A stretch of 64,000 nt of DNA from Flavobacteriales bacterium (GTDB taxonomy: Bacteria > Bacteroidota > Bacteroidia > Flavobacteriales_D > Sanyastnellaceae): contig JAIXWX010000034.1 in assembly GCA_027491075.1 (NCBI GenBank), forward strand, positions 124,001 to 188,000, given 5' to 3'. Position numbers and translations under genes: made by a program. The notes beneath the pieces were generated by a model. It had not been told where the DNA came from and made no database searches. It worked only from the letters and a program-made list of their open reading frames with translations. Shown in pieces: positions 1 to 64,000 of the stretch (positions are counted from its first letter, which is position 1; each line of letters begins with the position of its first letter).

Positions 1-7
1 TCTTTTG

Positions 8-15
8 TACTTTAG
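8..15 (+). promoter_or_regulatory. candidate -7 box of the TolB-like gene
   Basis: TACTTTAG matches the Bacteroidota -7 consensus TAnnTTTG at seven of eight positions and ends six bases before the ATG at 22. A transcript starting the usual few bases downstream would have almost no leader. The -33 region lies outside the window, so this cannot be tested here. Confidence 0.35.
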
Positions 16-21
16 CTATCT

Positions 22-3000
22 ATGCGGAAACTGTTGCCAATAACCGTTTTGTTTTTTACACTCATACTGGCTTTTGCTAGTAAGGCGCAGTTTTACCAAG
101 GGTCAAACATGGAGTTTGGGAAGAATAGAGTGCAATGGCGAGAGTTTGACTGGTACTATTATCCAACAGAGAACTTCGAAGTCTATTATTATCAAGGTGG
201 AGAAAATCTTGCTCAGTATGTTCTTGTATCGTCTGAAAAAAACCTGAAAGAAATTCAGAAGTTTTTTGATTACTCGATGGAGGATAAGATTCAAGTGCTT
301 TCATACGCAAAGCAAAGTGAATTTCGACAAAGCAACATCGGAATAAGCAATGATGATCAATACAATATTGGTGGAGCGGCACGCATCATGGGCAATAAGA
401 TGTTTGTCTATTACGAAGGCGATCATGCACTTCTTGAACTGCAAATCCGGGAAAGTCTTTCTCGTGTCGTATTCAGTGAAATGATGTACGGAGGTGATTG
501 GAAGGATGTATTGAAAAGTACCGCACTCCTTAGTATGCCAAAATGGTACGAAGAAGGCATTATATCTTATGCTGCTGCGCAAAAGAATTTGGATGCAGAA
601 CTTTTTATAAGTGATCTTGCAAGAAAGAAAAAAGTTCCAAGTATAAATCGACTAATAGGAAAAGATGCTATGTTGGCTGGACATGCATTTTGGAACTTTA
701 TTGCAGAGGTCTATGGGCCGAACGTGATTCCGAATATTCTTTACATGACTCGTCTGAGTAGAAACGTCGAAAGCGGATTTTTATACGTACTCGGGCTTTC
801 ATTGGATTCCGTCATTAAGGAATACAATAACTTTTATAAAGAAAAATATGGTGGAGTTAGAAGTGAAAAGATTCCTGGTCTGCCCGCTGCACCAGGGAAA
901 GACGCTACCAAAGCGGAGGTGAAGAAATATAAAAAAGCGTCGAAGTTGCTTGGTGACTTACCGGTAAAGTACAAAAAGAAATACCAATATAGCCAATTTA
1001 AACTGTCGCCGGATGCATCGAAAATGGCGTTTGTAACCAATGAAATGGGACAGTATAAGATTTGGATTTACGATTTCGAGAAAGAAAAACTACGGAGAAT
1101 AGTCAAGAAAGAGTACAAGTTGGATCGACTAGTGGATGAAAGTTTTCCAGTTCTCTCTTGGCATCCCAGCAGTGAGGCGTTGACTTATGTTTTTGAGAAA
1201 AAAGGAAGAGCATTCATCGGGACATATCAATTGCCAGAAAAGAAAGCCATTGAAAAAGAGCTTTTCAGAATTGAGAAAGTGATCGATATGCAATACAGCA
1301 AAGATGGTAAAAAGATAATTTTTAGTGGAGTTAATAAAGGAAGAACAGACTTGTATTTGTATCAGGTTATAGGAAACAATCAGCAACAACTGACCAATGA
1401 TATATTCGATGACCTGCACCCGCGTTTTTTGGATAACGATAGAAAAATAATTTTCGCCTCCAATAGACCAGATGATACCTTGCGCACAGAAGGTTATGGT
1501 GAGCTGGAGCTTTTGACAAAAGATATTTTTATTTACGATCTAGAGAATAAGGATTTTCTTTTGGAAAGGGTAACGAATACGCCTCTTGCTGATGAGAAAT
1601 TACCATTTGAGTATAGTCCTAAACAGTATACCTATTTAAGCAATGAGAGCGGGGGCATTTACAATAGGATGACTGCGCGTATCGATAGTACGATTGCTAG
1701 CATTGATACTACGATCAATTATCGATACTTCACTTCAGCTTCAAGGTTGAGCAATTTTCCTCGATTTCCAAGGGAGTATAGTTTCAATGCTGTTACCGGG
1801 GATTATGTGTTGCTTTTCAAAAAAGATAACCGTCCGATTGTTTATCTCGGTAATAGAACAATGGATGCGGCTCAGGCGGACAGCGGGGGAGACACAATGG
1901 GCGCGGGTCTAGCTACGGGTAAAGTTGAAGTTTACACTATGTCAGAGGATAGTTTAGCGGATGATGAAATTGATATCAATAACTATGTTTTTGAGGACGA
2001 GAGAAAGAAATACAATTATGAGAAAGAATCGGTGAGAATTCAAGAGATAACGGAGGTAGCGGATACACCGATAGATACCGCGACCAAGGTAGTAGACATT
2101 CCAAAGTCACGGGTTTATCGATTGAATTTTGCTACGGATTTTGTTTTGTCGCAAGTGGATAACTCTTTCACCAATGCGTTCTACCAGAAATTTACTTCTC
2201 CCACAAGTATCAATCCTGGTATATCTGGATTGATCAAGTTCGGATTGAGCGATTTGTTTGAAGACTATAAACTGGTTGGAGGCGTACGTCTGGCAATAGA
2301 TCTTCAAAACAATGATTTCGGAGTGAGCTTTGAGAATCTCAAAGGTCGTGTCGATAAGCGCATTACTCTTCAACGTCAGGCCCAAACGACCATCGATAAC
2401 TTTAGTTATTTCAGAATTCATACCCATGCCATCAATTATCAATGGAGGTTGCCTTTCACAGAATTGGCAAGTTTGAGAATAACAGCAATAGGTCGAATGG
2501 ACCGTGTGGTAACCTCTGCAATCGACCCTGTAAGCTTGGTACAACCTAATGTCAGAAGATTTCAACTGGGACTTCGGGCAGAGTATGTATTCGATAATAC
2601 CATAAACCGTGGTCTCAACTTGTACAATGGGACCCGCTATAAAGTTTGGTTTGAAAGGTATCAACGCCCTGAGCTTTTCGACCAGCGAAGCGACTTTAAT
2701 GTGGCAGGTTTTGATGTTCGTCATTACAGAAAAATTCACAGAGATCTAATTGCAGCGTTTCGGTTTAGCGGGTCAACAACGTTTGGAAGATATCAACTTG
2801 CGCATTACCTAGGAGGTGTGGACAATTGGCTCTTCCAAAGGGTTGACAACTCACTTCCCGGATTGGATACAAGTGTTTTTTATCATCAGACATTCACGGG
2901 GCCCATGCGAGGATTCTTTGTGAATTCAAGAAATGGAAATTCTTTTGGCTTGATCAATAGTGAATTGAGATGGCCCGTATTCAAGTACCTTATGAAGAAG

Positions 3001-3297
3001 CCAATTAAGAGTGATTTTGTAGAGAATTTCCAGATTGTTGGTTTCTTCGATGTGGGAACGGCATGGACTGGAATTTCTCCATACAGTCAGGAGAATCTTT
3101 TCAATCGCACTGTGGTGGATCAGAATCCTATTACTGTCATTATTGAGAATAACAAAGAGCCTATAATCTATGGCTATGGATTTGGCCTGAGGAGTAGGGT
3201 ATTGGGATACTTCATGCGAGCGGATTGGGCCTGGGGTGTGGACGATGGAAGAGTTTTGCCTAGAGTGTTTTATTTTTCTTTGAATCTTGACTTTTAA
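22..3297 (+). CDS. TolB-like beta-propeller / outer-membrane barrel fusion protein
   Basis: 1091-residue exported protein of unknown exact role. Residues 1-22 form a signal peptide ending SKA, so the mature protein starts with Gln. Residues about 25-290 resemble the gluzincin peptidase-MA fold (MPKWYEEG), but where HExxH would be the sequence reads RESLSRVVFSE, so it is probably not catalytic. Residues about 310-560 contain TolB/WD40-like propeller blades (SPDASKMAF, SKDGKKIIFSG). The last 370 residues look like an Omp85/surface-antigen beta-barrel and end in aromatic FYFSLNLDF. This three-part architecture is common in Bacteroidota, often named TolB, but it is not classical TolB. The lipase gene follows after 12 bases, so the two are probably cotranscribed. 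Confidence 0.8.
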   Translation: MRKLLPITVLFFTLILAFASKAQFYQGSNMEFGKNRVQWREFDWYYYPTENFEVYYYQGGENLAQYVLVSSEKNLKEIQKFFDYSMEDKIQVLSYAKQSEFRQSNIGISNDDQYNIGGAARIMGNKMFVYYEGDHALLELQIRESLSRVVFSEMMYGGDWKDVLKSTALLSMPKWYEEGIISYAAAQKNLDAELFISDLARKKKVPSINRLIGKDAMLAGHAFWNFIAEVYGPNVIPNILYMTRLSRNVESGFLYVLGLSLDSVIKEYNNFYKEKYGGVRSEKIPGLPAAPGKDATKAEVKKYKKASKLLGDLPVKYKKKYQYSQFKLSPDASKMAFVTNEMGQYKIWIYDFEKEKLRRIVKKEYKLDRLVDESFPVLSWHPSSEALTYVFEKKGRAFIGTYQLPEKKAIEKELFRIEKVIDMQYSKDGKKIIFSGVNKGRTDLYLYQVIGNNQQQLTNDIFDDLHPRFLDNDRKIIFASNRPDDTLRTEGYGELELLTKDIFIYDLENKDFLLERVTNTPLADEKLPFEYSPKQYTYLSNESGGIYNRMTARIDSTIASIDTTINYRYFTSASRLSNFPRFPREYSFNAVTGDYVLLFKKDNRPIVYLGNRTMDAAQADSGGDTMGAGLATGKVEVYTMSEDSLADDEIDINNYVFEDERKKYNYEKESVRIQEITEVADTPIDTATKVVDIPKSRVYRLNFATDFVLSQVDNSFTNAFYQKFTSPTSINPGISGLIKFGLSDLFEDYKLVGGVRLAIDLQNNDFGVSFENLKGRVDKRITLQRQAQTTIDNFSYFRIHTHAINYQWRLPFTELASLRITAIGRMDRVVTSAIDPVSLVQPNVRRFQLGLRAEYVFDNTINRGLNLYNGTRYKVWFERYQRPELFDQRSDFNVAGFDVRHYRKIHRDLIAAFRFSGSTTFGRYQLAHYLGGVDNWLFQRVDNSLPGLDTSVFYHQTFTGPMRGFFVNSRNGNSFGLINSELRWPVFKYLMKKPIKSDFVENFQIVGFFDVGTAWTGISPYSQENLFNRTVVDQNPITVIIENNKEPIIYGYGFGLRSRVLGYFMRADWAWGVDDGRVLPRVFYFSLNLDF

Positions 3298-3309
3298 ATT
3301 ACTATTTCT

Positions 3310-4389
3310 GTGAGAACGTTTATTCTTTTTTTCTCCTTGAACTTTTTATGTACAAGTTTATGGTCACAACTTCAGCCAGGTTTTGATAAAGAAGAATATA
3401 TCGAAATGTTAGTATTGGCATCTCGTCAGGGAGACAGCACTTGGTGGAAGGGAATGCCAGAACCAAAGCGATTTGAACGCATTTATAGATCGCGTGAATT
3501 GGGATTGAAAAACCGATGGGATTTATGGTATTCCCAAGAAGATAATACTGCTGTAATCTCATTACGAGGCACAACCGCTGACGGCGATAGTTGGTTGGAG
3601 AATTTTTATTCAGGTATGGTTCCGGCAACGGGAGAAATAGCTGTTTCCAATCAGGAAAAGTTTGCATACAAACTTGCGAATGATGCAAGAGCAGCGGTAC
3701 ATGGAGGATGGTTAATTGGCATGTGTCATTTGGCAGCAGATATACTTCCGAAAGTTGACTCTTCGTATCGCGCAGGGGTTCGCAATTTCATGGTGACTGG
3801 TCATAGTCAGGGAGGAGCTTTGAGCTATTTGTTGACGGCATATTTGCACCATGCAATCAAAGACGGAAAGCTTCCTTCGGATATAAAAGTGAAAACCTAT
3901 TGCAGTGCTGCTCCCAAGCCGGGTAATTTATATTTCGCTCATGATTATGATTATATGACTCGCGCTGGATGGGCCTTCAATGTCATTAACACGGCAGATT
4001 GGGTTACAGAAACACCTATGACTGTCCAGAGTTTGGAAGATTTGAATACCACCAATCCATTCAAAGATGTAGATGTTGCATTGAGAAATCAGGGTGCTAT
4101 AACTCGATCGGTTATTAAGCGCATTTATAATAAAATGAAAAATGGATTAGAGGATGCACGAGATGAATTTATAAAGTACTTGGGAGAAAGAGCAGGGGAT
4201 GAAGTAGAGAAAAAGCTACCTTATTATCAGCGTGAGGAATATGAAAAGAGTTTTTACTATACCCGTGCTGGACACATCATCACCTTGTTGCCGGATGAGG
4301 AGTATTATAAGCAATGGCCAGACAATGCCTCTATGGTATTCACTCACCACCTGTTACAACCGTATTTGTATTTGGTGATGAAGTGGTGA
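3310..4389 (+). CDS. secreted class 3-type lipase family protein
   Basis: 359-residue alpha/beta-hydrolase with a signal peptide (residues 1-19, LWS then Gln). The nucleophile elbow GHSQGG puts the catalytic serine at residue 166, and the following helix and the stretch KTYCSAAPKPGN fit the class 3 (Lipase_3) fold. The oxyanion strand VISLRGTT at 82-89 is also typical. Asp in NTADWV and a C-terminal His (AGHIITLL) are plausible triad partners. The start is GTG, 12 bases after the previous stop, with no in-frame ATG that keeps the signal peptide. Substrate is unknown; phospholipid or triacylglycerol ester hydrolysis in the periplasm or outside the cell is inferred from the family. Confidence 0.8.
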   Translation: MRTFILFFSLNFLCTSLWSQLQPGFDKEEYIEMLVLASRQGDSTWWKGMPEPKRFERIYRSRELGLKNRWDLWYSQEDNTAVISLRGTTADGDSWLENFYSGMVPATGEIAVSNQEKFAYKLANDARAAVHGGWLIGMCHLAADILPKVDSSYRAGVRNFMVTGHSQGGALSYLLTAYLHHAIKDGKLPSDIKVKTYCSAAPKPGNLYFAHDYDYMTRAGWAFNVINTADWVTETPMTVQSLEDLNTTNPFKDVDVALRNQGAITRSVIKRIYNKMKNGLEDARDEFIKYLGERAGDEVEKKLPYYQREEYEKSFYYTRAGHIITLLPDEEYYKQWPDNASMVFTHHLLQPYLYLVMKW

Positions 4390-4467
4390 AACTTGAATTC
4401 TGCAAGGAAAAAACAAGTCCTCTCAGCCAGACGTTTTTGATCTTAAAGGAGTTTTTATCGTCGTTCA

Positions 4468-5484
4468 TTAAAAATTCCAGACTACATGGATCACTGTTTC
4501 ACCAACCGCTTTCAAAGTAGCGACATCGATAACACTGAGATTATCGTTATGTGTATGATGAAAATTACCGAATGTATAACCTGCAAACCCCATCGCCTTG
4601 ACTTCAGGACGCATATCAATGATGTTTGCAGTTGGAATACCAGCCATGATCATAAACTGATGATCGTCTACAATTTCTTGTACTGTTTCATCTCTGAAAT
4701 AACTTCCATGTCCAAGTTTAGCGGCGGTATTCCACAGTCTGCCTACCATTCCAGGAGCTGCATCAACGGATTTACCTTCTTTATTGAAGGTTGCATCTTT
4801 CGCTCCAACCATATCTAAAAGTATACCCGCCTCTGCGATATAACCTGCTTTGTGCGGTTGCCTTAGCCAGTATTGTGAACCAAGACACCACGTAAATACG
4901 CTGTTGTCGTCTTGATTTTTTACAAACTCGGGTGTGCCATAATCCTCTACATCAAAGAAGATCAAATCAACTCCTACTTTTGGAGCTTGCGCTTGTAATA
5001 AACGCGCAATTTCCATCAAGACTCCTACTCCAGAACCACCGTCGTTAGCGCCATCGATTGGTTTTTTCCATTTGCTCTCGTCTGGATCTTTATCGGCAAA
5101 GGGGCGCGTGTCCCAATGCGCTGCCAATACAATGCGTTTTTTAGCACTCGGATTGAATTCGGCAATAATATTTCGCAAAGGCACATTCTTGCCATCGAAG
5201 GTGACTACACTCCCTTTTTGCTCAATCACATTTGCGCCATACGTTTTTAAAGTAGAAACCATCCAATCTCCACATTGTATGTGCGCAGTACTACCCGGAA
5301 CTCGAGGCCCAAAATCCACCTGTTTTTTTATCATGGCAAATGCACTATCCGCCTGAAACTTAGGTACTGCCACTGCAGCAGGAGGTTGATTGGTTTTTTG
5401 ATCTTTAACAGGCTCATCCTTGCATGCTACAAGGCCAATACAAAACACACAAATGAAAAGTAGATTCTTCAAAGCATTATTCAT
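4468..5484 (-). CDS. M28-family lipoprotein, glutaminyl-peptide cyclotransferase-like
   Basis: 338-residue lipoprotein with lipobox LVAC (Cys21). The metal-site motifs AHWDTRP (His123) and DGANDGGSGV (Asp148), the acidic FFDVEDYG segment and a late FHHTHND histidine belong to the M28 branch that includes glutaminyl cyclases. Family members convert N-terminal Gln to pyroglutamate on exported proteins. Many signal peptides in this window leave an N-terminal Gln, giving it many plausible local substrates. An aminopeptidase role is the alternative. Its ATG overlaps the last 8 bases of cysS, so translation is probably coupled. Confidence 0.85.
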   Translation of the reverse strand: MNNALKNLLFICVFCIGLVACKDEPVKDQKTNQPPAAVAVPKFQADSAFAMIKKQVDFGPRVPGSTAHIQCGDWMVSTLKTYGANVIEQKGSVVTFDGKNVPLRNIIAEFNPSAKKRIVLAAHWDTRPFADKDPDESKWKKPIDGANDGGSGVGVLMEIARLLQAQAPKVGVDLIFFDVEDYGTPEFVKNQDDNSVFTWCLGSQYWLRQPHKAGYIAEAGILLDMVGAKDATFNKEGKSVDAAPGMVGRLWNTAAKLGHGSYFRDETVQEIVDDHQFMIMAGIPTANIIDMRPEVKAMGFAGYTFGNFHHTHNDNLSVIDVATLKAVGETVIHVVWNF

Positions 5485-6946
5485 TTATAGACCACGTGGC
5501 ACCTTCTTTAGTGTCTTTGATCTGAATGTTCATTTTTTGTAATTCATCTCTAATGAGATCCGAAGTAGCGAAGTCTTTATTTGCTTTCGCTTTTGACCTC
5601 ATTTCTAAAATAAACTGCATCAATTGAGAGGTCAATGCATCGTTACTTTTTTCATCTTCCACTTGTAGACCTAAAACTTTCTCAAAGAAATCTTCAAATA
5701 AAATTTTTAGTAATTGAATATCCTCGGCTTTAAGCTGAATGGTTTGGTCCTTTGCGGAATTGACAATACGCACCGCTTCAAATAAATGAGAGATGAGGAT
5801 GGGAGTATTGAAATCATCATTCATGGCCTCATAGCATAGCTTTTGTAGCGCATGAATATCCTCATCGGATTTATCAGACGGTTTCAAGTGAGAAATAGCT
5901 TTAATGGCAGCTGTCATTCTTTTGTATCCTTTCTCTGCGGCCTGGAGTGCTTCATTACTGAAATCAAGCGTTGATGCATAATGACCTTGCAACATAAAGA
6001 AGCGAACGGTCATGGGGCTATATCCTTTATCCAGTAATTTATGATTTCCTGTTATCAATTCTTCAGGAGTAAAACCATTGCCCTCGCTTTTAGCCATTTT
6101 TCTTCCATTCACAGTGAGCATGTTCCCATGCATCCAGTAGTTAACGGGTTCGCAGCCTGTGGCACCAATATTTTGCGCGATTTCACACTCATGATGTGGA
6201 AATTTTAAGTCCATTCCGCCACCATGAATATCAAATGTTTTTCCAAGATACTTGGTACTCATCACCGAACATTCCAAATGCCATCCGGGGAAACCTTTAC
6301 CCCATGGGCTGTTCCATTGCATGAGGTGTTGAGGTTCTGCTTTTTTCCAAATAGCAAAATCCAAAGGATCGTTTTTTTCATCTTGGCCATCGAGATCTCT
6401 AGTGTTATTCATTAACTCATCAATGACCCGCCCACTTAGTTTTCCATAATTGTTACTCTCGTTGTATTTACGCACATTAAAGTAGACGGAACCATTTTTC
6501 TCATAGGCGAAACCATTTTGAATGATATCTTGGATCATTTCAATTTGCTCTACAATGTGTCCAGTAGCAGTGGGTTCTATCGACGGATTCAGAATATTGA
6601 AAATGCGCATCACATCATGGAAACCATTGGTGTATTTCTGTACCACTTCCATAGGTTCCAAATTATCTAATCTTGCTTTTTTTGCAATCTTATCTTCTCC
6701 CTCATCCCCGTCGCCTACCAAGTGTCCTACATCTGTAATGTTTCTTACGTATCGAACTTTGTATCCAATGAATTGCAAATACCGATATACAATGTCAAAG
6801 GTTAAAAACGTCCGTACATTGCCTAAGTGCACATCGCTGTATACGGTAGGGCCGCAGACATACATGCCCACGTGCTCGGGGTGAATGCTTTTGAATTCCT
6901 CTTTCTTTCTAGATAAACTGTTGTATATAACGAGCTTTTGATTCAT
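5477..6946 (-). CDS. cysS: cysteinyl-tRNA synthetase
   Basis: Class I aminoacyl-tRNA synthetase that charges tRNA-Cys in the cytoplasm. The start chosen gives 489 residues beginning MNQKLVIYNS; a longer frame to 7006 adds a hydrophobic tail that is not part of the family. CGPTVYSDVHLGN supplies the zinc-binding Cys31 and the HIGH-type HLGN (40-43). GWHLECS (Cys226) and FPHHECE supply the other zinc ligands, and KMAKS at 283-287 is the KMSKS loop. The C-terminal helical anticodon-binding region is complete. It lies first in a two-gene unit with the M28 lipoprotein, overlapping it by 8 bases. Confidence 0.97.
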   Translation of the reverse strand: MNQKLVIYNSLSRKKEEFKSIHPEHVGMYVCGPTVYSDVHLGNVRTFLTFDIVYRYLQFIGYKVRYVRNITDVGHLVGDGDEGEDKIAKKARLDNLEPMEVVQKYTNGFHDVMRIFNILNPSIEPTATGHIVEQIEMIQDIIQNGFAYEKNGSVYFNVRKYNESNNYGKLSGRVIDELMNNTRDLDGQDEKNDPLDFAIWKKAEPQHLMQWNSPWGKGFPGWHLECSVMSTKYLGKTFDIHGGGMDLKFPHHECEIAQNIGATGCEPVNYWMHGNMLTVNGRKMAKSEGNGFTPEELITGNHKLLDKGYSPMTVRFFMLQGHYASTLDFSNEALQAAEKGYKRMTAAIKAISHLKPSDKSDEDIHALQKLCYEAMNDDFNTPILISHLFEAVRIVNSAKDQTIQLKAEDIQLLKILFEDFFEKVLGLQVEDEKSNDALTSQLMQFILEMRSKAKANKDFATSDLIRDELQKMNIQIKDTKEGATWSINE

Positions 6947-6994
6947 AATGCAAATTAAAGCAGGGAAGGGGAATAATATGAAATTGTTTGGTAT

Positions 6995-7040
6995 AAAAAA
7001 AACCACGGGACTGATTCATCATCGAAGGTCAGTCCCGTGG
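6995..7040 (-). terminator. rho-independent terminator of the MORN-repeat gene
   Basis: Perfect 12-bp stem (7003-7014 paired with 7029-7040, CCACGGGACTGA arm) with a 14-base loop. On the minus strand it is followed by eight T residues (6995-7002). It lies 21 bases past the stop of the MORN-repeat gene and upstream of cysS. Confidence 0.9.
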
Positions 7041-7061
7041 CGGTTGTTTATGTGATATCAA

Positions 7062-7940
7062 TTAGTTTTCTATGATTCCTTCCCCGATATAACGTCCTTT
7101 TCTGTAGAGGTCAATACGGAGCAAAATTCCAGAGCTACTGTATTTGTACCATTTGCCGTTGTAAAGCTTTCCGTTTTTATATTCTCCGCTTTGTGTGATT
7201 TGTCCATTCACATCATACAAAGTGTTGTATCCATTGGGTTCAAAATTATCCGCTGGATTGCTTTTTCCCTTGGCCACTGGTGCTTCTTTTCCAATTTCTT
7301 GATTGTGTGGGTCAGCTTGCACAGGTATTGACTTCTCTTTCGTTTTAGAATAGAAGGTGCCAGACTTCACTCTTCCTTGATCGAACTGTTTTTCCTCAAT
7401 TAGCTTTCCTGATTCGTCGTAACGCTTCATGGCGCCACTTTCTTTGCCTCCAACTACATCTACTATAAGAGATGGTTGTCCATTATCAAAGAAGTAGTAT
7501 TGCGTTCCAACTCGTTTGCCCGTTTCATCAAAATAGAAGTGCTGTTGCAGGTTTCCATTGCCGTGAAAGCGTTTGAATTCTCCAGTATTTCTTCCGTCCT
7601 CCCAATTTCCCGCTTCTTCAATTTGTCCACTTGCGTAATAGACTTTATAAGGACCAAAAGGCTTTCCCCATTGATACGTAATTTCTGATTTGAGCTTTCC
7701 ATTGGGGTGGTATTTTTTCCATGACCCTTCTCTGCGATCATCTTTGTAGAAACCTTCTTCCACGGTAGCTTCAAATGGATAAAGGCGATCTCCTGTCATT
7801 CCTCCAGTAATCACCCAATAACCTTGACGCAATCCTAAATGATCTTTACTATTGATATCTCCATTACTCGCCCAAGATCCTACGGCTAATAAAATAATGG
7901 CGATTAAAACCAATGAGCGGCGTGTGATACGATTTCCCAT
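7062..7940 (-). CDS. MORN-repeat protein (YwqK-like)
   Basis: 292 residues. An N-terminal hydrophobic segment (about residues 9-24, LVLIAIILLAVGSWA) is a signal peptide or anchor. The rest contains about six degenerate MORN_2 repeats of the type HPNGKLKSE, YYASGQIEEAGNW, FHGNGNLQQ, FFDNGQPSL and YDESGKLIEE. Such proteins are often auto-named YwqK-family antitoxin, but there is no toxin partner next to it, so that label should not be taken as function. It sits alone, with a strong terminator behind it. A TAACTTTA element ends six bases before the ATG and may be its -7 box, which would make the transcript nearly leaderless. Confidence 0.75.
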   Translation of the reverse strand: MGNRITRRSLVLIAIILLAVGSWASNGDINSKDHLGLRQGYWVITGGMTGDRLYPFEATVEEGFYKDDRREGSWKKYHPNGKLKSEITYQWGKPFGPYKVYYASGQIEEAGNWEDGRNTGEFKRFHGNGNLQQHFYFDETGKRVGTQYYFFDNGQPSLIVDVVGGKESGAMKRYDESGKLIEEKQFDQGRVKSGTFYSKTKEKSIPVQADPHNQEIGKEAPVAKGKSNPADNFEPNGYNTLYDVNGQITQSGEYKNGKLYNGKWYKYSSSGILLRIDLYRKGRYIGEGIIEN

Positions 7941-7996
7941 GACATCTAAAGTTAGGTTTCTGACGTGATCCCTAATACGCGATGTCTAGAGGGAGG

Positions 7997-8956
7997 TTAC
8001 ACTTTAATGATTTTTTTTTTCTTGATTTCGGCGATCATGGTGGAAACCAAGCGCTCCATATCATACTCATGACTCCAACCCCAATCTACTCTTGCATTGC
8101 TATCATCAATGCTGTTGGGCCAAGAGTCAGCCAGAGATTGACGAAAATCGGGAGCGTAATCAATGGTGAAAGAAGGAATGTGTTTGCGAATTTCTGTGGC
8201 CAACATGGCTGGAGTAAAACTGATGCCTGCGAGATTATAACTGCCCCGAATTTTTATTCGGTCGGATGCGGCCTCCATAATACCAACGGTGGCACGAATG
8301 GCATCTTCCATCATCATCATTGGAAGCATTGTGTTTTCTTGAAGAAAACAGGTGTAATGTCCTGTTTCTAGCGCATGATAGAAGATATCTACAGCATAGT
8401 CTGTCGTTCCTCCGCCCGGTTCAGAGCGATAACCAATCAAGCCAGGATAACGCAATCCTCTAACATCTACACCATATTTTAAATGATAATACTCACACCA
8501 GCGCTCCCCCGCGAGTTTACTGATTCCGTAAACACTGGTTGGTTCCATGATGGTATACTGTGGGGTAGAATCTGCTGGAGTATTGGGTCCGAAGGCTGCA
8601 ATAGATGATGGCCAATACACTTGATGAAGATGGCCTTCCTTGGCAAGATCTAAGGTATGGAACAATCCACTCATGTTCAATTCCCAAGCAAAGGCAGGAT
8701 TCTTTTCGCTGGTCGCAGAAAGCAATGCAGCCAGTTGAAATATGATTTTAATATCGTACTTACGAACAATTTCAAACAATCGGTCCTTGTCCAGCACGTT
8801 CAATATTTCAAAAGGGCCTTCTTCGAAAATAGGATCTTCCGGTTGACGAATATCCGATGCAATAACGGATTCATTGCCGTATTTCGCTCGTAGCGCGAGC
8901 GTAAGCTCAATGCCGATTTGGCCTGAGGCGCCGATAATAAGGATGTTGCCTTGCAT
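7997..8956 (-). CDS. NAD-dependent L-threonine 3-dehydrogenase, SDR type
   Basis: 319-residue extended short-chain dehydrogenase. It has the Rossmann motif GASGQIG at 9-15, catalytic Ser in WPSSIAAF (117-118) and the YxxxK pair Tyr143/Lys147 in SVYGISKLAGE. GLRYPGLIGY and GGGTTDYAVDIFYHAL are characteristic of the UDP-galactose-epimerase-like threonine dehydrogenases, which oxidise threonine to 2-amino-3-ketobutyrate. The usual partner kbl is not in the window. It follows the alpha/beta hydrolase gene by 18 bases on the same strand. Confidence 0.85.
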   Translation of the reverse strand: MQGNILIIGASGQIGIELTLALRAKYGNESVIASDIRQPEDPIFEEGPFEILNVLDKDRLFEIVRKYDIKIIFQLAALLSATSEKNPAFAWELNMSGLFHTLDLAKEGHLHQVYWPSSIAAFGPNTPADSTPQYTIMEPTSVYGISKLAGERWCEYYHLKYGVDVRGLRYPGLIGYRSEPGGGTTDYAVDIFYHALETGHYTCFLQENTMLPMMMMEDAIRATVGIMEAASDRIKIRGSYNLAGISFTPAMLATEIRKHIPSFTIDYAPDFRQSLADSWPNSIDDSNARVDWGWSHEYDMERLVSTMIAEIKKKKIIKV

Positions 8957-8974
8957 GTTCTATGGGTACTGCGC

Positions 8975-10048
8975 TCATTTCGCAGCGTGGGCAAATTTAA
9001 CCAAGTAGTCGGAAATTTCAGTTAGTACCAATGGAGAAATGCTCTCTTCCAATTGACCATATTCACTTATCGTGCAAGTCTTACAGCTTTGAAAGAGATG
9101 ATTCATTCCCGGAAATACAATGGTCTGATACTGATAGTTATTCCCTTTTTCCAATGCTGCCGCAATAGCATTCAAATTGATTTTTGCATCAACTTGAAGG
9201 TCTTTTTCTCCATTGAGCGCAAGTACAGGGCACGATACTTTTTCCCAATCTTTTGCGGGATCATAAGTGAGGAAGTAACGCATCCAATCAGTATTCATAC
9301 TTTCAATTTGGGCCTTTTTAAATTCCTCAAACTGAGGAATTGCTGCATTAGAATAGAGGCTGTCCAGAAGCAGATGGAGTTTCTTTTCTGCCTCCGCACT
9401 TTGATTTTGAATAACGATGTCCAACATTTTCATTACGTTATCTCGATTTTTTGCCGCTTCATCTGCTGAAAGTCCTTCTGCTCGAGTAACGTCATAGTTT
9501 TGCTTGTAAAGAATGTCGCGGCCATTTACCCCAGGTCCTGCCAAGGAAACGATAAAGGCTAGATCGGACTGACGTGCACCCACCATTGCTGCTATCAATC
9601 CTCCTTCACTATGACCAATTAATCCTATTCCGTTGGCGCGGATTTTCTTTTTTTTTTCTTTTTGAAGAAAGGATATTTGTGTAAGGATGTCATCTGCAAA
9701 GTCTTTACTGCTGGCTGATTCATGGTCTCCCGTGCTTTTTGCAACTCCTCGATCGTCACAACGAAGTACCGCAATTCCTTTTTCAGCTAAATGATGAGCA
9801 ATGGCCTCAAAAGGTTTATGCCCCAAGATTTCTTCGTCTCTGTTTTGCGGTCCACTTCCAGTAATCATGACCGCACAAGCAAACGGACCTTTTCCTGTAG
9901 GTAAAGTAAGTGTTCCACTAAGAACATGGCCTTGAGGAGCTTTGACTTCAACCTCTTCTGAAATAAACGTCTTACTGGCTGAAGACGGGTATTGAGCTCG
10001 AGCTATGATGGTCAACGTGAAGAGGCAAAAGAGTATCAAGAAGCGCAT
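8975..10048 (-). CDS. secreted alpha/beta hydrolase
   Basis: 357 residues from the chosen ATG, which directly begins a signal peptide (MRFLILFCLF, cleavage after ARA leaving Gln). A longer frame to 10204 only adds implausible sequence. The nucleophile motif GHSEGG places Ser147 in the elbow; ITGSGPQNRDE carries the oxyanion region; NGEKDLQVD and GMNHLFQS supply the acid and His of the triad. This is the serine aminopeptidase S33/dienelactone hydrolase-like group of exported esterases; substrate unknown. A run of ten A residues on the coding strand near 9648-9657 encodes a KKKK stretch without breaking the frame. Confidence 0.85.
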   Translation of the reverse strand: MRFLILFCLFTLTIIARAQYPSSASKTFISEEVEVKAPQGHVLSGTLTLPTGKGPFACAVMITGSGPQNRDEEILGHKPFEAIAHHLAEKGIAVLRCDDRGVAKSTGDHESASSKDFADDILTQISFLQKEKKKKIRANGIGLIGHSEGGLIAAMVGARQSDLAFIVSLAGPGVNGRDILYKQNYDVTRAEGLSADEAAKNRDNVMKMLDIVIQNQSAEAEKKLHLLLDSLYSNAAIPQFEEFKKAQIESMNTDWMRYFLTYDPAKDWEKVSCPVLALNGEKDLQVDAKINLNAIAAALEKGNNYQYQTIVFPGMNHLFQSCKTCTISEYGQLEESISPLVLTEISDYLVKFAHAAK

Positions 10049-10178
10049 GGTCTTTTTTTTCAAAGATGCAAAAATCAACGCGGTGATTTCCATGTATTTA
10101 TATAATTGGTAAAATGGAAGGATGGGTAGAAATACAACCGAAAGCACTATCTTGGTGTCCATTATTGGGCGGAGCGAG

Positions 10179-10186
10179 TATTTTTG
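10179..10186 (+). promoter_or_regulatory. candidate -7 box for the sigma-factor operon
   Basis: TATTTTTG is an exact match to TAnnTTTG, 21 bases before the sigma-factor ATG. A TTG lies 24 bases upstream (10152-10154), slightly farther than ideal for a -33 element. Confidence 0.45.
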
Positions 10187-10207
10187 ATCCGTACTTGAAG
10201 GCAAAAA

Positions 10208-10741
10208 ATGTTTCTAAGTCTTTTTAAACCTGATAAAATTTTGGAACCGCTTAGCGATGCGGAATACCATGCAGCGTTTAAAGAATTTTACAAACCCCTG
10301 AGGTCATTTATCTACTACCGCTGTGGCGACCCAGATCTCGCTGAGGACATTACACAAGACGTTTTTGTAAAGCTATGGGAAACCCGTTCTAAAATTGACA
10401 AGCGTACTATCAAGGCGTATCTATATACCATTGCTCAAAATACGACCATCAATGTTCAGAAAAGGCAACAGTTACTATATAAATTTCAGCGTAAACCGAG
10501 CTTAGATAGAGATTACGATAATCCCGAGAAGTTAATTGAAATGGAGGACTATCAGCGCAAGTTAGAAAGTGTTATTTCTCAACTACCAGAAGGAGGACGT
10601 GAAGTTTTTTTCATGAATCGTCTTGAGGATTTAACATATAATGAAATTGCAGAAAGACTGGGTTTATCTGTAAAGGCAGTAGAAAAACGCATGAGTAAAG
10701 TATTGCGTATATTGCGCGATAAGCTAGGCACTGAATTGTGA
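10208..10741 (+). CDS. ECF RNA polymerase sigma factor, FecI-like
   Basis: 177 residues with region 2 (FYKPLRSFIYYRCGDPDLAEDITQDVFVKLWE split over about 27-58) and region 4 (LPEGGREVFFMNRLEDLTYNEIAERLGLS near 130-160, a helix-turn-helix that binds the -35 element). It directs polymerase to target promoters when released by its partner. The TonB receptor gene starts inside its stop codon (GTGA overlap). A FecR-type anti-sigma gene lies at the end of the same cluster, so sigma activity is probably set by a ligand bound at the outer-membrane receptor. It probably activates its own operon. Confidence 0.92.
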   Translation: MFLSLFKPDKILEPLSDAEYHAAFKEFYKPLRSFIYYRCGDPDLAEDITQDVFVKLWETRSKIDKRTIKAYLYTIAQNTTINVQKRQQLLYKFQRKPSLDRDYDNPEKLIEMEDYQRKLESVISQLPEGGREVFFMNRLEDLTYNEIAERLGLSVKAVEKRMSKVLRILRDKLGTEL

Positions 10742-13353
10742 CCAAATCCATTCTTATCCAAAGTTTATTATGGCTCATGGTGAGCATTTGCCCCTTGCTT
10801 AGTGTGGCACAAACAGAACCTGTTTTGATTTCTGGTGACTTTGTAGATGTTCCTGTATCAGATATTCTCAAGTCTATCCGTGCTTCCTCAGGGGTTAAAT
10901 TTGCTTATGACGCGGGTGCACTTTCAAAAGAAAAAGTATCTGTAAAGTTTGAGTTTTTGGAGGTGGATGAGGCCTTGTTATTGCTTTTCAATGGGTTGGA
11001 TTGGGGATATCGAAAAGTGGGGGGGACTTATGTTATAATCCCCTTAGAGAAGGAAGAGCAGAAACCTGATACTGTCGGTACGTGGAGCATTAAGGCACTG
11101 GTGATGGATGGCAGTTCGGGTGAACCGCTTCCCTTCGCAGTGGCTAGAGTGCTTAAACCTGCAATTTATGGCCAGTCTGATCTTCAGGGGGTGTTGATTA
11201 TAGAGAATATACCTTCTGACACATGCTCAATACTTATTTCGTACGTTGGATATGAGCAAAAAGTAGTTTCCGTATTTTCTTTATTAAGGGAAAAAAAACC
11301 AGCGATACTGTTGCAGGTAGGAAGAAGTACTTTGCCCACAGCAGTGGTTGAAGGAAAGGCTGTTTCTCCTATTAAAAGCACGATGGAGGCGGGCTTACAG
11401 ATCATCAATCCACAAGTGCTTGGAGGACAAAATGGACCAGGACAATCCGATGTCTTGCGCTCCGCACAGTTGATACCGGGAGTGAATGCCACTAATGAAA
11501 GTAGTAATGGCCTGATCATAAGAGGAAGTGCTGGAGATCAAAGTCTACTCACTGTGGATGGGTTTACAATCTATCACATGGATCATTTATTTGGGATGAT
11601 TAGTGCCATTAATACGCTTGCAGTAAAGAATATTCGTATTCAAAAAGGCGGTGCGGAAGCACGCTTCGCTTCAAGAGCGGGTGGATTGGTTGAAGTAACT
11701 GCAAAAGAGGGGAGTCGTTATGAGTCGGGAGGAAATATCGAGCTTGGACCTTTGTGGATCGGTGGATTGATCGAAACACCATTAGGAAAAAGCAACAAAG
11801 CATCTCTGATGATTTCTGGTAGAAGGTCTATTGCAGACTTATGGAAATCACCTCCTTACAGAGAACTATTTAATACCATTTACGAAGGTTCTGTCTTAAT
11901 GGAAGATAGCGGTGAACCCGCAGAAACCGCAGATTATGTCTTTTCGGATTTGATTGTGAAAACCACCTTGCGACCGGGAGATAAAGATCTATTTTTTCTA
12001 AGTGGATATCTCAGCAATGATCAATTAGGCATTAACTATACTACAGCGGATAACTCAGGAATCTTTCAATACAGTTATTCCGATAATGTCAATTGGGGAA
12101 ACAGAGGACTGGGAGCTGGATGGTCTCGAGATTGGACTAAATCTATTTCACAAGAGGTAAATCTCGGATGGAGTTCTTATGCCAGTGAATTGGATGCTGT
12201 TGATACACTCATTGATGTTAGATTTCGCGATCCTGAAAGAATTTTTAGAGAAGAAAGAAATCAGTTGAGAGATTTTACAGGGAAGTATCAACTGTTGTGG
12301 CGAAAGGGGAGCAGAAAACTATATACTGGATTACATGTGAACGCCATAGATGTATCACAGAATATCACATTTTTCAGTCAAGAGGAAAGTATTCTTCCTA
12401 CTTTTTTTATAGAAAGAAAAATTGAAAAAGAGGGTTTTGGATATTCAGTAGGCGGTCGAACAACCTACAATTCACTATTGAAACGAACGTACCCTGAGTG
12501 GCGGTTTAGTGCTTATTATGGTTCCTTGGATAGTGTCCTATTTAAAGCTTCTGTTTCTCGCGTACATCAATTCGTCCATAGAGTCCGCCAACAGAGTTTA
12601 TTTTTAAATCAACCCGATACTTGGCTTTTATCAGGAAGTAATAGCGTACCAGTGTTGATTAGCGATCAGGTAATCATTGGTGCAGTTGCGAATGCAGGGG
12701 AGTGGCAGATGGACGTAGAAGGATATTTGAAATTGCAACAAGGAGTAGCAGCGGATTTTTCAATGTATCAATGGCTGTCGAATGATAACGAACTTGACAT
12801 TCTCAGCGGGGATGGTTACTCTATTGGAATGGATTTAATGTTGAAGAAGGACGGTAAAGGATATGACTTCTGGCTGGCATACTCTATCGCACACACACGC
12901 ACGCACTTTGATGGTCTGGATCAACAAAGAGAAGTTCCACCGTTCTACGATCAATTGCATGAGTTAAAAGTTTATTACGAATATCAATGGAAAAGATGGA
13001 GCCTTTGGACCACTTGGGTATATGGAAGTGGAAGACCGTATACCCCATTTCTTGGAACTATAAATGTTGAAGCTGTGAACGATGCGAATATAGATTATCC
13101 AATATTTGGAGATATCAATAGCGCTCGCATAGCACCATATCATAGGTTGGATCTAGGAGTCGGCTATAAATGGCAGAAAGAGCAATCCACTTTTGAATGT
13201 CGATTTACTGCTACCAATGTTTATAACAGAAACAATATTAGAGATATTCAATACCTTTCTATGCCATCTGAGAACGGAGGTTTTTCAATCCTGCAAAGAG
13301 AGATAGGCATGATTGGCTTTGTTCCTGGTGTTCAATTTAATATCGGCTTTTAA
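10738..13353 (+). CDS. TonB-dependent receptor with STN signalling domain
   Basis: 871-residue outer-membrane transporter. Signal peptide cleaves after SVA leaving Gln25. Residues about 29-103 form an STN (secretin/TonB short N-terminal) domain, which passes the ligand signal to FecR. Residues about 118-195 are a carboxypeptidase-regulatory-like beta-sandwich (SDLQGVLIIENIP), then a plug (VLRSAQLIPGVNA, IIRGSAGDQS, HLFGMISAIN) and a 22-strand barrel ending PGVQFNIGF. It starts with GTG overlapping the sigma-factor stop by 4 bases, which implies translational coupling. The imported substrate cannot be told from sequence. A short CA-rich run at about 12889-12905 lies inside the barrel-coding region. 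Confidence 0.9.
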   Translation: MTKSILIQSLLWLMVSICPLLSVAQTEPVLISGDFVDVPVSDILKSIRASSGVKFAYDAGALSKEKVSVKFEFLEVDEALLLLFNGLDWGYRKVGGTYVIIPLEKEEQKPDTVGTWSIKALVMDGSSGEPLPFAVARVLKPAIYGQSDLQGVLIIENIPSDTCSILISYVGYEQKVVSVFSLLREKKPAILLQVGRSTLPTAVVEGKAVSPIKSTMEAGLQIINPQVLGGQNGPGQSDVLRSAQLIPGVNATNESSNGLIIRGSAGDQSLLTVDGFTIYHMDHLFGMISAINTLAVKNIRIQKGGAEARFASRAGGLVEVTAKEGSRYESGGNIELGPLWIGGLIETPLGKSNKASLMISGRRSIADLWKSPPYRELFNTIYEGSVLMEDSGEPAETADYVFSDLIVKTTLRPGDKDLFFLSGYLSNDQLGINYTTADNSGIFQYSYSDNVNWGNRGLGAGWSRDWTKSISQEVNLGWSSYASELDAVDTLIDVRFRDPERIFREERNQLRDFTGKYQLLWRKGSRKLYTGLHVNAIDVSQNITFFSQEESILPTFFIERKIEKEGFGYSVGGRTTYNSLLKRTYPEWRFSAYYGSLDSVLFKASVSRVHQFVHRVRQQSLFLNQPDTWLLSGSNSVPVLISDQVIIGAVANAGEWQMDVEGYLKLQQGVAADFSMYQWLSNDNELDILSGDGYSIGMDLMLKKDGKGYDFWLAYSIAHTRTHFDGLDQQREVPPFYDQLHELKVYYEYQWKRWSLWTTWVYGSGRPYTPFLGTINVEAVNDANIDYPIFGDINSARIAPYHRLDLGVGYKWQKEQSTFECRFTATNVYNRNNIRDIQYLSMPSENGGFSILQREIGMIGFVPGVQFNIGF

Positions 13354-13354
13354 A

Positions 13355-14095
13355 ATGAGAGTACTCCTTTTTACACTAGCCAGCCTCGGTTTAATTTCTT
13401 GTGATCGACAAGAACAATTGGGAGTGTATTATATGTCGGGGTTTTACAACGCATCTACAGATTCAGCGGCCATTCGGGCTTTTTATTTGGATGAGAACAA
13501 TCGGATTTCCGCAGATATTTCATGGAACTTTTTTCTCTCAGGCACTGGAAATGAATCCATGTTAACAAAAGTCGATGATGTACTTTTTACTTCGGGAAAC
13601 CTACCTGAATGGCAAGGCAATGTTACCCTACGATCTGAAGGAGACCATCAAATGCACAGTTCTGTAGTGATCCCTCCCATCATTGAGGCAATTTCTCAGT
13701 CGGCGCAGGAAATACTAATTGATCCCAATGATCTGAATGAAGAAGTGCTCACCCTGAGTTGGAATTCTGCAGGACAAGGGTATTCTTATTTGCTCCAATT
13801 GCAACCATTGGATGAACCACTCTCTCCCATTCCATTTGAAGGTGGTTTTTTTGATGAACAGTTCAATGGACCTATTGAAGAAAACAGCATTACCCTGATT
13901 TCTTCGGATTTTGAGTTTTATGGCAGCCATAAGCTCACTGTGTATGTGATTCCTGAGGTGTACAAAAACTTATTCTTCTTTCAAGGCAGAGGATTGGGTT
14001 TTCTTGCGGAAGAAGGACCTGATAATGTAACAGGAGGTAAAGGAATATTTACCGCGGTGAGATCAGTGGACTTTTCATTTGAGGTTACTCCATAA
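13355..14095 (+). CDS. lipoprotein of the TonB-receptor operon, DUF4249-like
   Basis: 246-residue lipoprotein with a lipobox at residues 11-15 (LGLISC). The ATG chosen is one base after the receptor stop; a longer frame at 13313 overlaps the receptor and spoils the signal peptide. The body is beta-rich and ends NVTGGKGIFTAVRS, a pattern like the C-terminal part of DUF4249 lipoproteins, which commonly sit downstream of STN-type TonB receptors. It is shorter than most of that family, so the assignment is tentative. It is likely a surface lipoprotein assisting substrate capture by the receptor. Confidence 0.6.
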   Translation: MRVLLFTLASLGLISCDRQEQLGVYYMSGFYNASTDSAAIRAFYLDENNRISADISWNFFLSGTGNESMLTKVDDVLFTSGNLPEWQGNVTLRSEGDHQMHSSVVIPPIIEAISQSAQEILIDPNDLNEEVLTLSWNSAGQGYSYLLQLQPLDEPLSPIPFEGGFFDEQFNGPIEENSITLISSDFEFYGSHKLTVYVIPEVYKNLFFFQGRGLGFLAEEGPDNVTGGKGIFTAVRSVDFSFEVTP

Positions 14096-14155
14096 ATTTG
14101 TAAATTGGGGGTAGGGTAAAAAATTCATTATATGTAATTCAATCGCTAAGTCACT

Positions 14156-14986
14156 ATGAATAACGACATGGATCAGAAGAAAAAGTTTTGGGGGGGATTG
14201 GAAATACCGTTTAAGAAATCGGAGAAAGAGGCTTGGGATGCTATTCAATTGCGCATTGCGGAGTCCTCATACAAGGCCACCAAAGTTCGCCAACTGTCTC
14301 CTTGGAAAATGGCTGCTGCTGCTGCTATTGCTTTGATGATTGGTTCTGCGGTTTATTTCAATTATTTTTCTTCGCAAACCATGATTGCAGGCACCCGCAA
14401 AGGTGAATTCAAAACAGTTACCCTCCCAGACGGCTCTATTGCAACCCTGAATGCGGACGCAACCATTAGCTACGAAAGTAATTGGGATGGAAACAGAGAG
14501 GTTCAACTTTCAGGAGAAGCTTTTTTTGATGTCAAGAAAGGAGAACGCTTTCAAGTAATTACGGATAACGGAACGATTGAAGTTCTCGGAACCTCTTTTA
14601 ATGTTTACTCGAGAGAGAAAGACTTACACGTGGTTTGTGAGACTGGAAAAGTTTCAGTTAAAAGCGGTGGGCAAGAAGTAATCCTCACTCCGGGAGAAGC
14701 AAGTTTCAATGAAATGGGAGCCCTAAAAAAAGTGCTATCCCCTGCAGTAAGCTCATGGAAATCAGGAGTGTTTAATTATGATAATGTGCCTTTGCGACGA
14801 GTTATTAAGGAGGTAGAGAGACAATACAATGTGGCCATTACGACGGATGGACTCAGTGATCTACATTTTACCGGTCAACTTGGGAATACCAATTTGGAAG
14901 AGACTTTGAACCTTCTAACAGCCCCATTCAATCTAGGGTTTGAGAAGATGAGTGACGGTGTTTTCGTAGTAAAAGCTATACCATAA
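14156..14986 (+). CDS. FecR family anti-sigma factor
   Basis: 276 residues. A short cytoplasmic part (1-48) that should bind the sigma factor, one membrane segment (about 50-68, WKMAAAAAIALMIGSAVYF), a periplasmic FecR domain (about 78-170, GEFKTVTLPDGS, LSGEAFFDVKKGE, VLGTSFNVYS) and a C-terminal DUF4974 domain (about 200-274, FNYDNVPLRRVIKEVERQYNV). It senses the STN domain of the receptor. Its position last in the cluster, after the receptor and lipoprotein, differs from the usual sigma-FecR-receptor order. A run of seven G residues (14190-14196) lies near the 5' end. A 60-base gap precedes it. Confidence 0.9.
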   Translation: MNNDMDQKKKFWGGLEIPFKKSEKEAWDAIQLRIAESSYKATKVRQLSPWKMAAAAAIALMIGSAVYFNYFSSQTMIAGTRKGEFKTVTLPDGSIATLNADATISYESNWDGNREVQLSGEAFFDVKKGERFQVITDNGTIEVLGTSFNVYSREKDLHVVCETGKVSVKSGGQEVILTPGEASFNEMGALKKVLSPAVSSWKSGVFNYDNVPLRRVIKEVERQYNVAITTDGLSDLHFTGQLGNTNLEETLNLLTAPFNLGFEKMSDGVFVVKAIP

Positions 14987-15262
14987 TTTGTTTTTTTTTG
15001 GTTGAAAGGTGAGACTCATAGCGGATGTTTGCAAAATAAAATTGGACAACTTCGTTTTACAAAAGATAATTGAGGCGAGCAGAAGGCTCGCACAGAATAA
15101 GTAAGTAACACACAATGAAGCATCCTTTTGAGATGCATCAGATAGTATAGTTAGTTTTAGTTAAGGTTTAGAATTGAAGCCGGAAACGTCCGGCTTCGAT
15201 TTTTTTAAGAATGTCTAAAGATTGAAGCACTTAAATTCGCGGCCTGTTCTAAACATTTATTT
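14987..15262 (+). other. 276-base gap, possible long 3' UTR or small RNA
   Basis: No credible reading frame. It begins with a T-rich run just after the fecR stop (14992-15000), then contains two short inverted repeats (GCGAGC/GCTCGC at 15075-15080 and 15086-15091; GCATC/GATGC at 15120-15124 and 15132-15136) and ends in a strong terminator at 15173-15207. The stretch could be a long fecR 3' untranslated region or a separate structured RNA; no family is recognised. Confidence 0.3.
15173..15207 (+). terminator. rho-independent terminator before queA
   Basis: Nine perfect base pairs (15176-15184 GAAGCCGGA with 15189-15197), extended by a G-U and two A-T pairs, around a four-base AACG loop, followed by a run of T to 15207. 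It closes the sigma/receptor/FecR transcription unit or a small RNA within the gap. Confidence 0.9.
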
Positions 15263-16483
15263 ATGAGCCAAGGGCCAAGAAATATCCGCATTGAAGATTT
15301 TGACTATACCCTCCCTGAAGATAGCATCGCACGCTATCCCCGTGAGAAGCGCTCCGATTCCCGATTAATGACTTACCAAGCTGGAAAAATTAATCCCGAT
15401 ATGTTCTACAATATTGGGCAATACCTTCAGGACGGTGATACCTTGGTTTTGAATGATACTAAAGTAATTCCTGCACGCTTGCACTTTCAAAAGCATACGG
15501 GGGCTCAAATAGAAATATTCTGTTTACAGCCATATCGAATGGACCATCAACAGGCGATGGACCAACGAGAGACTTGTGAATGGGAAACCATGATTGGTGG
15601 CGCGAAAAGATGGAAGGAAGGGATTCTCGAAAAATCTATTGCTGTTCAAGGCATGACGTTTCAATTGAAGGCAGAAAAAGTAGGGGAGACAGAAACGGCA
15701 TTTGTGGTGCGATTTTCTTGGAATAATCCTGTTGTTAGCTTCAGCGAGATACTCCATCAGATTGGAGAGTTGCCATTGCCACCCTATTTCGATCGCGATG
15801 CCCAGGCGCAAGATTACGATCGATATCAAACGGTGTTTGCAACATTTGAAGGAAGTGTTGCGGCGCCTACCGCAGGATTGCATTTTACACCAGAAATTCT
15901 AGATGATTTAAAAAGCAAAGGGGTAAGTCAGCAGCGCATTACCCTTCATGTGGGAAGCGGTACGTTCAAACCCGTCTCTTCATCAACCATGGAAGGACAT
16001 GCTATGCATGGTGAAATTTTTGACGTAAGTCCTTCTTTCATAGCTTCCCTATTGAACACCCAAGGCCGCATTATCCCTGTAGGAACCACTTCCATGCGCA
16101 CCATAGAAAGCCTGTATTGGTTTGGTGTGAAGATTTTGAACGGTCATTTCGAATCAAACAAAAACATTCAACTTGATCAATGGGACGCGTACGACTTACC
16201 GCAAGAAACATCAAAAGAGAGCGCTCTACAAGCGGTCATAGATTATTGTATGCGATTCAACTTGGAAAGATTTTCTGGAAGTACCTCTCTATTGATTGCC
16301 CCAGGCTACAAGATGAGAGTGTCGCAGGGAATTATTACCAATTTTCACTTGCCCAAAAGCACATTGATATTGCTCGTAGCAGCATTGATTGGTGACGATT
16401 GGAGAGCTGTATATCAGCGCGCCTTAGAAGAAAACTTTCTATTCCTCAGCTACGGCGACAGCTCCCTACTCCTTCCAAAATAA
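15263..16483 (+). CDS. queA: S-adenosylmethionine:tRNA ribosyltransferase-isomerase
   Basis: 406 residues. QueA transfers and isomerises the ribosyl group of S-adenosylmethionine onto 7-aminomethyl-7-deazaguanine in tRNA, making epoxyqueuosine. Family signatures are present: the N-terminal FDYTLPEDSIARYPREKRSDSRL, LNDTKVIPARL, SVAAPTAGLHFT, HVGSGTFKPV and TTSMRTIESL, and the C-terminal TNFHLPKSTLILLVAALIG. It is somewhat longer than the roughly 350 residues of the E. coli enzyme, as in other Bacteroidota. It stands alone, after a strong terminator. Confidence 0.95.
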   Translation: MSQGPRNIRIEDFDYTLPEDSIARYPREKRSDSRLMTYQAGKINPDMFYNIGQYLQDGDTLVLNDTKVIPARLHFQKHTGAQIEIFCLQPYRMDHQQAMDQRETCEWETMIGGAKRWKEGILEKSIAVQGMTFQLKAEKVGETETAFVVRFSWNNPVVSFSEILHQIGELPLPPYFDRDAQAQDYDRYQTVFATFEGSVAAPTAGLHFTPEILDDLKSKGVSQQRITLHVGSGTFKPVSSSTMEGHAMHGEIFDVSPSFIASLLNTQGRIIPVGTTSMRTIESLYWFGVKILNGHFESNKNIQLDQWDAYDLPQETSKESALQAVIDYCMRFNLERFSGSTSLLIAPGYKMRVSQGIITNFHLPKSTLILLVAALIGDDWRAVYQRALEENFLFLSYGDSSLLLPK

Positions 16484-16505
16484 AAGGAAATCCCTTATAA
16501 CTCAT

Positions 16506-16524
16506 GCCTCGCCAACGGCGAGGC
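16506..16524. terminator. GC-rich hairpin between convergent queA and ppiD-like genes
   Basis: Perfect 8-bp stem GCCTCGCC/GGCGAGGC with a three-base AAC loop, in the 73-base gap between convergent genes. Neither side has a long T run, so it is a weaker terminator candidate that could serve both strands. Confidence 0.5.
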
Positions 16525-16556
16525 TACTTTGTTAGCGTCAGTGAACTACCTTAGAG

Positions 16557-18602
16557 TTAGCGATTATCTTCGATATTCGCTTCTTCCTTGAATGAGTTGA
16601 ACACAGATGAAGAAGCACGATTCTGAAGTCCAGACATCATTTGATCTCTCTCCGTTGTGTAGTTATCAGAAGAAGTTCCTTCCATCAAGTCAGAAGTGCG
16701 TTGAATAACATATACACCGCCTTTTCCTTTGATGGGTGAGGAAATGAAATCCTTCTTGATTCCGAATGCAACGCCAATCACCTCATGCTCCTGCTGACTT
16801 ACACCACTGTTCGGTATGTTTCCGCTTCTCATGGTAACGTTTTCCGCTGTCTTCACAGTAGATTCTACAGCTTTTGCAATGTCTTCAAGAGACCCAGATT
16901 TCATCAATTCTACAAACTTCTCAGCTTTCTTTTCTTTGATCACTTCTTGCTTCACTCGATCGTAAACGTTTTCCAACGTAGGCACGCCATTTTCTTTCAC
17001 TTCTGTAAGAGCGGCAATGATATACTCATTGTCAATCATCATCGGTTGAGATACGTCACCTAAGTCTGCACCGTAAGCCCAAGAGACTACTGGAGAACCG
17101 TTTTGTAGTCCATTGATGGTGGTGCTGTTATTCTTTAAATTCTTAGCAGGCATAATAGGTGTGCCTCCGTTCAATGTATCAGCTGCTGCGCGGAAGCTAG
17201 CGGTATCGGCAAAGTTCAATGCGAAGTCATTCGCCTGTGAATAAGCTGACTTACGAGTTGATTGACTTGGCTGAATTGGACGCTCTATAACTGCAATTTG
17301 AGCAACTGCGAATTTCTGATCGGTAACCTCTACTACGTGTACCCCGAAGTCAGTCGTTACCAATTGAAGTGCACCAACTGCTCCTTTAAAGCACGCCTCT
17401 TCAAACTCCTTCACCATTGCACCCTTAGCAAACCAGCCCAAATCTCCACCGCTGTTCTTTGTTCCGTCTGTTCCAAAAGAAGCAGCCATCGCTTCGAAAT
17501 TCTTTTCCTTGGCAATTACGTTCTTGATAGAATCTGCTTTGGTTCTCGCCTTAGCAAGGTCTTCTGGATTCTTGCGGTCCGCCTTCACCAAAATGTGACG
17601 TGCTTTCACTGAGTCCAACTCACTCATGCGCTTGGTCACCTTAGCAATGTTATATTTTCCGTTCATCATGAACGGACCTAATACCTTGCCCAAAGAGTCT
17701 GTTGTGACTTGAGTATTGTATGGTTCTGGGAATCTATTGTTGTGATATTTCACCAATACTTGTCCACCTGGAGAGGTGTTTTCTGCGGCAAACGCAGAGT
17801 CATTCTTTGCAGTGCGGAAATTGGAACTTAGGGTTACCAACTCTTCTCTAATAGAAGCACTATCCAATGAGCTTGCACGAACAGGGAAGCGAATGTATTC
17901 AACACTTCTGCTTTTCTCTTGCTTGTAATCACGATCATTTTTGTGCTTGTTGTAATAAGCACGGATATCCGACTCATCAAAAGTAACCGTGCTGTCGGGA
18001 ATTTCAGCAAACGTCTTTACAACGTAGCTAATGTTCACTTTGTCCTGTGATTGTTTGAAAGACCACTTTCCATCGAGGTTGTTGGCAAATAAGCCTTTTT
18101 TAACCATGAGGTCGTACTTCTCTTTCATGCGCTTTTGGATGATCAATTCTTTCCAACCGATCGCACGGGGTGCTTCCATTCCATCGAAATTCGTTCTCAT
18201 CTGCTCTTTCATTGCAGTAGAGTCCTTTCCACCGTATATGGTTTGTTTTACATAAGGAGAAAGCATTGTACCAAAAACAATCTCATCGTATTCTTCATCG
18301 GTCACGGTAAGACCAAGAGCTTCAAACTCTTTGGTCATAAGCTTAGATTCCACCAGGTTATTCCATGTGTCATTGCTCAATGAAGATTCATTTCCAGAGT
18401 AATTGAAAAGAATTTTCTGCTTATCAACGGCAGACATCCACTCTTCAGCAGAGATAACATCACCATCTATTTCTCCGATATCGGCACTGCCGCCTCGAAG
18501 CCACTCTAATACTGCGCCGTTAACAAGAAAACCTATAAGGCTTATTCCTACGATTCCTATCAGAAGCCAACGCTGGTTTCTGATTTTTTCGATCATTGCC
18601 AT
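16557..18602 (-). CDS. PpiD/SurA-like peptidylprolyl isomerase
   Basis: 681 residues. An N-terminal membrane anchor (about 13-32, LLIGIVGISLIGFLVNGAVL) is followed by a SurA_N-type chaperone region beginning GEIDGDVISAEEW. A parvulin domain lies around 335-435 (KARHILVKAD, GGDLGWFAKGAMVKEFEEA, TTDFGVHVVEV), then a long C-terminal chaperone segment. It is expected to sit in the inner membrane with its bulk in the periplasm and help fold outgoing envelope proteins. Length and architecture fit the PpiD group of Bacteroidota. The N-terminus MAMIEK leaves two possible ATG starts six bases apart. The 101-base gap upstream shows no clear -7 box. Confidence 0.9.
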   Translation of the reverse strand: MAMIEKIRNQRWLLIGIVGISLIGFLVNGAVLEWLRGGSADIGEIDGDVISAEEWMSAVDKQKILFNYSGNESSLSNDTWNNLVESKLMTKEFEALGLTVTDEEYDEIVFGTMLSPYVKQTIYGGKDSTAMKEQMRTNFDGMEAPRAIGWKELIIQKRMKEKYDLMVKKGLFANNLDGKWSFKQSQDKVNISYVVKTFAEIPDSTVTFDESDIRAYYNKHKNDRDYKQEKSRSVEYIRFPVRASSLDSASIREELVTLSSNFRTAKNDSAFAAENTSPGGQVLVKYHNNRFPEPYNTQVTTDSLGKVLGPFMMNGKYNIAKVTKRMSELDSVKARHILVKADRKNPEDLAKARTKADSIKNVIAKEKNFEAMAASFGTDGTKNSGGDLGWFAKGAMVKEFEEACFKGAVGALQLVTTDFGVHVVEVTDQKFAVAQIAVIERPIQPSQSTRKSAYSQANDFALNFADTASFRAAADTLNGGTPIMPAKNLKNNSTTINGLQNGSPVVSWAYGADLGDVSQPMMIDNEYIIAALTEVKENGVPTLENVYDRVKQEVIKEKKAEKFVELMKSGSLEDIAKAVESTVKTAENVTMRSGNIPNSGVSQQEHEVIGVAFGIKKDFISSPIKGKGGVYVIQRTSDLMEGTSSDNYTTERDQMMSGLQNRASSSVFNSFKEEANIEDNR

Positions 18603-18703
18603 AAACTCTAGCTTATATAAATTTTGGAGTGCGAATATCGTAAATTGTCTTGAAACTTCGACAACAAACGCAATTAGTGAATTAAAATGTTGTAAATCAA
18701 TGT

Positions 18704-19987
18704 TTAATCATGGCTTCTCATCAGGGAAACCAGTTCAATCCTTGTGTTGCTGACCTTCAAAATAGTCAGTTTAAAGCCTTCTACCTCTATGATGGCGCCT
18801 TTTTCAGGAATGTCTTCATAATGGTGTAGGATCAGCCCCCCCAATGTGTCATATTGTTCATCGTTGACAGGGAGACCAAGATTATACTTATCATTGAGAT
18901 AATCGATTTCTAATCTTCCAGAAAACTCGAAATGGGAGGGACTCAATTCACGCTCGATAGTTTCGTCTTTATCATGCTCGTCCTCAATTTCACCAAATAT
19001 CTCCTCTACAATATCTTCCATGGTGATAATTCCAGCAGTACCACCAAACTCATCAACAACTACAGCCACACTGCGTTTGTTTTGTATGAAATTTTTCAAA
19101 ATATCATTGGCAGGCATTGGCTCAGGAATGATGCTTACAGGACGAAGGACATGCTGAATATGCTCGGGTTTTTTGAAAATCTCAAAGCTGTGAACATAAC
19201 CAATGATATGGTCAATATTTTCTCGAAATACTAGAATTTTTGAAAGCCTTGTTTCTATAAAAAGCTTTTTTAAATGATCGACGGTATCGGTAATTTCAAC
19301 GGCGACAATCTCGTTGCGCGGAACCAAACAATCGCGCGCTTTCACTTTTGAAAAATCTAAGGCGTTCTGAAAGATTTGAATTTCATGATCGAATTCCTTA
19401 GAACGATCAATATTTCCTGTGGCTTCAGTAAGGTAGTGGTCGAGATCAATTCTACCAAATTCAACTACTTCGTTGCTGCTTTTAGTTTTTAGAAAAATAC
19501 GCAAAAAAATATCACTGATGAAAGTAACTATCGTAGCAAATACCCAGAGCACACCATACCAAATCATCACAGGAATGGCCATATAATTGAGCCATCGATT
19601 TGGGTTGATGGAGAAAATTGCTTTAGGGATAAACTCACCGAAAATGAGTACAACGATGGTTGAAAGCAATGTTTGAGTCAATAACATTCCGTATTCACCT
19701 AACCAATGAGCAAATGAAGGCACGGTGGTTTCGAAAAGATCAATTATAGCATCGCCCATATATAAACCATAAATGACAAGCGCAATGTTGTTGCCAACGA
19801 GCATTGTGGCGATGTATGTCTTGGGATGCCGAACAAAATAACTGATTACCTCCGCTCCGAAAACGCCTTGCTTGCGATCGAGCTCGATTTTTAGTTTGTT
19901 GGATGTGATAAATGCAATCTCCATCCCACTTGAGAAGGCAGAGGCAATTAGCGATAGTATCACAATAAGCAGCCAACCAGAATCCAT
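18704..19987 (-). CDS. CNNM/CBS/CorC-domain membrane protein (hemolysin family)
   Basis: 427 residues. An N-terminal CNNM (DUF21) membrane domain with about four hydrophobic segments (ALVIYGLYMG, TLLSTIVVLIFGEFIPKAI) is followed by a CBS pair (about 205-325, MEDIVEEIFGEIEDEHD) and a C-terminal CorC_HlyC domain (FEFSGRLEIDYLNDKYNLGLP). The family includes magnesium/cobalt efflux proteins and the gliding protein GldE; gldD is not adjacent, so the gldE name is not justified. It lies at the distal end of the envelope operon. Confidence 0.85.
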   Translation of the reverse strand: MDSGWLLIVILSLIASAFSSGMEIAFITSNKLKIELDRKQGVFGAEVISYFVRHPKTYIATMLVGNNIALVIYGLYMGDAIIDLFETTVPSFAHWLGEYGMLLTQTLLSTIVVLIFGEFIPKAIFSINPNRWLNYMAIPVMIWYGVLWVFATIVTFISDIFLRIFLKTKSSNEVVEFGRIDLDHYLTEATGNIDRSKEFDHEIQIFQNALDFSKVKARDCLVPRNEIVAVEITDTVDHLKKLFIETRLSKILVFRENIDHIIGYVHSFEIFKKPEHIQHVLRPVSIIPEPMPANDILKNFIQNKRSVAVVVDEFGGTAGIITMEDIVEEIFGEIEDEHDKDETIERELSPSHFEFSGRLEIDYLNDKYNLGLPVNDEQYDTLGGLILHHYEDIPEKGAIIEVEGFKLTILKVSNTRIELVSLMRSHD

Positions 19988-20025
19988 CGCGACAAAGATA
20001 AGGATTCAGAAAAATTATGAAGGTT

Positions 20026-20220
20026 TTACTCTTGAGGTCGGTTCATTCTTTTCAACATCATGCGTCGAAAGAGGTACCAAACAAAAGCCACAACGGGAAC
20101 AAAGAAATTTGGAGCTCCTTCATCCCAACCATGTTTGTATACCATTACTAACGCATATATCAGAGAGGCTATGCTTACCGCTAACCAAAAATGTACGGCC
20201 ATTCTGTTGATATTTTCCAT
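20026..20220 (-). CDS. small membrane protein of unknown function
   Basis: 64 residues with two hydrophobic segments (FWLAVSIASLIYALVMVY and FFVPVVAFVWYLF) and a basic tail (RRMMLKRMNRPQE). The ATG used lies one base after the lptC stop; the longer frame to 20310 runs inside lptC and is discarded. Its position between lptC and the CNNM/CBS gene suggests an envelope role, but no family is recognised. Confidence 0.7.
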   Translation of the reverse strand: MENINRMAVHFWLAVSIASLIYALVMVYKHGWDEGAPNFFVPVVAFVWYLFRRMMLKRMNRPQE

Positions 20221-20221
20221 A

Positions 20222-20782
20222 TTACTCAGGTATTGGAGATTGACTTTCTTCAAAATAAATATCTCCCGTTGGTTGAAGAATCTTGTATTCGGTAAAGTTT
20301 TCGTTCGCAATCAAACCTTTTCCATAGAATACACCATATCCGCTAGTGATTTTTACAAATTGATCACTACTGATGCGGGCGCTATCTTGCTCATAAACCA
20401 GTCTTGAGGTTTCGAGTTTTTCACCTTTGGTATTTCCCAGTACCACATTTCCCCATGCAATCATTCTTTTTTCTTTTTGATAGAAAGTTCCTGCATCGCT
20501 TGCTAAAGAAGCAACCTCAACAAAGGCTGAGTCGAAAAACGTCATCTGCAATCCCCCAGTTGCCTCCACATAGGGGTTTTCTCCGCCATATTGATCTAAA
20601 CGCGCAGCATGAATTCTATTCTTAACGACTCCCTTCTCTGTAAATTCATACGTTGCATCCAAATTGGTTTGCAACGCTGAGGTGTTATCATCTGTAATGG
20701 CTCTGATTTCCTTCATGTCATTTTTACAAGAAGAAAATGAAAGTGTTATTACAGATCCATATAGAAGGATTTTCTTAATCAT
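20222..20782 (-). CDS. lptC: LPS export protein LptC, lipoprotein form
   Basis: 186 residues with a lipobox (SFSSC, Cys19). The beta-jellyroll pattern of LptC/OstA-type proteins is visible: NPYVEATGGLQMTFFD, MIAWGNVVLGNTKGEKLETSRL and ISSDQFVKITSGYGVFYGKGLIAN. LptC receives lipopolysaccharide from the LptBFG transporter and hands it to LptA across the periplasm. Bacteroidota often carry LptC as a lipoprotein, unlike the membrane-anchored E. coli form. It overlaps the end of the barrel-protein gene by 8 bases and is followed after one base by the small membrane protein. Confidence 0.85.
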   Translation of the reverse strand: MIKKILLYGSVITLSFSSCKNDMKEIRAITDDNTSALQTNLDATYEFTEKGVVKNRIHAARLDQYGGENPYVEATGGLQMTFFDSAFVEVASLASDAGTFYQKEKRMIAWGNVVLGNTKGEKLETSRLVYEQDSARISSDQFVKITSGYGVFYGKGLIANENFTEYKILQPTGDIYFEESQSPIPE

Positions 20783-22232
20783 ACTTTCTTTCTACAAACC
20801 ATGGATTCAAGAAGTGAGGCGTTAATGTGAAGCCGATATGCAAATGAATGAGCTCCTCTCTTAAAAGGTTGTTTTCAGTACTTCCACCTGTAGCGTATTC
20901 TACACCAAGGTTAAATCGCGAAGCACTTTTTGAAGACATGATTGGGACACTGAATCCAGCGGAAACGGCTTGTTGTTGAACTTGAATATCGTTAATCCGT
21001 AAATAAGAGTCAGTTTGACGCACCCCAAAGCGATAAGTGGTGCGTTCAAAAATGTTATTTGCTTCTTCTGTACCTTTTGGTGTGATTTCAAAACCAAGCC
21101 CGATGTGCTGAAAACGATCAAGTCCTGAGGAAGAGAAAGCATTGGTGAAACTACTTGAGAAATTGGACCAGTCTTGAATTCGGTATTCTGTATTTATGGT
21201 GATGACTTTTCCTTCAGTGCCAAGAATGAAAAGGCCTAGACCACCAGATATTCGCTGCGGTAAATCAAAAGTTCCTGTTTGTGTTGGAAGGCTAAATGTG
21301 GTATCGACTTCGGTTTCTATTTGGTTCGAAAAAAGATACATTTCAGCACTCTCTTCATAGCGAGCTTTCAATTTTGTTCCCGCTAAATAATTCAATCCCG
21401 CGGTAAGATATACTCCACTTTTGATTTTGCGTTGATCCCACTTCAAAGAGAGTGGCATCAAGTATTGAAGTCCGGCGTCGATATCAAAATCAAAAACGGT
21501 AAGTTTAGCGGTCTCCTTGGTGCCGTAAAAACGAGTGCTATTGAATTGTATTCTTCTTTCATTCCGGATATTCCCAAAGAAATAATTCACATTGAATCCA
21601 ACACTCAATTTGGGAGAAACCAAATACAGAGAGTCATTCACTTCGCGCACACGTTGATCACGGAGTACTTTGGCAGAACCTACTAAAGAATTGTCGTAAG
21701 GCACTTTTTTATATAATCGAAAGCTGCGTGCGCCACCTATCACAAGGCGATTGAAGCCACCACTGCCGTCATATCTGTTAATGGTTGACGTACTGTCATT
21801 GATCACGCTCGAGGAAGTGATGTTATATCCGACCGTAGAGTATGGAGTAACACCGATGACAAATCCCCAAGGGCTATTGCTTTTCTTGAAGGCGAAGGCA
21901 ACTTCTGAAACTTGACCAGACCTATAGGTTTCGCTTTCGGTGTCGCTGGAAATGGTTTGAAAAACACCCTTACCCCCCAATTGAAGAGTGGTGCGACCTA
22001 ATGTTGCATAGCTGGCGGGGTTGTACAAATTGATGTTGTTGGGATCCGCTACAACACTTGATACTCCTCCCATAGCGAAGTGATTGACACTTCCTGGAGG
22101 ATCAATGATACCAATTCCAAAACGCGAGTATGGATTGCTCATGGCCGATTGTGCTTGTGCTCCCAAAGTGGCCAATGTCAAGAAGAATAGACTAAAGTAC
22201 TTTCTCACTGAAATTGTATAAATAAATTTCAT
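20775..22232 (-). CDS. outer-membrane beta-barrel protein of the lptC operon
   Basis: 485 residues. Signal peptide ends LGAQA, leaving Gln. The mature start NPYSRFGIG is typical of a FadL-like Bacteroidota barrel family, with repeated amphipathic beta segments and a conserved LYNPASYATLGRTTLQLG region near the N-terminus. Cargo is unknown. The ATG at 22232 overlaps coaX by 41 bases; a GTG at 22208 would begin VRKYFSLFF, keep the signal peptide and reduce the overlap to 17, so the start is uncertain. Its 3' end overlaps lptC by 8 bases. Confidence 0.75.
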   Translation of the reverse strand: MKFIYTISVRKYFSLFFLTLATLGAQAQSAMSNPYSRFGIGIIDPPGSVNHFAMGGVSSVVADPNNINLYNPASYATLGRTTLQLGGKGVFQTISSDTESETYRSGQVSEVAFAFKKSNSPWGFVIGVTPYSTVGYNITSSSVINDSTSTINRYDGSGGFNRLVIGGARSFRLYKKVPYDNSLVGSAKVLRDQRVREVNDSLYLVSPKLSVGFNVNYFFGNIRNERRIQFNSTRFYGTKETAKLTVFDFDIDAGLQYLMPLSLKWDQRKIKSGVYLTAGLNYLAGTKLKARYEESAEMYLFSNQIETEVDTTFSLPTQTGTFDLPQRISGGLGLFILGTEGKVITINTEYRIQDWSNFSSSFTNAFSSSGLDRFQHIGLGFEITPKGTEEANNIFERTTYRFGVRQTDSYLRINDIQVQQQAVSAGFSVPIMSSKSASRFNLGVEYATGGSTENNLLREELIHLHIGFTLTPHFLNPWFVERKYD

Positions 22233-22947
22233 TCAACCCAATCAAGGTCAAATGACGGTCGGCAAAAATGGGACTTTTCAGCTTGCTCTCAAAATATAAG
22301 CTATCCCCACCAGTGATTAGGACGTTCAAAGGGTTGATTTCACTACAAAAAGATTGGATCATGGCATCAATCTCTCCCACCAACCCATTTTCAACTCCAC
22401 TTCTGATGCTGTCTGCTGTGGTTAATCCGATGATTTCAATCGGTTGAATACCATCCATCGGACTCAATAAAGGAAGTTTACCAGTGTGTTGGTGCAAAGC
22501 GGTATATCGCATGCGCAGTCCAGGCGAAATTGCGCCTCCTCTTATTGTGTTTTCTACAATAAGTGTATAGGTCACGCAGGTACCCATATCAATAACTAAA
22601 GTGGATGTCTGGGGGTAGAGGTAGGCTGCTGCGCAAGCATTTGCCAAGCGATCTCCACCAAGTGTGTGGGGTGTAAGGTATCCTATGGCCAACGGAATTT
22701 TCAGGGTAGAGTTGATATAACTCCAAGAACCCGTTGGAAAAGGAAGAGAAGAAATTCGTTGAGCGTCTGATCTTACGGAAGAAACAAAAACGGGAGTTTG
22801 ATCACTCACTCCTACAGGTGATTTCCAAATGCTTAATGCTGTGTCACTCAATCGAACACTATCAATGAGCGTTCTTCCTTGAAACCATGCGATTTTTGTT
22901 GAAGTATTTCCTTGGTCAATGACGATAAGTGAAACGGAGTTATTCAT
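22192..22947 (-). CDS. coaX: type III pantothenate kinase
   Basis: 251 residues. CoaX phosphorylates pantothenate, the first step of coenzyme A synthesis. ASKHA-fold motifs: DQGNTSTK (phosphate 1, residues 10-17), TLGGDRLANACAA (type III signature), VIDMGTCVTYT (phosphate 2) and GGAISPGLRMRYTAL. LITGGDSLYF lies near the end. It overlaps the upstream FN3 protein by 8 bases and the downstream barrel protein by up to 41, so it is read within the envelope operon. Confidence 0.95.
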   Translation of the reverse strand: MNNSVSLIVIDQGNTSTKIAWFQGRTLIDSVRLSDTALSIWKSPVGVSDQTPVFVSSVRSDAQRISSLPFPTGSWSYINSTLKIPLAIGYLTPHTLGGDRLANACAAAYLYPQTSTLVIDMGTCVTYTLIVENTIRGGAISPGLRMRYTALHQHTGKLPLLSPMDGIQPIEIIGLTTADSIRSGVENGLVGEIDAMIQSFCSEINPLNVLITGGDSLYFESKLKSPIFADRHLTLIGLNEIYLYNFSEKVL

Positions 22948-25060
22948 CTCTTCTGGATAATAGTGTTACCGTTCCTCTTCGCTCGATGGGCTTTCCTTTG
23001 CCGTCTTCGATGGTAATGAAATAAACGTAGGTTCCTTCTTGTACTTTCTCACCGTTCATAAAGCCGTCCCAAGGTGCATTGATGTCTGTAGTATCGTACA
23101 TCACATCTCCCCATCTGCTGTATATAATCATTCGATATTCGTCGAAGTTAGCAAAACTAATTATCGGCCCGAAAGTGTTATTAAAACCATCGATAACAAA
23201 CGCGTTTGGAACCCAAATCACCGGGTCCATGGAAAGACGGATTTCATTGGATCTAGCCAAGAAGTTATCCGGGAAATCTGTAGTTGAATTTGAAACGCAC
23301 TCAATCAGATAAAAGAAATCCCCTGGGCTCTGGGTCAACGAACTCACATCGTCTTCGTAATAATTAATGGTGCCGGGCAGGGTTTCAATCAACTCCTCGG
23401 GGCCTTCAAGACCTTTTCTGCGAATGATTCTGTACTCCAAAACTCCGCCAATCCAGCCCGTGTAGTCGCTCCATTGTAGTGCATTTACTTGGCGAGAACC
23501 GTAAGCGAAGCCACTCAAAAGAACACTGGTGCTTATTTCTGTTGTATCCACAATATCACCGCAAACATTGGTTACAATAGCTCTATAGTCGTAAGTGAAA
23601 AAATCCGTATCGACTCCTAAACTATCTCGATAAAAAAGCTCTGAACCTGTAGTATTGGTTAAGACAGTAATTTCGTCCCAATCGCTGCTTCCTACTTTTC
23701 GACGTTCAATAGAGTATACATGTTCTGTCCCTAATCCTTGTGTGAGTATAGAGATATCGATTTTGTTTTTCTCTGCCACCGTTACCACATTAATGTAATT
23801 ATAAGCGGGTGATGCGGGGTAAACTACGTTGACATTCTGAAGATTGCTAATAGAAAAATAGGTTTGACTGGCCGCGCCCATCGGTTCTGAAACGGCTCTA
23901 ACGTAATAGGAATTTATTCCACCAACGGGCACCAAGTGGTTGTAGGAAAGTTGATCCGGAGGCACTACTGCTATCAGGGTGAAAGGCTCTGTGCCAAATC
24001 GATGAAATACTTCATAAGAATTTACACCATTGGTCCATCCTTCAAAAGCAGACCAATTCACCTCTACGAAATCTTCACAGACACCATACGCAATGGACGG
24101 AAGAAATACAGATTTATTACAAATATCTGCCGCAGGACTCGTGTTAGGACTAGGGGGTACGCCACTATAGCAAGTGTCAATGGCTGCCAGAAGGTAACTC
24201 ACTGGCCCTGCAGCGGTGTTGGCGATGATATCTATAAACTGTGTGTTATTGTATCCAAAAACAGTATCAATCAAGGTAGTCACGCCATTGGGATTGCATC
24301 GGTAAACGATATAACCTTGGGTATCCGGAGAAGCGCTCGGTTCCCAAGAAATGACTGCATCGTTGGTTGTGTGATCAATGGAGACGCTAGTAATAAGAGG
24401 AATCGCCGGGGGAGTTAAATCGGTGAGCAATTCTCCTGCTATATTGCTAATGTGTGTGCATCCTCCAGGTGCTTGATAAGTCACTTGAAAGTTCAGCACA
24501 GCATTGCACACGCTTATTTCTTGAGAGAAAAACGTTGTTCCTTGGGGAAGGGTAGCAATAGTGCTAACGATGCCGTCATACTCCATAGTGAGTGTGTAAT
24601 TTCCGCCGTTGGCAATATTGGGAAATGGATTCTGCCAATCGATGAGCGCTAAACCTTGAGGAGCGCTACTTGGAGACACATCCAAGAACATGGTACAAAC
24701 GATTTCTGATGGTGGAGCAAGAGTGGGTATACCACCGACAAGGTACTCTAACTGAACATAGAAACAAAAATCCGATGATAATGCAGCAGCATTGTCTAAT
24801 GTGTAGGAGAGTGTATTAATACTGTTTACACTCGCCAATAAAGAAAATGGGGCAGCGCTGTTAATGGCGTCATAGAGGTGGTATGCTACGAATTGGCTTG
24901 AAGGAATGCCGGGGCTGTTCCAATTGATGACAATGTCCTCATTATTCACAGTTTGAAGACAGGTAATTTGAGTTGATTGCCCGATTCCCCTTGATGAAAA
25001 TAGGACTAGGAATACCATCCAAGGCACCACTAAAGTCGATATGGAAAGGCGATTGTTCAA
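22940..25060 (-). CDS. secreted FN3-repeat protein with type B T9SS sorting domain
   Basis: 706 residues. Signal peptide ends RGIG, then Gln. At least four fibronectin-III-like modules (for example LIDWQNPFPN, VISWEPSASPDTQGYIVYR, EVNWSAFEGWTNGVNSYEV, ALQWSDYTGWIGGVLEYRI). The last 90 residues are a gliding-motility-associated (CHU_C, type B) sorting domain: WVPNAFVIDGFNNTF, MIIYSRWGDVMYD, WDGFMNGEKVQEGTYVYFI. It is therefore likely exported by the type IX system and held at the surface. The frame begins with TTG; a perfect -7 box sits just upstream, so the transcript would have almost no leader. Confidence 0.85.
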   Translation of the reverse strand: MNNRLSISTLVVPWMVFLVLFSSRGIGQSTQITCLQTVNNEDIVINWNSPGIPSSQFVAYHLYDAINSAAPFSLLASVNSINTLSYTLDNAAALSSDFCFYVQLEYLVGGIPTLAPPSEIVCTMFLDVSPSSAPQGLALIDWQNPFPNIANGGNYTLTMEYDGIVSTIATLPQGTTFFSQEISVCNAVLNFQVTYQAPGGCTHISNIAGELLTDLTPPAIPLITSVSIDHTTNDAVISWEPSASPDTQGYIVYRCNPNGVTTLIDTVFGYNNTQFIDIIANTAAGPVSYLLAAIDTCYSGVPPSPNTSPAADICNKSVFLPSIAYGVCEDFVEVNWSAFEGWTNGVNSYEVFHRFGTEPFTLIAVVPPDQLSYNHLVPVGGINSYYVRAVSEPMGAASQTYFSISNLQNVNVVYPASPAYNYINVVTVAEKNKIDISILTQGLGTEHVYSIERRKVGSSDWDEITVLTNTTGSELFYRDSLGVDTDFFTYDYRAIVTNVCGDIVDTTEISTSVLLSGFAYGSRQVNALQWSDYTGWIGGVLEYRIIRRKGLEGPEELIETLPGTINYYEDDVSSLTQSPGDFFYLIECVSNSTTDFPDNFLARSNEIRLSMDPVIWVPNAFVIDGFNNTFGPIISFANFDEYRMIIYSRWGDVMYDTTDINAPWDGFMNGEKVQEGTYVYFITIEDGKGKPIERRGTVTLLSRRDE

Positions 25061-25067
25061 ACGTTTG

Positions 25068-25075
25068 CAAAGATA
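25068..25075 (-). promoter_or_regulatory. candidate -7 box for the envelope operon
   Basis: TATCTTTG on the minus strand is an exact match to TAnnTTTG and ends seven bases before the TTG start at 25060. A 6-bp hairpin CTCCCG/CGGGAG (25084-25089 with 25095-25100) lies where the -33 contact would be and could be an operator or the end of the upstream transcript. Confidence 0.45.
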
Positions 25076-25151
25076 GGATGAGCCTCCCGCACAACGGGAG
25101 AGTATTCTATATATTTCACTAAATAAAACCCTAATAGGTTGCTTGGTGCAA

Positions 25152-26105
25152 CTAATTTATTTTCAGTCTTTCTAGTGATGTGGTCTTGAGAAGTTGAGTG
25201 TATTCTTCTACAATTTCTTTGACAACATCTCCGGCGGGCTTAATTTCATTGATATAAGCTGAAATTTGACCAATTTCGAGTTCACCCTCTTCCATATCTC
25301 CTTCGCACATTCCCCTTTTGGCTCTTCCTCTACCCAATAGGCTTTGCAGTTCATCTGTTCCTGCATCTTGTTCATAGGCTGCCATGACATCGTTGAAAAA
25401 CTTATTTTTAAGCAGTCGAACTGGTGTTAGTTCTTTTAATGTGAGCAGCGTATCCCCTTCATTGGCGTGAATTATCTTTTCTTTGAAGGCTTGATGTGCG
25501 CTCGATTCTGGAGTTGTTACGAATCTTGATCCAACTTGAACACCATCTGCCCCAAGAATCATTGCAGCAAGCATGGTTTTTCCCGTACCAATGCCACCAG
25601 CGGCAATCAATGGCAAATGAATGGCTTGTCTTACTTGCGGAATAAGGCACATCGTGGTGGTTTCTTCCCTTCCATTGTGCCCGCCAGCTTCGAATCCTTC
25701 CGCAACGACTGCATCACAGCCGGAATCCTGGGCTTTCAAAGCAAATTTTGCACTAGATACGACGTGTACTACTTTGATCCCTTCATTTTTGAGAATGCTG
25801 GTCCATGTTTTTGGATTTCCAGCAGAGGTAAACACGATGGGAACTTTTTCCTCGATAATTGTTTGGATGTGTTGGTCGATGTCAGGATATAGCAAGGGCA
25901 GATTTACTCCGAAAGGTTGTTTCGTGGCGCTCTTGCATTTTTGTATTTGTTCTTTTAGAACTTCAGGGTACATCGAGCCGGCGCCCAAAAGGCCCAGACC
26001 TCCTGCGTTGCTAACCGCCGAAGCCAATTCCCACCCACTGCACCAAATCATTCCAGCCTGTACAATGGGGTAACGTATTGCAAACAATTGCGTAATAGGA
26101 TTCAT
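25152..26105 (-). CDS. nitronate monooxygenase family flavoprotein
   Basis: 317 residues of a FMN-binding TIM barrel. Motifs: YPIVQAGMIW at the N-terminus, AVSNAGGLGLLGAG, GCDAVVAEGFEAGGHNG with the catalytic His of nitronate monooxygenases, PLIAAGGIGTGKTMLAAMILGADGVQVGSRF for the phosphate site. It oxidises alkyl nitronates; the related FabK enoyl-ACP reductases share the fold and cannot be wholly excluded. It is probably a separate transcription unit, 91 bases upstream of the envelope operon. Confidence 0.85.
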   Translation of the reverse strand: MNPITQLFAIRYPIVQAGMIWCSGWELASAVSNAGGLGLLGAGSMYPEVLKEQIQKCKSATKQPFGVNLPLLYPDIDQHIQTIIEEKVPIVFTSAGNPKTWTSILKNEGIKVVHVVSSAKFALKAQDSGCDAVVAEGFEAGGHNGREETTTMCLIPQVRQAIHLPLIAAGGIGTGKTMLAAMILGADGVQVGSRFVTTPESSAHQAFKEKIIHANEGDTLLTLKELTPVRLLKNKFFNDVMAAYEQDAGTDELQSLLGRGRAKRGMCEGDMEEGELEIGQISAYINEIKPAGDVVKEIVEEYTQLLKTTSLERLKIN

Positions 26106-26144
26106 GCCTCAAAACTAATGTGGATAGAGGTTTTAAAATAAGAT

Positions 26145-26175
26145 TTGGCAGATTAATATGAAAAATCTACTTTAG
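26145..26175 (+). promoter_or_regulatory. candidate promoter of the DUF6089-type gene
   Basis: TTG at 26145-26147 and TACTTTAG at 26168-26175 are spaced by 20 bases, the expected distance between -33 and -7 elements in Bacteroidota. The ATG follows 35 bases after the -7 box. TACTTTAG is identical to the element before the gene at 22. Confidence 0.5.
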
Positions 26176-26210
26176 CAACTTGTATAGACCTTAATGTGAT
26201 CTATTTAGAA

Positions 26211-27179
26211 ATGAAGAAGTTTATATTCTTATTTTTGATTCTGACCTCCATTGGTGCATCTGCTCAGTATAACTGGGATTACGGCATTCGTATGGGTGCT
26301 GCTAATTATCTTGGAGATATAGGCGGTAAGGAATTGACTCGTCGTGACTTTGTGTGGGATATGCACTTGTTGTCGACACGCTATGCTGGTGGAATCTATG
26401 GAAGATATAAGTTCTCCAAAAGATTTGCAGTGTCTGCAAACTCGGATTTTATTCGTATTACAGATGCGGACAGATTGACCACTAACCCTGCAAGAAGAGG
26501 CCGTAATCTTAATTTCAGAAATGATATCATTGAATTCGGATTGCGCGCGGAACTTACTATTTGGTACGATAATGACGTTGGAAATAAGGGTTATTACAAT
26601 CCTGATTTTAAACTGTATTTGATCGGTGGAGTATCTGGATATTATCACAATCCTCAAGGTCAAATCTTCTCTAATGGAGAATTACAGTACGGAGGCCAAT
26701 GGTTTGACTTGAGACCATGGATGACGGAAGGACAAGAATCACCCTACTCTCAATTCGGTATCGCTATTCCAGCGGGTATGGGATTTTATTTTACATTTAA
26801 TAAAGAGTGGAGAGTTGGTTTTGAATTCTTATGGAGAACGACATTTACAGATTATCTCGATGATATTTCGACGTCGTTTAATTTACCAAACTCTGAAGAT
26901 CCATTGGCTCAAGAGTTTTACAGTCAATCATATCAAGGTTTGATCAATGAGATCAATGCAAATTCTCCAGCGGATGCAGCGGATATTAGTATCAACGACT
27001 TTAGATACTATGATCCTGAACAACGCTCAAAAAGAGGTGATCCTACCAATAATGACAGCTTCCTTACTGCGCAATTAACTGTTGGAAAAGTGATTCGCGG
27101 AAGATCGAATTTCTACAAATCGAAATATAGCTATCTCAAGAATAGAGCTGGAGTTAGACGAAGTAAAGCGAAGTTCTAA
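26211..27179 (+). CDS. DUF6089 / PorG-like outer-membrane protein
   Basis: 322 residues. Signal peptide MKKFIFLFLILTSIGASA, then Gln. An N-terminal MGAANYLGDIGG motif and a barrel of about eight strands are typical of the DUF6089 family, which includes the T9SS protein PorG. It is longer than classical PorG, and the C-terminal segment (KSKYSYLKNRAGVRRSKAKF) is strongly basic. The start at 26211 was preferred over a GTG five codons upstream because it begins the signal peptide. A T9SS role is an inference from family only. Confidence 0.75.
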   Translation: MKKFIFLFLILTSIGASAQYNWDYGIRMGAANYLGDIGGKELTRRDFVWDMHLLSTRYAGGIYGRYKFSKRFAVSANSDFIRITDADRLTTNPARRGRNLNFRNDIIEFGLRAELTIWYDNDVGNKGYYNPDFKLYLIGGVSGYYHNPQGQIFSNGELQYGGQWFDLRPWMTEGQESPYSQFGIAIPAGMGFYFTFNKEWRVGFEFLWRTTFTDYLDDISTSFNLPNSEDPLAQEFYSQSYQGLINEINANSPADAADISINDFRYYDPEQRSKRGDPTNNDSFLTAQLTVGKVIRGRSNFYKSKYSYLKNRAGVRRSKAKF

Positions 27180-27935
27180 TTACGAACGAAGCTTCCATTG
27201 TTTTAACTTAGACAAAGGTTTTAATATCAAAGTAAATGGCCTCGGTTGGAGGCCATTTATTTTCCAGGCCATTCTATCTTCACGATTAGCACGAATCCGA
27301 TTCTTCAAGCTTACATTGCTTTGCCCTCCTACTCGCATTTTGGTAATGACTCGCGGCAGATAATAGGTGCTAATGTTGTACTTGTGTAATACCCGAAGCA
27401 TGAACTCATAATCTGCAGAAGAACGGAGGTTCAGATTATAGGTACCGAAACGATCATATACATTTTTTCTTACAAAAAAACCGGGATGCGGAGGCATCCA
27501 ACCCTTTAAGAATAGACCTTTTTTGTAATCACCACTCTTCCAGTAACGGATCACTTTAGATTCATCTATTCGATCTACATATATCAAATCGGCGTACAAA
27601 CTTTCTAGTGGAGGGTTTGAAATAAACACATTCATGACATCAGAAAGAACCTGGTCATCGGCATAGAAATCGTCTGAATTCAGTATGCCAATTACATCGC
27701 CTGTTGATCGCTCAATGCCTTTGTTCATAGCATCGTAAATTCCCCTGTCCTTTTCACTGACAAAAGCAGCTATGTCTTTTGCGTATTTATTAATTATACC
27801 AATAGTGCCATCCGTAGAACCACCATCAATAACGATGTACTCTACATGAGGATAAGTTTGAGAAAGCACCGATTGAATTGTTTTCTCAATGGTTGCCTCG
27901 CTGTTGAAGCAAATGGTAATAATACTGATCTTCAT
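27180..27935 (-). CDS. glycosyltransferase family 2
   Basis: 251 residues of GT-A fold. IITICFNSEATIEKTIQSVL and IDGGSTDGT bind the nucleotide; GILNSDDFYAD carries the DxD-like metal motif; PPHPGFFVRKNVYDRFGTYN and SSADYEFMLRVLH are typical of the family acting on surface polysaccharides. Its stop codon abuts the stop of the convergent DUF6089-type gene with no gap. Its start overlaps the acetyltransferase stop by 4 bases. Confidence 0.9.
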   Translation of the reverse strand: MKISIITICFNSEATIEKTIQSVLSQTYPHVEYIVIDGGSTDGTIGIINKYAKDIAAFVSEKDRGIYDAMNKGIERSTGDVIGILNSDDFYADDQVLSDVMNVFISNPPLESLYADLIYVDRIDESKVIRYWKSGDYKKGLFLKGWMPPHPGFFVRKNVYDRFGTYNLNLRSSADYEFMLRVLHKYNISTYYLPRVITKMRVGGQSNVSLKNRIRANREDRMAWKINGLQPRPFTLILKPLSKLKQWKLRS

Positions 27936-28477
27936 TCTTTGATTTTTCTTTCTCGAACTTTCACCGCAGGGTTGCCAGCATAAATCATGTAGGGTTCGGT
28001 GCTTTTATTGACAACACTTCCAGCACCAATCATGGAGTGACTTGCTACAACAACATGTTGGGTAACGATTGCTTTTGCGCCAACCCAACCACCTTCTTGA
28101 ATGTGAATAGGACCAATTATTAAATCAAAAGTGGCTTTCTTATAATCATGATTTCCGCAAAGGAGAAGAGCTCCTTGAGAAATACAAGCGTGGTCATCAA
28201 TGGTCACTAAATCGAGATTGTCAATCCACACATCCTCTCCAATCCACACATGGTTTCCAATGATTAAATTCCAAGGATACTTTATGTTGACATGAGGCTT
28301 GATAACTACTCCAGCTCCGATTTTCGCCCCAAATAGTCTAAGCAAATAAATCTTACTTCTTTTTTCTGGAAACCAAGACTTGAAAAAAATTGCGGAGATA
28401 AGGTACCACAGCAAACGCTTCATTGCTGAGCCTGGCTGATACCACGAGTTATCGAACTTACTTAAATCGGTTTTCAT
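27932..28477 (-). CDS. WcaF-like hexapeptide acetyltransferase
   Basis: 181 residues from an ATG that begins MKTDLSKFDNSWYQPG, the usual N-terminus of WcaF-type colanic-acid acetyltransferases. The left-handed beta-helix repeats (IGAGVVIKPHVNIKYPWNLIIGNHVWIGE) are followed by CGNHDY with the catalytic His and the IGAGSVVNKS loop. It acetylates a sugar in exopolysaccharide or a glycan. It forms a two-gene unit with the GT2 gene (4-base overlap), away from any larger polysaccharide cluster in the window. Confidence 0.88.
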   Translation of the reverse strand: MKTDLSKFDNSWYQPGSAMKRLLWYLISAIFFKSWFPEKRSKIYLLRLFGAKIGAGVVIKPHVNIKYPWNLIIGNHVWIGEDVWIDNLDLVTIDDHACISQGALLLCGNHDYKKATFDLIIGPIHIQEGGWVGAKAIVTQHVVVASHSMIGAGSVVNKSTEPYMIYAGNPAVKVRERKIKE

Positions 28478-28546
28478 ACAAAAGGTTTTACCGACTACCC
28501 TGTCTCTAGACCGCAGGTGTATATCAGTGTTTCTTTTCTTATGGTA

Positions 28547-28580
28547 CAAAACTATGCAATACAGCACCAGATTATCTTTG
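28547..28580. promoter_or_regulatory. divergent promoter region with two -7 boxes
   Basis: Plus strand: TATCTTTG at 28573-28580, 21 bases before the ATG at 28602. Minus strand: TAGTTTTG at 28554-28547, 69 bases before the ATG at 28477. Both are exact TAnnTTTG matches in the 124-base gap; neither has a well-spaced TTG upstream. Confidence 0.45.
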
Positions 28581-28601
28581 GAACAAAATCTTTGTTTTAA
28601 T

Positions 28602-31600
28602 ATGAGAACCATACTCTTCTGTGTCGCTCTTTTCTCCTTTGCAATATCAAAAAGTCAAACCATTCCCTTCGATCAATTCAAAGGGATGAATATGCGAAGT
28701 ATTGGTCCAGCTACAACCTCTGGAAGAGTTACCGCGATTGATGCAGTAGATCAGCCAAATGGATATATTCTTGCAGGAACAGCCAGTGGAGGTCTGTGGA
28801 AAAGCACCAGTGGTGGTATCAGTTGGTCGCCCATTTTTGACGATCAGCCGATAATCGGAATAGGAGCAGTAAAGATTAGTCCGAAGACTTCGGATGTCAT
28901 TTGGGTGGGCACAGGAGAAGGAAATCCCCGCAACTCTCAAACCAGCGGTAAGGGAATTTACAAGTCATTAGATGCAGGAAAGACATGGAAATGCATGGGC
29001 TTAGAAGAAACCAAAACCATTCATCGTATTTGCATCAATGCATTTGATCACAATGTTGTTTATGCGGGCGCAACGGGCAGCGCTTGGGGACCCAATGCAG
29101 ATAGAGGAGTATTTAAAACGAACGACGGAGGATTGACTTGGAAGAAGGTGTTGTACCTGAACGACTCAGTTGGCTGTGCTGATTTGGTAATGGATCCTGG
29201 AAATCCGGATAAACTCTTCGCTGCGATGTGGCATTATGGACGCCAGCCTTGGTTTTTTAATAGTGGAGGATCCAATGGCGGTTTGTATATGACCGTCAAT
29301 GGCGGCCAAGATTGGAAAAAACTGGGAGAAAAGGAAGGCTTGCCTGAAGGAAAGATAGGGCGCATAGGTATTGCTGTTGCGCCTTCAAATCCGAAGGTGG
29401 TGTACGCCATGATAGAGTCAGAAAAGACCGCACTTTATAAATCTGTAGATGGAGGATTCTCTTGGCAGATGGTTACCGATAAAGGGGTTTCAGATCGACC
29501 ATTTTACTACCATGAGTTTTATGTAGATCCGTCCAATGAAAATCATTTGATTTATTTACATAGCACTGTAACAGAAAGCATAGATGGTGGATCCACTTGG
29601 ACTACCCTGCTTCCATATTATGGTGTGCATCCAGATCACCATGCACTATGGTGGAGCAAGTCGAATCCAAATTTTATCATTGATGGAAATGACGGAGGAT
29701 TGAATATTTCTAGAGACGGGGGAAGGAATTGGCAGTTTGCTGAAAATCTTCCGCTCGGTCAGTTTTATCATATCAATTATGACATGCAATTGCCCTACAA
29801 CATTTATGGAGGAATGCAAGACAACGGCACGTGGAAGGGGCCGGCCTATGCTCTGAATTATGGTGGTATAGTAGATGGAGATTGGAGAGAAATTATGTTC
29901 GGTGATGGATTTGATTGTGCGGTCCTTCCCGACAATCCACGATATGCATATGCGATGTCACAAGGTGGCGAAGTATCTCTGGTTGATACGCAGACCGGTG
30001 AAATGTACTACACAAAACCAGTGAAGTCAGATACCGTGAATCTCAGATTCAATTGGAATGCAGCGCTGGCTGTTACCAATAAAGGGGTGTATTACGGAAG
30101 TCAATTTGTACACTTTTCATCGGATCGAGGGAATACTTGGAAAGCTATTTCTGGGGATTTGACCACAAATGATCGAACAAAGCAAAATGGAAAAAACAGT
30201 GGAGGACTAACCATTGATGCCACAAGTGCCGAAAATTATTGCACAATATTGTGTATTGCACCGCATTCAAAAAATGAGGATGTTATTTGGGTAGGTACCG
30301 ACGATGGCAATGTGCAGTTGACCCGTGATGGAGGAAAAAATTGGATCAATCTGACACCTTCTATTAAGGGAATGCCGGCAGGAGCATGGGTGCCTCAAAT
30401 TGTGCCTGGACACCGTTCGGAGGGAGAGGCATTTGTTGTAGTCAATAACTATCGAAGAAACGATTGGAAACCGTATCTTTTCTACACCTCTGATTTTGGA
30501 AAAACTTGGAAAAACATCGTCAATGAAAAGGCGATAGCAGGACATTGTTTAAGCATTGCTCAGGATTTCATTGCGCATCAATTGTTGTTTTTAGGGACAG
30601 AGCACGGTTTGTATGTTAGTATTGATAATGGTACGAATTGGACCAAATGGACCCACGATTATCCGAGTGTTGCAACACAAGATCTAAAAATCCATCCTCG
30701 TGAAAGCGATCTTATCATTGGCACATTCGGACGAGCTGCATTCATTTTAGATGATATTTCTCCCTTGAGAAAATTGGCACAAGAGGGATTGGTTATGCTT
30801 GACAAACCACTCAAAGCCTTTGAGAATCCCGAAGGTTATCTTTTTGCTATGAATAGGCCAGTTGGTCAACGTTTCCCTGCGGATGGCGCCTATGCTGGAG
30901 AGAATAGATATGGCAACATGCGGTTAAGTTATTTTCTCAAAATAGAAAAGGAACAAAAGGATAAGCCAAAAGATGAAAAGAAGAACACTTCTGATTCAAA
31001 AGATAAAAAAGAGGATAAAAAAGAAAAGGATAAGAAAGTAAAAGTGATGATTCTTTCATTAGCTGGAGACACCATGCGTGTATTCAAACATGAGCCAGAT
31101 ACAGGATACAATGTTATAAGATGGTCGGGTGATACCAATGGTTTTGAATGGCCATCGCGTGAGGAAAGAGAGAGTAAAGACATTCCAGGAGGAGGATATC
31201 CAGTTGCTCCAGGAGTATATAAAGTAGTATTTCAATTCAATGAATGGAGAGATTCGAGCACTGTAGAGGTAAAGTACGATCCTCGCTTGGATTTTTCTCC
31301 TGCAAATTGGAGAAAAGGAAAAGGAGAGTTTGAGCAAATGGAGAAGCAAGTGGAAAGGGTAAATGGTGTCATCAATGGGCTGCGAGACAATAGAAAACTG
31401 ATTGAAAATACGAAGTCCATTCTGACCTTCGTGGCTGACTCCTTAAAAAAGGAGGTACTCGCTTTAAGTGATTCTTTGGCGAAGTCGATGAGTAAGATAG
31501 AGGGCGTGGTATTCGCACCAGAGGATTGGAAAGGTATTCGAGACGAAAGTGAGTTTTTAATGAGCGATATTTACAATGCAATGGGATTCATCTCAGCACC

Positions 31601-31772
31601 GCATCACGCGTACGCTGGCAATGGAGTAAGAGCGCAGGATATCTTAGTGGAACGGGTCAATAAGTTGGTTGCGGACTATAATGTTTTTCTTGAGAAAGAG
31701 CTGAAGCCTTGGTTAGATAAGGCGAAGGTATTACAGCCAGCGTGGGGCAAAGAGCCAAAGCGTATCGAGTAA
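28602..31772 (+). CDS. secreted sortilin/VPS10-like beta-propeller protein
   Basis: 1056 residues. Signal peptide MRTILFCVALFSFAISKS, then Gln. About the first 720 residues carry many BNR/Asp-box repeats (SxDGGxTW type: KSTSGGISW, KSLDAGKTW, KTNDGGLTW, KSVDGGFSW, SIDNGTNWTKW), forming the ten-bladed sortilin/VPS10-type propeller. A lysine-rich linker (about 790-830) precedes a C-terminal region with a beta-sandwich-like stretch (ESKDIPGGGYPVAPGVYKVV) and helices. No T9SS sorting domain is seen. Such proteins are often called glycosyl hydrolases, but catalytic residues are not evident. The start follows a 75-base in-frame extension that was rejected as implausible. Confidence 0.85.
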   Translation: MRTILFCVALFSFAISKSQTIPFDQFKGMNMRSIGPATTSGRVTAIDAVDQPNGYILAGTASGGLWKSTSGGISWSPIFDDQPIIGIGAVKISPKTSDVIWVGTGEGNPRNSQTSGKGIYKSLDAGKTWKCMGLEETKTIHRICINAFDHNVVYAGATGSAWGPNADRGVFKTNDGGLTWKKVLYLNDSVGCADLVMDPGNPDKLFAAMWHYGRQPWFFNSGGSNGGLYMTVNGGQDWKKLGEKEGLPEGKIGRIGIAVAPSNPKVVYAMIESEKTALYKSVDGGFSWQMVTDKGVSDRPFYYHEFYVDPSNENHLIYLHSTVTESIDGGSTWTTLLPYYGVHPDHHALWWSKSNPNFIIDGNDGGLNISRDGGRNWQFAENLPLGQFYHINYDMQLPYNIYGGMQDNGTWKGPAYALNYGGIVDGDWREIMFGDGFDCAVLPDNPRYAYAMSQGGEVSLVDTQTGEMYYTKPVKSDTVNLRFNWNAALAVTNKGVYYGSQFVHFSSDRGNTWKAISGDLTTNDRTKQNGKNSGGLTIDATSAENYCTILCIAPHSKNEDVIWVGTDDGNVQLTRDGGKNWINLTPSIKGMPAGAWVPQIVPGHRSEGEAFVVVNNYRRNDWKPYLFYTSDFGKTWKNIVNEKAIAGHCLSIAQDFIAHQLLFLGTEHGLYVSIDNGTNWTKWTHDYPSVATQDLKIHPRESDLIIGTFGRAAFILDDISPLRKLAQEGLVMLDKPLKAFENPEGYLFAMNRPVGQRFPADGAYAGENRYGNMRLSYFLKIEKEQKDKPKDEKKNTSDSKDKKEDKKEKDKKVKVMILSLAGDTMRVFKHEPDTGYNVIRWSGDTNGFEWPSREERESKDIPGGGYPVAPGVYKVVFQFNEWRDSSTVEVKYDPRLDFSPANWRKGKGEFEQMEKQVERVNGVINGLRDNRKLIENTKSILTFVADSLKKEVLALSDSLAKSMSKIEGVVFAPEDWKGIRDESEFLMSDIYNAMGFISAPHHAYAGNGVRAQDILVERVNKLVADYNVFLEKELKPWLDKAKVLQPAWGKEPKRIE

Positions 31773-31808
31773 GATGGAATGGAAGATTTTTTTGTAAAGA
31801 GAGTAGTC

Positions 31809-34028
31809 TTACTTTTTATCTAAAACAATAACGTCAGACCATTCCTTTGGATCCATTATGCAATGGGCGATGCGTCCTATGTAATACCCCGTGGCGACGT
31901 CATTTTCTCGCCACTCGTGGCATTGTTCAAAGTGTTTGCCTGCATCGATAAAACGTTTCTCCTTGTAAGCCGTTAATCCAAGATTCCATTCTTCAATGAA
32001 TGAGCGGTGATTTTCACGGTTTTCAAATCGATCCATAAGTTCGAAAATAACAACAGGTTTGGCCTTGCCTTTGACAACCACGGAAGATAATTCACGGAAG
32101 ATGAATCGATCAGAAAGTACGGCGTCTTTTGTCCTTTGAGAAACGAGAACATTCACACCAAAAAACTTAGTGAGCGATTCCAAACGACTCCCTAGATTTA
32201 CAGCGTCACCAATTACCGTATAGTCAAAACGTTTTGCACTTCCGATATTTCCTACGGTCATATCACCTGTATTTATCCCTATTCCTATAGACAAAGGCTC
32301 TCCATTTTTTTCTTTTTGAATTCTATTGAACTCCTCGAGTTCTTCAATCATTTCAAGGGCTACATAGCAGGCTCTTGTCGCATGATCTTTTTGAAAGATA
32401 GGTGCGCCGAAAATAGCCATGATAGCGTCACCGATGAATTTGTCAATTGTTCCTCTGTGATGAAGAATAACATTGCTCATTCGACTGAGGTAATCATTGA
32501 GCATAGCTACAATTTCTTGAGGATCGAGCTTTTCCGAATAGGAGGTAAAGCCACGAATATCTGAGAAGAGCACGGTGAGTTCCTTCTTTTCTCCTCCTAG
32601 TTGAAGTCGTGATGCATCTTTCGTTATTTGTTCTACTACTTCAGGAGATACGTATGTTCCGAAAGCATATTTCAATCTGCGACTGCTTCTTTCTCTAATA
32701 AAATAAATATACAATGAGCTAAGTATATAGCTTAATAAAGTGAGCAACATAAAACTCACGATTGGTATGATGAGATTGAATTCGGGCATCAGATAAAGCA
32801 CATAGAAAAACAATTCTCCAAAGACTAGTAGCAGGCTTGTAATAAAACCAAAAATGGGTTTAAGGGTGAGGAATAGTAAACAGAGAAAAAAGGAGGCCAG
32901 AATTAGCCATGGTCTGGATTCTTGTTGATTATAGTCTTTAAGAAATGCATTATTCATGATGTTCAAGAAAGCGATAGCATGAATTTCCACTCCAGGCATT
33001 TTTGAGCTTTTGCTCGGGACTGTTTTTAAATCCTGCATTCCACTAGCGCTCGTTCCAAAGAAGACAAATTTATCCTTAAAAAATTCCGAAGGAATTCTCC
33101 CATCTACTACTTTATGAAAACTGATATAACGAATACTTTCTTCGTTGCCTGGCCAGTTGATTCGAAATGTAGCATCACTAGAAAGGGGAATGTTGATGGC
33201 TTCATTTAAGGTCAAACGACTTTTTTCCAGAATAACGGAATCCTCTACTATTCCTAATGCATCGATTGCCATGTATAAAGGGAAATTGGCAATGTACATG
33301 GGGACACCGAAGTCCAATGGAATTTCATGAAGTAAGTGATATTGCCTTACGGTACCATCTTGTGTAGTAGGCATACTAATGGTTCCAACTGCTTTGGCGG
33401 TTGCGGAAAATTCTGGTATCGGTAACACGGGATGACTCAACATTGGGTACAGCAAAGTGCTGTCTAATGTCCCCATTATCATTCTCAAGTACCCCAGATC
33501 ATTGGTGTCCATCATGATGTCGTACTTGGCGTCGTCATCATAAAGTCCCAGATAGACTTTTTTTGATTCAAAGATTACCTGAGCCAAAGAATCATCACTG
33601 CTCAAAGAGTGAAGAATCTCTGAAGCGTTTTCTACTCCTCGAGCTTCAAGCATTTGTGTGTATACTTCTGGAAGTGCATCGCGTTCCGTGTAGAGATAGT
33701 CAATGCCAATTGCCAGAGGCTCTCCCGAATTCACATGATAAATAGCCGCCGCATCAAAACTCCGTGGCCATAATTGGGGTCTCCCTAAAGCTTCTATACT
33801 CGCGTCATCAATGTCAATGATCACGATGTCATCTGTAGTGTATTGCTTAAGTAAATTATTCTTTTTTCTGACTTGAAAAGCGAGATCAATGATTTGATTT
33901 TCCAAACCCGTCAAAGGAGAACGCGCCATCATGGAAGAAAAGAAGATCAATCCTTCCGTAACAGACACACAGAGCGACACTAAAACAAGAAAGCTCAGAA
34001 AACGCTTCAGCAAAAAGGTATAGCGCAC
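31809..34028 (-). CDS. CHASE2-domain adenylate cyclase
   Basis: 739 residues. An N-terminal membrane segment (about 8-30) leads to a periplasmic CHASE2 sensor (about 35-370: IVIIDIDDASIEALGRPQLWPRS, KFVFFGTSASGMQDLKTVP), then three hydrophobic segments (about 375-455) and a class III nucleotidyl cyclase domain (about 480-690). Metal-binding Asp residues lie in LFSDIRGFT and FIGDAIMAIFG. Lys in DKFIGD and Thr in YTVIGDAVN are the pair expected for ATP. Asn and Arg of NLGSRLE are the transition-state residues, so all catalytic positions are present. It is the last gene of the four-gene operon, nine bases after the FecR-TPR gene. Confidence 0.92.
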   Translation of the reverse strand: MRYTFLLKRFLSFLVLVSLCVSVTEGLIFFSSMMARSPLTGLENQIIDLAFQVRKKNNLLKQYTTDDIVIIDIDDASIEALGRPQLWPRSFDAAAIYHVNSGEPLAIGIDYLYTERDALPEVYTQMLEARGVENASEILHSLSSDDSLAQVIFESKKVYLGLYDDDAKYDIMMDTNDLGYLRMIMGTLDSTLLYPMLSHPVLPIPEFSATAKAVGTISMPTTQDGTVRQYHLLHEIPLDFGVPMYIANFPLYMAIDALGIVEDSVILEKSRLTLNEAINIPLSSDATFRINWPGNEESIRYISFHKVVDGRIPSEFFKDKFVFFGTSASGMQDLKTVPSKSSKMPGVEIHAIAFLNIMNNAFLKDYNQQESRPWLILASFFLCLLFLTLKPIFGFITSLLLVFGELFFYVLYLMPEFNLIIPIVSFMLLTLLSYILSSLYIYFIRERSSRRLKYAFGTYVSPEVVEQITKDASRLQLGGEKKELTVLFSDIRGFTSYSEKLDPQEIVAMLNDYLSRMSNVILHHRGTIDKFIGDAIMAIFGAPIFQKDHATRACYVALEMIEELEEFNRIQKEKNGEPLSIGIGINTGDMTVGNIGSAKRFDYTVIGDAVNLGSRLESLTKFFGVNVLVSQRTKDAVLSDRFIFRELSSVVVKGKAKPVVIFELMDRFENRENHRSFIEEWNLGLTAYKEKRFIDAGKHFEQCHEWRENDVATGYYIGRIAHCIMDPKEWSDVIVLDKK

Positions 34029-34037
34029 AATTTCTAT

Positions 34038-34721
34038 TTATAATTTGGCTAGAACTTGCTCCGCATCTGCTTTTAATGGGTCATTCGGATAGAGCACGAT
34101 GAAATTTTGAAAGATCTCTTTTGCTTTGATATTGTTGTTAGACATGATATAGGAATGTCCTAATGCGAACATTGCATAACGTGCCATTTCATCTTTTGGT
34201 TTTTGATTTAAAAAAGCTTGGAGGGCAGCAATGGCCTTTCCGAAGTCTTTAGATTCATAAATAGAATATGCTTCTTCAAAGGAAATCTCTTTGTCCTCTT
34301 TCCAATACACCGTTTCTTTTCCCTTTTCATCGGTGGTGGTTTCATCTCGGCGGATGCCCCCTTCTTCAGAGCGCTTGGCACCTGCTTTTGTATTTACCTT
34401 TGCTTTGAAGCCAGTAAATACTCCTTCTGTTTCTGTTTTTGCCTTGCTTGAATTTGCAGCCATCAAGTCGGAAATACTTTGATTGGAATTTGGACCGACA
34501 ACGGTTTTAGTACCATTGCTCCAGAGTATTTCCGCGAGCCCTGATCCCATGGTACGTATCCGCTGTTCTTTTTTAACCTCATTATTGAGCTTAACAGCAG
34601 TCCAGTCTTTTCCATTGCCAATTTCTACTTTACCTTCATAGTAAATAATTTTTCCCGCAGACTGGGCTAAAGCGGCGTATGAAAATATTACCGCTACGAG
34701 TGAGAGGAGAAAGCATTTCAT
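34038..34721 (-). CDS. periplasmic FecR-domain/TPR protein
   Basis: 227 residues. Signal peptide ends ALA, then Gln. A FecR-like beta-domain (about 25-95: IIYYEGKVEIGNGKDW, IRTMGSGLAEILWSNGTKTVVGPN) is followed by a charged linker and TPR-like helices (about 150-225, SIYESKDFGKAIAALQAFLNQKP). Unlike anti-sigma FecR proteins it has no membrane anchor and no cytoplasmic tail, so it is a periplasmic partner rather than an anti-sigma factor. It overlaps the upstream giant gene by 4 bases and precedes the CHASE2 cyclase; FecR next to CHASE2 cyclases is a known pairing in other bacteria. Confidence 0.8.
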   Translation of the reverse strand: MKCFLLSLVAVIFSYAALAQSAGKIIYYEGKVEIGNGKDWTAVKLNNEVKKEQRIRTMGSGLAEILWSNGTKTVVGPNSNQSISDLMAANSSKAKTETEGVFTGFKAKVNTKAGAKRSEEGGIRRDETTTDEKGKETVYWKEDKEISFEEAYSIYESKDFGKAIAALQAFLNQKPKDEMARYAMFALGHSYIMSNNNIKAKEIFQNFIVLYPNDPLKADAEQVLAKL

Positions 34722-37700
34722 CGTAATTGAAGTTTTAGTGTTGTATAATCGGAATCTAATTTAGGGTTTATTTGAATAGCTTGCTGAAAATATTCAGTAG
34801 CTTTATTTTTATTACCTCTTAATAGTTCTGCTTTGGTGAGATTTATAAGTATTTCAGGATCTGAATTGTCTTTTTTCCATGCAAGTTCATAGTATTCTGC
34901 TGCTTTATCACCTAAACCTTGCAGAAAATACAAGTTTCCTAAGTTGTTAAGGATGATCGGGCTATTGGGACTCAATTCTAGGGCTTCAAGATAGATTTTT
35001 TCTGCTTTGACTTCTCCGCCAGTTTGGGCCAGTAATGTTGCATACTTGTTCTTTACAAACACATTGTCTGGTTCGGTGAGATAGCGATTTTCCATTTCAG
35101 TGATGATCTCCTTTTTGATAACGACCAGAAGTTGTGCAATTTGTTCGTTGTATTCTGAGAGCATTTCTTCAGTTCCCTGCGGAATTTCAGTGAAACCAGG
35201 TGGGTGATAATCTGCAGGAACATAAACCGCCCTGGCATCCGATAAAGGAACAATCTCCGGAAAATTACCTGCTGTGAGTTCTTGGTAGTAGCGCTTGGCG
35301 GCCGCTTTCCACGCTGATAGAAAAGCATTCTTGCCCAATAAGGTAGTTTCGATGGGAATCCAAACTTTCTCGTCGTGAATTATTACATCCAATGGACTGA
35401 TACCCGACTCAACCAATTCGTTGGGGCGTATGCGACTATCAAAAGCCATGAAAACGTGTCCAGGCACATCGATGTATGCAGTGCTCACGCCCACATTCTC
35501 CAAAAGCGAGCAATACATAGCCACAAGATCGTCACAATCACCAGTCTTTTTTTGCATGGTCTCTGCTGGAAATTGCAAATAGTCCAAGATGTCAGTATTA
35601 GTGGAGACATTCGCAAACACATAGTTGGGGTCAGGGGTGTATCTGAATCCAAGTCGATTGCACAAGGTGTACAATTGCATCGCTTTTACCAAGTTTTTCG
35701 GTAAACCATAAGTTGCTTGGTCGGCAAAGAACAAGTCGGTTTGTTTACCATATCCAGCCATAAGTTCTGAGTTGGGGGTGACAAAGGACGCTAGGCATCG
35801 CTTGTCTTTCCAGCTAATGGCATTGCGCCCATGAATGGTGATGGTGCCGCTTTTTTTTGCTGTTCGAGTTTGACCATTGTTTTTATAATACACCTCAATT
35901 TCTATTTGCATCTTTTGATCCGAAGTAATATCCAAAATCTTTTGATTGAAGATGGCGCCAATTGCCAGAGATGTGTTTGAGTATCCCACCAATGCGGGAG
36001 AACTTAGTTTACTACTCTGATCCATCACACCATTAATGAACACGCTGATTCCAGAAGGAGTGATGGGTTGTGCACTATTGTTGGCGACAATAATCTCTCC
36101 TATGGAAAGTAGCTTTAAGTCGGCATAGTTTCTATATAAAGAAGGAAAAATATCTTTGATTCGTACGTCGATTATTTCCAAAGCATCGCTGCTCTTGGAG
36201 CGCTGATCTCGTAATTTTAATGCGGTGCTATGGGCATTGCTGTAAGTCTCGTTATCAGCGTCAATGCGACATGCGCTGTAGAATGCGTTGACAGCGTCAT
36301 AATAGAATCCGGCATTCATATTGGCTTTTCCAAGTCCATAGTATGCTGCATCATTGGTGCTTTCTACTTCTAATACTCGCTTATAAGCGGAGATACTTTC
36401 ATTGTACTGTCCGAGTTGTTCATACAATTTAGCGCTTCTCATTAGATAATTGTTCAGTTTGTCCCGAATGCTCTTTACCTCTGCATCAGGAACAAATCGA
36501 TCTTTTGCCTCTTGGAGTCTCTTTTCTTCATAAGGAATAGCTATCGCATAGCAATCAATTGCTCTCTTTATATTGTCGCTACCTTGAAAAGCTTCTGCGA
36601 GAGGGCCATAGTAGCTTTTTTCTGAAGGAGCGAGTTTAATAGCTTTTTCTAATTGAAAAGAAGCTTCAACATAATTCTTATCCTTTAGCTCGATTTCACC
36701 AATCTTAGCTATGTATTTCGGATTGAGTCGATCTGATATGAGCAATTGCTGATAAAGTGATTTTGCTTCTTGCGTTTTTCCATTCAGAAGCAGGGCGTAC
36801 GCATATTGAGCTTTGACCTCGATATTGTTTTCATTGTCTTTGAGGATTTTCTCATACTCCAATGCAGCTAAATCATGCTTTCCTTGCATGCTGTATGCTT
36901 GTGCCAACAATGATCGTAATTTAAAATTATTCTGAGGGCCCATCGCTACTGCATTCTGAAGAAACTCTGTACGAAGCACTTTTTCTGTTTCGTCATATTT
37001 TCCTAATGCATTTAAAATTTGAACTTGGCTAATAAGGACATCATAATGGGGTATGTTGTTTTTCTTCAAGCCCTGCAACGCAGTATTCCCATTCTTTTCT
37101 GACTCTTGTAGAATCGATACTAGCTCGAAAGAAGGCTCTCCCAAGAGTTGTTTGTATTGATACATCTTGTACCCGCTTTGAGTCAAACTGCCCCAATACT
37201 TGGAATTTTCTGGCGCCCATTCTGTTAGTTTCTTTTGCAAGTACATCCCATTGCTTATGCTCTTTTCATTGGGCAAAGAAGTGAGATATGAGGATAGGGA
37301 GTCTACCGCGGTGAAAACGATATCGCGAATGCCTTTTGCATTTTTGAATTTCTCTGCCTCTTGAAGTATTGCGTTGAATTCATTTCGATTGGCCAAATGC
37401 AAAAAGTAATATTGATAAACTTCGGTGTAAGCCGACTGAACCTCTGGATGATCAGGATCTAAAATGAAAGCATGACGAATGAGCGGAAGGGCTTTCATTA
37501 CATCACCTTCTTTGGCTAATTGCTTGCTGAAAAAACCAATTTGCTTAGCAGTATAGGTTTTGAGCGGTTGAGAAGATTTCATCTCTTTTTGCATACTCTG
37601 AAATGCAATGAGCGCATCGTCATAGTTTTCAGAAGCCATCAGTTTCATTCCATATTGAAAATAGTCTTTGAACCCTTCAGTGGCCTCAGATGCGTCCGTT

Positions 37701-39709
37701 GGACTCAAACTAATAAGGCGATAGGAACGTAATCGTGGCACTTTTGACAAGTCATTTTCTAAGATTAATGGGCCTACGGAAGTTTTTACCACCAATGAAT
37801 CCCTTCCAGATTGGCTTTCTGTGATTAAGGCGTATCCAATTACTGAATTTGATTTGACCTCCTCATAGTTCACCGCTAATTTTTCGTTTTGAATATCGAA
37901 ACTAAGGTTGTTGGTCGGCTTTGGCGGTTGAAGGGAAAGGCGAAGTGCTTTGACGGGTTTATCTTTTTCATTGGAGGCATAAACAACAAAAGTTCCAGGA
38001 TCAAAATGAATATGCTTGATTCCTGAGAAGCCGGAAACCCCTTCTGTTCTTCGTCCATAAGAAAATTTTAATTCTGGCTCTTCTTCCCAAGTATAAATTT
38101 CGAGCTGTCCAGTAGTTTCATTTAAGAGATGAATTTGATCAAGTGGATCAAGATAAAAATCGATGATCGTTCCAGATTTGCCGCCTTGCTTTTCTGGTCT
38201 AGCAGTTAATTTCTTAATAGAAACAGGCCATCCTGATGAACCTACTTTATAGATACAATTTTCACGATCGTCCCAAATGAACAGTTGGCCCTTTGATCCG
38301 ATTCGAATTTTATAGGGCGAACTTATTCCAGAGTTTTCTTTACTTACTAAAACCTTGTCATAGATGCCCAAGGAAGTCCAGGAATGAATATTTCCTGTTG
38401 CATTATCACAAACAAGTAATTCACCGTTATCACGAAAATCTAATGAAGTAGGATGCTTCAATTTGTTTGGGATGTCTTGTCCTATTTTCCGGGTCATTAC
38501 TCCCGTAGAATCAAATAGAATAATGGCTTTTTCTTTCAAATCACTCACATATAAGGCGCCTTTGTTATTACATGCAATATCACTTACATCAGAAACTTTA
38601 TTCTGAATAATGAACTGTGGCGTAGAACTGGTATCTCGGTATGCTGTAATAGTAGAAGGCTGATCTGAATGAATAGCATATCGCCTTCCAGTTGGATTGG
38701 CTGCATAATGAATCATGGAGGATTTGGTCGTCCCCGTTTCTTTTACATTGATTTTTTTAAAAGGAATTGCCATTACGGATTTTCCTGGAAGGTAACTGGC
38801 AACTTGTGTTTTTTTGGCGTTGTAATCGTAAATGTAAATGGCATTCGTTTCATCGAAAGATGTGGCTATAAGTAGAGCATTTTCAAAGCTGCCGGCGCCA
38901 AATTCTCCAACGGTACCATACGTTCCTAAAACGTCTCCCAATCGATTGAATTGAGTAATGGTCATGTTGTCTCCATCTAGTAGGAAGAAATCACCATTAG
39001 GAGCGGCGCACATACCGATTGCGTTTTTTATAATGGTGCTTGCTTTTGATCCAAGATTTCTTGCTGAATTAATCATACGCGTACTTGCGTCAAATACCAG
39101 TACGGATGGTTCTGATTTATCAAGCACATAGAGCTCGTTATTTTTATTGCAAGAAATAGAAATAGGATTGGAGAGGGATACTATATCTCCAATGATATTC
39201 GTGAGATATATTCCTTCGGGAGAATAAATGTCGATTTGCTTCCGTGCACCATTGAGCACATATATAAATCCTTCGGTATCCGCTGTTAAGGAAAGTACTT
39301 TGTCAAACTTTCCAGGACCACTTCCGTTTTCTCCGAAAAGAAAGCTACGGCCATTGTCGTTAATCACCGCTATTTTTCCCAGCTCTTCATCATATGCAAT
39401 AAGTCGATCATTGTTGTCAACACACACGTATTTAGGTATTTCTAAAGAAACTTTTGTAGAGCCTGCGCCTACGATTTTAAGTGTTCTTATTTGAACACCA
39501 TAGGGATCAATGTGGTGGATGACTCCAGCGCTTTGATTGCATAAATAGATTTCGCCTTTGGAATTGACTGCCATAGAAGAAACCTTTCCTCCTGAAATAG
39601 CTGTTTCAGTGGGAACCGTCGTCTTAAACTGCAAACTTTGAGAGGCAGATCTGGAAGCTATTAAAAAAAGAAGTATTGTAAGTGTTGTAAGTAAGGAGAG
39701 TTGTTTCAT
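34718..39709 (-). CDS. giant secreted propeller/TPR/transglutaminase-like protein
   Basis: 1663 residues. Signal peptide ends SAS, then Gln. Residues about 40-610 resemble NHL/SMP-30 propeller blades (YVCVDNNDRLIAYDEELGKI, FDSTGVMTRKIGQ). Residues about 690-1190 hold TPR repeats (AQYAYALLLNGKTQEAKSLYQQLL, AYYGLGKANMNAGFYYDAVNAF), then a beta-sandwich region and a transglutaminase-like segment (about 1420-1470) with Cys in TGDCDDLV and His in PGHVFMAFD. More TPRs close the protein (NNLGNLYFLQGLGDKAAEYYELAW). No T9SS sorting signal is seen. It is the second gene of the cyclase operon, overlapping the FecR-TPR gene by 4 bases. Function unknown; a scaffold or sensor for the cyclase system is inferred. 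Confidence 0.75.
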   Translation of the reverse strand: MKQLSLLTTLTILLFLIASRSASQSLQFKTTVPTETAISGGKVSSMAVNSKGEIYLCNQSAGVIHHIDPYGVQIRTLKIVGAGSTKVSLEIPKYVCVDNNDRLIAYDEELGKIAVINDNGRSFLFGENGSGPGKFDKVLSLTADTEGFIYVLNGARKQIDIYSPEGIYLTNIIGDIVSLSNPISISCNKNNELYVLDKSEPSVLVFDASTRMINSARNLGSKASTIIKNAIGMCAAPNGDFFLLDGDNMTITQFNRLGDVLGTYGTVGEFGAGSFENALLIATSFDETNAIYIYDYNAKKTQVASYLPGKSVMAIPFKKINVKETGTTKSSMIHYAANPTGRRYAIHSDQPSTITAYRDTSSTPQFIIQNKVSDVSDIACNNKGALYVSDLKEKAIILFDSTGVMTRKIGQDIPNKLKHPTSLDFRDNGELLVCDNATGNIHSWTSLGIYDKVLVSKENSGISSPYKIRIGSKGQLFIWDDRENCIYKVGSSGWPVSIKKLTARPEKQGGKSGTIIDFYLDPLDQIHLLNETTGQLEIYTWEEEPELKFSYGRRTEGVSGFSGIKHIHFDPGTFVVYASNEKDKPVKALRLSLQPPKPTNNLSFDIQNEKLAVNYEEVKSNSVIGYALITESQSGRDSLVVKTSVGPLILENDLSKVPRLRSYRLISLSPTDASEATEGFKDYFQYGMKLMASENYDDALIAFQSMQKEMKSSQPLKTYTAKQIGFFSKQLAKEGDVMKALPLIRHAFILDPDHPEVQSAYTEVYQYYFLHLANRNEFNAILQEAEKFKNAKGIRDIVFTAVDSLSSYLTSLPNEKSISNGMYLQKKLTEWAPENSKYWGSLTQSGYKMYQYKQLLGEPSFELVSILQESEKNGNTALQGLKKNNIPHYDVLISQVQILNALGKYDETEKVLRTEFLQNAVAMGPQNNFKLRSLLAQAYSMQGKHDLAALEYEKILKDNENNIEVKAQYAYALLLNGKTQEAKSLYQQLLISDRLNPKYIAKIGEIELKDKNYVEASFQLEKAIKLAPSEKSYYGPLAEAFQGSDNIKRAIDCYAIAIPYEEKRLQEAKDRFVPDAEVKSIRDKLNNYLMRSAKLYEQLGQYNESISAYKRVLEVESTNDAAYYGLGKANMNAGFYYDAVNAFYSACRIDADNETYSNAHSTALKLRDQRSKSSDALEIIDVRIKDIFPSLYRNYADLKLLSIGEIIVANNSAQPITPSGISVFINGVMDQSSKLSSPALVGYSNTSLAIGAIFNQKILDITSDQKMQIEIEVYYKNNGQTRTAKKSGTITIHGRNAISWKDKRCLASFVTPNSELMAGYGKQTDLFFADQATYGLPKNLVKAMQLYTLCNRLGFRYTPDPNYVFANVSTNTDILDYLQFPAETMQKKTGDCDDLVAMYCSLLENVGVSTAYIDVPGHVFMAFDSRIRPNELVESGISPLDVIIHDEKVWIPIETTLLGKNAFLSAWKAAAKRYYQELTAGNFPEIVPLSDARAVYVPADYHPPGFTEIPQGTEEMLSEYNEQIAQLLVVIKKEIITEMENRYLTEPDNVFVKNKYATLLAQTGGEVKAEKIYLEALELSPNSPIILNNLGNLYFLQGLGDKAAEYYELAWKKDNSDPEILINLTKAELLRGNKNKATEYFQQAIQINPKLDSDYTTLKLQLR

Positions 39710-39725
39710 TGAGTGTTCATCTATT

Positions 39726-40316
39726 TCATGTCGTGGTATTAATTTGACTTAGGTTTATAGCAAGTTGTGGACCACGATATTGTTTGGAGTAATCGGTGTG
39801 ATAAATGATGTTGCCTAAGAACTTTATTTGAAGCTCGTTCCATTGATCTCGATCCTGAATGTCGCCGCATGCAATCAGTTCTTGAAAAAGTCCTTCAGCA
39901 ATTTCACTAAAGTCCTCCCGGCCTAGATAGTCAAGGTCAGCGTCACATAAAATTCGTTCATGAATCGTTTGGGGACTTTGTGGAATACATGTCGCCATGA
40001 TGCAGTTTTTAACGAAATCATAATATTGATGTTCGAATTTATGCTTTCGCGCATATTCCTCAAAAACCTCACAGCTATGAAGCTCGTGATTTTTCCGCTC
40101 GACCAAGTATCCCGTATCATGAAATAGAGCGGCTACTTTGAGCAGGTCGATCTCTGCCTCAGTCAGTTTTTCGCCATGACCTATTTTGATGGTCATCTCG
40201 ATTACATCTAAGGTGTGCCTGAGACTGTGATATTTATAGTGCGCAGGTATTTCATTGAGCAAGCGATTGCAAACATCATCTAAAACCCTATCGTAGAAAT
40301 TCCTTGGGTTCGTCAT
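39726..40316 (-). CDS. HD-domain phosphohydrolase
   Basis: 196 residues of an HD fold: YHSLRHTLDV supplies the first His, AALFHDTGY the HD pair, HELHSCEVFEEYARK the following His, and CDADLDYLG the distal Asp. HD proteins often hydrolyse nucleotides or cyclic nucleotides. As the first gene of the operon ending in an adenylate cyclase, a cyclic-nucleotide phosphodiesterase role is attractive but unproven. It starts 45 bases from the divergent universal stress gene and 16 bases separate it from the giant gene. Confidence 0.8.
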   Translation of the reverse strand: MTNPRNFYDRVLDDVCNRLLNEIPAHYKYHSLRHTLDVIEMTIKIGHGEKLTEAEIDLLKVAALFHDTGYLVERKNHELHSCEVFEEYARKHKFEHQYYDFVKNCIMATCIPQSPQTIHERILCDADLDYLGREDFSEIAEGLFQELIACGDIQDRDQWNELQIKFLGNIIYHTDYSKQYRGPQLAINLSQINTTT

Positions 40317-40324
40317 ATTTTTTA

Positions 40325-40332
40325 TATACTTG
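40325..40332 (+). promoter_or_regulatory. candidate -7 box of the universal stress gene
   Basis: TATACTTG matches TAnnTTTG at seven of eight positions, 29 bases before the ATG at 40362, in the 45-base gap shared with the divergent HD gene. Confidence 0.3.
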
Positions 40333-40361
40333 TAAGGAAATCTTATTTCTTCAATAAAAGT

Positions 40362-41189
40362 ATGAAAAAAATTCTTGTTCCTACTGACTTTACTTCTGTT
40401 TCAGATGTTGCGATTAAGTACGCCATTGACCTTGCCAAGCACTCAGGTGGAGATGTCTACCTTTTACACATTGTAAAACATAAAGATGATGTGAATGATG
40501 CAAAGGATAAACTTGATAAGAAAGTATTAGAATTCAGTCATCTGGGAGGTGATAAATTAAAGCATATCGTTCGCGTCGGAAATATTTTTGACGATATTCC
40601 GAATGTAGCACACGAAGACAATGCGGAGATTGTGGTTATGGGAACGCATGGTCTTCAAGGCATGCAATTTATTGTCGGAAGTCATGCGCTTCGAATTATT
40701 ACCGAAAGTAAAGTGCCGATGATCATCGTTCAAGCTGAAACCAAGCACAGCGCGAAAGTGTCAAAGTTGCTATTACCGCTTGATTTACATAAAGAAACTA
40801 AACAGAAATTGAAAATTGCAGGAGATATTGCCGAGCGGTTCAAGGCTGAAGTTCATTTGATTTCGCCGAAGGAAACGGATGAGTACTTGTTAAACTTTTT
40901 GAAAAGAAATATCAGTTATGCAGAAGGATATTTGGAGTCGAGAGACATTCAATACAAAACAGTCATTACGGAGTCGGGAAGTGGTGGCTTTGTGAAAGAG
41001 CTTATGCAATATGCAGATGCGAATGCAATGAATATGATTTGTATTATGAACTCTGCTGAAGAAAGATTGATTCATGCTTTTGGTATGGATAGTGAGCAAA
41101 AGATCATCACAAACGAACCTGGAATTCCAGTAATGGTCATCAACCCAGCTGCGACGTTAGTCGATTCTGCATCAATTTTTGCTCAATAA
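40362..41189 (+). CDS. tandem UspA-domain universal stress protein
   Basis: 275 residues with two Usp folds. The first (about 1-128) is well conserved: KKILVPTDFTSVSDVAIKYAIDLAK, then VVMGTHGLQGMQFIVGSHA, a near match to the ATP-binding G-x2-G-x9-G-S pattern but one residue short. The second (about 135-262) starts SKLLLPLDLHKETKQ and lacks that glycine motif, so it probably does not bind ATP. It is divergent from the HD/cyclase operon across only 45 bases, so shared control is possible. Confidence 0.9.
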   Translation: MKKILVPTDFTSVSDVAIKYAIDLAKHSGGDVYLLHIVKHKDDVNDAKDKLDKKVLEFSHLGGDKLKHIVRVGNIFDDIPNVAHEDNAEIVVMGTHGLQGMQFIVGSHALRIITESKVPMIIVQAETKHSAKVSKLLLPLDLHKETKQKLKIAGDIAERFKAEVHLISPKETDEYLLNFLKRNISYAEGYLESRDIQYKTVITESGSGGFVKELMQYADANAMNMICIMNSAEERLIHAFGMDSEQKIITNEPGIPVMVINPAATLVDSASIFAQ

Positions 41190-41197
41190 AATCATTT

Positions 41198-41243
41198 GTA
41201 TAAAAAAGCCCGGAGAAGTATACTTCTCCGGGCTTTTTTATAC
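41198..41243. terminator. perfect 46-base palindrome, bidirectional terminator
   Basis: Two perfectly complementary 23-base arms meet with no spacer (centre at 41220/41221); the GC core GCCCGGAGAAGTA is flanked by six A on one side and six T on the other. In either direction the transcript forms a GC stem followed by U residues, so it can stop both the universal stress gene and sprA, which converge here. Confidence 0.92.
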
Positions 41244-41251
41244 GTTATATC

Positions 41252-44200
41252 TTAAGAATTCAAAGTGAAGCGTAGTGCAATACCCGCATTGATATTGGAG
41301 GTAGGGAAGGAGGTGGATATTTTCGGTCTGTTGATCTGATGATCATAAAACAATCGAACATTCAATTTGTCATTTACCACGTAGTCAATACTTGATTTGA
41401 TACTGAATAAACGCTGACCAGCTGTAGGTTGATTCTGGTTCTCTTCAATACGACGTATCAATGTAGTATTGTCTCGAATCGTTAAATCTGCTCTTAAATT
41501 GATGCTGGTGTTTTTCGGAGTTTTAAATGGAAGATTGCCCCCTTTTCTACCAAACAAGTTTTTGACTTCTGTCAATTTATATCCTACACCAATAACTAAG
41601 CTGTTGCTCTTGGTTTCAGTGATTTGTAGATTGCTTAAGCCCAGAGCGACCATACGATCACGCTTTAATTCGACTTTGATTTGCGGATCATTGCTCTTGG
41701 CTGTTTTTACGGTCATATCAAATCCAATCAAAGGCGACAAGTTTTCTGTAATGGTTACGTTGTTGATCTGATTTCTAGGAATAAAGTTCTGTTGCTCACT
41801 TGCGTCAACCCCTGTTGGAAGTCCGTTGGCTTCAGTATAGGTAAGGTTTCTAACATAACTGGTAGTCATGTTCGATTTGTATTGATGGGTGATATTGAAT
41901 TGCTTGAAGTACTTCTTGACAGAAGGAATCTTAGTTAATCCATCATACGTCACCCTCCAGTTGGGCTGTGCTTGTGTTTGGAAAGGATCCAATGCAACTT
42001 CTCCAACTGGTCGACCGCTGTAAGCGGCGATAAACGCTGGAATAACAACACTTGGATTGGTACTTCCCCAACCTTGGTAGAATCCTGTTGTATTAGGCCC
42101 AGCATCGTTGTAGGTGGCGGAATTCCAGGAAGCAGATGCTTCGGCTCGATTTGCTCTGAAGGCTTCGAAGGTAGCGCTGGTCCAACCATTGTCTTCTTGA
42201 TCTCTCACAAAGGCTGTTGCCCATGTGTTGATGGAAGCGGAGAAGTTTCCAGTTTCCATCGGTGATTGGAAGGTAAACTCGTCGTTGTTGGCATCATAAC
42301 GGAAGAAGGCATTGCTGTTACGGCCTTCTGTTCTATTGGCCGTGATTTCTACTTTGAGGTATTTGATCGGCTCGAGGTTGATACGATAATTCCACGTCTC
42401 TGTGTATGTATCTGAATACTGATTGTTTAGGAAGGGCTGTTGCACCAACCAGCCGTTTGTCGCCGCATCGGCAGCAAAGTTACGACCATTGGGATTACCC
42501 CATAAATCAGTGTTTTGTCCTCCCAATAGAAAATCGACCCCAGGTCCTTCGAATTGATTGTCAAAACCAACGATATTGGTTCGCCTGTCATAACCAGGCA
42601 AAAGAATTCCCTCATTGCGTGTATAAGTTCCGTTTACAGAACGAACCATCATCAAGAAACGCAATGCAGCATTACCAAAATTAAAGGGCTCCGTCTTTTC
42701 TTTCTTTTCTTTTTCAGGGTCGTTACCAAATCCATCTTTTTTAGTGTTGTCTTCCTTTCCCTTCTTAGAATTTTTTTCTTTTTTACCTTGATTGATCTCT
42801 TTCAGTTTAGGCGACTTATTATAAAGAGTCTCTAAATTGGCTTGAGCATTTAGAGTTACTTGTCGGCTGTTTTGAATGGTATGACCCAAAGTATCTTGTG
42901 TAAATGGTGCTCTATCCCAGCGGAAAGTACCTGCATACGATGCATCTGCACTGATAAAGTCAATCAATGGGAACTTGTCAAAAGGCAATTTGTAAGTGGC
43001 TCCAACATTGTGATTGTAGGTGGTGGTTTCCCCGAAATTAGTAATGTTTTGCCAAACGGTATCACGATATGCGTTGTACCAATCTGAATTATTTCTATCA
43101 ATAACACCTCGTGGCTCCTCTACCAATCCTAAGTTGTTTGCGGCATAGGTAAACTTCAAACTTTTGGTCAAGTCATATTTGAAGTTGTATGTGCGTCCCC
43201 AGTTCCAAGTCTTGAGAACTTGTGTTTGGATCAACATTTCTGAAAATACACCTGTAAGCTCGAGAGTGTTATTGCGAATTCTGGATGTTTCGTACATACG
43301 ATTCATCTCTGTATGGAATCCAAAAGACTTAATTCCAGGATAGAAATTGAAATCCTTTATCCAACGCAAATACTTCGAATCTTTTACAACTGGAACTTTC
43401 GCGAATGGCTTAATTTCTTTGGGTTTATTATTGAAAGAATAGTCAAATGCCCCTCTATACTGTTGGTTCATTCTCCAATCAGTATTAATATCGCGGAAGT
43501 AGATTTCATTGTAGGAATAACTGAGACTGAAATTTTTCACATCATAAAAACGATCTTTCTTTTCCTTCTTTTTTTCAGGCTCTGATTCTCCGCCAGGGTT
43601 TTTTGTTCCAGGATCTTGAGGAGACGGTTCTTTTCCTCCTTCTTCTTTAGGAGCAGTGGCAGTTCCTTCTTTTGGCACAATACGTACTTCGTTGAAGTTA
43701 ATGCTTCTTCGTTTGGTATAGGTTTGCGACTTTACTCGAAGCCGTCGATCCACGTTTGGAATTTCTGTGAGGATGACATCAGGTTGCAACGGGCTATACT
43801 TTGGAGTTTGAACGGTTTCAGAAAACCCGAGGTACATCGGCAGCTGCACACCCCAATTTTCTGGGAAGAACTTGCCCAACTGTAAGGTAGTGTTGGCATC
43901 TAAACCAAGCTTGGTTTCCAATTGGCGCTCTTGAACGCGTTGTTCTACCGTGCCCCAACCTGGTGTAGAAATGTTACCAGCAACATTTACTGTTCCGAAA
44001 TCAGCGAGATTCGCATTTAATCGAGCAACCGCTGCCCAACCACCTTGATTGTTGAACTCGGAAAGACGCAATTCATTCACCCAAATAATCGCACACTTTG
44101 ATTTGCCATCGTCATTTGGAGTAAATGCATTCTTATCCTTATCTGGATTGCGTACACCAATCATCAATACGGTTACATTAGCCAGGTTTGGATTTCCTTT

Positions 44201-47200
44201 TACAGAAATTCTTGCAGGGCCCACTTTTTTACTAAACTCTGTAAGCAAATTTGAAGTGGAGCCTCTTTCGATTTTTAATGCCTGAAGATCATCTAAAACA
44301 ACATCGAAGTTGTTGGCTTCTGGCCAAATTTCGTCGTCATCATTAGTAAACCAAGGAGTGACTTTCATTGGCATCTCGTACTCGTAGTAGTTCTGGTCAA
44401 AATCACTACCCAAACGCACAAAAACGGTGAGTTCATCATCAGCCAAATCATTCGCTCCAGTTAGGGCTTCAGCGTGCGCGAACATGCGAAGGCGCTTGTA
44501 TTGACGCATGTCGAAATTGATGTTGCGATAAGCTGCACGAGCATCTCCATCAAGCAAATTACATACTTCGAAGGATAGGGATTGCTCGTTCATATTGCGC
44601 AAATTTGCGCTTGCCACGTCTTGTTCGCGAATAATTCCTGGAGGAACGATATACGGAACTGGCTCTCTATTTCCGTTTTCTTCAATGTTTACTGCAGCAA
44701 TATTAAAGATAGTGGCTTCGTCATCATTAGGCTCTACTTCTCCAGGACCTGCTAGATTCTCAAAATACTTTCGCCATTCCCCTCTAACCAATTCCAATCG
44801 AGCAAATCGCAACGTAACCTCTTGATTCCAATCTTTCATGAACATTCTCATAAATCGAATACTTCTGAAATCTGGAATGCTTCCAAATCTACCCTCCCAA
44901 TCGCGAATAGGGATTTTAAACTGATACCAACGGATTTGTCTTTCTTCACCGTTGGCTGTTGTCTTATTGGTTACAAAACTATCGGTGATATAATTTCTTC
45001 CAATATTGCTTTCTCCTAAATCTTGAGGACGCAAACTCACGCGGTACTGGAAGTAACTCTCAATATTGTTGAGAGTGATATCTTGGTTGATGTCTTCGGT
45101 GTTGGGAATAGTGGTTGCTGTGATTGGATATCCATCAGGTGTAGCAGTGTTCGCGTTACCTTCATTTCCATTGAAAAATTTATAGCGCTGTAGCGTATTT
45201 AACTGTTGCTGATCGCTCAAACTGCTTCTGAAATAACGATAGTTGTCGCGAGATGGGTCGGTTACAAATTGGGTATATGCATCTGCGGTTAATGCTCCTT
45301 GAATCTCAGTAAGCCATGTATTAAAAAAGTTTTGTTCCGATTGATTATTCATCCCGTCTAGCCCAATGTCTTGAAGATCGTAGTTTCCTGTACTGTTATC
45401 AAATGCACTCACTACGTTGAAGTTGGTAGGGTCTGGATAAAAACCCCATGTGCTTTGAACTATCGGAAGATCTAGATTCTCATTCGGAAAACCATTTTCA
45501 AAGCTGAGCTGAGAATCATTTAAAACGTCTTCCGAAACGTTTCCCAAGTTGAAATAGAGATCTCCACCTGAAGTATTGGGCGAGTCTTCATTGAACGGAT
45601 CCATCAACCAAAATTGAATAAACTCAATGTTACTGGTTTCGAAATCCGTCGTGGTCAAAGGCCTCATAATTCCTGCCCAACGGGACTCTGGATCGCGAAG
45701 CGTTCCGTCGGGATTTAATCCTGCAGATACGCTAGAGCCATTGGGACGCTCATAGTTGTATTGTCCTCGTTCGTTTGGATAATAAGTAAGGTCTAAGGTG
45801 GAAATGTTAGGGGGAGTTCCTGGAGGCAATTCGCGGTTTGGAAATACTTCACTCTCTAATACCTCTCTCATCCTATGATCGCTCTGCATGTCCAGATCAT
45901 TGGCTACGTTTTGCGGAGTGATCGAAGACGTTCTAAAGAACAATGGATCTATCATATACCATGACAGATGGGCTCGGTTATAGCCGTAAATCAAACTGTC
46001 TTCAAATATACCTTCAGGAAACAGGCCTCCACCACCGGATTGCTGCTTCGGAGTGGATGCGAGGAACCATTGATTCAATGAACGCAAATCAATCAAGCTC
46101 TGGCTGCCTTCAAAATCATCTACATAGGCATTTCCAATTCGGGATATAGCACGGCTGTGCCCTGGAAAAAGTTTTGCGGCTTCTCCATTGAAGGAAATGG
46201 TCGATTTTTCCTTGGTGTTTATAAAAGGAATACGATCTACTAATTGAGTTAAGAAAGGCGCTTCTTTTTGATAGTTGAAATCCGTTCCAACAATGGTGTT
46301 GTTAACGGGTTCGTCACCAACATTCACCTTCTGGGTGATTGGACGCTCTCGCAAATTCAGAATGGTCGCACCAATATTGAAGTTCTCATTAAAAGTATAA
46401 TCAAATCGGCTGGCCAACATGGTTCGGAACTGTAAGTTGAACAAACTGTTACTTTCTACAGAAACGTTAATGGGTTGGCCACTGGAAATAACCCCTTCAT
46501 TTAGAATTTTAACACGTCCTAAGTTGTAGTCCACCGTATAATCCACACCTTCTTGGAGTTGAATACCTCCCGCATTCACTTGAACGGAACCCTGAGGAAT
46601 ATTCAGTGCATTTAATGAAATTTCAGATCCAGAAGCACTTTGATATTGACCCTTGATTCGAAAGCGATTCAGATTTGGAAACTGCACAGTGGCTGCTGTT
46701 TTTGTAGAGTCATACAAAGGTTGATAAACTATTTGAGAAATTAGTTGCTGTGCTTCCGGTGTATTTCCTCCAAATCCTTCTATAATTTCTCCAGCAAGGT
46801 GTCTACCGAAAGGTTCTACAACAGGGAAAAACAGTCGCCCACTTTGTGCATCAATGAGTCCGCCCTGTGTGGCTGCGCTAGGTATGAAGTCGAAGAAACC
46901 ATCAGATCCAGACATTTGCTGCGCATCAATTCGGTCTAAATTCAATACTTGTAAAAGCAATCTTCCATCCAAAGGACCGCGAGCAATGAAGTTCTGATCT
47001 ATACCAGTGCTGGGGTTATTGTAAAAAACATCCAGTCGAAAGTTCTCATTGGTGATTCCAAATGCCCCAAGATTGTAGACGTTTTTCATCATGTTTTGCC
47101 AAAGTGGAGCAGGGTTCCCATCGGTAAGACGCACCATCGTAATGGAGGATTTCAACATTTTTAAAATCAATGCTTGTGGAGCAGCAATACCATCTTGAGA

Positions 47201-48664
47201 AAGTGTTCCTACTTGATATGTCTGGCCATTCAAGGTATATTCATAGGCTACAGCAAGTACTTCGGCGTTATTCAGCGATTGTTTAAGAGAAACGAAACCA
47301 AGTCTGCTGTTGTAGGTGTATTCAGAAGGATTTAACCTACGCGCATTACCAACCCTTTCATAGTGTATACCGTTGCGAATGTTTCCAATAGCAGCCGTGA
47401 TGGCACCGTTTGCATTAGTAAAATTCAACACATCTGGATTACTAACCATCGATTGGTAAATACCATTGTTCTCATTATCTGGATTTGCAAGTGCAGTGGG
47501 GTTAATCAACGGACCAATGTCGTAGTCAGTGGACATATAGTCTGCGCGTTCCCCAAGGTCAGAGAATGAAATAAAGTTTCGTACGTCTTGGGTATTAGCT
47601 TGCTGATTGACTGCCCAAACTTCGATTCTTGTGATGTTGACACCGCTATTGACAACTGGAAGAGAGGCGAGTGCCTGATCATATTGTTCACGAAACCAAC
47701 TAGAAAGGAAGTAGTGGCGATTGGCTTCATAATTATCCCCTGTAATGTTGAATTGTTGGGTTTGCGCCCCGCCTTGTACCGTAATGTTTTTCCGTTCTCC
47801 TTTCTGTTGAGAAAGCACAGTGGTGTTTCTGAGTTTACCCCATTGTGTTTCAACCTTTGCACCAAATAAACTAGAGCTTCCTTGGATGAGAGAACCCTTT
47901 AATGGAAGAGTTACGTTCCCTAATTCAATCTTCTTAATGATTTGATCTTCGTCACCGGTATATTCCAGTTTCATTTGGTTTTCAAACTCGAATGTACTCT
48001 CTGTATTATAGTTTACGTTGAGCTTGAGCTTCGTTCCAATGTTTCCAATAACGTTAAGCTGAATTTTTTGATCGAAATCGAAAGTGGTAATGCTGCGTTG
48101 ACGTTCGGGTATTCTTGGGTTATCTGTCTTGGAAACGTTGATTCCAAACGTTAGTTCCGCGCTACCCTGCGGACGAATTTCTATTTCATTAGACCCGAAG
48201 ATGTTCTCAAAACCTTGTCCACCAACTTTAATAAAAGGAGCAAAATCTTTACTTTGCTCTGTTTCTGTTTGCTGCTGTTGTACCCAAAATTCGGAAATAT
48301 TTTGTTCTAGATTAAAATCCAAGAATTCTTCCAAGGACATGGTCGTGCTTCTGCGATAATCTAGTTTATCTCCTACGCGCTGTGTGACCTCGTATTCTCC
48401 AGTTTCTGGATTGTATTCGATATTATAATCAATATTATCGGGCAAAGGAACTTCAATCCCATTACCCCCTTCTCCAGGGTTGGGATCATCTTCGTTGGGC
48501 CATACAGGCTTCACAGTAGTATCAGCAGCTGTTTCCGTGCGGCGCGCCTTAAATCGCGAACCCGCTTTGTACACGGCATTATTCGCCAGGCCAAACCAGA
48601 CGATTAATGACAAGGCAACAAAGAAACTGATCCGGGCAGCAACGGAACTCCAGTTATTCTTCAC
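41252..48664 (-). CDS. sprA: T9SS outer-membrane translocon protein SprA
   Basis: 2470 residues, the usual size for SprA (Sov), the very large barrel that forms the type IX export channel. An N-terminal signal/anchor (about 8-30, RISFFVALSLIVWFGLA) precedes the SprA N-terminal domains, recognisable by FAPFIKVGGQGFENIFGSNEIEIRPQG (in the second 100 residues), INLNV-type barrel strands and DFEGSQSLIDLRSLNQW. A lysine-rich insert lies near 1690-1730 and another near 1980-2010. The C-terminus RLFYDHQIN and GIALRFTLNS is barrel-like. It is the last gene of maeB-ruvA-sprA; six bases separate it from ruvA, an order common in Flavobacteriia. With PorV and PorU encoded later in the window, it supports a functional T9SS. 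Confidence 0.96.
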   Translation of the reverse strand: MKNNWSSVAARISFFVALSLIVWFGLANNAVYKAGSRFKARRTETAADTTVKPVWPNEDDPNPGEGGNGIEVPLPDNIDYNIEYNPETGEYEVTQRVGDKLDYRRSTTMSLEEFLDFNLEQNISEFWVQQQQTETEQSKDFAPFIKVGGQGFENIFGSNEIEIRPQGSAELTFGINVSKTDNPRIPERQRSITTFDFDQKIQLNVIGNIGTKLKLNVNYNTESTFEFENQMKLEYTGDEDQIIKKIELGNVTLPLKGSLIQGSSSLFGAKVETQWGKLRNTTVLSQQKGERKNITVQGGAQTQQFNITGDNYEANRHYFLSSWFREQYDQALASLPVVNSGVNITRIEVWAVNQQANTQDVRNFISFSDLGERADYMSTDYDIGPLINPTALANPDNENNGIYQSMVSNPDVLNFTNANGAITAAIGNIRNGIHYERVGNARRLNPSEYTYNSRLGFVSLKQSLNNAEVLAVAYEYTLNGQTYQVGTLSQDGIAAPQALILKMLKSSITMVRLTDGNPAPLWQNMMKNVYNLGAFGITNENFRLDVFYNNPSTGIDQNFIARGPLDGRLLLQVLNLDRIDAQQMSGSDGFFDFIPSAATQGGLIDAQSGRLFFPVVEPFGRHLAGEIIEGFGGNTPEAQQLISQIVYQPLYDSTKTAATVQFPNLNRFRIKGQYQSASGSEISLNALNIPQGSVQVNAGGIQLQEGVDYTVDYNLGRVKILNEGVISSGQPINVSVESNSLFNLQFRTMLASRFDYTFNENFNIGATILNLRERPITQKVNVGDEPVNNTIVGTDFNYQKEAPFLTQLVDRIPFINTKEKSTISFNGEAAKLFPGHSRAISRIGNAYVDDFEGSQSLIDLRSLNQWFLASTPKQQSGGGGLFPEGIFEDSLIYGYNRAHLSWYMIDPLFFRTSSITPQNVANDLDMQSDHRMREVLESEVFPNRELPPGTPPNISTLDLTYYPNERGQYNYERPNGSSVSAGLNPDGTLRDPESRWAGIMRPLTTTDFETSNIEFIQFWLMDPFNEDSPNTSGGDLYFNLGNVSEDVLNDSQLSFENGFPNENLDLPIVQSTWGFYPDPTNFNVVSAFDNSTGNYDLQDIGLDGMNNQSEQNFFNTWLTEIQGALTADAYTQFVTDPSRDNYRYFRSSLSDQQQLNTLQRYKFFNGNEGNANTATPDGYPITATTIPNTEDINQDITLNNIESYFQYRVSLRPQDLGESNIGRNYITDSFVTNKTTANGEERQIRWYQFKIPIRDWEGRFGSIPDFRSIRFMRMFMKDWNQEVTLRFARLELVRGEWRKYFENLAGPGEVEPNDDEATIFNIAAVNIEENGNREPVPYIVPPGIIREQDVASANLRNMNEQSLSFEVCNLLDGDARAAYRNINFDMRQYKRLRMFAHAEALTGANDLADDELTVFVRLGSDFDQNYYEYEMPMKVTPWFTNDDDEIWPEANNFDVVLDDLQALKIERGSTSNLLTEFSKKVGPARISVKGNPNLANVTVLMIGVRNPDKDKNAFTPNDDGKSKCAIIWVNELRLSEFNNQGGWAAVARLNANLADFGTVNVAGNISTPGWGTVEQRVQERQLETKLGLDANTTLQLGKFFPENWGVQLPMYLGFSETVQTPKYSPLQPDVILTEIPNVDRRLRVKSQTYTKRRSINFNEVRIVPKEGTATAPKEEGGKEPSPQDPGTKNPGGESEPEKKKEKKDRFYDVKNFSLSYSYNEIYFRDINTDWRMNQQYRGAFDYSFNNKPKEIKPFAKVPVVKDSKYLRWIKDFNFYPGIKSFGFHTEMNRMYETSRIRNNTLELTGVFSEMLIQTQVLKTWNWGRTYNFKYDLTKSLKFTYAANNLGLVEEPRGVIDRNNSDWYNAYRDTVWQNITNFGETTTYNHNVGATYKLPFDKFPLIDFISADASYAGTFRWDRAPFTQDTLGHTIQNSRQVTLNAQANLETLYNKSPKLKEINQGKKEKNSKKGKEDNTKKDGFGNDPEKEKKEKTEPFNFGNAALRFLMMVRSVNGTYTRNEGILLPGYDRRTNIVGFDNQFEGPGVDFLLGGQNTDLWGNPNGRNFAADAATNGWLVQQPFLNNQYSDTYTETWNYRINLEPIKYLKVEITANRTEGRNSNAFFRYDANNDEFTFQSPMETGNFSASINTWATAFVRDQEDNGWTSATFEAFRANRAEASASWNSATYNDAGPNTTGFYQGWGSTNPSVVIPAFIAAYSGRPVGEVALDPFQTQAQPNWRVTYDGLTKIPSVKKYFKQFNITHQYKSNMTTSYVRNLTYTEANGLPTGVDASEQQNFIPRNQINNVTITENLSPLIGFDMTVKTAKSNDPQIKVELKRDRMVALGLSNLQITETKSNSLVIGVGYKLTEVKNLFGRKGGNLPFKTPKNTSINLRADLTIRDNTTLIRRIEENQNQPTAGQRLFSIKSSIDYVVNDKLNVRLFYDHQINRPKISTSFPTSNINAGIALRFTLNS

Positions 48665-48670
48665 TTAATT

Positions 48671-49261
48671 CTAAAGTTGTTTCAAAACCTGCTTGATCAA
48701 CTCTTCCAGGGAGAGGTCTTTTTGGCCCTGTAAAATCTTATCTAGCAGTTTTTCGGTTTTGGTTTTGTCTAGTCCTAAAGAGGACAGCGCGGCTAACGCT
48801 TCCGTCTTAATAGTATTGTGTGCAACAGGTATTTTTTCTAAAATAAATTCTCCAGATTTGTAAATCTTATCGTGCAAATCTACAATCATGCGCTCTGCTG
48901 TCTTCTCCCCAATGCCTTTAATTCGCTTTAAACTGCCAACATCTTTACTAGCAATTACTTGACGTATCTCCTCAACAGTCATGCTGGATAAGATCATTCT
49001 TCCTGTATTGGGGCCTACGCCGCTAACACTGATGAGCTTACGGAAAATGTCGCGCTCTGCCTCATCATAAAACCCATACATCACGAAGCTAAAATCGTTG
49101 CTATTGACGTGTAAATGGGTGAATAACAAGCATTCTGGTTCATCTTTTAAGCGACCAAAGGTATTTAAACTTATATTAAGAAAATAGGCAATGCCTTGAC
49201 TATCAATCACAGCGTGAACAGGACTCTTCTCAATCAGCTTACCTCTTACGGAATGAATCAT
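48671..49261 (-). CDS. ruvA: Holliday junction branch-migration protein RuvA
   Basis: 196 residues. The N-terminal OB fold (MIHSVRGKLIEKSPVHAVID) is followed by two helix-hairpin-helix motifs (ISVSGVGPNTGRMILS and LKRIKGIGEKTAERMI) and a C-terminal RuvB-contacting domain (ALAALSSLGLDKTKTEKLLDKIL). RuvA binds four-way junctions and loads the RuvB motor during recombination repair. Nine bases separate it from maeB and six from sprA. Confidence 0.97.
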   Translation of the reverse strand: MIHSVRGKLIEKSPVHAVIDSQGIAYFLNISLNTFGRLKDEPECLLFTHLHVNSNDFSFVMYGFYDEAERDIFRKLISVSGVGPNTGRMILSSMTVEEIRQVIASKDVGSLKRIKGIGEKTAERMIVDLHDKIYKSGEFILEKIPVAHNTIKTEALAALSSLGLDKTKTEKLLDKILQGQKDLSLEELIKQVLKQL

Positions 49262-49270
49262 CTTATATGC

Positions 49271-51547
49271 TTATTTATGCTCTTGTTTGATTTGGGCATC
49301 CACAACAGCTATCCTAACCATGTTGGTAATTTCTCTAACGGTGCAGCCCATTTGTAGAATGTGATAACTCTGCTTCATCCCCAAAAGGACAGGCCCCGTA
49401 ACTTCCAAACCAGCAATTTCTTGAAGCATTTTATAGGCTATGTTTCCCGAAGCAAGGTTGGGGAAAATCAAAGTGTTTACCTTCATGTCTTGTAATCGAG
49501 AAAATGGGAAATTCTCTGCTCTCATTTCACTATTCAACGCAAAATTGGCTTGGATTTCACCGTCCACAATCATTTTCGGGTGGTCGCGGTGAAGAATAGA
49601 CACGGCTTTGGATACTTTGGCTGCATCGTCACCTTCAGAACTTCCAAAATTAGAATAGCTCAGAAGAGCAATGCGAGGAATAATCTTCATCCGGCCAATC
49701 GATTCGGCTACTCTTAAAGTTATTTCCACCAAATCTTCGGCCGTAGGATTTACATTTACTGTTGTATCCGCGAGAAACAATGGGCCTTGCTTCGTGTGAA
49801 GTATATACATTCCGCATACCTTCTTCACTCCATCAGCTACACCAATGGTCTGCAATGCCGGACGAATAACTCGACCATAATTGCGGGTCATTCCACTGAT
49901 TACAGCATCGGCTTCTCCGGAGGCTACCATCATTGCAGCAAAGTAATTTCTCTCGCGCATCATTCGCGTAGCTTCCAACTCCGTCATGCCTTTACGCATT
50001 CTCTGCTCAAAGAATTTTTTTCCAAAAGATTCTCGTTGGCTGCTGTATTTGTCGAGGCGAGGATCGATGATTTGTGCATCAGAGAGATCTAGCTCGAGTT
50101 CTCCGATTAACTGATGAATTTTATCCTCCGGACCTAGAAGAATTGGTACTGCAATTCCCTCGTCTTTGGCCAATTGAGCAGCCTTCAAAACTTTGATGTT
50201 GTCGCCTTCTGCAAATACTACTTTCTTGGGCGACTTTCTCGCACGCTCAGCAATAGCTCGGCTGAGAACATTATCACGCCCCATCCGATTTTGAAGTTCG
50301 CTTTGGTATTTTTCCCAATTGGTAATCTGCGCTTTGGCAACCCCGCTCTCAATTGCAGCTTTGGCAACCGCCGTGGATACGACTGAAATTAGTCGTGGGT
50401 CTAAAGGTTTAGGAATAATATATTCTGCTCCAAAACTTAAATGCTGCAGATTGTAAGCTTCGGTGACCTCTTCGGGCACGGCCTCTTTGGCTAAATCGGC
50501 AATGGCCTTCACCGCAGCTAGTTTCATTTGGTCATTGATACAAGTAGCTCTAACATCTAACGCACCTCTAAAAATAAATGGGAATCCAAGAACATTATTC
50601 ACTTGGTTGGCGTGATCACTTCGACCTGTGGCCATAATAATGTCAGGCCTTGCTTCCATTGCAAGTTCATAGGCAATCTCAGGATCCGGATTGGCCATCG
50701 CGAAAACTATAGGATTCGCAGCCATGGACTTTACCATTTCCTGCGTTACGATATTGCCTTGAGACAAGCCTAAAAACACATCTGCACCTTTTAGAGCAGA
50801 CGCCAGGTCTTCATGGTAAGTGGAATTGGAGAATCGTTTTTTCCGATGGTCTAAATCTTCTCGCTTCTCGCATAACAGCCCCTTGGAGTCAAATACAAAA
50901 ATATTTTTTACGTCTGCACCCAACTGAATCATGAGATCGATACAAGAAAGTGCTGCTGCACCGGCACCGCTCACGACAATCTTTACTTCTTGAATTTTTT
51001 TCTGTGCAATCTCTAGAGCATTGAGCAGCGCAGCGCTAGAAATAATGGCCGTGCCGTGTTGGTCATCATGCATAATTGGAATGTCCAATTCCGCTTTGAG
51101 TCGCTCCTCTATTTCGAAGGCCTCTGGCGCCTTGATATCTTCCAGATTAATTCCACCAAAAGTGGGCGCAATATTCTTAACTGTGTTTACAAATTCATCT
51201 ACATCTGTCGCTTTCACTTCGATATCTATGCTGTCGATGTCGGCGAATATTTTGAAAAGCATGCACTTGCCTTCCATGACGGGCTTGGAGGCCTCAGGTC
51301 CTAAATTTCCTAGACCAAGAATGGCGGTTCCATTGGAAATTACAGCAACCATATTTCCTTTTGCTGTATAACGATATACATCATCAGGATTTTGAGAAAT
51401 GGCCAAAACGGGCTCGGCCACTCCTGGGGAATATGCAAGTGCTAAATCTCTTTGAGAGCTGTGAGGTTTGGTTGGGACAATCTCTAGCTTACCCTTTCTT
51501 CCTTGCTCATGATAGTCCAACGCCTCACCCTTTCTGATATGATCCAT
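49271..51547 (-). CDS. maeB: NADP-dependent malic enzyme with phosphotransacetylase-like domain
   Basis: 758 residues. An N-terminal malic enzyme core (YSPGVAEP, GTAILGLGNLGPEASKPVMEGK, MHDDQHGTAI) and its NAD(P) domain (VSGAGAAALSCIDLM) are fused to a C-terminal phosphate acetyltransferase-like domain (from about 425, KVVFAEGDNIKVLKAAQLAKDEG). It decarboxylates malate to pyruvate, making NADPH; the extra domain is thought to bind acetyl-CoA as a regulator rather than catalyse. It leads the ruvA-sprA unit. A perfect -7 box lies 23 bases upstream. Confidence 0.95.
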   Translation of the reverse strand: MDHIRKGEALDYHEQGRKGKLEIVPTKPHSSQRDLALAYSPGVAEPVLAISQNPDDVYRYTAKGNMVAVISNGTAILGLGNLGPEASKPVMEGKCMLFKIFADIDSIDIEVKATDVDEFVNTVKNIAPTFGGINLEDIKAPEAFEIEERLKAELDIPIMHDDQHGTAIISSAALLNALEIAQKKIQEVKIVVSGAGAAALSCIDLMIQLGADVKNIFVFDSKGLLCEKREDLDHRKKRFSNSTYHEDLASALKGADVFLGLSQGNIVTQEMVKSMAANPIVFAMANPDPEIAYELAMEARPDIIMATGRSDHANQVNNVLGFPFIFRGALDVRATCINDQMKLAAVKAIADLAKEAVPEEVTEAYNLQHLSFGAEYIIPKPLDPRLISVVSTAVAKAAIESGVAKAQITNWEKYQSELQNRMGRDNVLSRAIAERARKSPKKVVFAEGDNIKVLKAAQLAKDEGIAVPILLGPEDKIHQLIGELELDLSDAQIIDPRLDKYSSQRESFGKKFFEQRMRKGMTELEATRMMRERNYFAAMMVASGEADAVISGMTRNYGRVIRPALQTIGVADGVKKVCGMYILHTKQGPLFLADTTVNVNPTAEDLVEITLRVAESIGRMKIIPRIALLSYSNFGSSEGDDAAKVSKAVSILHRDHPKMIVDGEIQANFALNSEMRAENFPFSRLQDMKVNTLIFPNLASGNIAYKMLQEIAGLEVTGPVLLGMKQSYHILQMGCTVREITNMVRIAVVDAQIKQEHK

Positions 51548-51570
51548 GCGTCTCTTTTATAAATGAGCCG

Positions 51571-51578
51571 CAAAAATA
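51571..51578 (-). promoter_or_regulatory. candidate -7 box of maeB-ruvA-sprA
   Basis: TATTTTTG on the minus strand, an exact TAnnTTTG match, 23 bases before the maeB ATG at 51547. A possible TTG lies 25 bases upstream inside the preceding gene. Confidence 0.45.
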
Positions 51579-51589
51579 GGTCAAGAGTC

Positions 51590-52321
51590 TTAACTGTGAC
51601 TCACAATCATGCGCTTTGTAGAAACCGATTTACCATCCGCAATGATTGTATATAAATAAACACCAGTTTCGAACTCAACACCATTGATCAAAATCATACC
51701 CGACTTATTTGAAAGCGCCGATTCTTTGACCACCTTTCCCACCATATCATACACTACAAATTTCGCATTTTTTGCAGAACCTGAAATGGTATAAGGTATA
51801 GAAGCTATTGTTTTTACAGGGTTAGGGGATACTTCACCCAATTGAATATCATTGGAAGTTTCTTCTATTCCTACTATACAAGCCGCGTCTACACAGTATT
51901 GAACCGTTTGACAAGTTTGGTCTGCTTCATTAGCAGCATTAAAAAAGCAATATTCAATGGTGGTGACTCCAGCATTTCCTTGTGGCTTGTAGTGCGCGTA
52001 AAAGGAAGTATTAATCTGATTAGGATTCATGTCCTGCGCTTGACTCATCGGAGAAACATTAGTAGTTTCTGTGAAACAAACTCCCCAGCAGAAATAATTG
52101 GTGGAGCCTTGCACAGCAGAGATGACATTTCTCCTTGCTCGTACCTCTATAAAAGAATCAGAGATATTTTGTACGTGCCATTCGGCTACCAATTCTCCCA
52201 ACGGACCGAGAGATGCTAATGTTCCTTCAACTTGAGAGGTAGGATTAATGAAGCCGATGCTTTGAGATTTACTCGTTAAAAACGGAAAAAAGAAAGCAAT
52301 TGCAAGTAAGTATTTTTTCAT
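51590..52321 (-). CDS. secreted protein with type A T9SS sorting domain
   Basis: 243 residues. Signal peptide ends SKS, then Gln. The first 150 mature residues are beta-rich with several Cys (NYFCWGVCF, TIEYCFFN, CQTVQYC) that may form disulfides; no enzyme motif is seen. The last 80 residues are a type A sorting domain: GEVSPNPVKTIASIPYTIS, FVVYDMVGKVVKES and FETGVYLYTIIADGKSVSTKRMIV. It is a likely substrate of the SprA/PorU/PorV machinery. It lies on the same strand as maeB, 42 bases upstream. Confidence 0.85.
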   Translation of the reverse strand: MKKYLLAIAFFFPFLTSKSQSIGFINPTSQVEGTLASLGPLGELVAEWHVQNISDSFIEVRARRNVISAVQGSTNYFCWGVCFTETTNVSPMSQAQDMNPNQINTSFYAHYKPQGNAGVTTIEYCFFNAANEADQTCQTVQYCVDAACIVGIEETSNDIQLGEVSPNPVKTIASIPYTISGSAKNAKFVVYDMVGKVVKESALSNKSGMILINGVEFETGVYLYTIIADGKSVSTKRMIVSHS

Positions 52322-52337
52322 GGAATCTGATTTTACA

Positions 52338-52345
52338 CAAAAATA
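52338..52345 (-). promoter_or_regulatory. candidate -7 box of the T9SS cargo gene
   Basis: TATTTTTG on the minus strand is an exact TAnnTTTG match, 16 bases before the ATG at 52321. A TTG occurs 25 bases further upstream, the same spacing as for maeB. Confidence 0.45.
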
Positions 52346-52481
52346 GGAAATTATTTAGAGTAAGTATCCTCAAAATGAAGGAATCTTGGTATTCCAAAAG
52401 GGAGAGGGTCAGTGGAATGAGAACGTTAGCTTTACTATTTTATCTCAAATTGAGTAATAACACATATCATGAACTTATCAT

Positions 52482-52489
52482 TATCTTAG
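52482..52489 (+). promoter_or_regulatory. candidate -7 box of the thioredoxin-T9SS gene
   Basis: TATCTTAG matches TAnnTTTG at seven positions, 34 bases before the ATG at 52524, in the 202-base divergent gap. No well-spaced TTG is seen. Confidence 0.3.
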
Positions 52490-52523
52490 CGAAATCAAAT
52501 CGTTTAAAAAACCTTTAAATCAA

Positions 52524-54173
52524 ATGAAGAAAATTTTACTTGCTTTAACCGCAGTATTCGCACTCTCTTCTGTACAAGCTCAGTTGGCTGATGGAAGCCA
52601 AGCTCCTGACTTTACAGCAACAGACATCAATGGAAACGAGATTACTCTTTCAACACTTCTCGCTGAAGGTAAAACCGTAATCATTGACTTTTCTGCTACA
52701 TGGTGTGGTCCATGTTGGAATTATCACAATTCCCACTCAATGAAGGATTTGTTTGAAGTCCACGGACCAGAAGGATCGTGCTCTAATGACGTAGTGGTAA
52801 TCTTCGTTGAAGGTGACTTAACTACGACTAACGCGGATCTCACTGGTTCTGGTGCAAACACATGGGGCGATTGGACCGCTGATACTCCATATCCAATCAT
52901 TGACCTCACAAATGCTAACGCTCCGAACATGGCAAATGATTATGAAATTGCTTACTTTCCAACAGTTTATAAAATCTGTCCTGACGGTGTCGTTTCTGAA
53001 ATTGGTCCAGCTAACCTGACTGGTTTTGTTAACGGTATCGAAGAGTGCGGTTTTGCAAATGACGCAAGAATCGATGCTCCAAGTGGGCTTTCTTGCTCCA
53101 ACGACGTTTCCCCAGTGGTAACATTGAAGAATGTCTCTTTCTCTTCTATGACTTCTGCTGCTATCGAGTATTCTATCGATGGCGGTGCAGCTCAAACTTT
53201 CAACTGGTCTGGAAGCTTGAACGAAGGGCAGTCTGTTGACGTTGAATTACCTACAGCTAACTTAAGCTCTGGAGAGCACACTATTGAGTTCTCTTTAACG
53301 TCTCCAAACGGTATTGAAGATGGAAACGGAACTAACAACTGTGCAGCAAGTTCTTTCAATGTTCTTTCTGCTAATGGAGTTCCAGCTCCTTATGCTCAAA
53401 CCTTCAGCAGCAACACATTCCCATATGCAAACTGGATCCTCAACAATCCTGATGGTGGCATTACTTGGGCACGTGTTTCTACGGGTGCAGGCTCTTTGAA
53501 ATATGATTGTTTTACTTATTCTGCAGCGGGGCAAGTGGACGACTTCATTGTTGAGCCAATCAACTTGTCTGCTGCGAGCACTGCTTCAGTTAGCTTCCGT
53601 GTTGCTCACAAGCGTTATAGCACTGCATACCTAGATGCGCTCGAAGTATTTGTTTCTTCTAACTGTGGCGAAACTTGGGAATCAATTTGGTACAAAGAGG
53701 GAGACGAGCTTGCTACTGGTGCAGCTTCTACTTCTGCCTTCACTCCAAGCAGCACAGACTGGAGAGATGAGTGTATCAATATCGAAAACTATGTTGGAAA
53801 TGATAAAGTGTTCGTTCGCTTCGTTGGATACAATGGTTATGGTAACAACATTTATGTTGACAACCTAAACGTAACTGATGCTCAGTGCATCGTTAGTGTT
53901 GAAGAAAACAGCATCATCAATGAGTTCAAGGCTTTCCCGAACCCAACTGCTGGTATCACCAACATCACTTATAGTATGAATTCTGCTGCTCCGGTAACCT
54001 TTGAAGTATATGATATCCTAGGTGCTCGTGTGATCAATCAGAATTTAGGCGTGAAGGCAGCGGGTTCTTATACTCAGCAAGTAGATTTCAATGTACTTCC
54101 AGCTGGTATTTACCTTGTGAACCTTACTGCTGACGGAGTAACTTCTACTCTTAGAATTACAGTTCAGAAATAA
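52524..54173 (+). CDS. secreted thioredoxin-fold protein with T9SS sorting domain
   Basis: 549 residues. Signal peptide ends VQA, then Gln. A TlpA/redoxin-like domain (about 22-175) holds the active site WCGPCW (Cys61, Cys64) and the AYFPTVYKICPDG cis-Pro region. It is followed by a CARDB-like beta domain (about 178-285, SVDVELPTANLSSGEHTI), a MAM/jelly-roll-like domain (about 290-455, APYAQTFSSNTFPYANW), and a type A sorting domain (FKAFPNPTAGITNITYSM, FEVYDILGARV, LPAGIYLVNLTADGVTSTLRI). A redox-active domain carried by a T9SS cargo protein is unusual and suggests thiol chemistry at or outside the cell surface. It is followed by a strong terminator. Confidence 0.88.
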   Translation: MKKILLALTAVFALSSVQAQLADGSQAPDFTATDINGNEITLSTLLAEGKTVIIDFSATWCGPCWNYHNSHSMKDLFEVHGPEGSCSNDVVVIFVEGDLTTTNADLTGSGANTWGDWTADTPYPIIDLTNANAPNMANDYEIAYFPTVYKICPDGVVSEIGPANLTGFVNGIEECGFANDARIDAPSGLSCSNDVSPVVTLKNVSFSSMTSAAIEYSIDGGAAQTFNWSGSLNEGQSVDVELPTANLSSGEHTIEFSLTSPNGIEDGNGTNNCAASSFNVLSANGVPAPYAQTFSSNTFPYANWILNNPDGGITWARVSTGAGSLKYDCFTYSAAGQVDDFIVEPINLSAASTASVSFRVAHKRYSTAYLDALEVFVSSNCGETWESIWYKEGDELATGAASTSAFTPSSTDWRDECINIENYVGNDKVFVRFVGYNGYGNNIYVDNLNVTDAQCIVSVEENSIINEFKAFPNPTAGITNITYSMNSAAPVTFEVYDILGARVINQNLGVKAAGSYTQQVDFNVLPAGIYLVNLTADGVTSTLRITVQK

Positions 54174-54193
54174 TAAGGAAGTTAAATGATTTT

Positions 54194-54224
54194 ATAAAGA
54201 GGCTTCCATCGGAAGCCTCTTTAT
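54194..54224 (+). terminator. terminator after the thioredoxin-T9SS gene
   Basis: Perfect 14-bp stem (54194-54207 with 54211-54224; AGAGGCTTCC core) with a three-base ATC loop; the 3' arm ends in CTCTTTAT. It lies 20 bases after the stop. Confidence 0.88.
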
Positions 54225-54268
54225 TTATGGTATAATCATTGAAAAGATTTTTGAAAATAGCAAACCAA

Positions 54269-54763
54269 ATGATAAAGAATCTCCTTTCCGTTTTTTCCAT
54301 CGTTTTGATTTCTCATCTTGCTTCAGCTCAAGTTGCAAAATTGCCGAGCATTCAACTGAAAGATATGGAGGGTAATACCGTTGATACGGGCACACTCTCT
54401 AATGATGGGAAACCTATAATTATAAGCTTTTGGGCGACATGGTGCAGTCCATGCAAGAAAGAACTCAATAATTATGCGGAGCATTACGAAAAATGGCAGC
54501 AGGAAACGGGCGTGAAAATCATTGCCGTTTCGATCGATGATCAACGAAGTGTTACACGTGTTGCCCCTTATGTGAGCAGTGTTCAGTGGGAATACCAAGT
54601 TTTATTGGATTCTAATAAGCAATTTGCCCTTGCAATGGGAGTGAACAACGTACCTCATACTTTCTTAATAGACGGCAAAGGAAATATCGTTTGGCAGCAC
54701 AACAATTACGCTGACGGCGATGAGGATGAACTCTATCAAGAGCTATTGAAAATAAAATCCTGA
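54269..54763 (+). CDS. TlpA-family thiol-disulfide oxidoreductase
   Basis: 164 residues from an ATG that starts the signal peptide (cleaved after ASA, then Gln); a TTG ten codons upstream is less likely. The thioredoxin fold has FWATWCSPCKKEL (Cys59, Cys62), IIAVSIDDQRS, and the cis-Pro VNNVPHTFLIDGKG. Periplasmic members reduce or exchange disulfides in exported proteins. It lies between two terminators, so it is its own transcript, but its neighbours are a thioredoxin-fold cargo and an Omp28-like protein. Confidence 0.92.
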   Translation: MIKNLLSVFSIVLISHLASAQVAKLPSIQLKDMEGNTVDTGTLSNDGKPIIISFWATWCSPCKKELNNYAEHYEKWQQETGVKIIAVSIDDQRSVTRVAPYVSSVQWEYQVLLDSNKQFALAMGVNNVPHTFLIDGKGNIVWQHNNYADGDEDELYQELLKIKS

Positions 54764-54786
54764 GTGTTTTTTGATCAAGGAATTGT

Positions 54787-54814
54787 AGGCCTTTCACATC
54801 GAAAGGCCTTTTTT
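54787..54814 (+). terminator. terminator after the TlpA gene
   Basis: Nine-base stem AGGCCTTTC/GAAAGGCCT (54787-54795 with 54801-54809) around a five-base loop, then five more T residues. Confidence 0.9.
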
Positions 54815-54860
54815 ATTGCTACTTTGCAGCACTAAATTTTTTAATCTGTCTACCGCCAAA

Positions 54861-56600
54861 ATGAAGATCTCTTCTGGTATCTTTTATCTACTTCTTACTT
54901 GGGCTTTGCTCAGTATCGGTGCACCCAAAGTCTTTGCTCAAGACCAAAATCCACCGGCAAAAACGGGACAGCTGCATGGAAATTTTCAACTACTATGGCA
55001 GCAATACAATGAAGATTCTCTCATCGGTGCTACAGTACCGCCTGCAAAAACAGCGTTGAACGCATTTGGTAATTTTACTTATACCTACGGAAATTTTACT
55101 GCAGGAATGCGATTTGAATCCTACCTGGATGCAATCCAAGGCTACTCCGTAGGAGCAAGGTTTAAAGGCACAGGTATAGGGAATCGCTTTGCTCAATACA
55201 AAAATGATGGATTGGATATCACTGTTGGAAATTTCTATGAGCAATTCGGATCTGGCCTCACCCTCAGAACTTATTGGGAGCCCAATCTTGGAATCGATAA
55301 TGCTTTAGATGGTGCTCGGGTAGTGTTCACACCAATACAGGGTGCAACCATCAAAGCAATATATGGTCACCAAAGACTGGCTTTTGATAGCCGGCTCATA
55401 AATAGCGAATCGATCATTCGCGGATTGGATGGCGAGATTCACTTGAACGATCTCTTTGGCTCATTAAAGAAACTCTCCTCTGACACTGCTGTTTCGAACT
55501 TTTCTCAAAGTAAGCTGAAGGTCATTCTCGGGGGGTCATTCGTGAGCAAATTTGAAGAAGGTGGAATACGTGAGGTCGATACTCTGCTTTTGGCTTATCC
55601 TCAAAACATTGGAACGAGTGCATTACGAGCTAACGTAATCTATGGACCTTTTAGTTTTTTAGCAGAATACGCGACCAAGGTAAACGATCCAAGTAAAGAC
55701 AACGGATACATTTGGAAAGAGGGAGAAGCTATTTTCTTGAACGCATCGTACAGCAGAAAAAGACTAGGAATTAACCTCGCTGCGAAGAACGTGGATAATT
55801 TTTCTTTCCGTTCTAATCGCGATTTAACTCTTTTTGATGTGCCCATCAACTTCAATCCTGCACTGACAAAGCAACACACCTATAATTTAGCAGCAACTCT
55901 CTATCCTTATGCCACTCCGTTGGCAGGGGAAGTGAGTTATTCTGCTGAAGTGTTTTATACGTTTAAAAAAGACAGCCCTCTTGGAGGAAAGTATGGAACC
56001 CAGTTGAGTCTGAATTTTGCTGCGGCCAATAGCGTGGATAAAACAGTGTTGGAGGGTGTAGATGGTCTTGTCTATGGTTATCAAAGACGATCGTTAAGTT
56101 TTGGTGATGAAAAATATATTCGTGACTTCAATGTGGAGGTAAAGAAAAAGTTCTCAAAGAAGTTTTCTGCGGCGGCTACTTATTACTATTTGGAGTTCAA
56201 CACCCAAGTTACTCCGGTCACGCCAGATTACAAGGGGCTTTTGTTTGCTGATATTCAGGTGCTAGAGTTTAACTACAAGAGCAGCAGTAAAAGCAATTGG
56301 CACCTGGAGTTACAAGCTCTACAAACCAAACAAGACAAGGGAGATTGGGCTACAGCTATCCTTGAATACACCTATTCTCCGCATTGGACGATCGCAATAA
56401 TCGATCAGTACAATTATGGAAATGCCGATGTTGAGAAAAGAATTCACTATCTTTTCGGCACGGTTGGGTATATAAATGGCCCCACAAGAATCTCAGTAGG
56501 ATATGGAAGAAGGAGGGAAGGGGTATTTTGTATAGGAGGAATCTGCAGAGCAGTTCCTGCAACCAACGGATTTGAAATTTCAATTACCAGTACTTTCTAA
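54861..56600 (+). CDS. DUF6029-family outer-membrane protein
   Basis: 579 residues from the ATG that starts a signal peptide (ending VFA, then Gln); an earlier frame start at 54816 is rejected. The mature protein begins GQLHGNFQLLWQQY, then alternating beta segments (TVGNFYEQFGSGLTLRTYWE, NFTAGMRFESYL) ending FEISITSTF with the terminal Phe typical of outer-membrane barrels. This matches a DUF6029-type family found beside TlpA and Omp28 genes in Bacteroidota; molecular function unknown. A TACTTTGC element lies 33 bases upstream. The Omp28-like gene follows after 11 bases. Confidence 0.78.
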   Translation: MKISSGIFYLLLTWALLSIGAPKVFAQDQNPPAKTGQLHGNFQLLWQQYNEDSLIGATVPPAKTALNAFGNFTYTYGNFTAGMRFESYLDAIQGYSVGARFKGTGIGNRFAQYKNDGLDITVGNFYEQFGSGLTLRTYWEPNLGIDNALDGARVVFTPIQGATIKAIYGHQRLAFDSRLINSESIIRGLDGEIHLNDLFGSLKKLSSDTAVSNFSQSKLKVILGGSFVSKFEEGGIREVDTLLLAYPQNIGTSALRANVIYGPFSFLAEYATKVNDPSKDNGYIWKEGEAIFLNASYSRKRLGINLAAKNVDNFSFRSNRDLTLFDVPINFNPALTKQHTYNLAATLYPYATPLAGEVSYSAEVFYTFKKDSPLGGKYGTQLSLNFAAANSVDKTVLEGVDGLVYGYQRRSLSFGDEKYIRDFNVEVKKKFSKKFSAAATYYYLEFNTQVTPVTPDYKGLLFADIQVLEFNYKSSSKSNWHLELQALQTKQDKGDWATAILEYTYSPHWTIAIIDQYNYGNADVEKRIHYLFGTVGYINGPTRISVGYGRRREGVFCIGGICRAVPATNGFEISITSTF

Positions 56601-56611
56601 AACTTCAATCG

Positions 56612-57484
56612 ATGTTTATAAGAAGCTTTTTAATTATCGGTTTATTCGCTGCTTTTGCTCTAACGTCATGCAGTGATAAAGAAGATCCAATATTGAAGTT
56701 GGACAATGTTTATTTAGATAACATTTACGGTCCAGCCCCCGAATTTACCTCTTTAGAGAATCCTCAGAAAAATACCTTGATCGAAGAATTCACAGGACAT
56801 AAATGCACTGCATGCCCTGCCGCCGCTGAGCAATTAAAGGAATGGCTTGAAGAACTTCATCCGCGGCTGAGCGCCATAGCTATTCATGCGGGTTCACTTG
56901 CTGCAGTTGGAAATCCTCCATTTGATAGTGATTTTAATACTCTTGATGGAAACTTGATATGGGGTGAAATTGAAGGCGGTTTTAATCCTGCAGCTCGCAT
57001 CGATAGAAGACCAGGTATTTTTGCTGGTGAAGATCTTATTGGAGTAGAGGAATGGAGGTCTAGAATTGATGAGCAGCTCGGGCAAGCCCCGCAAGCCGCC
57101 TTGCAGCTAGTCACTCAACATGTTCCGGATGACGGTATCGTAAATATTCATGCACATACTGAATTTCTCAATGCGCTGCAAGGGCAATATGCGCTCATCG
57201 TAGCCATTACAGAAAGTAAGATTATAAGCGGGCAAGAAGATGGTCGACTCACTCCGCCAGAAATCGAAGAGTATGAACACAATCACGTTCTTAGAGACAT
57301 AGTTACTCTTACTGAAGGTCTGCCAATGGCTACGAATCCTGCAGCAAATAGTTCTTTCGTTCGGTCTTTCTCTTATAAACTTGGAGATGGCTGGGTTCCT
57401 GAAAACTGCCATGTAGTTGCTTTTGTCGTAGATAGAACTTCGGATTTAGTATTGAATGTGGTAGAAGCATCAGTTCACCAATGA
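56612..57484 (+). CDS. Omp28-related lipoprotein
   Basis: 290 residues with a lipobox (ALTSC, Cys20). An Omp28 fold is marked by LIEEFTGHKCTACPAAAEQL, where CTAC (Cys65, Cys68) sits at the position of a thioredoxin active site, then AIAIHAGSLAA and FNPAARIDRRPG. Omp28-type proteins are surface or outer-membrane lipoproteins of unclear role. It lies in an operon with the DUF6029-type gene before it (11 bases) and a porin after it (4-base overlap). Confidence 0.88.
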   Translation: MFIRSFLIIGLFAAFALTSCSDKEDPILKLDNVYLDNIYGPAPEFTSLENPQKNTLIEEFTGHKCTACPAAAEQLKEWLEELHPRLSAIAIHAGSLAAVGNPPFDSDFNTLDGNLIWGEIEGGFNPAARIDRRPGIFAGEDLIGVEEWRSRIDEQLGQAPQAALQLVTQHVPDDGIVNIHAHTEFLNALQGQYALIVAITESKIISGQEDGRLTPPEIEEYEHNHVLRDIVTLTEGLPMATNPAANSSFVRSFSYKLGDGWVPENCHVVAFVVDRTSDLVLNVVEASVHQ

Positions 57485-58098
57485 GAAAATTAACCTTTTT
57501 AGTAATCATCGCATGGACGATAGGAATATCTAGCTATGCTCAAAAAAGAGCATTCCGATTTGATGGAGGTCTCAATGGTGGATTGTTGGTTTCTCAAATG
57601 AGTGGAGACGCACTTGCGGGATGGGATAAGCCCGGTATCACAGCAGGAGGTTGGGTACACATCAACTATAACAATCCCTGGGGAACTTTCTTAGGGATGG
57701 CTTATGTGCCAAAAGGTTCAAGGAAGAATGCTGATCAAGACAACGGCGACTTTGATACTTTTATATTACAGCTCGATTATTTAGATATTCCCATTTTAGC
57801 AACGTATAAAACCGAACGATTTCGCTTCAACTTGGGTCCATCCTTCGGCATTTTGTTAAGGCAAAACATTAAGTTCAACGGAACAGATTTCAGCGTTGAT
57901 CCCTCGTTTAGAAGATTTGACGCATCCATGGCAGCGGGTGTTACTTGGTTTGCCAGCAGAAACATTCATCTTGAACTCAGAGGCTCTACTAGTTTTATTC
58001 CTGTTAGACCAGCTCCTGCAATCGTTAATCCAGGCTCATTTTATGAAAGAGGAAACTATAATCACGTATTGCAGTTTTGCGTGCACTACAGTTTCTGA
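57481..58098 (+). CDS. porin-family outer-membrane protein (PorT-like barrel)
   Basis: 205 residues. Signal peptide ends SYA, then Gln. An eight-stranded barrel is suggested by alternating strands (FDGGLNGGLLVSQMSG, FRFNLGPSFGILLRQNIKF, LELRGSTSFIPV) ending VLQFCVHYSF. It belongs to the Bacteroidota outer-membrane beta-barrel (PorT-like) group; PorT itself is not asserted. The start ATG overlaps the Omp28 stop by 4 bases. Its 3' end overlaps the convergent cytidine deaminase gene by 13 bases. Confidence 0.8.
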   Translation: MRKLTFLVIIAWTIGISSYAQKRAFRFDGGLNGGLLVSQMSGDALAGWDKPGITAGGWVHINYNNPWGTFLGMAYVPKGSRKNADQDNGDFDTFILQLDYLDIPILATYKTERFRFNLGPSFGILLRQNIKFNGTDFSVDPSFRRFDASMAAGVTWFASRNIHLELRGSTSFIPVRPAPAIVNPGSFYERGNYNHVLQFCVHYSF

Positions 58099-58583
58099 TG
58101 CTTCAAATCAACTTCGTTGAAGTAAAAAGGCAAAAGAGAACTAACACTTTCCACTTCCATGATTCGGCCTGAACTTCCTTGCATTATAATCTTGATTGGA
58201 CTGCATTGATTTAGCTCATACTCTAACATGGATTGCCTGCACGAACCACAAGGCGTAATAGGATGATCAGTAGAAACAACTTTGGACGCGGCGGTGATGG
58301 CTATCGCTACTATTTTTTTTCCAGGATGATTGGACCCAGCCCAAAAAATGGCAACTCTCTCAGCACATAAGCCGCTGGGGTAAGCCATGTTTTCTTGATT
58401 ACTTCCTTGAACAATTGTGCCGTCTTCTAGACGTAATGCACATCCAACATTGAATTGACTATATGGCGCGTAAGAACCCAATAATGCTCTTTTTGCGTGC
58501 GAAAGTAATTCTTGTTCCTCGGTAGGAATTTCTGAAGGATTCTGGTAATACCTATATGTTATAATAACTCTTTCTTCATTCAT
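58086..58583 (-). CDS. cdd: cytidine deaminase
   Basis: 165 residues of a homotetramer-type deaminase, converting cytidine and deoxycytidine to uridine forms. Zinc and catalytic residues: GLCAERVAIF (Cys and Glu) and TPCGSCRQSMLE (two Cys). SYAPYSQFNVGCALRLEDG is the N-terminal signature and NQENMAYPSG the substrate-binding region. It is convergent with the porin gene and overlaps its end by 13 bases. Confidence 0.95.
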   Translation of the reverse strand: MNEERVIITYRYYQNPSEIPTEEQELLSHAKRALLGSYAPYSQFNVGCALRLEDGTIVQGSNQENMAYPSGLCAERVAIFWAGSNHPGKKIVAIAITAASKVVSTDHPITPCGSCRQSMLEYELNQCSPIKIIMQGSSGRIMEVESVSSLLPFYFNEVDLKHQKL

Positions 58584-58640
58584 CGGTTAAACCTAATGAA
58601 ATTTCTTTAACTCAATACACGAATATCTTAACATTAAGAT

Positions 58641-58648
58641 TACATTTG
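58641..58648 (+). promoter_or_regulatory. candidate -7 box of the VTC-domain gene
   Basis: TACATTTG is an exact TAnnTTTG match but ends only two bases before the TTG at 58651. If real, transcription would begin at about 58654 and the true start must be further in, for example the GTG at 58660. Confidence 0.35.
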
Positions 58649-58650
58649 TC

Positions 58651-59418
58651 TTGAAACCTGTGGAAGCTTTATCCAACATACTCCTTCAGTTTGCTCCAAT
58701 TTCTCTTCAGGAAATGGATGGCGTGTCGTTAATGAATCGAACAGATACTAAGTTCGTTTTGAGCCTTGGTCAACTCACGGAAATTCTCCAAACGCTATCA
58801 GGACATTATCGCGTATTGGAGATTCAAGGTGTTCGTTCCAATAGTTATGAGACCCTCTATTATGACACGCCTGATTTTTATTTTTATTACAGACACCATA
58901 GTGGAAAGAGAAATAGATATAAAATAAGAAAGAGGAGATACGTTGAATCGAATTTAACTTTTCTAGAGGTGAAGTTCAAGACGAACAAGGATAGAACAGT
59001 AAAGGATAGAACGAAATTGCAATTGCTCAATGAGGGCTTGGATGATTTCTCAAAGAACTTTATAGAAGACGAAACGCAATTGGGTCTTTCATTTGAACCA
59101 AAGTTGTGGAATCAATTCAAACGGATTACCCTTGTAAATGAAGCTTTGCCAGAAAGATTGACCATAGATTTGGATCTCAATTTTCGCTTTGAGAGTAGAA
59201 ATGTTGAATTGAAGAACGTGGTTATTGCGGAGGTAAAACAACAAAATCAAAATAGATACTCTCCATTTATGATCGAGGTGAAGAAAAGACTCATCCGACC
59301 TGAAAGCGTGAGTAAGTATTGTGTAGGAGCAGCGATGCTGTATCCTGAAATCAAGTCGAATAATTTCAAATCGAAAATTCTAAAAATAAAGAAGATATCA
59401 AATGGAATGGTTGCCTAA
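58651..59418 (+). CDS. VTC-domain protein (polyphosphate-polymerase type)
   Basis: 255 residues. The VTC/CYTH-like tunnel fold is marked by NRTDTKFVL, YYDTPDFYFYYRHHSGKRNRYKIRKRRY and FLEVKFKTNKDR, with the basic and acidic residues of the triphosphate tunnel, and by FMIEVKKRLIRPESVSKYC near the end. Such domains make or handle polyphosphate in yeast VTC4; in bacteria the role is less certain. The start is unsettled: TTG at 58651 and GTG at 58660 both keep the conserved FAPISLQEMD segment, while the ATG at 58714 would cut it. It overlaps the DUF4956 gene by 17 bases. Confidence 0.82.
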   Translation: MKPVEALSNILLQFAPISLQEMDGVSLMNRTDTKFVLSLGQLTEILQTLSGHYRVLEIQGVRSNSYETLYYDTPDFYFYYRHHSGKRNRYKIRKRRYVESNLTFLEVKFKTNKDRTVKDRTKLQLLNEGLDDFSKNFIEDETQLGLSFEPKLWNQFKRITLVNEALPERLTIDLDLNFRFESRNVELKNVVIAEVKQQNQNRYSPFMIEVKKRLIRPESVSKYCVGAAMLYPEIKSNNFKSKILKIKKISNGMVA

Positions 59419-60142
59419 TTTAATGACCGCATGGATGCAAGACGTAATGCCTGCAGCGGCCCCTATGATTGAAGATGCAAAAGACAGTTTTAATCCTCTA
59501 GGTGGAGTAAAACTGTTTAACGCAGAAGATTTTCTAGGAATGTCGATTAGACTGTTTCTTCATTTGTTTTTTGTTTTTGTTCTGGTGAGGCTGATTTACT
59601 ACCCGATAGCAAAAAGAAAGGACTTTCTCTTTACTTATTTTCTTTTCAGTGTTTCGATCTTTTTGATGTGTTTCTTATTGGAATCTGTCAAGCTGGAGAT
59701 GGGTTTTGCCTTAGGGCTATTTGCAGTTTTCGGGATAATTAGGTACCGAACGGATGCTATTCCTATCAAGGAGATGACCTACTTATTCATTGTTATTGGT
59801 ATGTCTGTAATGAATGCATTGATTAATAAGAAGATTTCACTAGTTGAACTAATGTTTGCCAACTTTGTGATCATTGCTATGACTTTTGGGTTGGAGAAGA
59901 TATGGTTACTCCGCCATGAGTCACAAAAGCTAGTGCTTTATGATAACATTGAACTCATCCAGTTGGGTAGACGCGCTGAATTAGTCGCTGATTTGGAAAA
60001 ACGAACAGGTATCCGTGCAACGCGCATTGAAATTGGTAAGATTGACTTCTTGAGAGATACAGTGATGATCAAAGTTCACTTCTATGAGGACGAGCAACCA
60101 GGTCAGATGGACGAGAGCTTCTCCTCTGGATTTAATTCTTGA
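59402..60142 (+). CDS. DUF4956 membrane protein
   Basis: 246 residues. An amphipathic N-terminus, then about four membrane segments (about 55-75, 82-100, 105-118, 126-160) including the family motif GFALGLFAVFGIIRYRTDAIPIKEMTYLF split near 105-135, followed by a soluble C-terminal domain (VADLEKRTGIRATRIEIGKIDFLRD). DUF4956 proteins are regularly paired with VTC-domain proteins, as here (17-base overlap), suggesting a joint membrane function; the chemistry is unknown. It ends seven bases from the convergent ispF. Confidence 0.88.
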   Translation: MEWLPNLMTAWMQDVMPAAAPMIEDAKDSFNPLGGVKLFNAEDFLGMSIRLFLHLFFVFVLVRLIYYPIAKRKDFLFTYFLFSVSIFLMCFLLESVKLEMGFALGLFAVFGIIRYRTDAIPIKEMTYLFIVIGMSVMNALINKKISLVELMFANFVIIAMTFGLEKIWLLRHESQKLVLYDNIELIQLGRRAELVADLEKRTGIRATRIEIGKIDFLRDTVMIKVHFYEDEQPGQMDESFSSGFNS

Positions 60143-60149
60143 GAAAGAG

Positions 60150-60638
60150 CTATCCCTGACCTCGATGTATCAAAGCAACAGCGTAAGCACACAATCCTTC
60201 TTCTCGTCCAACGAAGCCCATTTTTTCGCCAGTTGTTGCCTTGATTGAAATTTGGTCTACAGAAATTCTTGCAACTTTGGAAATAGCTTCTTTCATTAAG
60301 TTGGCGTGCTTCATTACTTTAGGGCGCTCCAATGAAAGAGAGCAATCAATATTAGCAAGCTCCCAGCCTTTTTCTCTCACAAGAGAACATGTCTTTTCCA
60401 GTAGAATTTTTGAATCAATGCCTTTGAACTCGTTAGAAGTATCTGGAAAATGTTGACCGATATCACCAAGAGAAAGGGCGCCTAAAAGAGCATCGCAAAT
60501 GGCATGCAACAGCACGTCAGCATCGCTATGACCAATGGCTCCAAGATCATGCTCAATTTTAATTCCACCTATCCATAATTCTCTATTAGGGCCAAGCCTA
60601 TGAACATCATAGCCAAAGCCAACGCGGTATGGAACCAT
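60150..60638 (-). CDS. ispF: 2-C-methyl-D-erythritol 2,4-cyclodiphosphate synthase
   Basis: 162 residues. IspF cyclises the diphosphocytidyl-methylerythritol phosphate intermediate of the MEP isoprenoid pathway. Zinc ligands lie in GYDVHRLG (Asp11, His13) and GAIGHSDADVLLHAICDALLGA; SLGDIGQHFPD and the C-terminal KATTGEKMGFVGREEGL complete the signature. Its ATG overlaps the porV stop by one base (TAATG), so it is translated from the porV transcript. Confidence 0.97.
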   Translation of the reverse strand: MVPYRVGFGYDVHRLGPNRELWIGGIKIEHDLGAIGHSDADVLLHAICDALLGALSLGDIGQHFPDTSNEFKGIDSKILLEKTCSLVREKGWELANIDCSLSLERPKVMKHANLMKEAISKVARISVDQISIKATTGEKMGFVGREEGLCAYAVALIHRGQG

Positions 60639-61876
60639 TACTCTGGAGTTTCGTCTGATGAACCTTTCTTCTTATCACCCAAAGAAAGACGAAGAGAAAA
60701 TCTCAAAGTATTCGCCAATGGATTTTGTTGGGTGGTACTGATAAGATAAGACATATCAATAGTGAGAATCTGGTAGCGAATTCCTGCTCCTAAAGTGATG
60801 AATTGACGAAATCCTTTAGTGAAGTGCTCATAGAAATAACCAGTTCTGAATGCGAATTGCTTATCGTACCAATATTCAAAACCACCACCGATGTTGACTT
60901 CGCGAAGCTCTTCTCTAAACACACTTCCAGCACTAATTTGTTGTGTTTCTGGATTGTATTCTCCGGGGGCATCTGTAAAGGACTGAGCAATACCAGTGGC
61001 TACTCCCACATTGGGGTCGCGGCCAGCAAGTATGTTTCCGTCATTATCATAAATTGGTGGTGTTGGAACCAATAACTTATTGAAGTCTACGGTAAATCCG
61101 AGATCATTGTAATCATCTAAGGACAATACTAAAGAAGATCCAACACGCAAATTCGTAGGAATGAAGTCACGTTGATCAGTGTTGGTATAGCGCATCTTCG
61201 CACCAATATTCGAAATATTAAACCCGATGTTGAGCGTAGTAGGAATATCGCCCATTTTCAAATCATTGTTCGTGTAGAATCCATTTACATCTACCGCAAA
61301 TGATCTTCCAGGACGTGATTCAGCACCCAGAATATTCGTGCCTCCTGTAAGATTGGAATTGACGAAACGAGCCGAAATCCCACCACTAAATTTCTCTGAC
61401 AGCTTCTGTGCAAAAGCCATATCAACAGAAAACTCAGCAGGACGAAAATCACGAATAGGTTGGCCGAATTCATCTGTAAAGGATATACGTCCAAGTGTGA
61501 AATAGCGCAGCGAACCTCCTATAGCTTGTGTTTTATTGAGCTTCTTATATCCACTCAAGTAACCCAAACTCATGTCATTCACCAAGGCTCTTAGCCAAGG
61601 CGAATAGGAGAAAGAAAGCTCTAAATCTTCTTCCGCAAACGCCAACTTGGATCCGTTCCAGTGAACAGCGTTGACGTCTGGGCTGAGTGCCACACCAGCA
61701 TCTCCCATCGCTCCGCTGCGTGAATCGGGCGCGATCATCAAAAAAGGAACTGCAGTCGTGATCGTGTTGAGTTGAACTTGTTGCGCACGCTCTGATTGAT
61801 CTACTAGCTGAGCTTCAGCTGTAGTGATTCCAATAAAGAAGATCAAAAGAGCGCTTACAATTAACGATTTAAACAT
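60638..61876 (-). CDS. porV: T9SS outer-membrane protein PorV
   Basis: 412 residues. Signal peptide ends AEA, then Gln. PorV (LptO) is a FadL-like 14-stranded barrel that takes cargo from SprA and shuttles it to the PorU sortase. Family marks: TTAVPFLMIAPDSRSGAMGDAGVALSPDVNAVHWN, FSYSPWLRALVNDMSLGYLSGYKKL (each near the N-terminal third) and a C-terminus ITLGAGIRYQILTIDMSYLIS. It lies 65 bases after porU and overlaps ispF by one base. A perfect -7 box in the gap suggests it can also be transcribed separately from porU. Confidence 0.95.
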   Translation of the reverse strand: MFKSLIVSALLIFFIGITTAEAQLVDQSERAQQVQLNTITTAVPFLMIAPDSRSGAMGDAGVALSPDVNAVHWNGSKLAFAEEDLELSFSYSPWLRALVNDMSLGYLSGYKKLNKTQAIGGSLRYFTLGRISFTDEFGQPIRDFRPAEFSVDMAFAQKLSEKFSGGISARFVNSNLTGGTNILGAESRPGRSFAVDVNGFYTNNDLKMGDIPTTLNIGFNISNIGAKMRYTNTDQRDFIPTNLRVGSSLVLSLDDYNDLGFTVDFNKLLVPTPPIYDNDGNILAGRDPNVGVATGIAQSFTDAPGEYNPETQQISAGSVFREELREVNIGGGFEYWYDKQFAFRTGYFYEHFTKGFRQFITLGAGIRYQILTIDMSYLISTTQQNPLANTLRFSLRLSLGDKKKGSSDETPE

Positions 61877-61901
61877 TTTACTCTATTTAATAAAAGGGTG
61901 A

Positions 61902-61909
61902 CAAAGATA
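61902..61909 (-). promoter_or_regulatory. candidate -7 box for porV-ispF
   Basis: TATCTTTG on the minus strand is an exact TAnnTTTG match, 25 bases before the porV ATG at 61876 in the porU-porV gap; no well-spaced TTG is seen. Confidence 0.45.
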
Positions 61910-61941
61910 CGGATTGTACGCAATATGACCCTAAATGGTTA

Positions 61942-64000
61942 TTATTTCAAAATGACCAACTTTTGTATTTCCTCTGCACGTTCGCCTTGGTCATTGCGAA
62001 CCTCGAGTTTGTACACATATACGCCTTTCCCTATGCGGTCTCCGAAGTCATCTCTTCCATCCCAAGAAATGGAATCGGAACGAAAGCCATTCTGCTTTAC
62101 TCTTTCATTAATGGTCTTCACTAATTTTCCTGAAACGGTGAACACTTGAATTCGTACATCCAAAAACTCGCAGGCCTGATTGTGTTCAAACATGAACTGC
62201 GTTTGTGTGGTAAAAGGATTGGGGTAGTTCAGCACATGATCCAATGCGATGCCTGCATCATCGGCGACCAAAAACTCTAAACTGGATTCTGAAGAATTAT
62301 TGTGGACATCCCACGCTTTAAAGGATATGCGGTGATTTCCCGGTTCTATTTCATTCAATTGATAGCGCACCTGACCGCTTTTATAGGTATCAAGATCTGA
62401 TTCATAAAAATCATTGAGATTGATTGGGTTTTGGGTGTCGTTATCTATGATGGCTATCAAATCGTGACCAATTCCGCTTCCTGCTGTGTTGATTCCATTC
62501 TCATCTCTCAGACGCGCTATAAAAACAGGCTCAGTACTAGTCACTCCGCCTGAAACAAAAGATGAATCATTCATAAACAAGTTTATTTCGGGTCCTACGG
62601 TATTTAGTTCCGCACCTGAGAGTGCACCGCCAATCCGGAACCTTCTTTCTGCGCCATGGGCATCCACGTTGCCTGCTACGGCATAAAAACTAACTCTAGC
62701 TGTATCTACCGTATAATTGATATCGTAGGGAATCACAAATTTGAAACTAAAGTCTCCTGTGTTTACACTAGCCTTTCCTCTAAAGAGATTATTGTTAAAA
62801 ATAGGGTAGGACTGCACTACTCCTCCATCGTTGTTTTGTGTTTGAACCACGGTTTCTTTGTCAAAAACACTTGGATAAACGAAACCATTAAAATCATTTA
62901 GTTTATTCCCAGCAAAATCTCCTACATAACCTGTGAAAGTGACTTCTTGTAATGCCTTCAGAGTGTCGGTGAATGCGCTGATTTCTGTTCCATTAATAGC
63001 AGTTACATAAACGTACTTTTTAGGGTATACCATCATCATTGCAGGATCACCCATCAGGCTAAAGTTGAGCTTACTTGTGTTTCCATTGGAAACCCCATTT
63101 TTTGTTAGCATATTGATTTTCCCAAGAGTGAGCTTTGAAATATTTTCTTTTTCGAAAGCGACACTGAAAAACTCATTGTTCATTTCTTGATTGGAACCAG
63201 AGGTTACAATTCGTGTGGTAGTAAGCATAGCAATTGCTCCACCATTCGGATTCATCAACAATATCTCACCAGCGCTATCGAAACCAGGGTCGTCATAACG
63301 TGCTAGTTCGCAAGTAGCAGTTAAGAATACGGGCATCCGATTGATGTTGGTGAATTCTTCAATGGTAGGAATGGTGAGAATGCGCTCATTCGCCCAACCT
63401 CTTTCTCCTCCGTGCCCTGTATAGGTGACGAGCAGAGAGCCGTTTTCAATGCGCTGACGAATAGCTTCCTCTGCTTGTGGGTAGCGCTCTCCTCCTGGTG
63501 TTGTGGTTTGGGTAAATGTATCCAAGTATAGCTTACTAATGTCGTATTGCGGATAGTTATTGGAAACAATATTTGCCAAGGCCTCGCTACCTGTCAAGTG
63601 AAATGTCTCGAAGGGTGCACCATTTCCATCTTGATCGTCTGATACGAACGTGAGCACATTTCTCCAAGGGCCAAAAGGAGAGCCTGTCGCATCTCCAACA
63701 CAAAATGCTCCACCGTCGGCTGCAGTATTATTGCTTTTGTATGCAACCAACTTGGCAAGATACGTCGTTCCCTCGTTGGCTGAACTAGCTGGAATGCGTC
63801 CCACACCGCAGTCTATTTTATCACTAGAAATACCAGACTCATTGTCATCCAAGAAAACGAAGTAGTCATCACTTACGTAACTTACCAGGGGAGAAACACT
63901 ATTATCACTCTCAAATACAAGCACATTGTTACTAATAGAGGCATTTATACCTTTATTATTTAAATAGGAACCGTCTCCGTATATCAGAAGATTATCTGGT
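61942..64000 (-). CDS. porU: T9SS sortase PorU, 5' end beyond the window
   Basis: At least 685 C-terminal residues; the frame stays open to the window edge and reads DNLLIYGDGSYLNNKG before the GTG at 63924, which is therefore not the start. The C25 (gingipain-like) peptidase domain has catalytic His in YTGHGGERGW and Cys in TATCELARYDDP. It is followed by beta-sandwich regions and a FlgD/sorting-like end (LNYPNPFTTQTQFMFEH, FTVSGKLVKTI, GKGVYVYKLEVRNDQGE). PorU removes T9SS sorting domains and attaches anionic lipopolysaccharide. The porU-porV pairing is conserved in Bacteroidota. Confidence 0.95.
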   Translation of the reverse strand, partial: PDNLLIYGDGSYLNNKGINASISNNVLVFESDNSVSPLVSYVSDDYFVFLDDNESGISSDKIDCGVGRIPASSANEGTTYLAKLVAYKSNNTAADGGAFCVGDATGSPFGPWRNVLTFVSDDQDGNGAPFETFHLTGSEALANIVSNNYPQYDISKLYLDTFTQTTTPGGERYPQAEEAIRQRIENGSLLVTYTGHGGERGWANERILTIPTIEEFTNINRMPVFLTATCELARYDDPGFDSAGEILLMNPNGGAIAMLTTTRIVTSGSNQEMNNEFFSVAFEKENISKLTLGKINMLTKNGVSNGNTSKLNFSLMGDPAMMMVYPKKYVYVTAINGTEISAFTDTLKALQEVTFTGYVGDFAGNKLNDFNGFVYPSVFDKETVVQTQNNDGGVVQSYPIFNNNLFRGKASVNTGDFSFKFVIPYDINYTVDTARVSFYAVAGNVDAHGAERRFRIGGALSGAELNTVGPEINLFMNDSSFVSGGVTSTEPVFIARLRDENGINTAGSGIGHDLIAIIDNDTQNPINLNDFYESDLDTYKSGQVRYQLNEIEPGNHRISFKAWDVHNNSSESSLEFLVADDAGIALDHVLNYPNPFTTQTQFMFEHNQACEFLDVRIQVFTVSGKLVKTINERVKQNGFRSDSISWDGRDDFGDRIGKGVYVYKLEVRNDQGERAEEIQKLVILK

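Follow-up and report, generated by a model that had tools for sequence, protein, structure and literature searches.

The four closely spaced genes at positions 31809 to 40316 of the window, the 64,000-nucleotide stretch of DNA analysed here, raise the question of whether they encode a single envelope signalling system built around a CHASE2-linked nucleotide cyclase, and which of them belong to it. A sequence-only reading had described four genes on one strand with gaps of 16 and 9 bases and one 4-base overlap, and this was borne out by the ORF coordinates: all four ORFs were found at the expected places on the minus strand, with 16 bases between the HD gene and the giant gene, an overlap of 4 bases between giant and adaptor, and 9 bases between adaptor and cyclase. 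These genes and their divergent neighbour are as follows.

31809–34028, minus strand: CHASE2 class III nucleotide cyclase, 739 amino acids, core part (Pfam and invariant residues)
34038–34721, minus strand: adaptor, 227 amino acids, with presumed signal peptide, FecR/retention-module-like beta domain, conserved linker and TPR, core part (Pfam and alignments; model pLDDT 84.8)
34718–39709, minus strand: giant, predicted exported, 1663 amino acids, ordered propeller, TPR, Ig-like, transglutaminase-like, TPR, core part (Pfam, alignments and model)
39726–40316, minus strand: HD-domain hydrolase, 196 amino acids, not core, candidate cyclic-nucleotide phosphodiesterase (Pfam HD)
40362–41189, plus strand: universal stress protein, divergent from the HD gene, outside the cassette (Pfam Usp)

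As judged by gene order in the genomes compared, the conserved cassette consists of three genes, giant, adaptor and CHASE2 cyclase, and the HD gene is not part of its core. The giant was present in 7 of the 114 genomes of the window's family, all seven of which carried the whole cassette, and the order of the three genes was identical in 7/7 family genomes having its parts. A full-length adaptor was found in 8 of 395 phylum-sample genomes, with the cassette in order in 8/8; the same eight genomes were the top eight of the transglutaminase-like search in that sample (E < 1e-115; next, 8e-96). The window's own genome is counted in both sets. Because the same order was seen in 7/7 family and 8/8 phylum-sample genomes, the three-gene block is taken to be more than chance, and its products are very probably functional partners. 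The expectation that all four genes would keep company elsewhere held for giant, adaptor and CHASE2 cyclase, which recur together, and failed for the HD gene, which seldom adjoins the giant.

The cyclase contains two domains.

32880–33929, minus strand: CHASE2 domain, amino acids 34–383, predicted periplasmic on an inferred orientation (Pfam)
32055–32588, minus strand: cyclase catalytic domain, amino acids 481–658 (Pfam Guanylate_cyc)

CHASE2 was matched at 1.5e-42 (146.4 bits against a Pfam cut-off of 26.3) and Guanylate_cyc at 1.3e-30 (106.8 bits against 21.9), so that one protein carries both domains above curated cut-offs, as expected of a CHASE2-linked cyclase. Residues D490, K530, D534, T604, N611 and R615, which we take to be the metal, base and transition-state residues needed for catalysis, were invariant in 13/13 aligned proteins, and this cyclase was the sole PF00211 (class III cyclase) match found in the window's genome. 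Its predicted product is, with good confidence, cAMP. A Sinorhizobium CyaD1 construct without CHASE2 is said, in a figure legend, to make cAMP constitutively (PMC5498481).

For the adaptor, a beta domain and a linker could be distinguished.

34443–34667, minus strand: adaptor beta domain, amino acids 19–93, best match 5ix9, 'Cell surface anchoring domain' (Z 12.3; Foldseek E 2.4e-4)
34302–34361, minus strand: adaptor linker, amino acids 121–140, mostly pLDDT < 50, beginning with the GGIRR motif (conservation and model)

The modelled beta domain aligned with 5ix9, presumably a Marinomonas adhesin domain, over 74 of 76 residues (rmsd 2.7, 22% identity), and on this model it shares the fold of an adhesin retention (cell-surface anchoring) domain. 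No adhesin follows it; TPRs stand there instead, and the protein ends at 227 amino acids. The name FecR, given to this protein in the sequence-only reading, found no Pfam match and gained only indirect support, from the fold and from profile comparisons. PF04773 was not matched by the window adaptor at E ≤ 1 or by its gene in a search of its own genome at E ≤ 10, and was absent for the adaptor's 13 relatives among the best 25 of 34 families. In an 8-sequence test set, the profile of the adaptor N-domain scored 25 bits to the Pfam-positive FecR protein of locus L093 (Pfam FecR 3.1e-12) but left the FecR protein of the window itself unmatched. Within the linker, G122–R125 were invariant in 14/14 aligned adaptors, and the motif G[VIL][RK][GRK]...YW was present in 67 of 71 wider adaptors, between the N-terminal part and the TPR, where the model is largely disordered; the linker reads AAGGVRG in 13 of the 71.

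The giant was divided in the same way.

37910–39622, minus strand: N-terminal propeller (NHL repeats), limits approximate and set by eye (Pfam)
35075–36172, minus strand: Ig-like and transglutaminase-like region, amino acids 1180–1545, best conserved part (model and triad)
35534–35536, minus strand: codon of C1392, presumed nucleophile, GDCDD motif (Cys in 55/55 rows with a letter there)
35456–35458, minus strand: codon of H1418, PGH motif (His in 55/55 rows with a letter there)
35348–35350, minus strand: codon of E1454, presumed third triad residue (Glu in 56/56)

NHL and TPR repeats were detected in the giant by Pfam, and export of both giant and adaptor was predicted from a reading of the N terminus. 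A 1249-amino-acid Gallionellaceae homologue likewise has NHL, fn3, TPR and a weak Transglut_core match; in three further genomes (G307, G383 and G681) the propeller lay outside the BLAST match. The label transglutaminase-like was not carried by Pfam, as Transglut_core fell below the curated cut-off in the window giant (E 0.029, 15.1 bits against 23) and was matched weakly, below threshold, in 12 of 13 homologues (best 7.5e-4). It was upheld by the predicted structure of the Ig-like and transglutaminase-like region (pLDDT 93.6), by the fold match and by a Cys-His-Glu triad that is invariant across several phyla. Model residues 120–313 matched peptide:N-glycanase 1x3w with a modest Z of 9.1 (rmsd 3.7, 155 residues aligned), and the best solved-structure matches were peptide:N-glycanase and transglutaminases. 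On the model, the domain has a transglutaminase-like fold with a Cys-His-acid triad, a predicted active site; Glu as the third residue is unusual in the transglutaminase-like superfamily. Two marks of the LapG family (BTLCP) were missing: the family was not among the giant's Pfam families at E ≤ 0.01, nor among the 6 families found at E ≤ 1 for 13 giant members, and the giant has C-H-E (Glu in every row) where LapG has C-H-D (as described in the available part of PMC13090378). No LapG entry appeared among the structural matches listed, which is compatible with a match beyond them.

Relatives of the transglutaminase-like domain numbered 153 in a scan of all phyla, of which 80 were kept and 50 had enough flank for neighbourhood counts at a distance limit of 1.5 kb. 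At 42 of the 50 loci (on the same strand at 40), CHASE2 and cyclase matches were combined in one protein within this limit, and an adaptor was found at 46; when eight loci repeating genomes already counted were dropped, these values became 34/42 and 38/42. Four of the 50 kept giant and adaptor but had no CHASE2 cyclase inside the 1.5-kb limit, and another four, all Spirochaetota, had neither adaptor nor CHASE2 cyclase there. The giant as a partner of CHASE2 receptors, the novel element of the earlier proposal, is in this respect conserved over several phyla. CHASE2 itself was found in 137 of the 395 phylum-sample genomes, and most genomes with CHASE2 are therefore without the giant. No locus from Campylobacterota was present, by title, among the 80 relatives kept.

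CHASE2–sigma-54 activators, too, have transglutaminase-like companions, of shorter length, at more distant loci. Of 27 more distant loci, 19 had an adaptor directly beside the shorter protein on the same strand; a CHASE2/sigma-54 protein lay in the stretch at 13 of these 19, and the fusion was confirmed by Pfam in 7/7 scanned. An hhalign comparison of the two adaptor families covers 214 columns at a probability of 95.5. The GGVR...YW motif was absent from the second family in 19/19, which has [HY]G in the corresponding place, eight times as TAVYG.

Since the giant is conserved with CHASE2 receptors across phyla, and shorter relatives stand beside CHASE2 proteins with another output, the most natural view is that envelope proteins act on CHASE2. 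We propose, with a probability of roughly 0.5, that giant, adaptor and CHASE2 cyclase form one envelope-to-cytoplasm sensor in which the giant engages or cleaves the adaptor linker and the adaptor is read by CHASE2. Giant and adaptor would work in the periplasm, where the propeller and TPR arrays of the giant would sense envelope state and its transglutaminase-like site would engage or cleave the adaptor linker, in the way that LapG acts on the linker following an adhesin retention module. A changed linker would alter the contact between the adaptor, as ligand, and CHASE2, and so switch the cyclase. Taken singly, contact between adaptor and CHASE2 is slightly favoured, and action of the transglutaminase-like site on the linker is less likely than not. 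Cleavage is something that we infer, and the sensor is possibly LapG/LapA-like. The most specific version is an inward-run Lap-like system: a retention-module adaptor would have its conserved linker cut or gripped by the giant, acting as an exported transglutaminase-like protease, and would be read by CHASE2 receptors with cyclase or sigma-54 output, so that envelope state is converted to cAMP or transcription. As a whole, this version is rather doubtful. Several results count against the proposal: the loci at which giant and adaptor, or the giant alone, lack a CHASE2 cyclase, the many CHASE2 genomes that have no giant, the missing motif in the second adaptor family, and, for the cleavage step, the want of a LapG-family Pfam match and the Glu in place of Asp.

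The alternative that survives best, although it too is on the unlikely side, is that the giant is a structural receptor whose fold binds a peptide or glycan without cutting, and that the FecR-type motif of the adaptor docks on CHASE2 and relays occupancy. Similar motifs (AVAAIRGT and ASVRGT) occur at L092 and L093, where a FecR protein neighbours another CHASE2 cyclase, and IGGV[SY]RG in FecR-like partners of cyclase-less CHASE2 proteins at L051 and L052. The giant is absent from the stretches at L051, L052 and L093, and elsewhere in the L051 and L052 genomes the transglutaminase-like profile is matched just weakly, over 65 residues. Because the motif resembles FecR motifs beside CHASE2, some without the giant, a docking or fold motif is favoured over a cut site. 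Published neighbourhoods point the same way, with FecR beside CHASE2 receptors in Burkholderia (PMC5192318, in part) and Campylobacterota (PMC9239204, in part), and with the exported MtxA (beta-rich region, Ig-like domain and TPRs) preceding a CHASE2 cyclase in magnetotactic bacteria (PMC4439547, in part). The motif is, however, no general mark of CHASE2 neighbours, as among the phylum's 30 best CHASE2 loci (flanks of 1.5 kb) it or its FecR form was found in a neighbouring ORF at only two, both cassettes; and a Cys-His-Glu triad kept in every row with letters exceeds the needs of a binding fold.

It is improbable that the giant acts instead on another envelope protein or a peptidoglycan-linked substrate, the cassette reporting envelope damage through the adaptor. 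The peptide:N-glycanase and transglutaminase matches would suit such an activity, as would one branch with a CsgG-like protein nearby in place of the adaptor (2 scanned, L250 and L259), but the adaptor gene directly follows the transglutaminase-like gene in both adaptor-bearing branches.

The HD protein, which the sequence-only reading had made the dedicated nucleotide remover of a four-part system, matched Pfam HD at 6e-8, with PDEase_I below its cut-off (E 0.0068, 16.6 bits against 24.8). Residues H34, H66, D67 and D127, presumably the HD metal residues, were among those invariant in 20/20. Its gene lies only 16 bases upstream of the giant in the window, and adjoins the giant in G027 also; a phosphodiesterase is part of the Campylobacterota cluster (PMC9239204, in part). 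Against core membership, the HD gene adjoined the giant in just these two of the five family genomes with a readable upstream side, the stretches read at the 7 cassettes from outside the family showed no HD gene (0/7), and 31 of the 36 family genomes (of 114) that carry it are without the giant. A four-part system is accordingly given little weight, and this element of the proposal was dropped. A universal-stress gene stood beside HD in 18/18 other family HD loci viewed, and a class III cyclase match (one Pfam-scanned) on its other side in 14 of the 18, so a role as cyclic-nucleotide hydrolase still fits; the protein is a candidate accessory phosphodiesterase outside the sensor.

Anti-phage, Pycsar-like nucleotide signalling can be set aside as very improbable, since the matches of the cyclase domain to PADLOC Pycsar cyclase models (best 2.6e-28) are expected of any class III cyclase, no Pycsar-type effector gene adjoins, with PADLOC at E ≤ 0.01 neither adaptor nor HD was matched and the giant scored just 15 bits, beside a weak NCBIfam match to an anti-phage protein, and CHASE2 and the exported partners point outward.

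A related four-gene cluster is known from Campylobacterota, where genes for a FecR-domain protein, a TPR protein and a cAMP phosphodiesterase lie in most cases together with the CHASE2 adenylate cyclase gene, and a single pathway has been proposed for them; the available text describes no giant, propeller or transglutaminase-like domain there (PMC9239204). The earlier claim of an undescribed system is weakened by this publication. The MtxA pair likewise has an exported protein with a beta-rich N terminus and TPRs beside a CHASE2 cyclase, but MtxA has a bacterial Ig-like domain, and no giant is mentioned in the portion available; mtxA deletion gave no visible phenotype under standard conditions (PMC4439547). 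The Burkholderia BiofilmReg operon also places an exported FecR-domain protein next to a CHASE2 receptor, but its output is a histidine kinase, a LysM domain is present and, in the text available, there is no transglutaminase-like protein (PMC5192318). The Sinorhizobium CyaD1/Clr system shares a CHASE2-bearing cyclase and cAMP, and FecR and a large TPR protein are among the Clr targets; there they are target genes, not described in the available text as cassette partners (PMC5498481). In 2016 it was still described as unknown what CHASE2 domains recognise (PMC5192318), and no later answer was found in the literature examined. A multi-phylum cassette with two exported partners makes CHASE2 recognition directly testable, through two proteins, one cysteine and one linker. 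A mechanistic parallel is LapD/LapG/LapA, which joins a transglutaminase-fold cysteine protease, a retention-domain substrate and an inner-membrane receptor tied to a cyclic nucleotide; LapG substrates have a beta retention domain, a helix, the cleavage site [T/A/P]AAG and then an unstructured segment, and in Lap the nucleotide controls the protease, whereas here the signal would run inward (PMC13090378, in part). If the inward-run Lap-like version is correct, envelope sensors of this class would be widespread, and the ligand that many CHASE2 domains recognise would have been named. We know of no LapG protease that is part of a giant propeller/TPR protein, and the retention-module/transglutaminase-fold mechanism has, to our knowledge, so far been known for biofilm adhesins. 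With an adaptor resembling the adhesin-anchoring fold and a giant whose core resembles transglutaminase-fold hydrolases, cAMP sensing would be tied to that same mechanism.

The sequence-only reading had described a four-gene operon, and its four minus-strand open reading frames are indeed present, separated by 16, −4 and 9 bases. By Pfam, the first encodes an HD hydrolase, the second a protein with NHL and TPR repeats, the third a protein of TPR-type families and the last a fusion of CHASE2 with Guanylate_cyc.

31809–40316, minus strand: all four genes, in the order HD hydrolase (196 aa), giant, adaptor (227 aa) and CHASE2 class III cyclase (739 aa)
34718–39709, minus strand: the giant, an exported protein of 1663 aa whose residues 1180–1545 hold an Ig-like part and a transglutaminase-like, enzyme-like domain with a Cys-His-Glu triad

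The 227-aa protein had been labelled FecR, for which there is no direct Pfam support, and is called the adaptor here. The sole Pfam FecR match found in the genome lies elsewhere in the window (14156–14986), reads like an anti-sigma FecR protein and is unrelated to the operon. The CHASE2 cyclase was the only class III cyclase found in the genome, which also encodes three proteins with a cyclic-nucleotide-binding domain; by our reading, the beginning of one resembles a response regulator, and the other two are about as long as CRP-type regulators.

For the distribution of the genes, 114 genomes of the family and 395 of the phylum were searched, and only full-length rows were counted from raw matches in 49/114 (giant, family) and 144/395 (adaptor, phylum), weak TPR-type rows being left out. 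True homologues of the giant were found in seven of the 114 family genomes (each best row 2e-265 or better), the other rows being weak, partial and mostly in TPR regions, and a 299-genome sample of the order returned the identical seven and no further ones. When the neighbourhoods were read, giant, adaptor and CHASE2 cyclase were ordered on one strand in 7/7, with the giant split over two contigs and the cyclase broken into two ORFs in one genome (G040), and giant or cyclase cut by contig ends in two others (G030 and G027). A separate search placed CHASE2 in 12 family genomes, all seven giant genomes among them; in G057 and G104 the CHASE2 cyclase stands among different genes and is not part of a cassette, and it may not belong to the bin at all. 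Neither giant nor CHASE2 was found in G039, a 99% complete genome of the same genus, and presence is thus patchy.

In the phylum sample, full-length matches to the adaptor profile numbered eight, and in every one of these genomes the order of the three genes was conserved. When the sample was searched with the transglutaminase-like domain, these eight ranked at the top (E < 1e-115; next 8e-96), and since its profile contains relatives from seven of the eight genomes, the ranking is a consistency check. Several proteins of ∼1950 aa in this sample also match the domain profile weakly. CHASE2 itself is common (137/395 genomes), so that the giant implies CHASE2 and the reverse is not true. In two of the genomes (G408 and G320) a 170–171-aa protein is encoded upstream, separated from the cassette by a few genes, and the one in G408 carries a cyclic-nucleotide-binding domain.

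A single giant sequence gave no match in the all-phyla contig collection; a profile of its best-conserved domain gave 153 relatives, of which 80 were kept. By their records these belong to Bacteroidota, Ignavibacteria, Calditrichaeota, Gallionellaceae and other Proteobacteria, Spirochaetota, Nitrospirota, Elusimicrobia and Cloacimonadota. With our own profiles, a CHASE2 or cyclase match lies within 1.5 kb in 63/80 and an adaptor in 71/80. Fifty loci are well-flanked, with no less than 2.5 kb of sequence upstream and 3.3 kb downstream; 42 of them encode a protein that matches CHASE2 and cyclase together, 46 have an adaptor and 42 have both. The neighbourhood profiles derive from loci analysed here, and those that went into a profile match it by construction. 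At least 12 of the 80 loci, eight of them well-flanked, are on contigs that also belong to genomes in the family or phylum sample, and the scan thus overlaps with those two samples and is not an independent one; with the eight repeated genomes removed, the counts are 34/42 for the cyclase and 38/42 for the adaptor.

The cyclase is on the opposite strand in two of the 42 cyclase loci (L115 and L143). Among the proteobacterial loci that were read, the genes mostly run in the order cyclase, giant (∼1250 aa) and adaptor (∼130–190 aa), and one such giant (L126) has Pfam matches to NHL, fibronectin-type and TPR families and weak transglutaminase-like ones. In four other well-flanked loci (L109, L130, L132 and L164) giant and adaptor are kept with no CHASE2 cyclase within 1.5 kb. 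In the calditrichaeotal one (L109:6875–14498) there is no CHASE2 protein in the stretch, and the next gene encodes a Schlafen AlbA_2/NB-ARC/TPR protein. Neither CHASE2 cyclase nor adaptor was found within 1.5 kb in 4/50 well-flanked loci, all from Spirochaetota (L136, L148, L163 and L172). These four giants and a fifth with little flank and likewise no adaptor or CHASE2 found nearby (L165) have an intact triad.

That transglutaminase-like protein, adaptor and CHASE2 form a set is argued most strongly by their modularity across outputs. Below the top eight of the phylum-sample domain search, we read the loci at ranks 9 to 47 (E 1.3e-25 or better) save that of G563, 38 in all. The transglutaminase-like proteins at these loci are shorter, with 826–858 aa in 11 and 644–683 aa in 27. 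In the longer group, a CHASE2 cyclase is encoded on the same strand in 8/11, directly beside (five) or one gene off (three), on the other strand in one, and was not seen in the stretch in two; a CsgG-like protein was near in both loci scanned (L250 and L259). Immediately next to the 644–683-aa protein, 19 of the 27 loci (L261–L287) encode a member of a second adaptor family, with a protein matching both CHASE2 and the sigma-54 receptor profile in the stretch in 13 of these 19, and Pfam confirmed a CHASE2–Sigma54_activat fusion in 7/7 scanned from the 19. The other eight have a sigma-54-type protein upstream; in the two scanned, Pfam gave a sigma-54 domain and an incomplete CHASE2 match, which in one case fell below cut-off. 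An hhalign comparison of both adaptor families covers 214 columns with a probability of 95.5.

For the enzyme-like domain of the giant, the triad was invariant across groups in a 56-row alignment (Cys 55/55, His 55/55, Glu 56/56). A structure model of the window's transglutaminase-like region (pLDDT 93.6) matches a transglutaminase beta domain over its first 115 residues (Z 11.2) and peptide:N-glycanase in its core (Z 9.1); by sequence, no solved relative was found for this region or for the HD protein. Residues 1203–1493 also give a weak NCBIfam match to the anti-phage protein ProA (27.3 bits, far under cut-off).

In the adaptor, the linker starts with a GGIRR motif, of which GIRR is invariant in an alignment of 14 sequences; in a wider set, G[VIL][RK][GRK] followed 2–24 residues on by YW occurs in 67/71. 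Proteobacterial adaptors consist of a presumed signal peptide, a short stretch, the motif and a TPR-like end, and those of Bacteroidota add an N-terminal beta domain. The model of the window adaptor (pLDDT 84.8) shows this beta domain, a helix at residues 94–119, a low-confidence linker with the motif, and TPR; the best structural match of the beta domain is the cell-surface anchoring domain 5ix9 (Z 12.3). According to an excerpt of PMC13090378, LapG is a transglutaminase-fold cysteine protease whose substrates have a beta retention domain, a helix, the cleavage site [T/A/P]AAG and an unstructured segment. The parallel anatomy of adaptor and giant leads us to propose a Lap-like step, in which the giant's transglutaminase-like site would engage or cleave the adaptor linker. 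[TAP]AAG occurs in 17 adaptors when whole ORFs are counted, and in the linker context AAGGVRG in 13.

To see whether the motif marks CHASE2 partners at large, the best 30 CHASE2 loci in the phylum sample were read with 1.5-kb flanks that miss more distant genes; a neighbouring ORF with the motif or its FecR form was seen in two, both cassettes. FecR-type CHASE2 partners with no giant in the stretch (L051, L052 and L093), however, have similar letters, so that docking and cutting are both possible. GGIRR as a cut site specific to the cassette is weakened by the FecR-type motifs (L092, L093, L051 and L052) and by the second adaptor family, in which GGVR...YW occurs in 0/19 and a recurring linker stretch ends in [HY]G where the first family has GGVR (TAVYG in 8/19). 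We infer that the adaptor linker may be cleaved; of the readings that fit the evidence, such a Lap-like proteolytic step goes furthest, and we give it about one chance in four.

Other CHASE2 partner arrangements were also seen. A short true FecR protein, a protein of ∼800 aa and a CHASE2 cyclase occur at L092:1–5003 and L093:9588–15076; in L092 the ∼800-aa protein has no Pfam match and the arrangement directly precedes a giant cassette. Immediately after CHASE2 proteins of 411–423 aa with no cyclase region (L051:7943–9959 and L052:230–2228) comes an exported, FecR-like protein that carries IGGV[SY]RG. In 14 of the 30 CHASE2 loci viewed in the phylum sample (L175–L204) a large protein of another kind, truncated by the edge of the locus, precedes the CHASE2 cyclase so closely that the cyclase begins somewhere from 4 bases ahead of its end to 11 bases past it; this protein shares the stretch GKRVRG in several and is a different type of partner.

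Co-occurrence of the four genes elsewhere had been proposed as a check; giant, adaptor and cyclase do recur together, and the HD gene is not a core member of the cassette. Its core membership is rejected on its neighbourhoods, its distribution in the family (36/114 genomes, 31 of them with no giant) and a stress-protein unit of its own. A universal-stress gene adjoins it in 18/18 other family loci viewed (L212–L229), with a class III cyclase match on its other side in 14, the one scanned (L212) being a response regulator fused to a cyclase domain. HD and stress protein thus form their own unit, tied to cyclases in general, and the sequence neighbourhoods favour a role for HD in cyclic-nucleotide turnover. 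The trio of HD, universal stress protein and cyclase-match protein is a candidate cAMP turnover unit of this family. An anti-phage reading of the cassette was set aside after a PADLOC test.

We conclude that giant, adaptor and CHASE2 cyclase make up a genuine cassette of three parts for envelope signalling, conserved widely, and in our reading the giant is its new element: no description of it, or of its enzyme-like domain with CHASE2, was found in the open-access literature, subscription papers lying outside the scope. Excerpts of published work report that in Campylobacterota most CHASE2 cyclases have genes for a cAMP phosphodiesterase, a FecR-domain protein and a TPR protein in their cluster (PMC9239204), that MtxA adjoins a CHASE2 cyclase (PMC4439547) and FecR a CHASE2 kinase (PMC5192318), and, as stated there, that CyaD1 lacking CHASE2 makes cAMP constitutively (PMC5498481). 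As to LapG, no LapG-type structure was among the structural matches listed for the giant's transglutaminase-like region, which also differs in having no match to the LapG Pfam family and another third triad residue. The relation of the cassette to LapG/LapA is therefore a parallel of anatomy, not membership.
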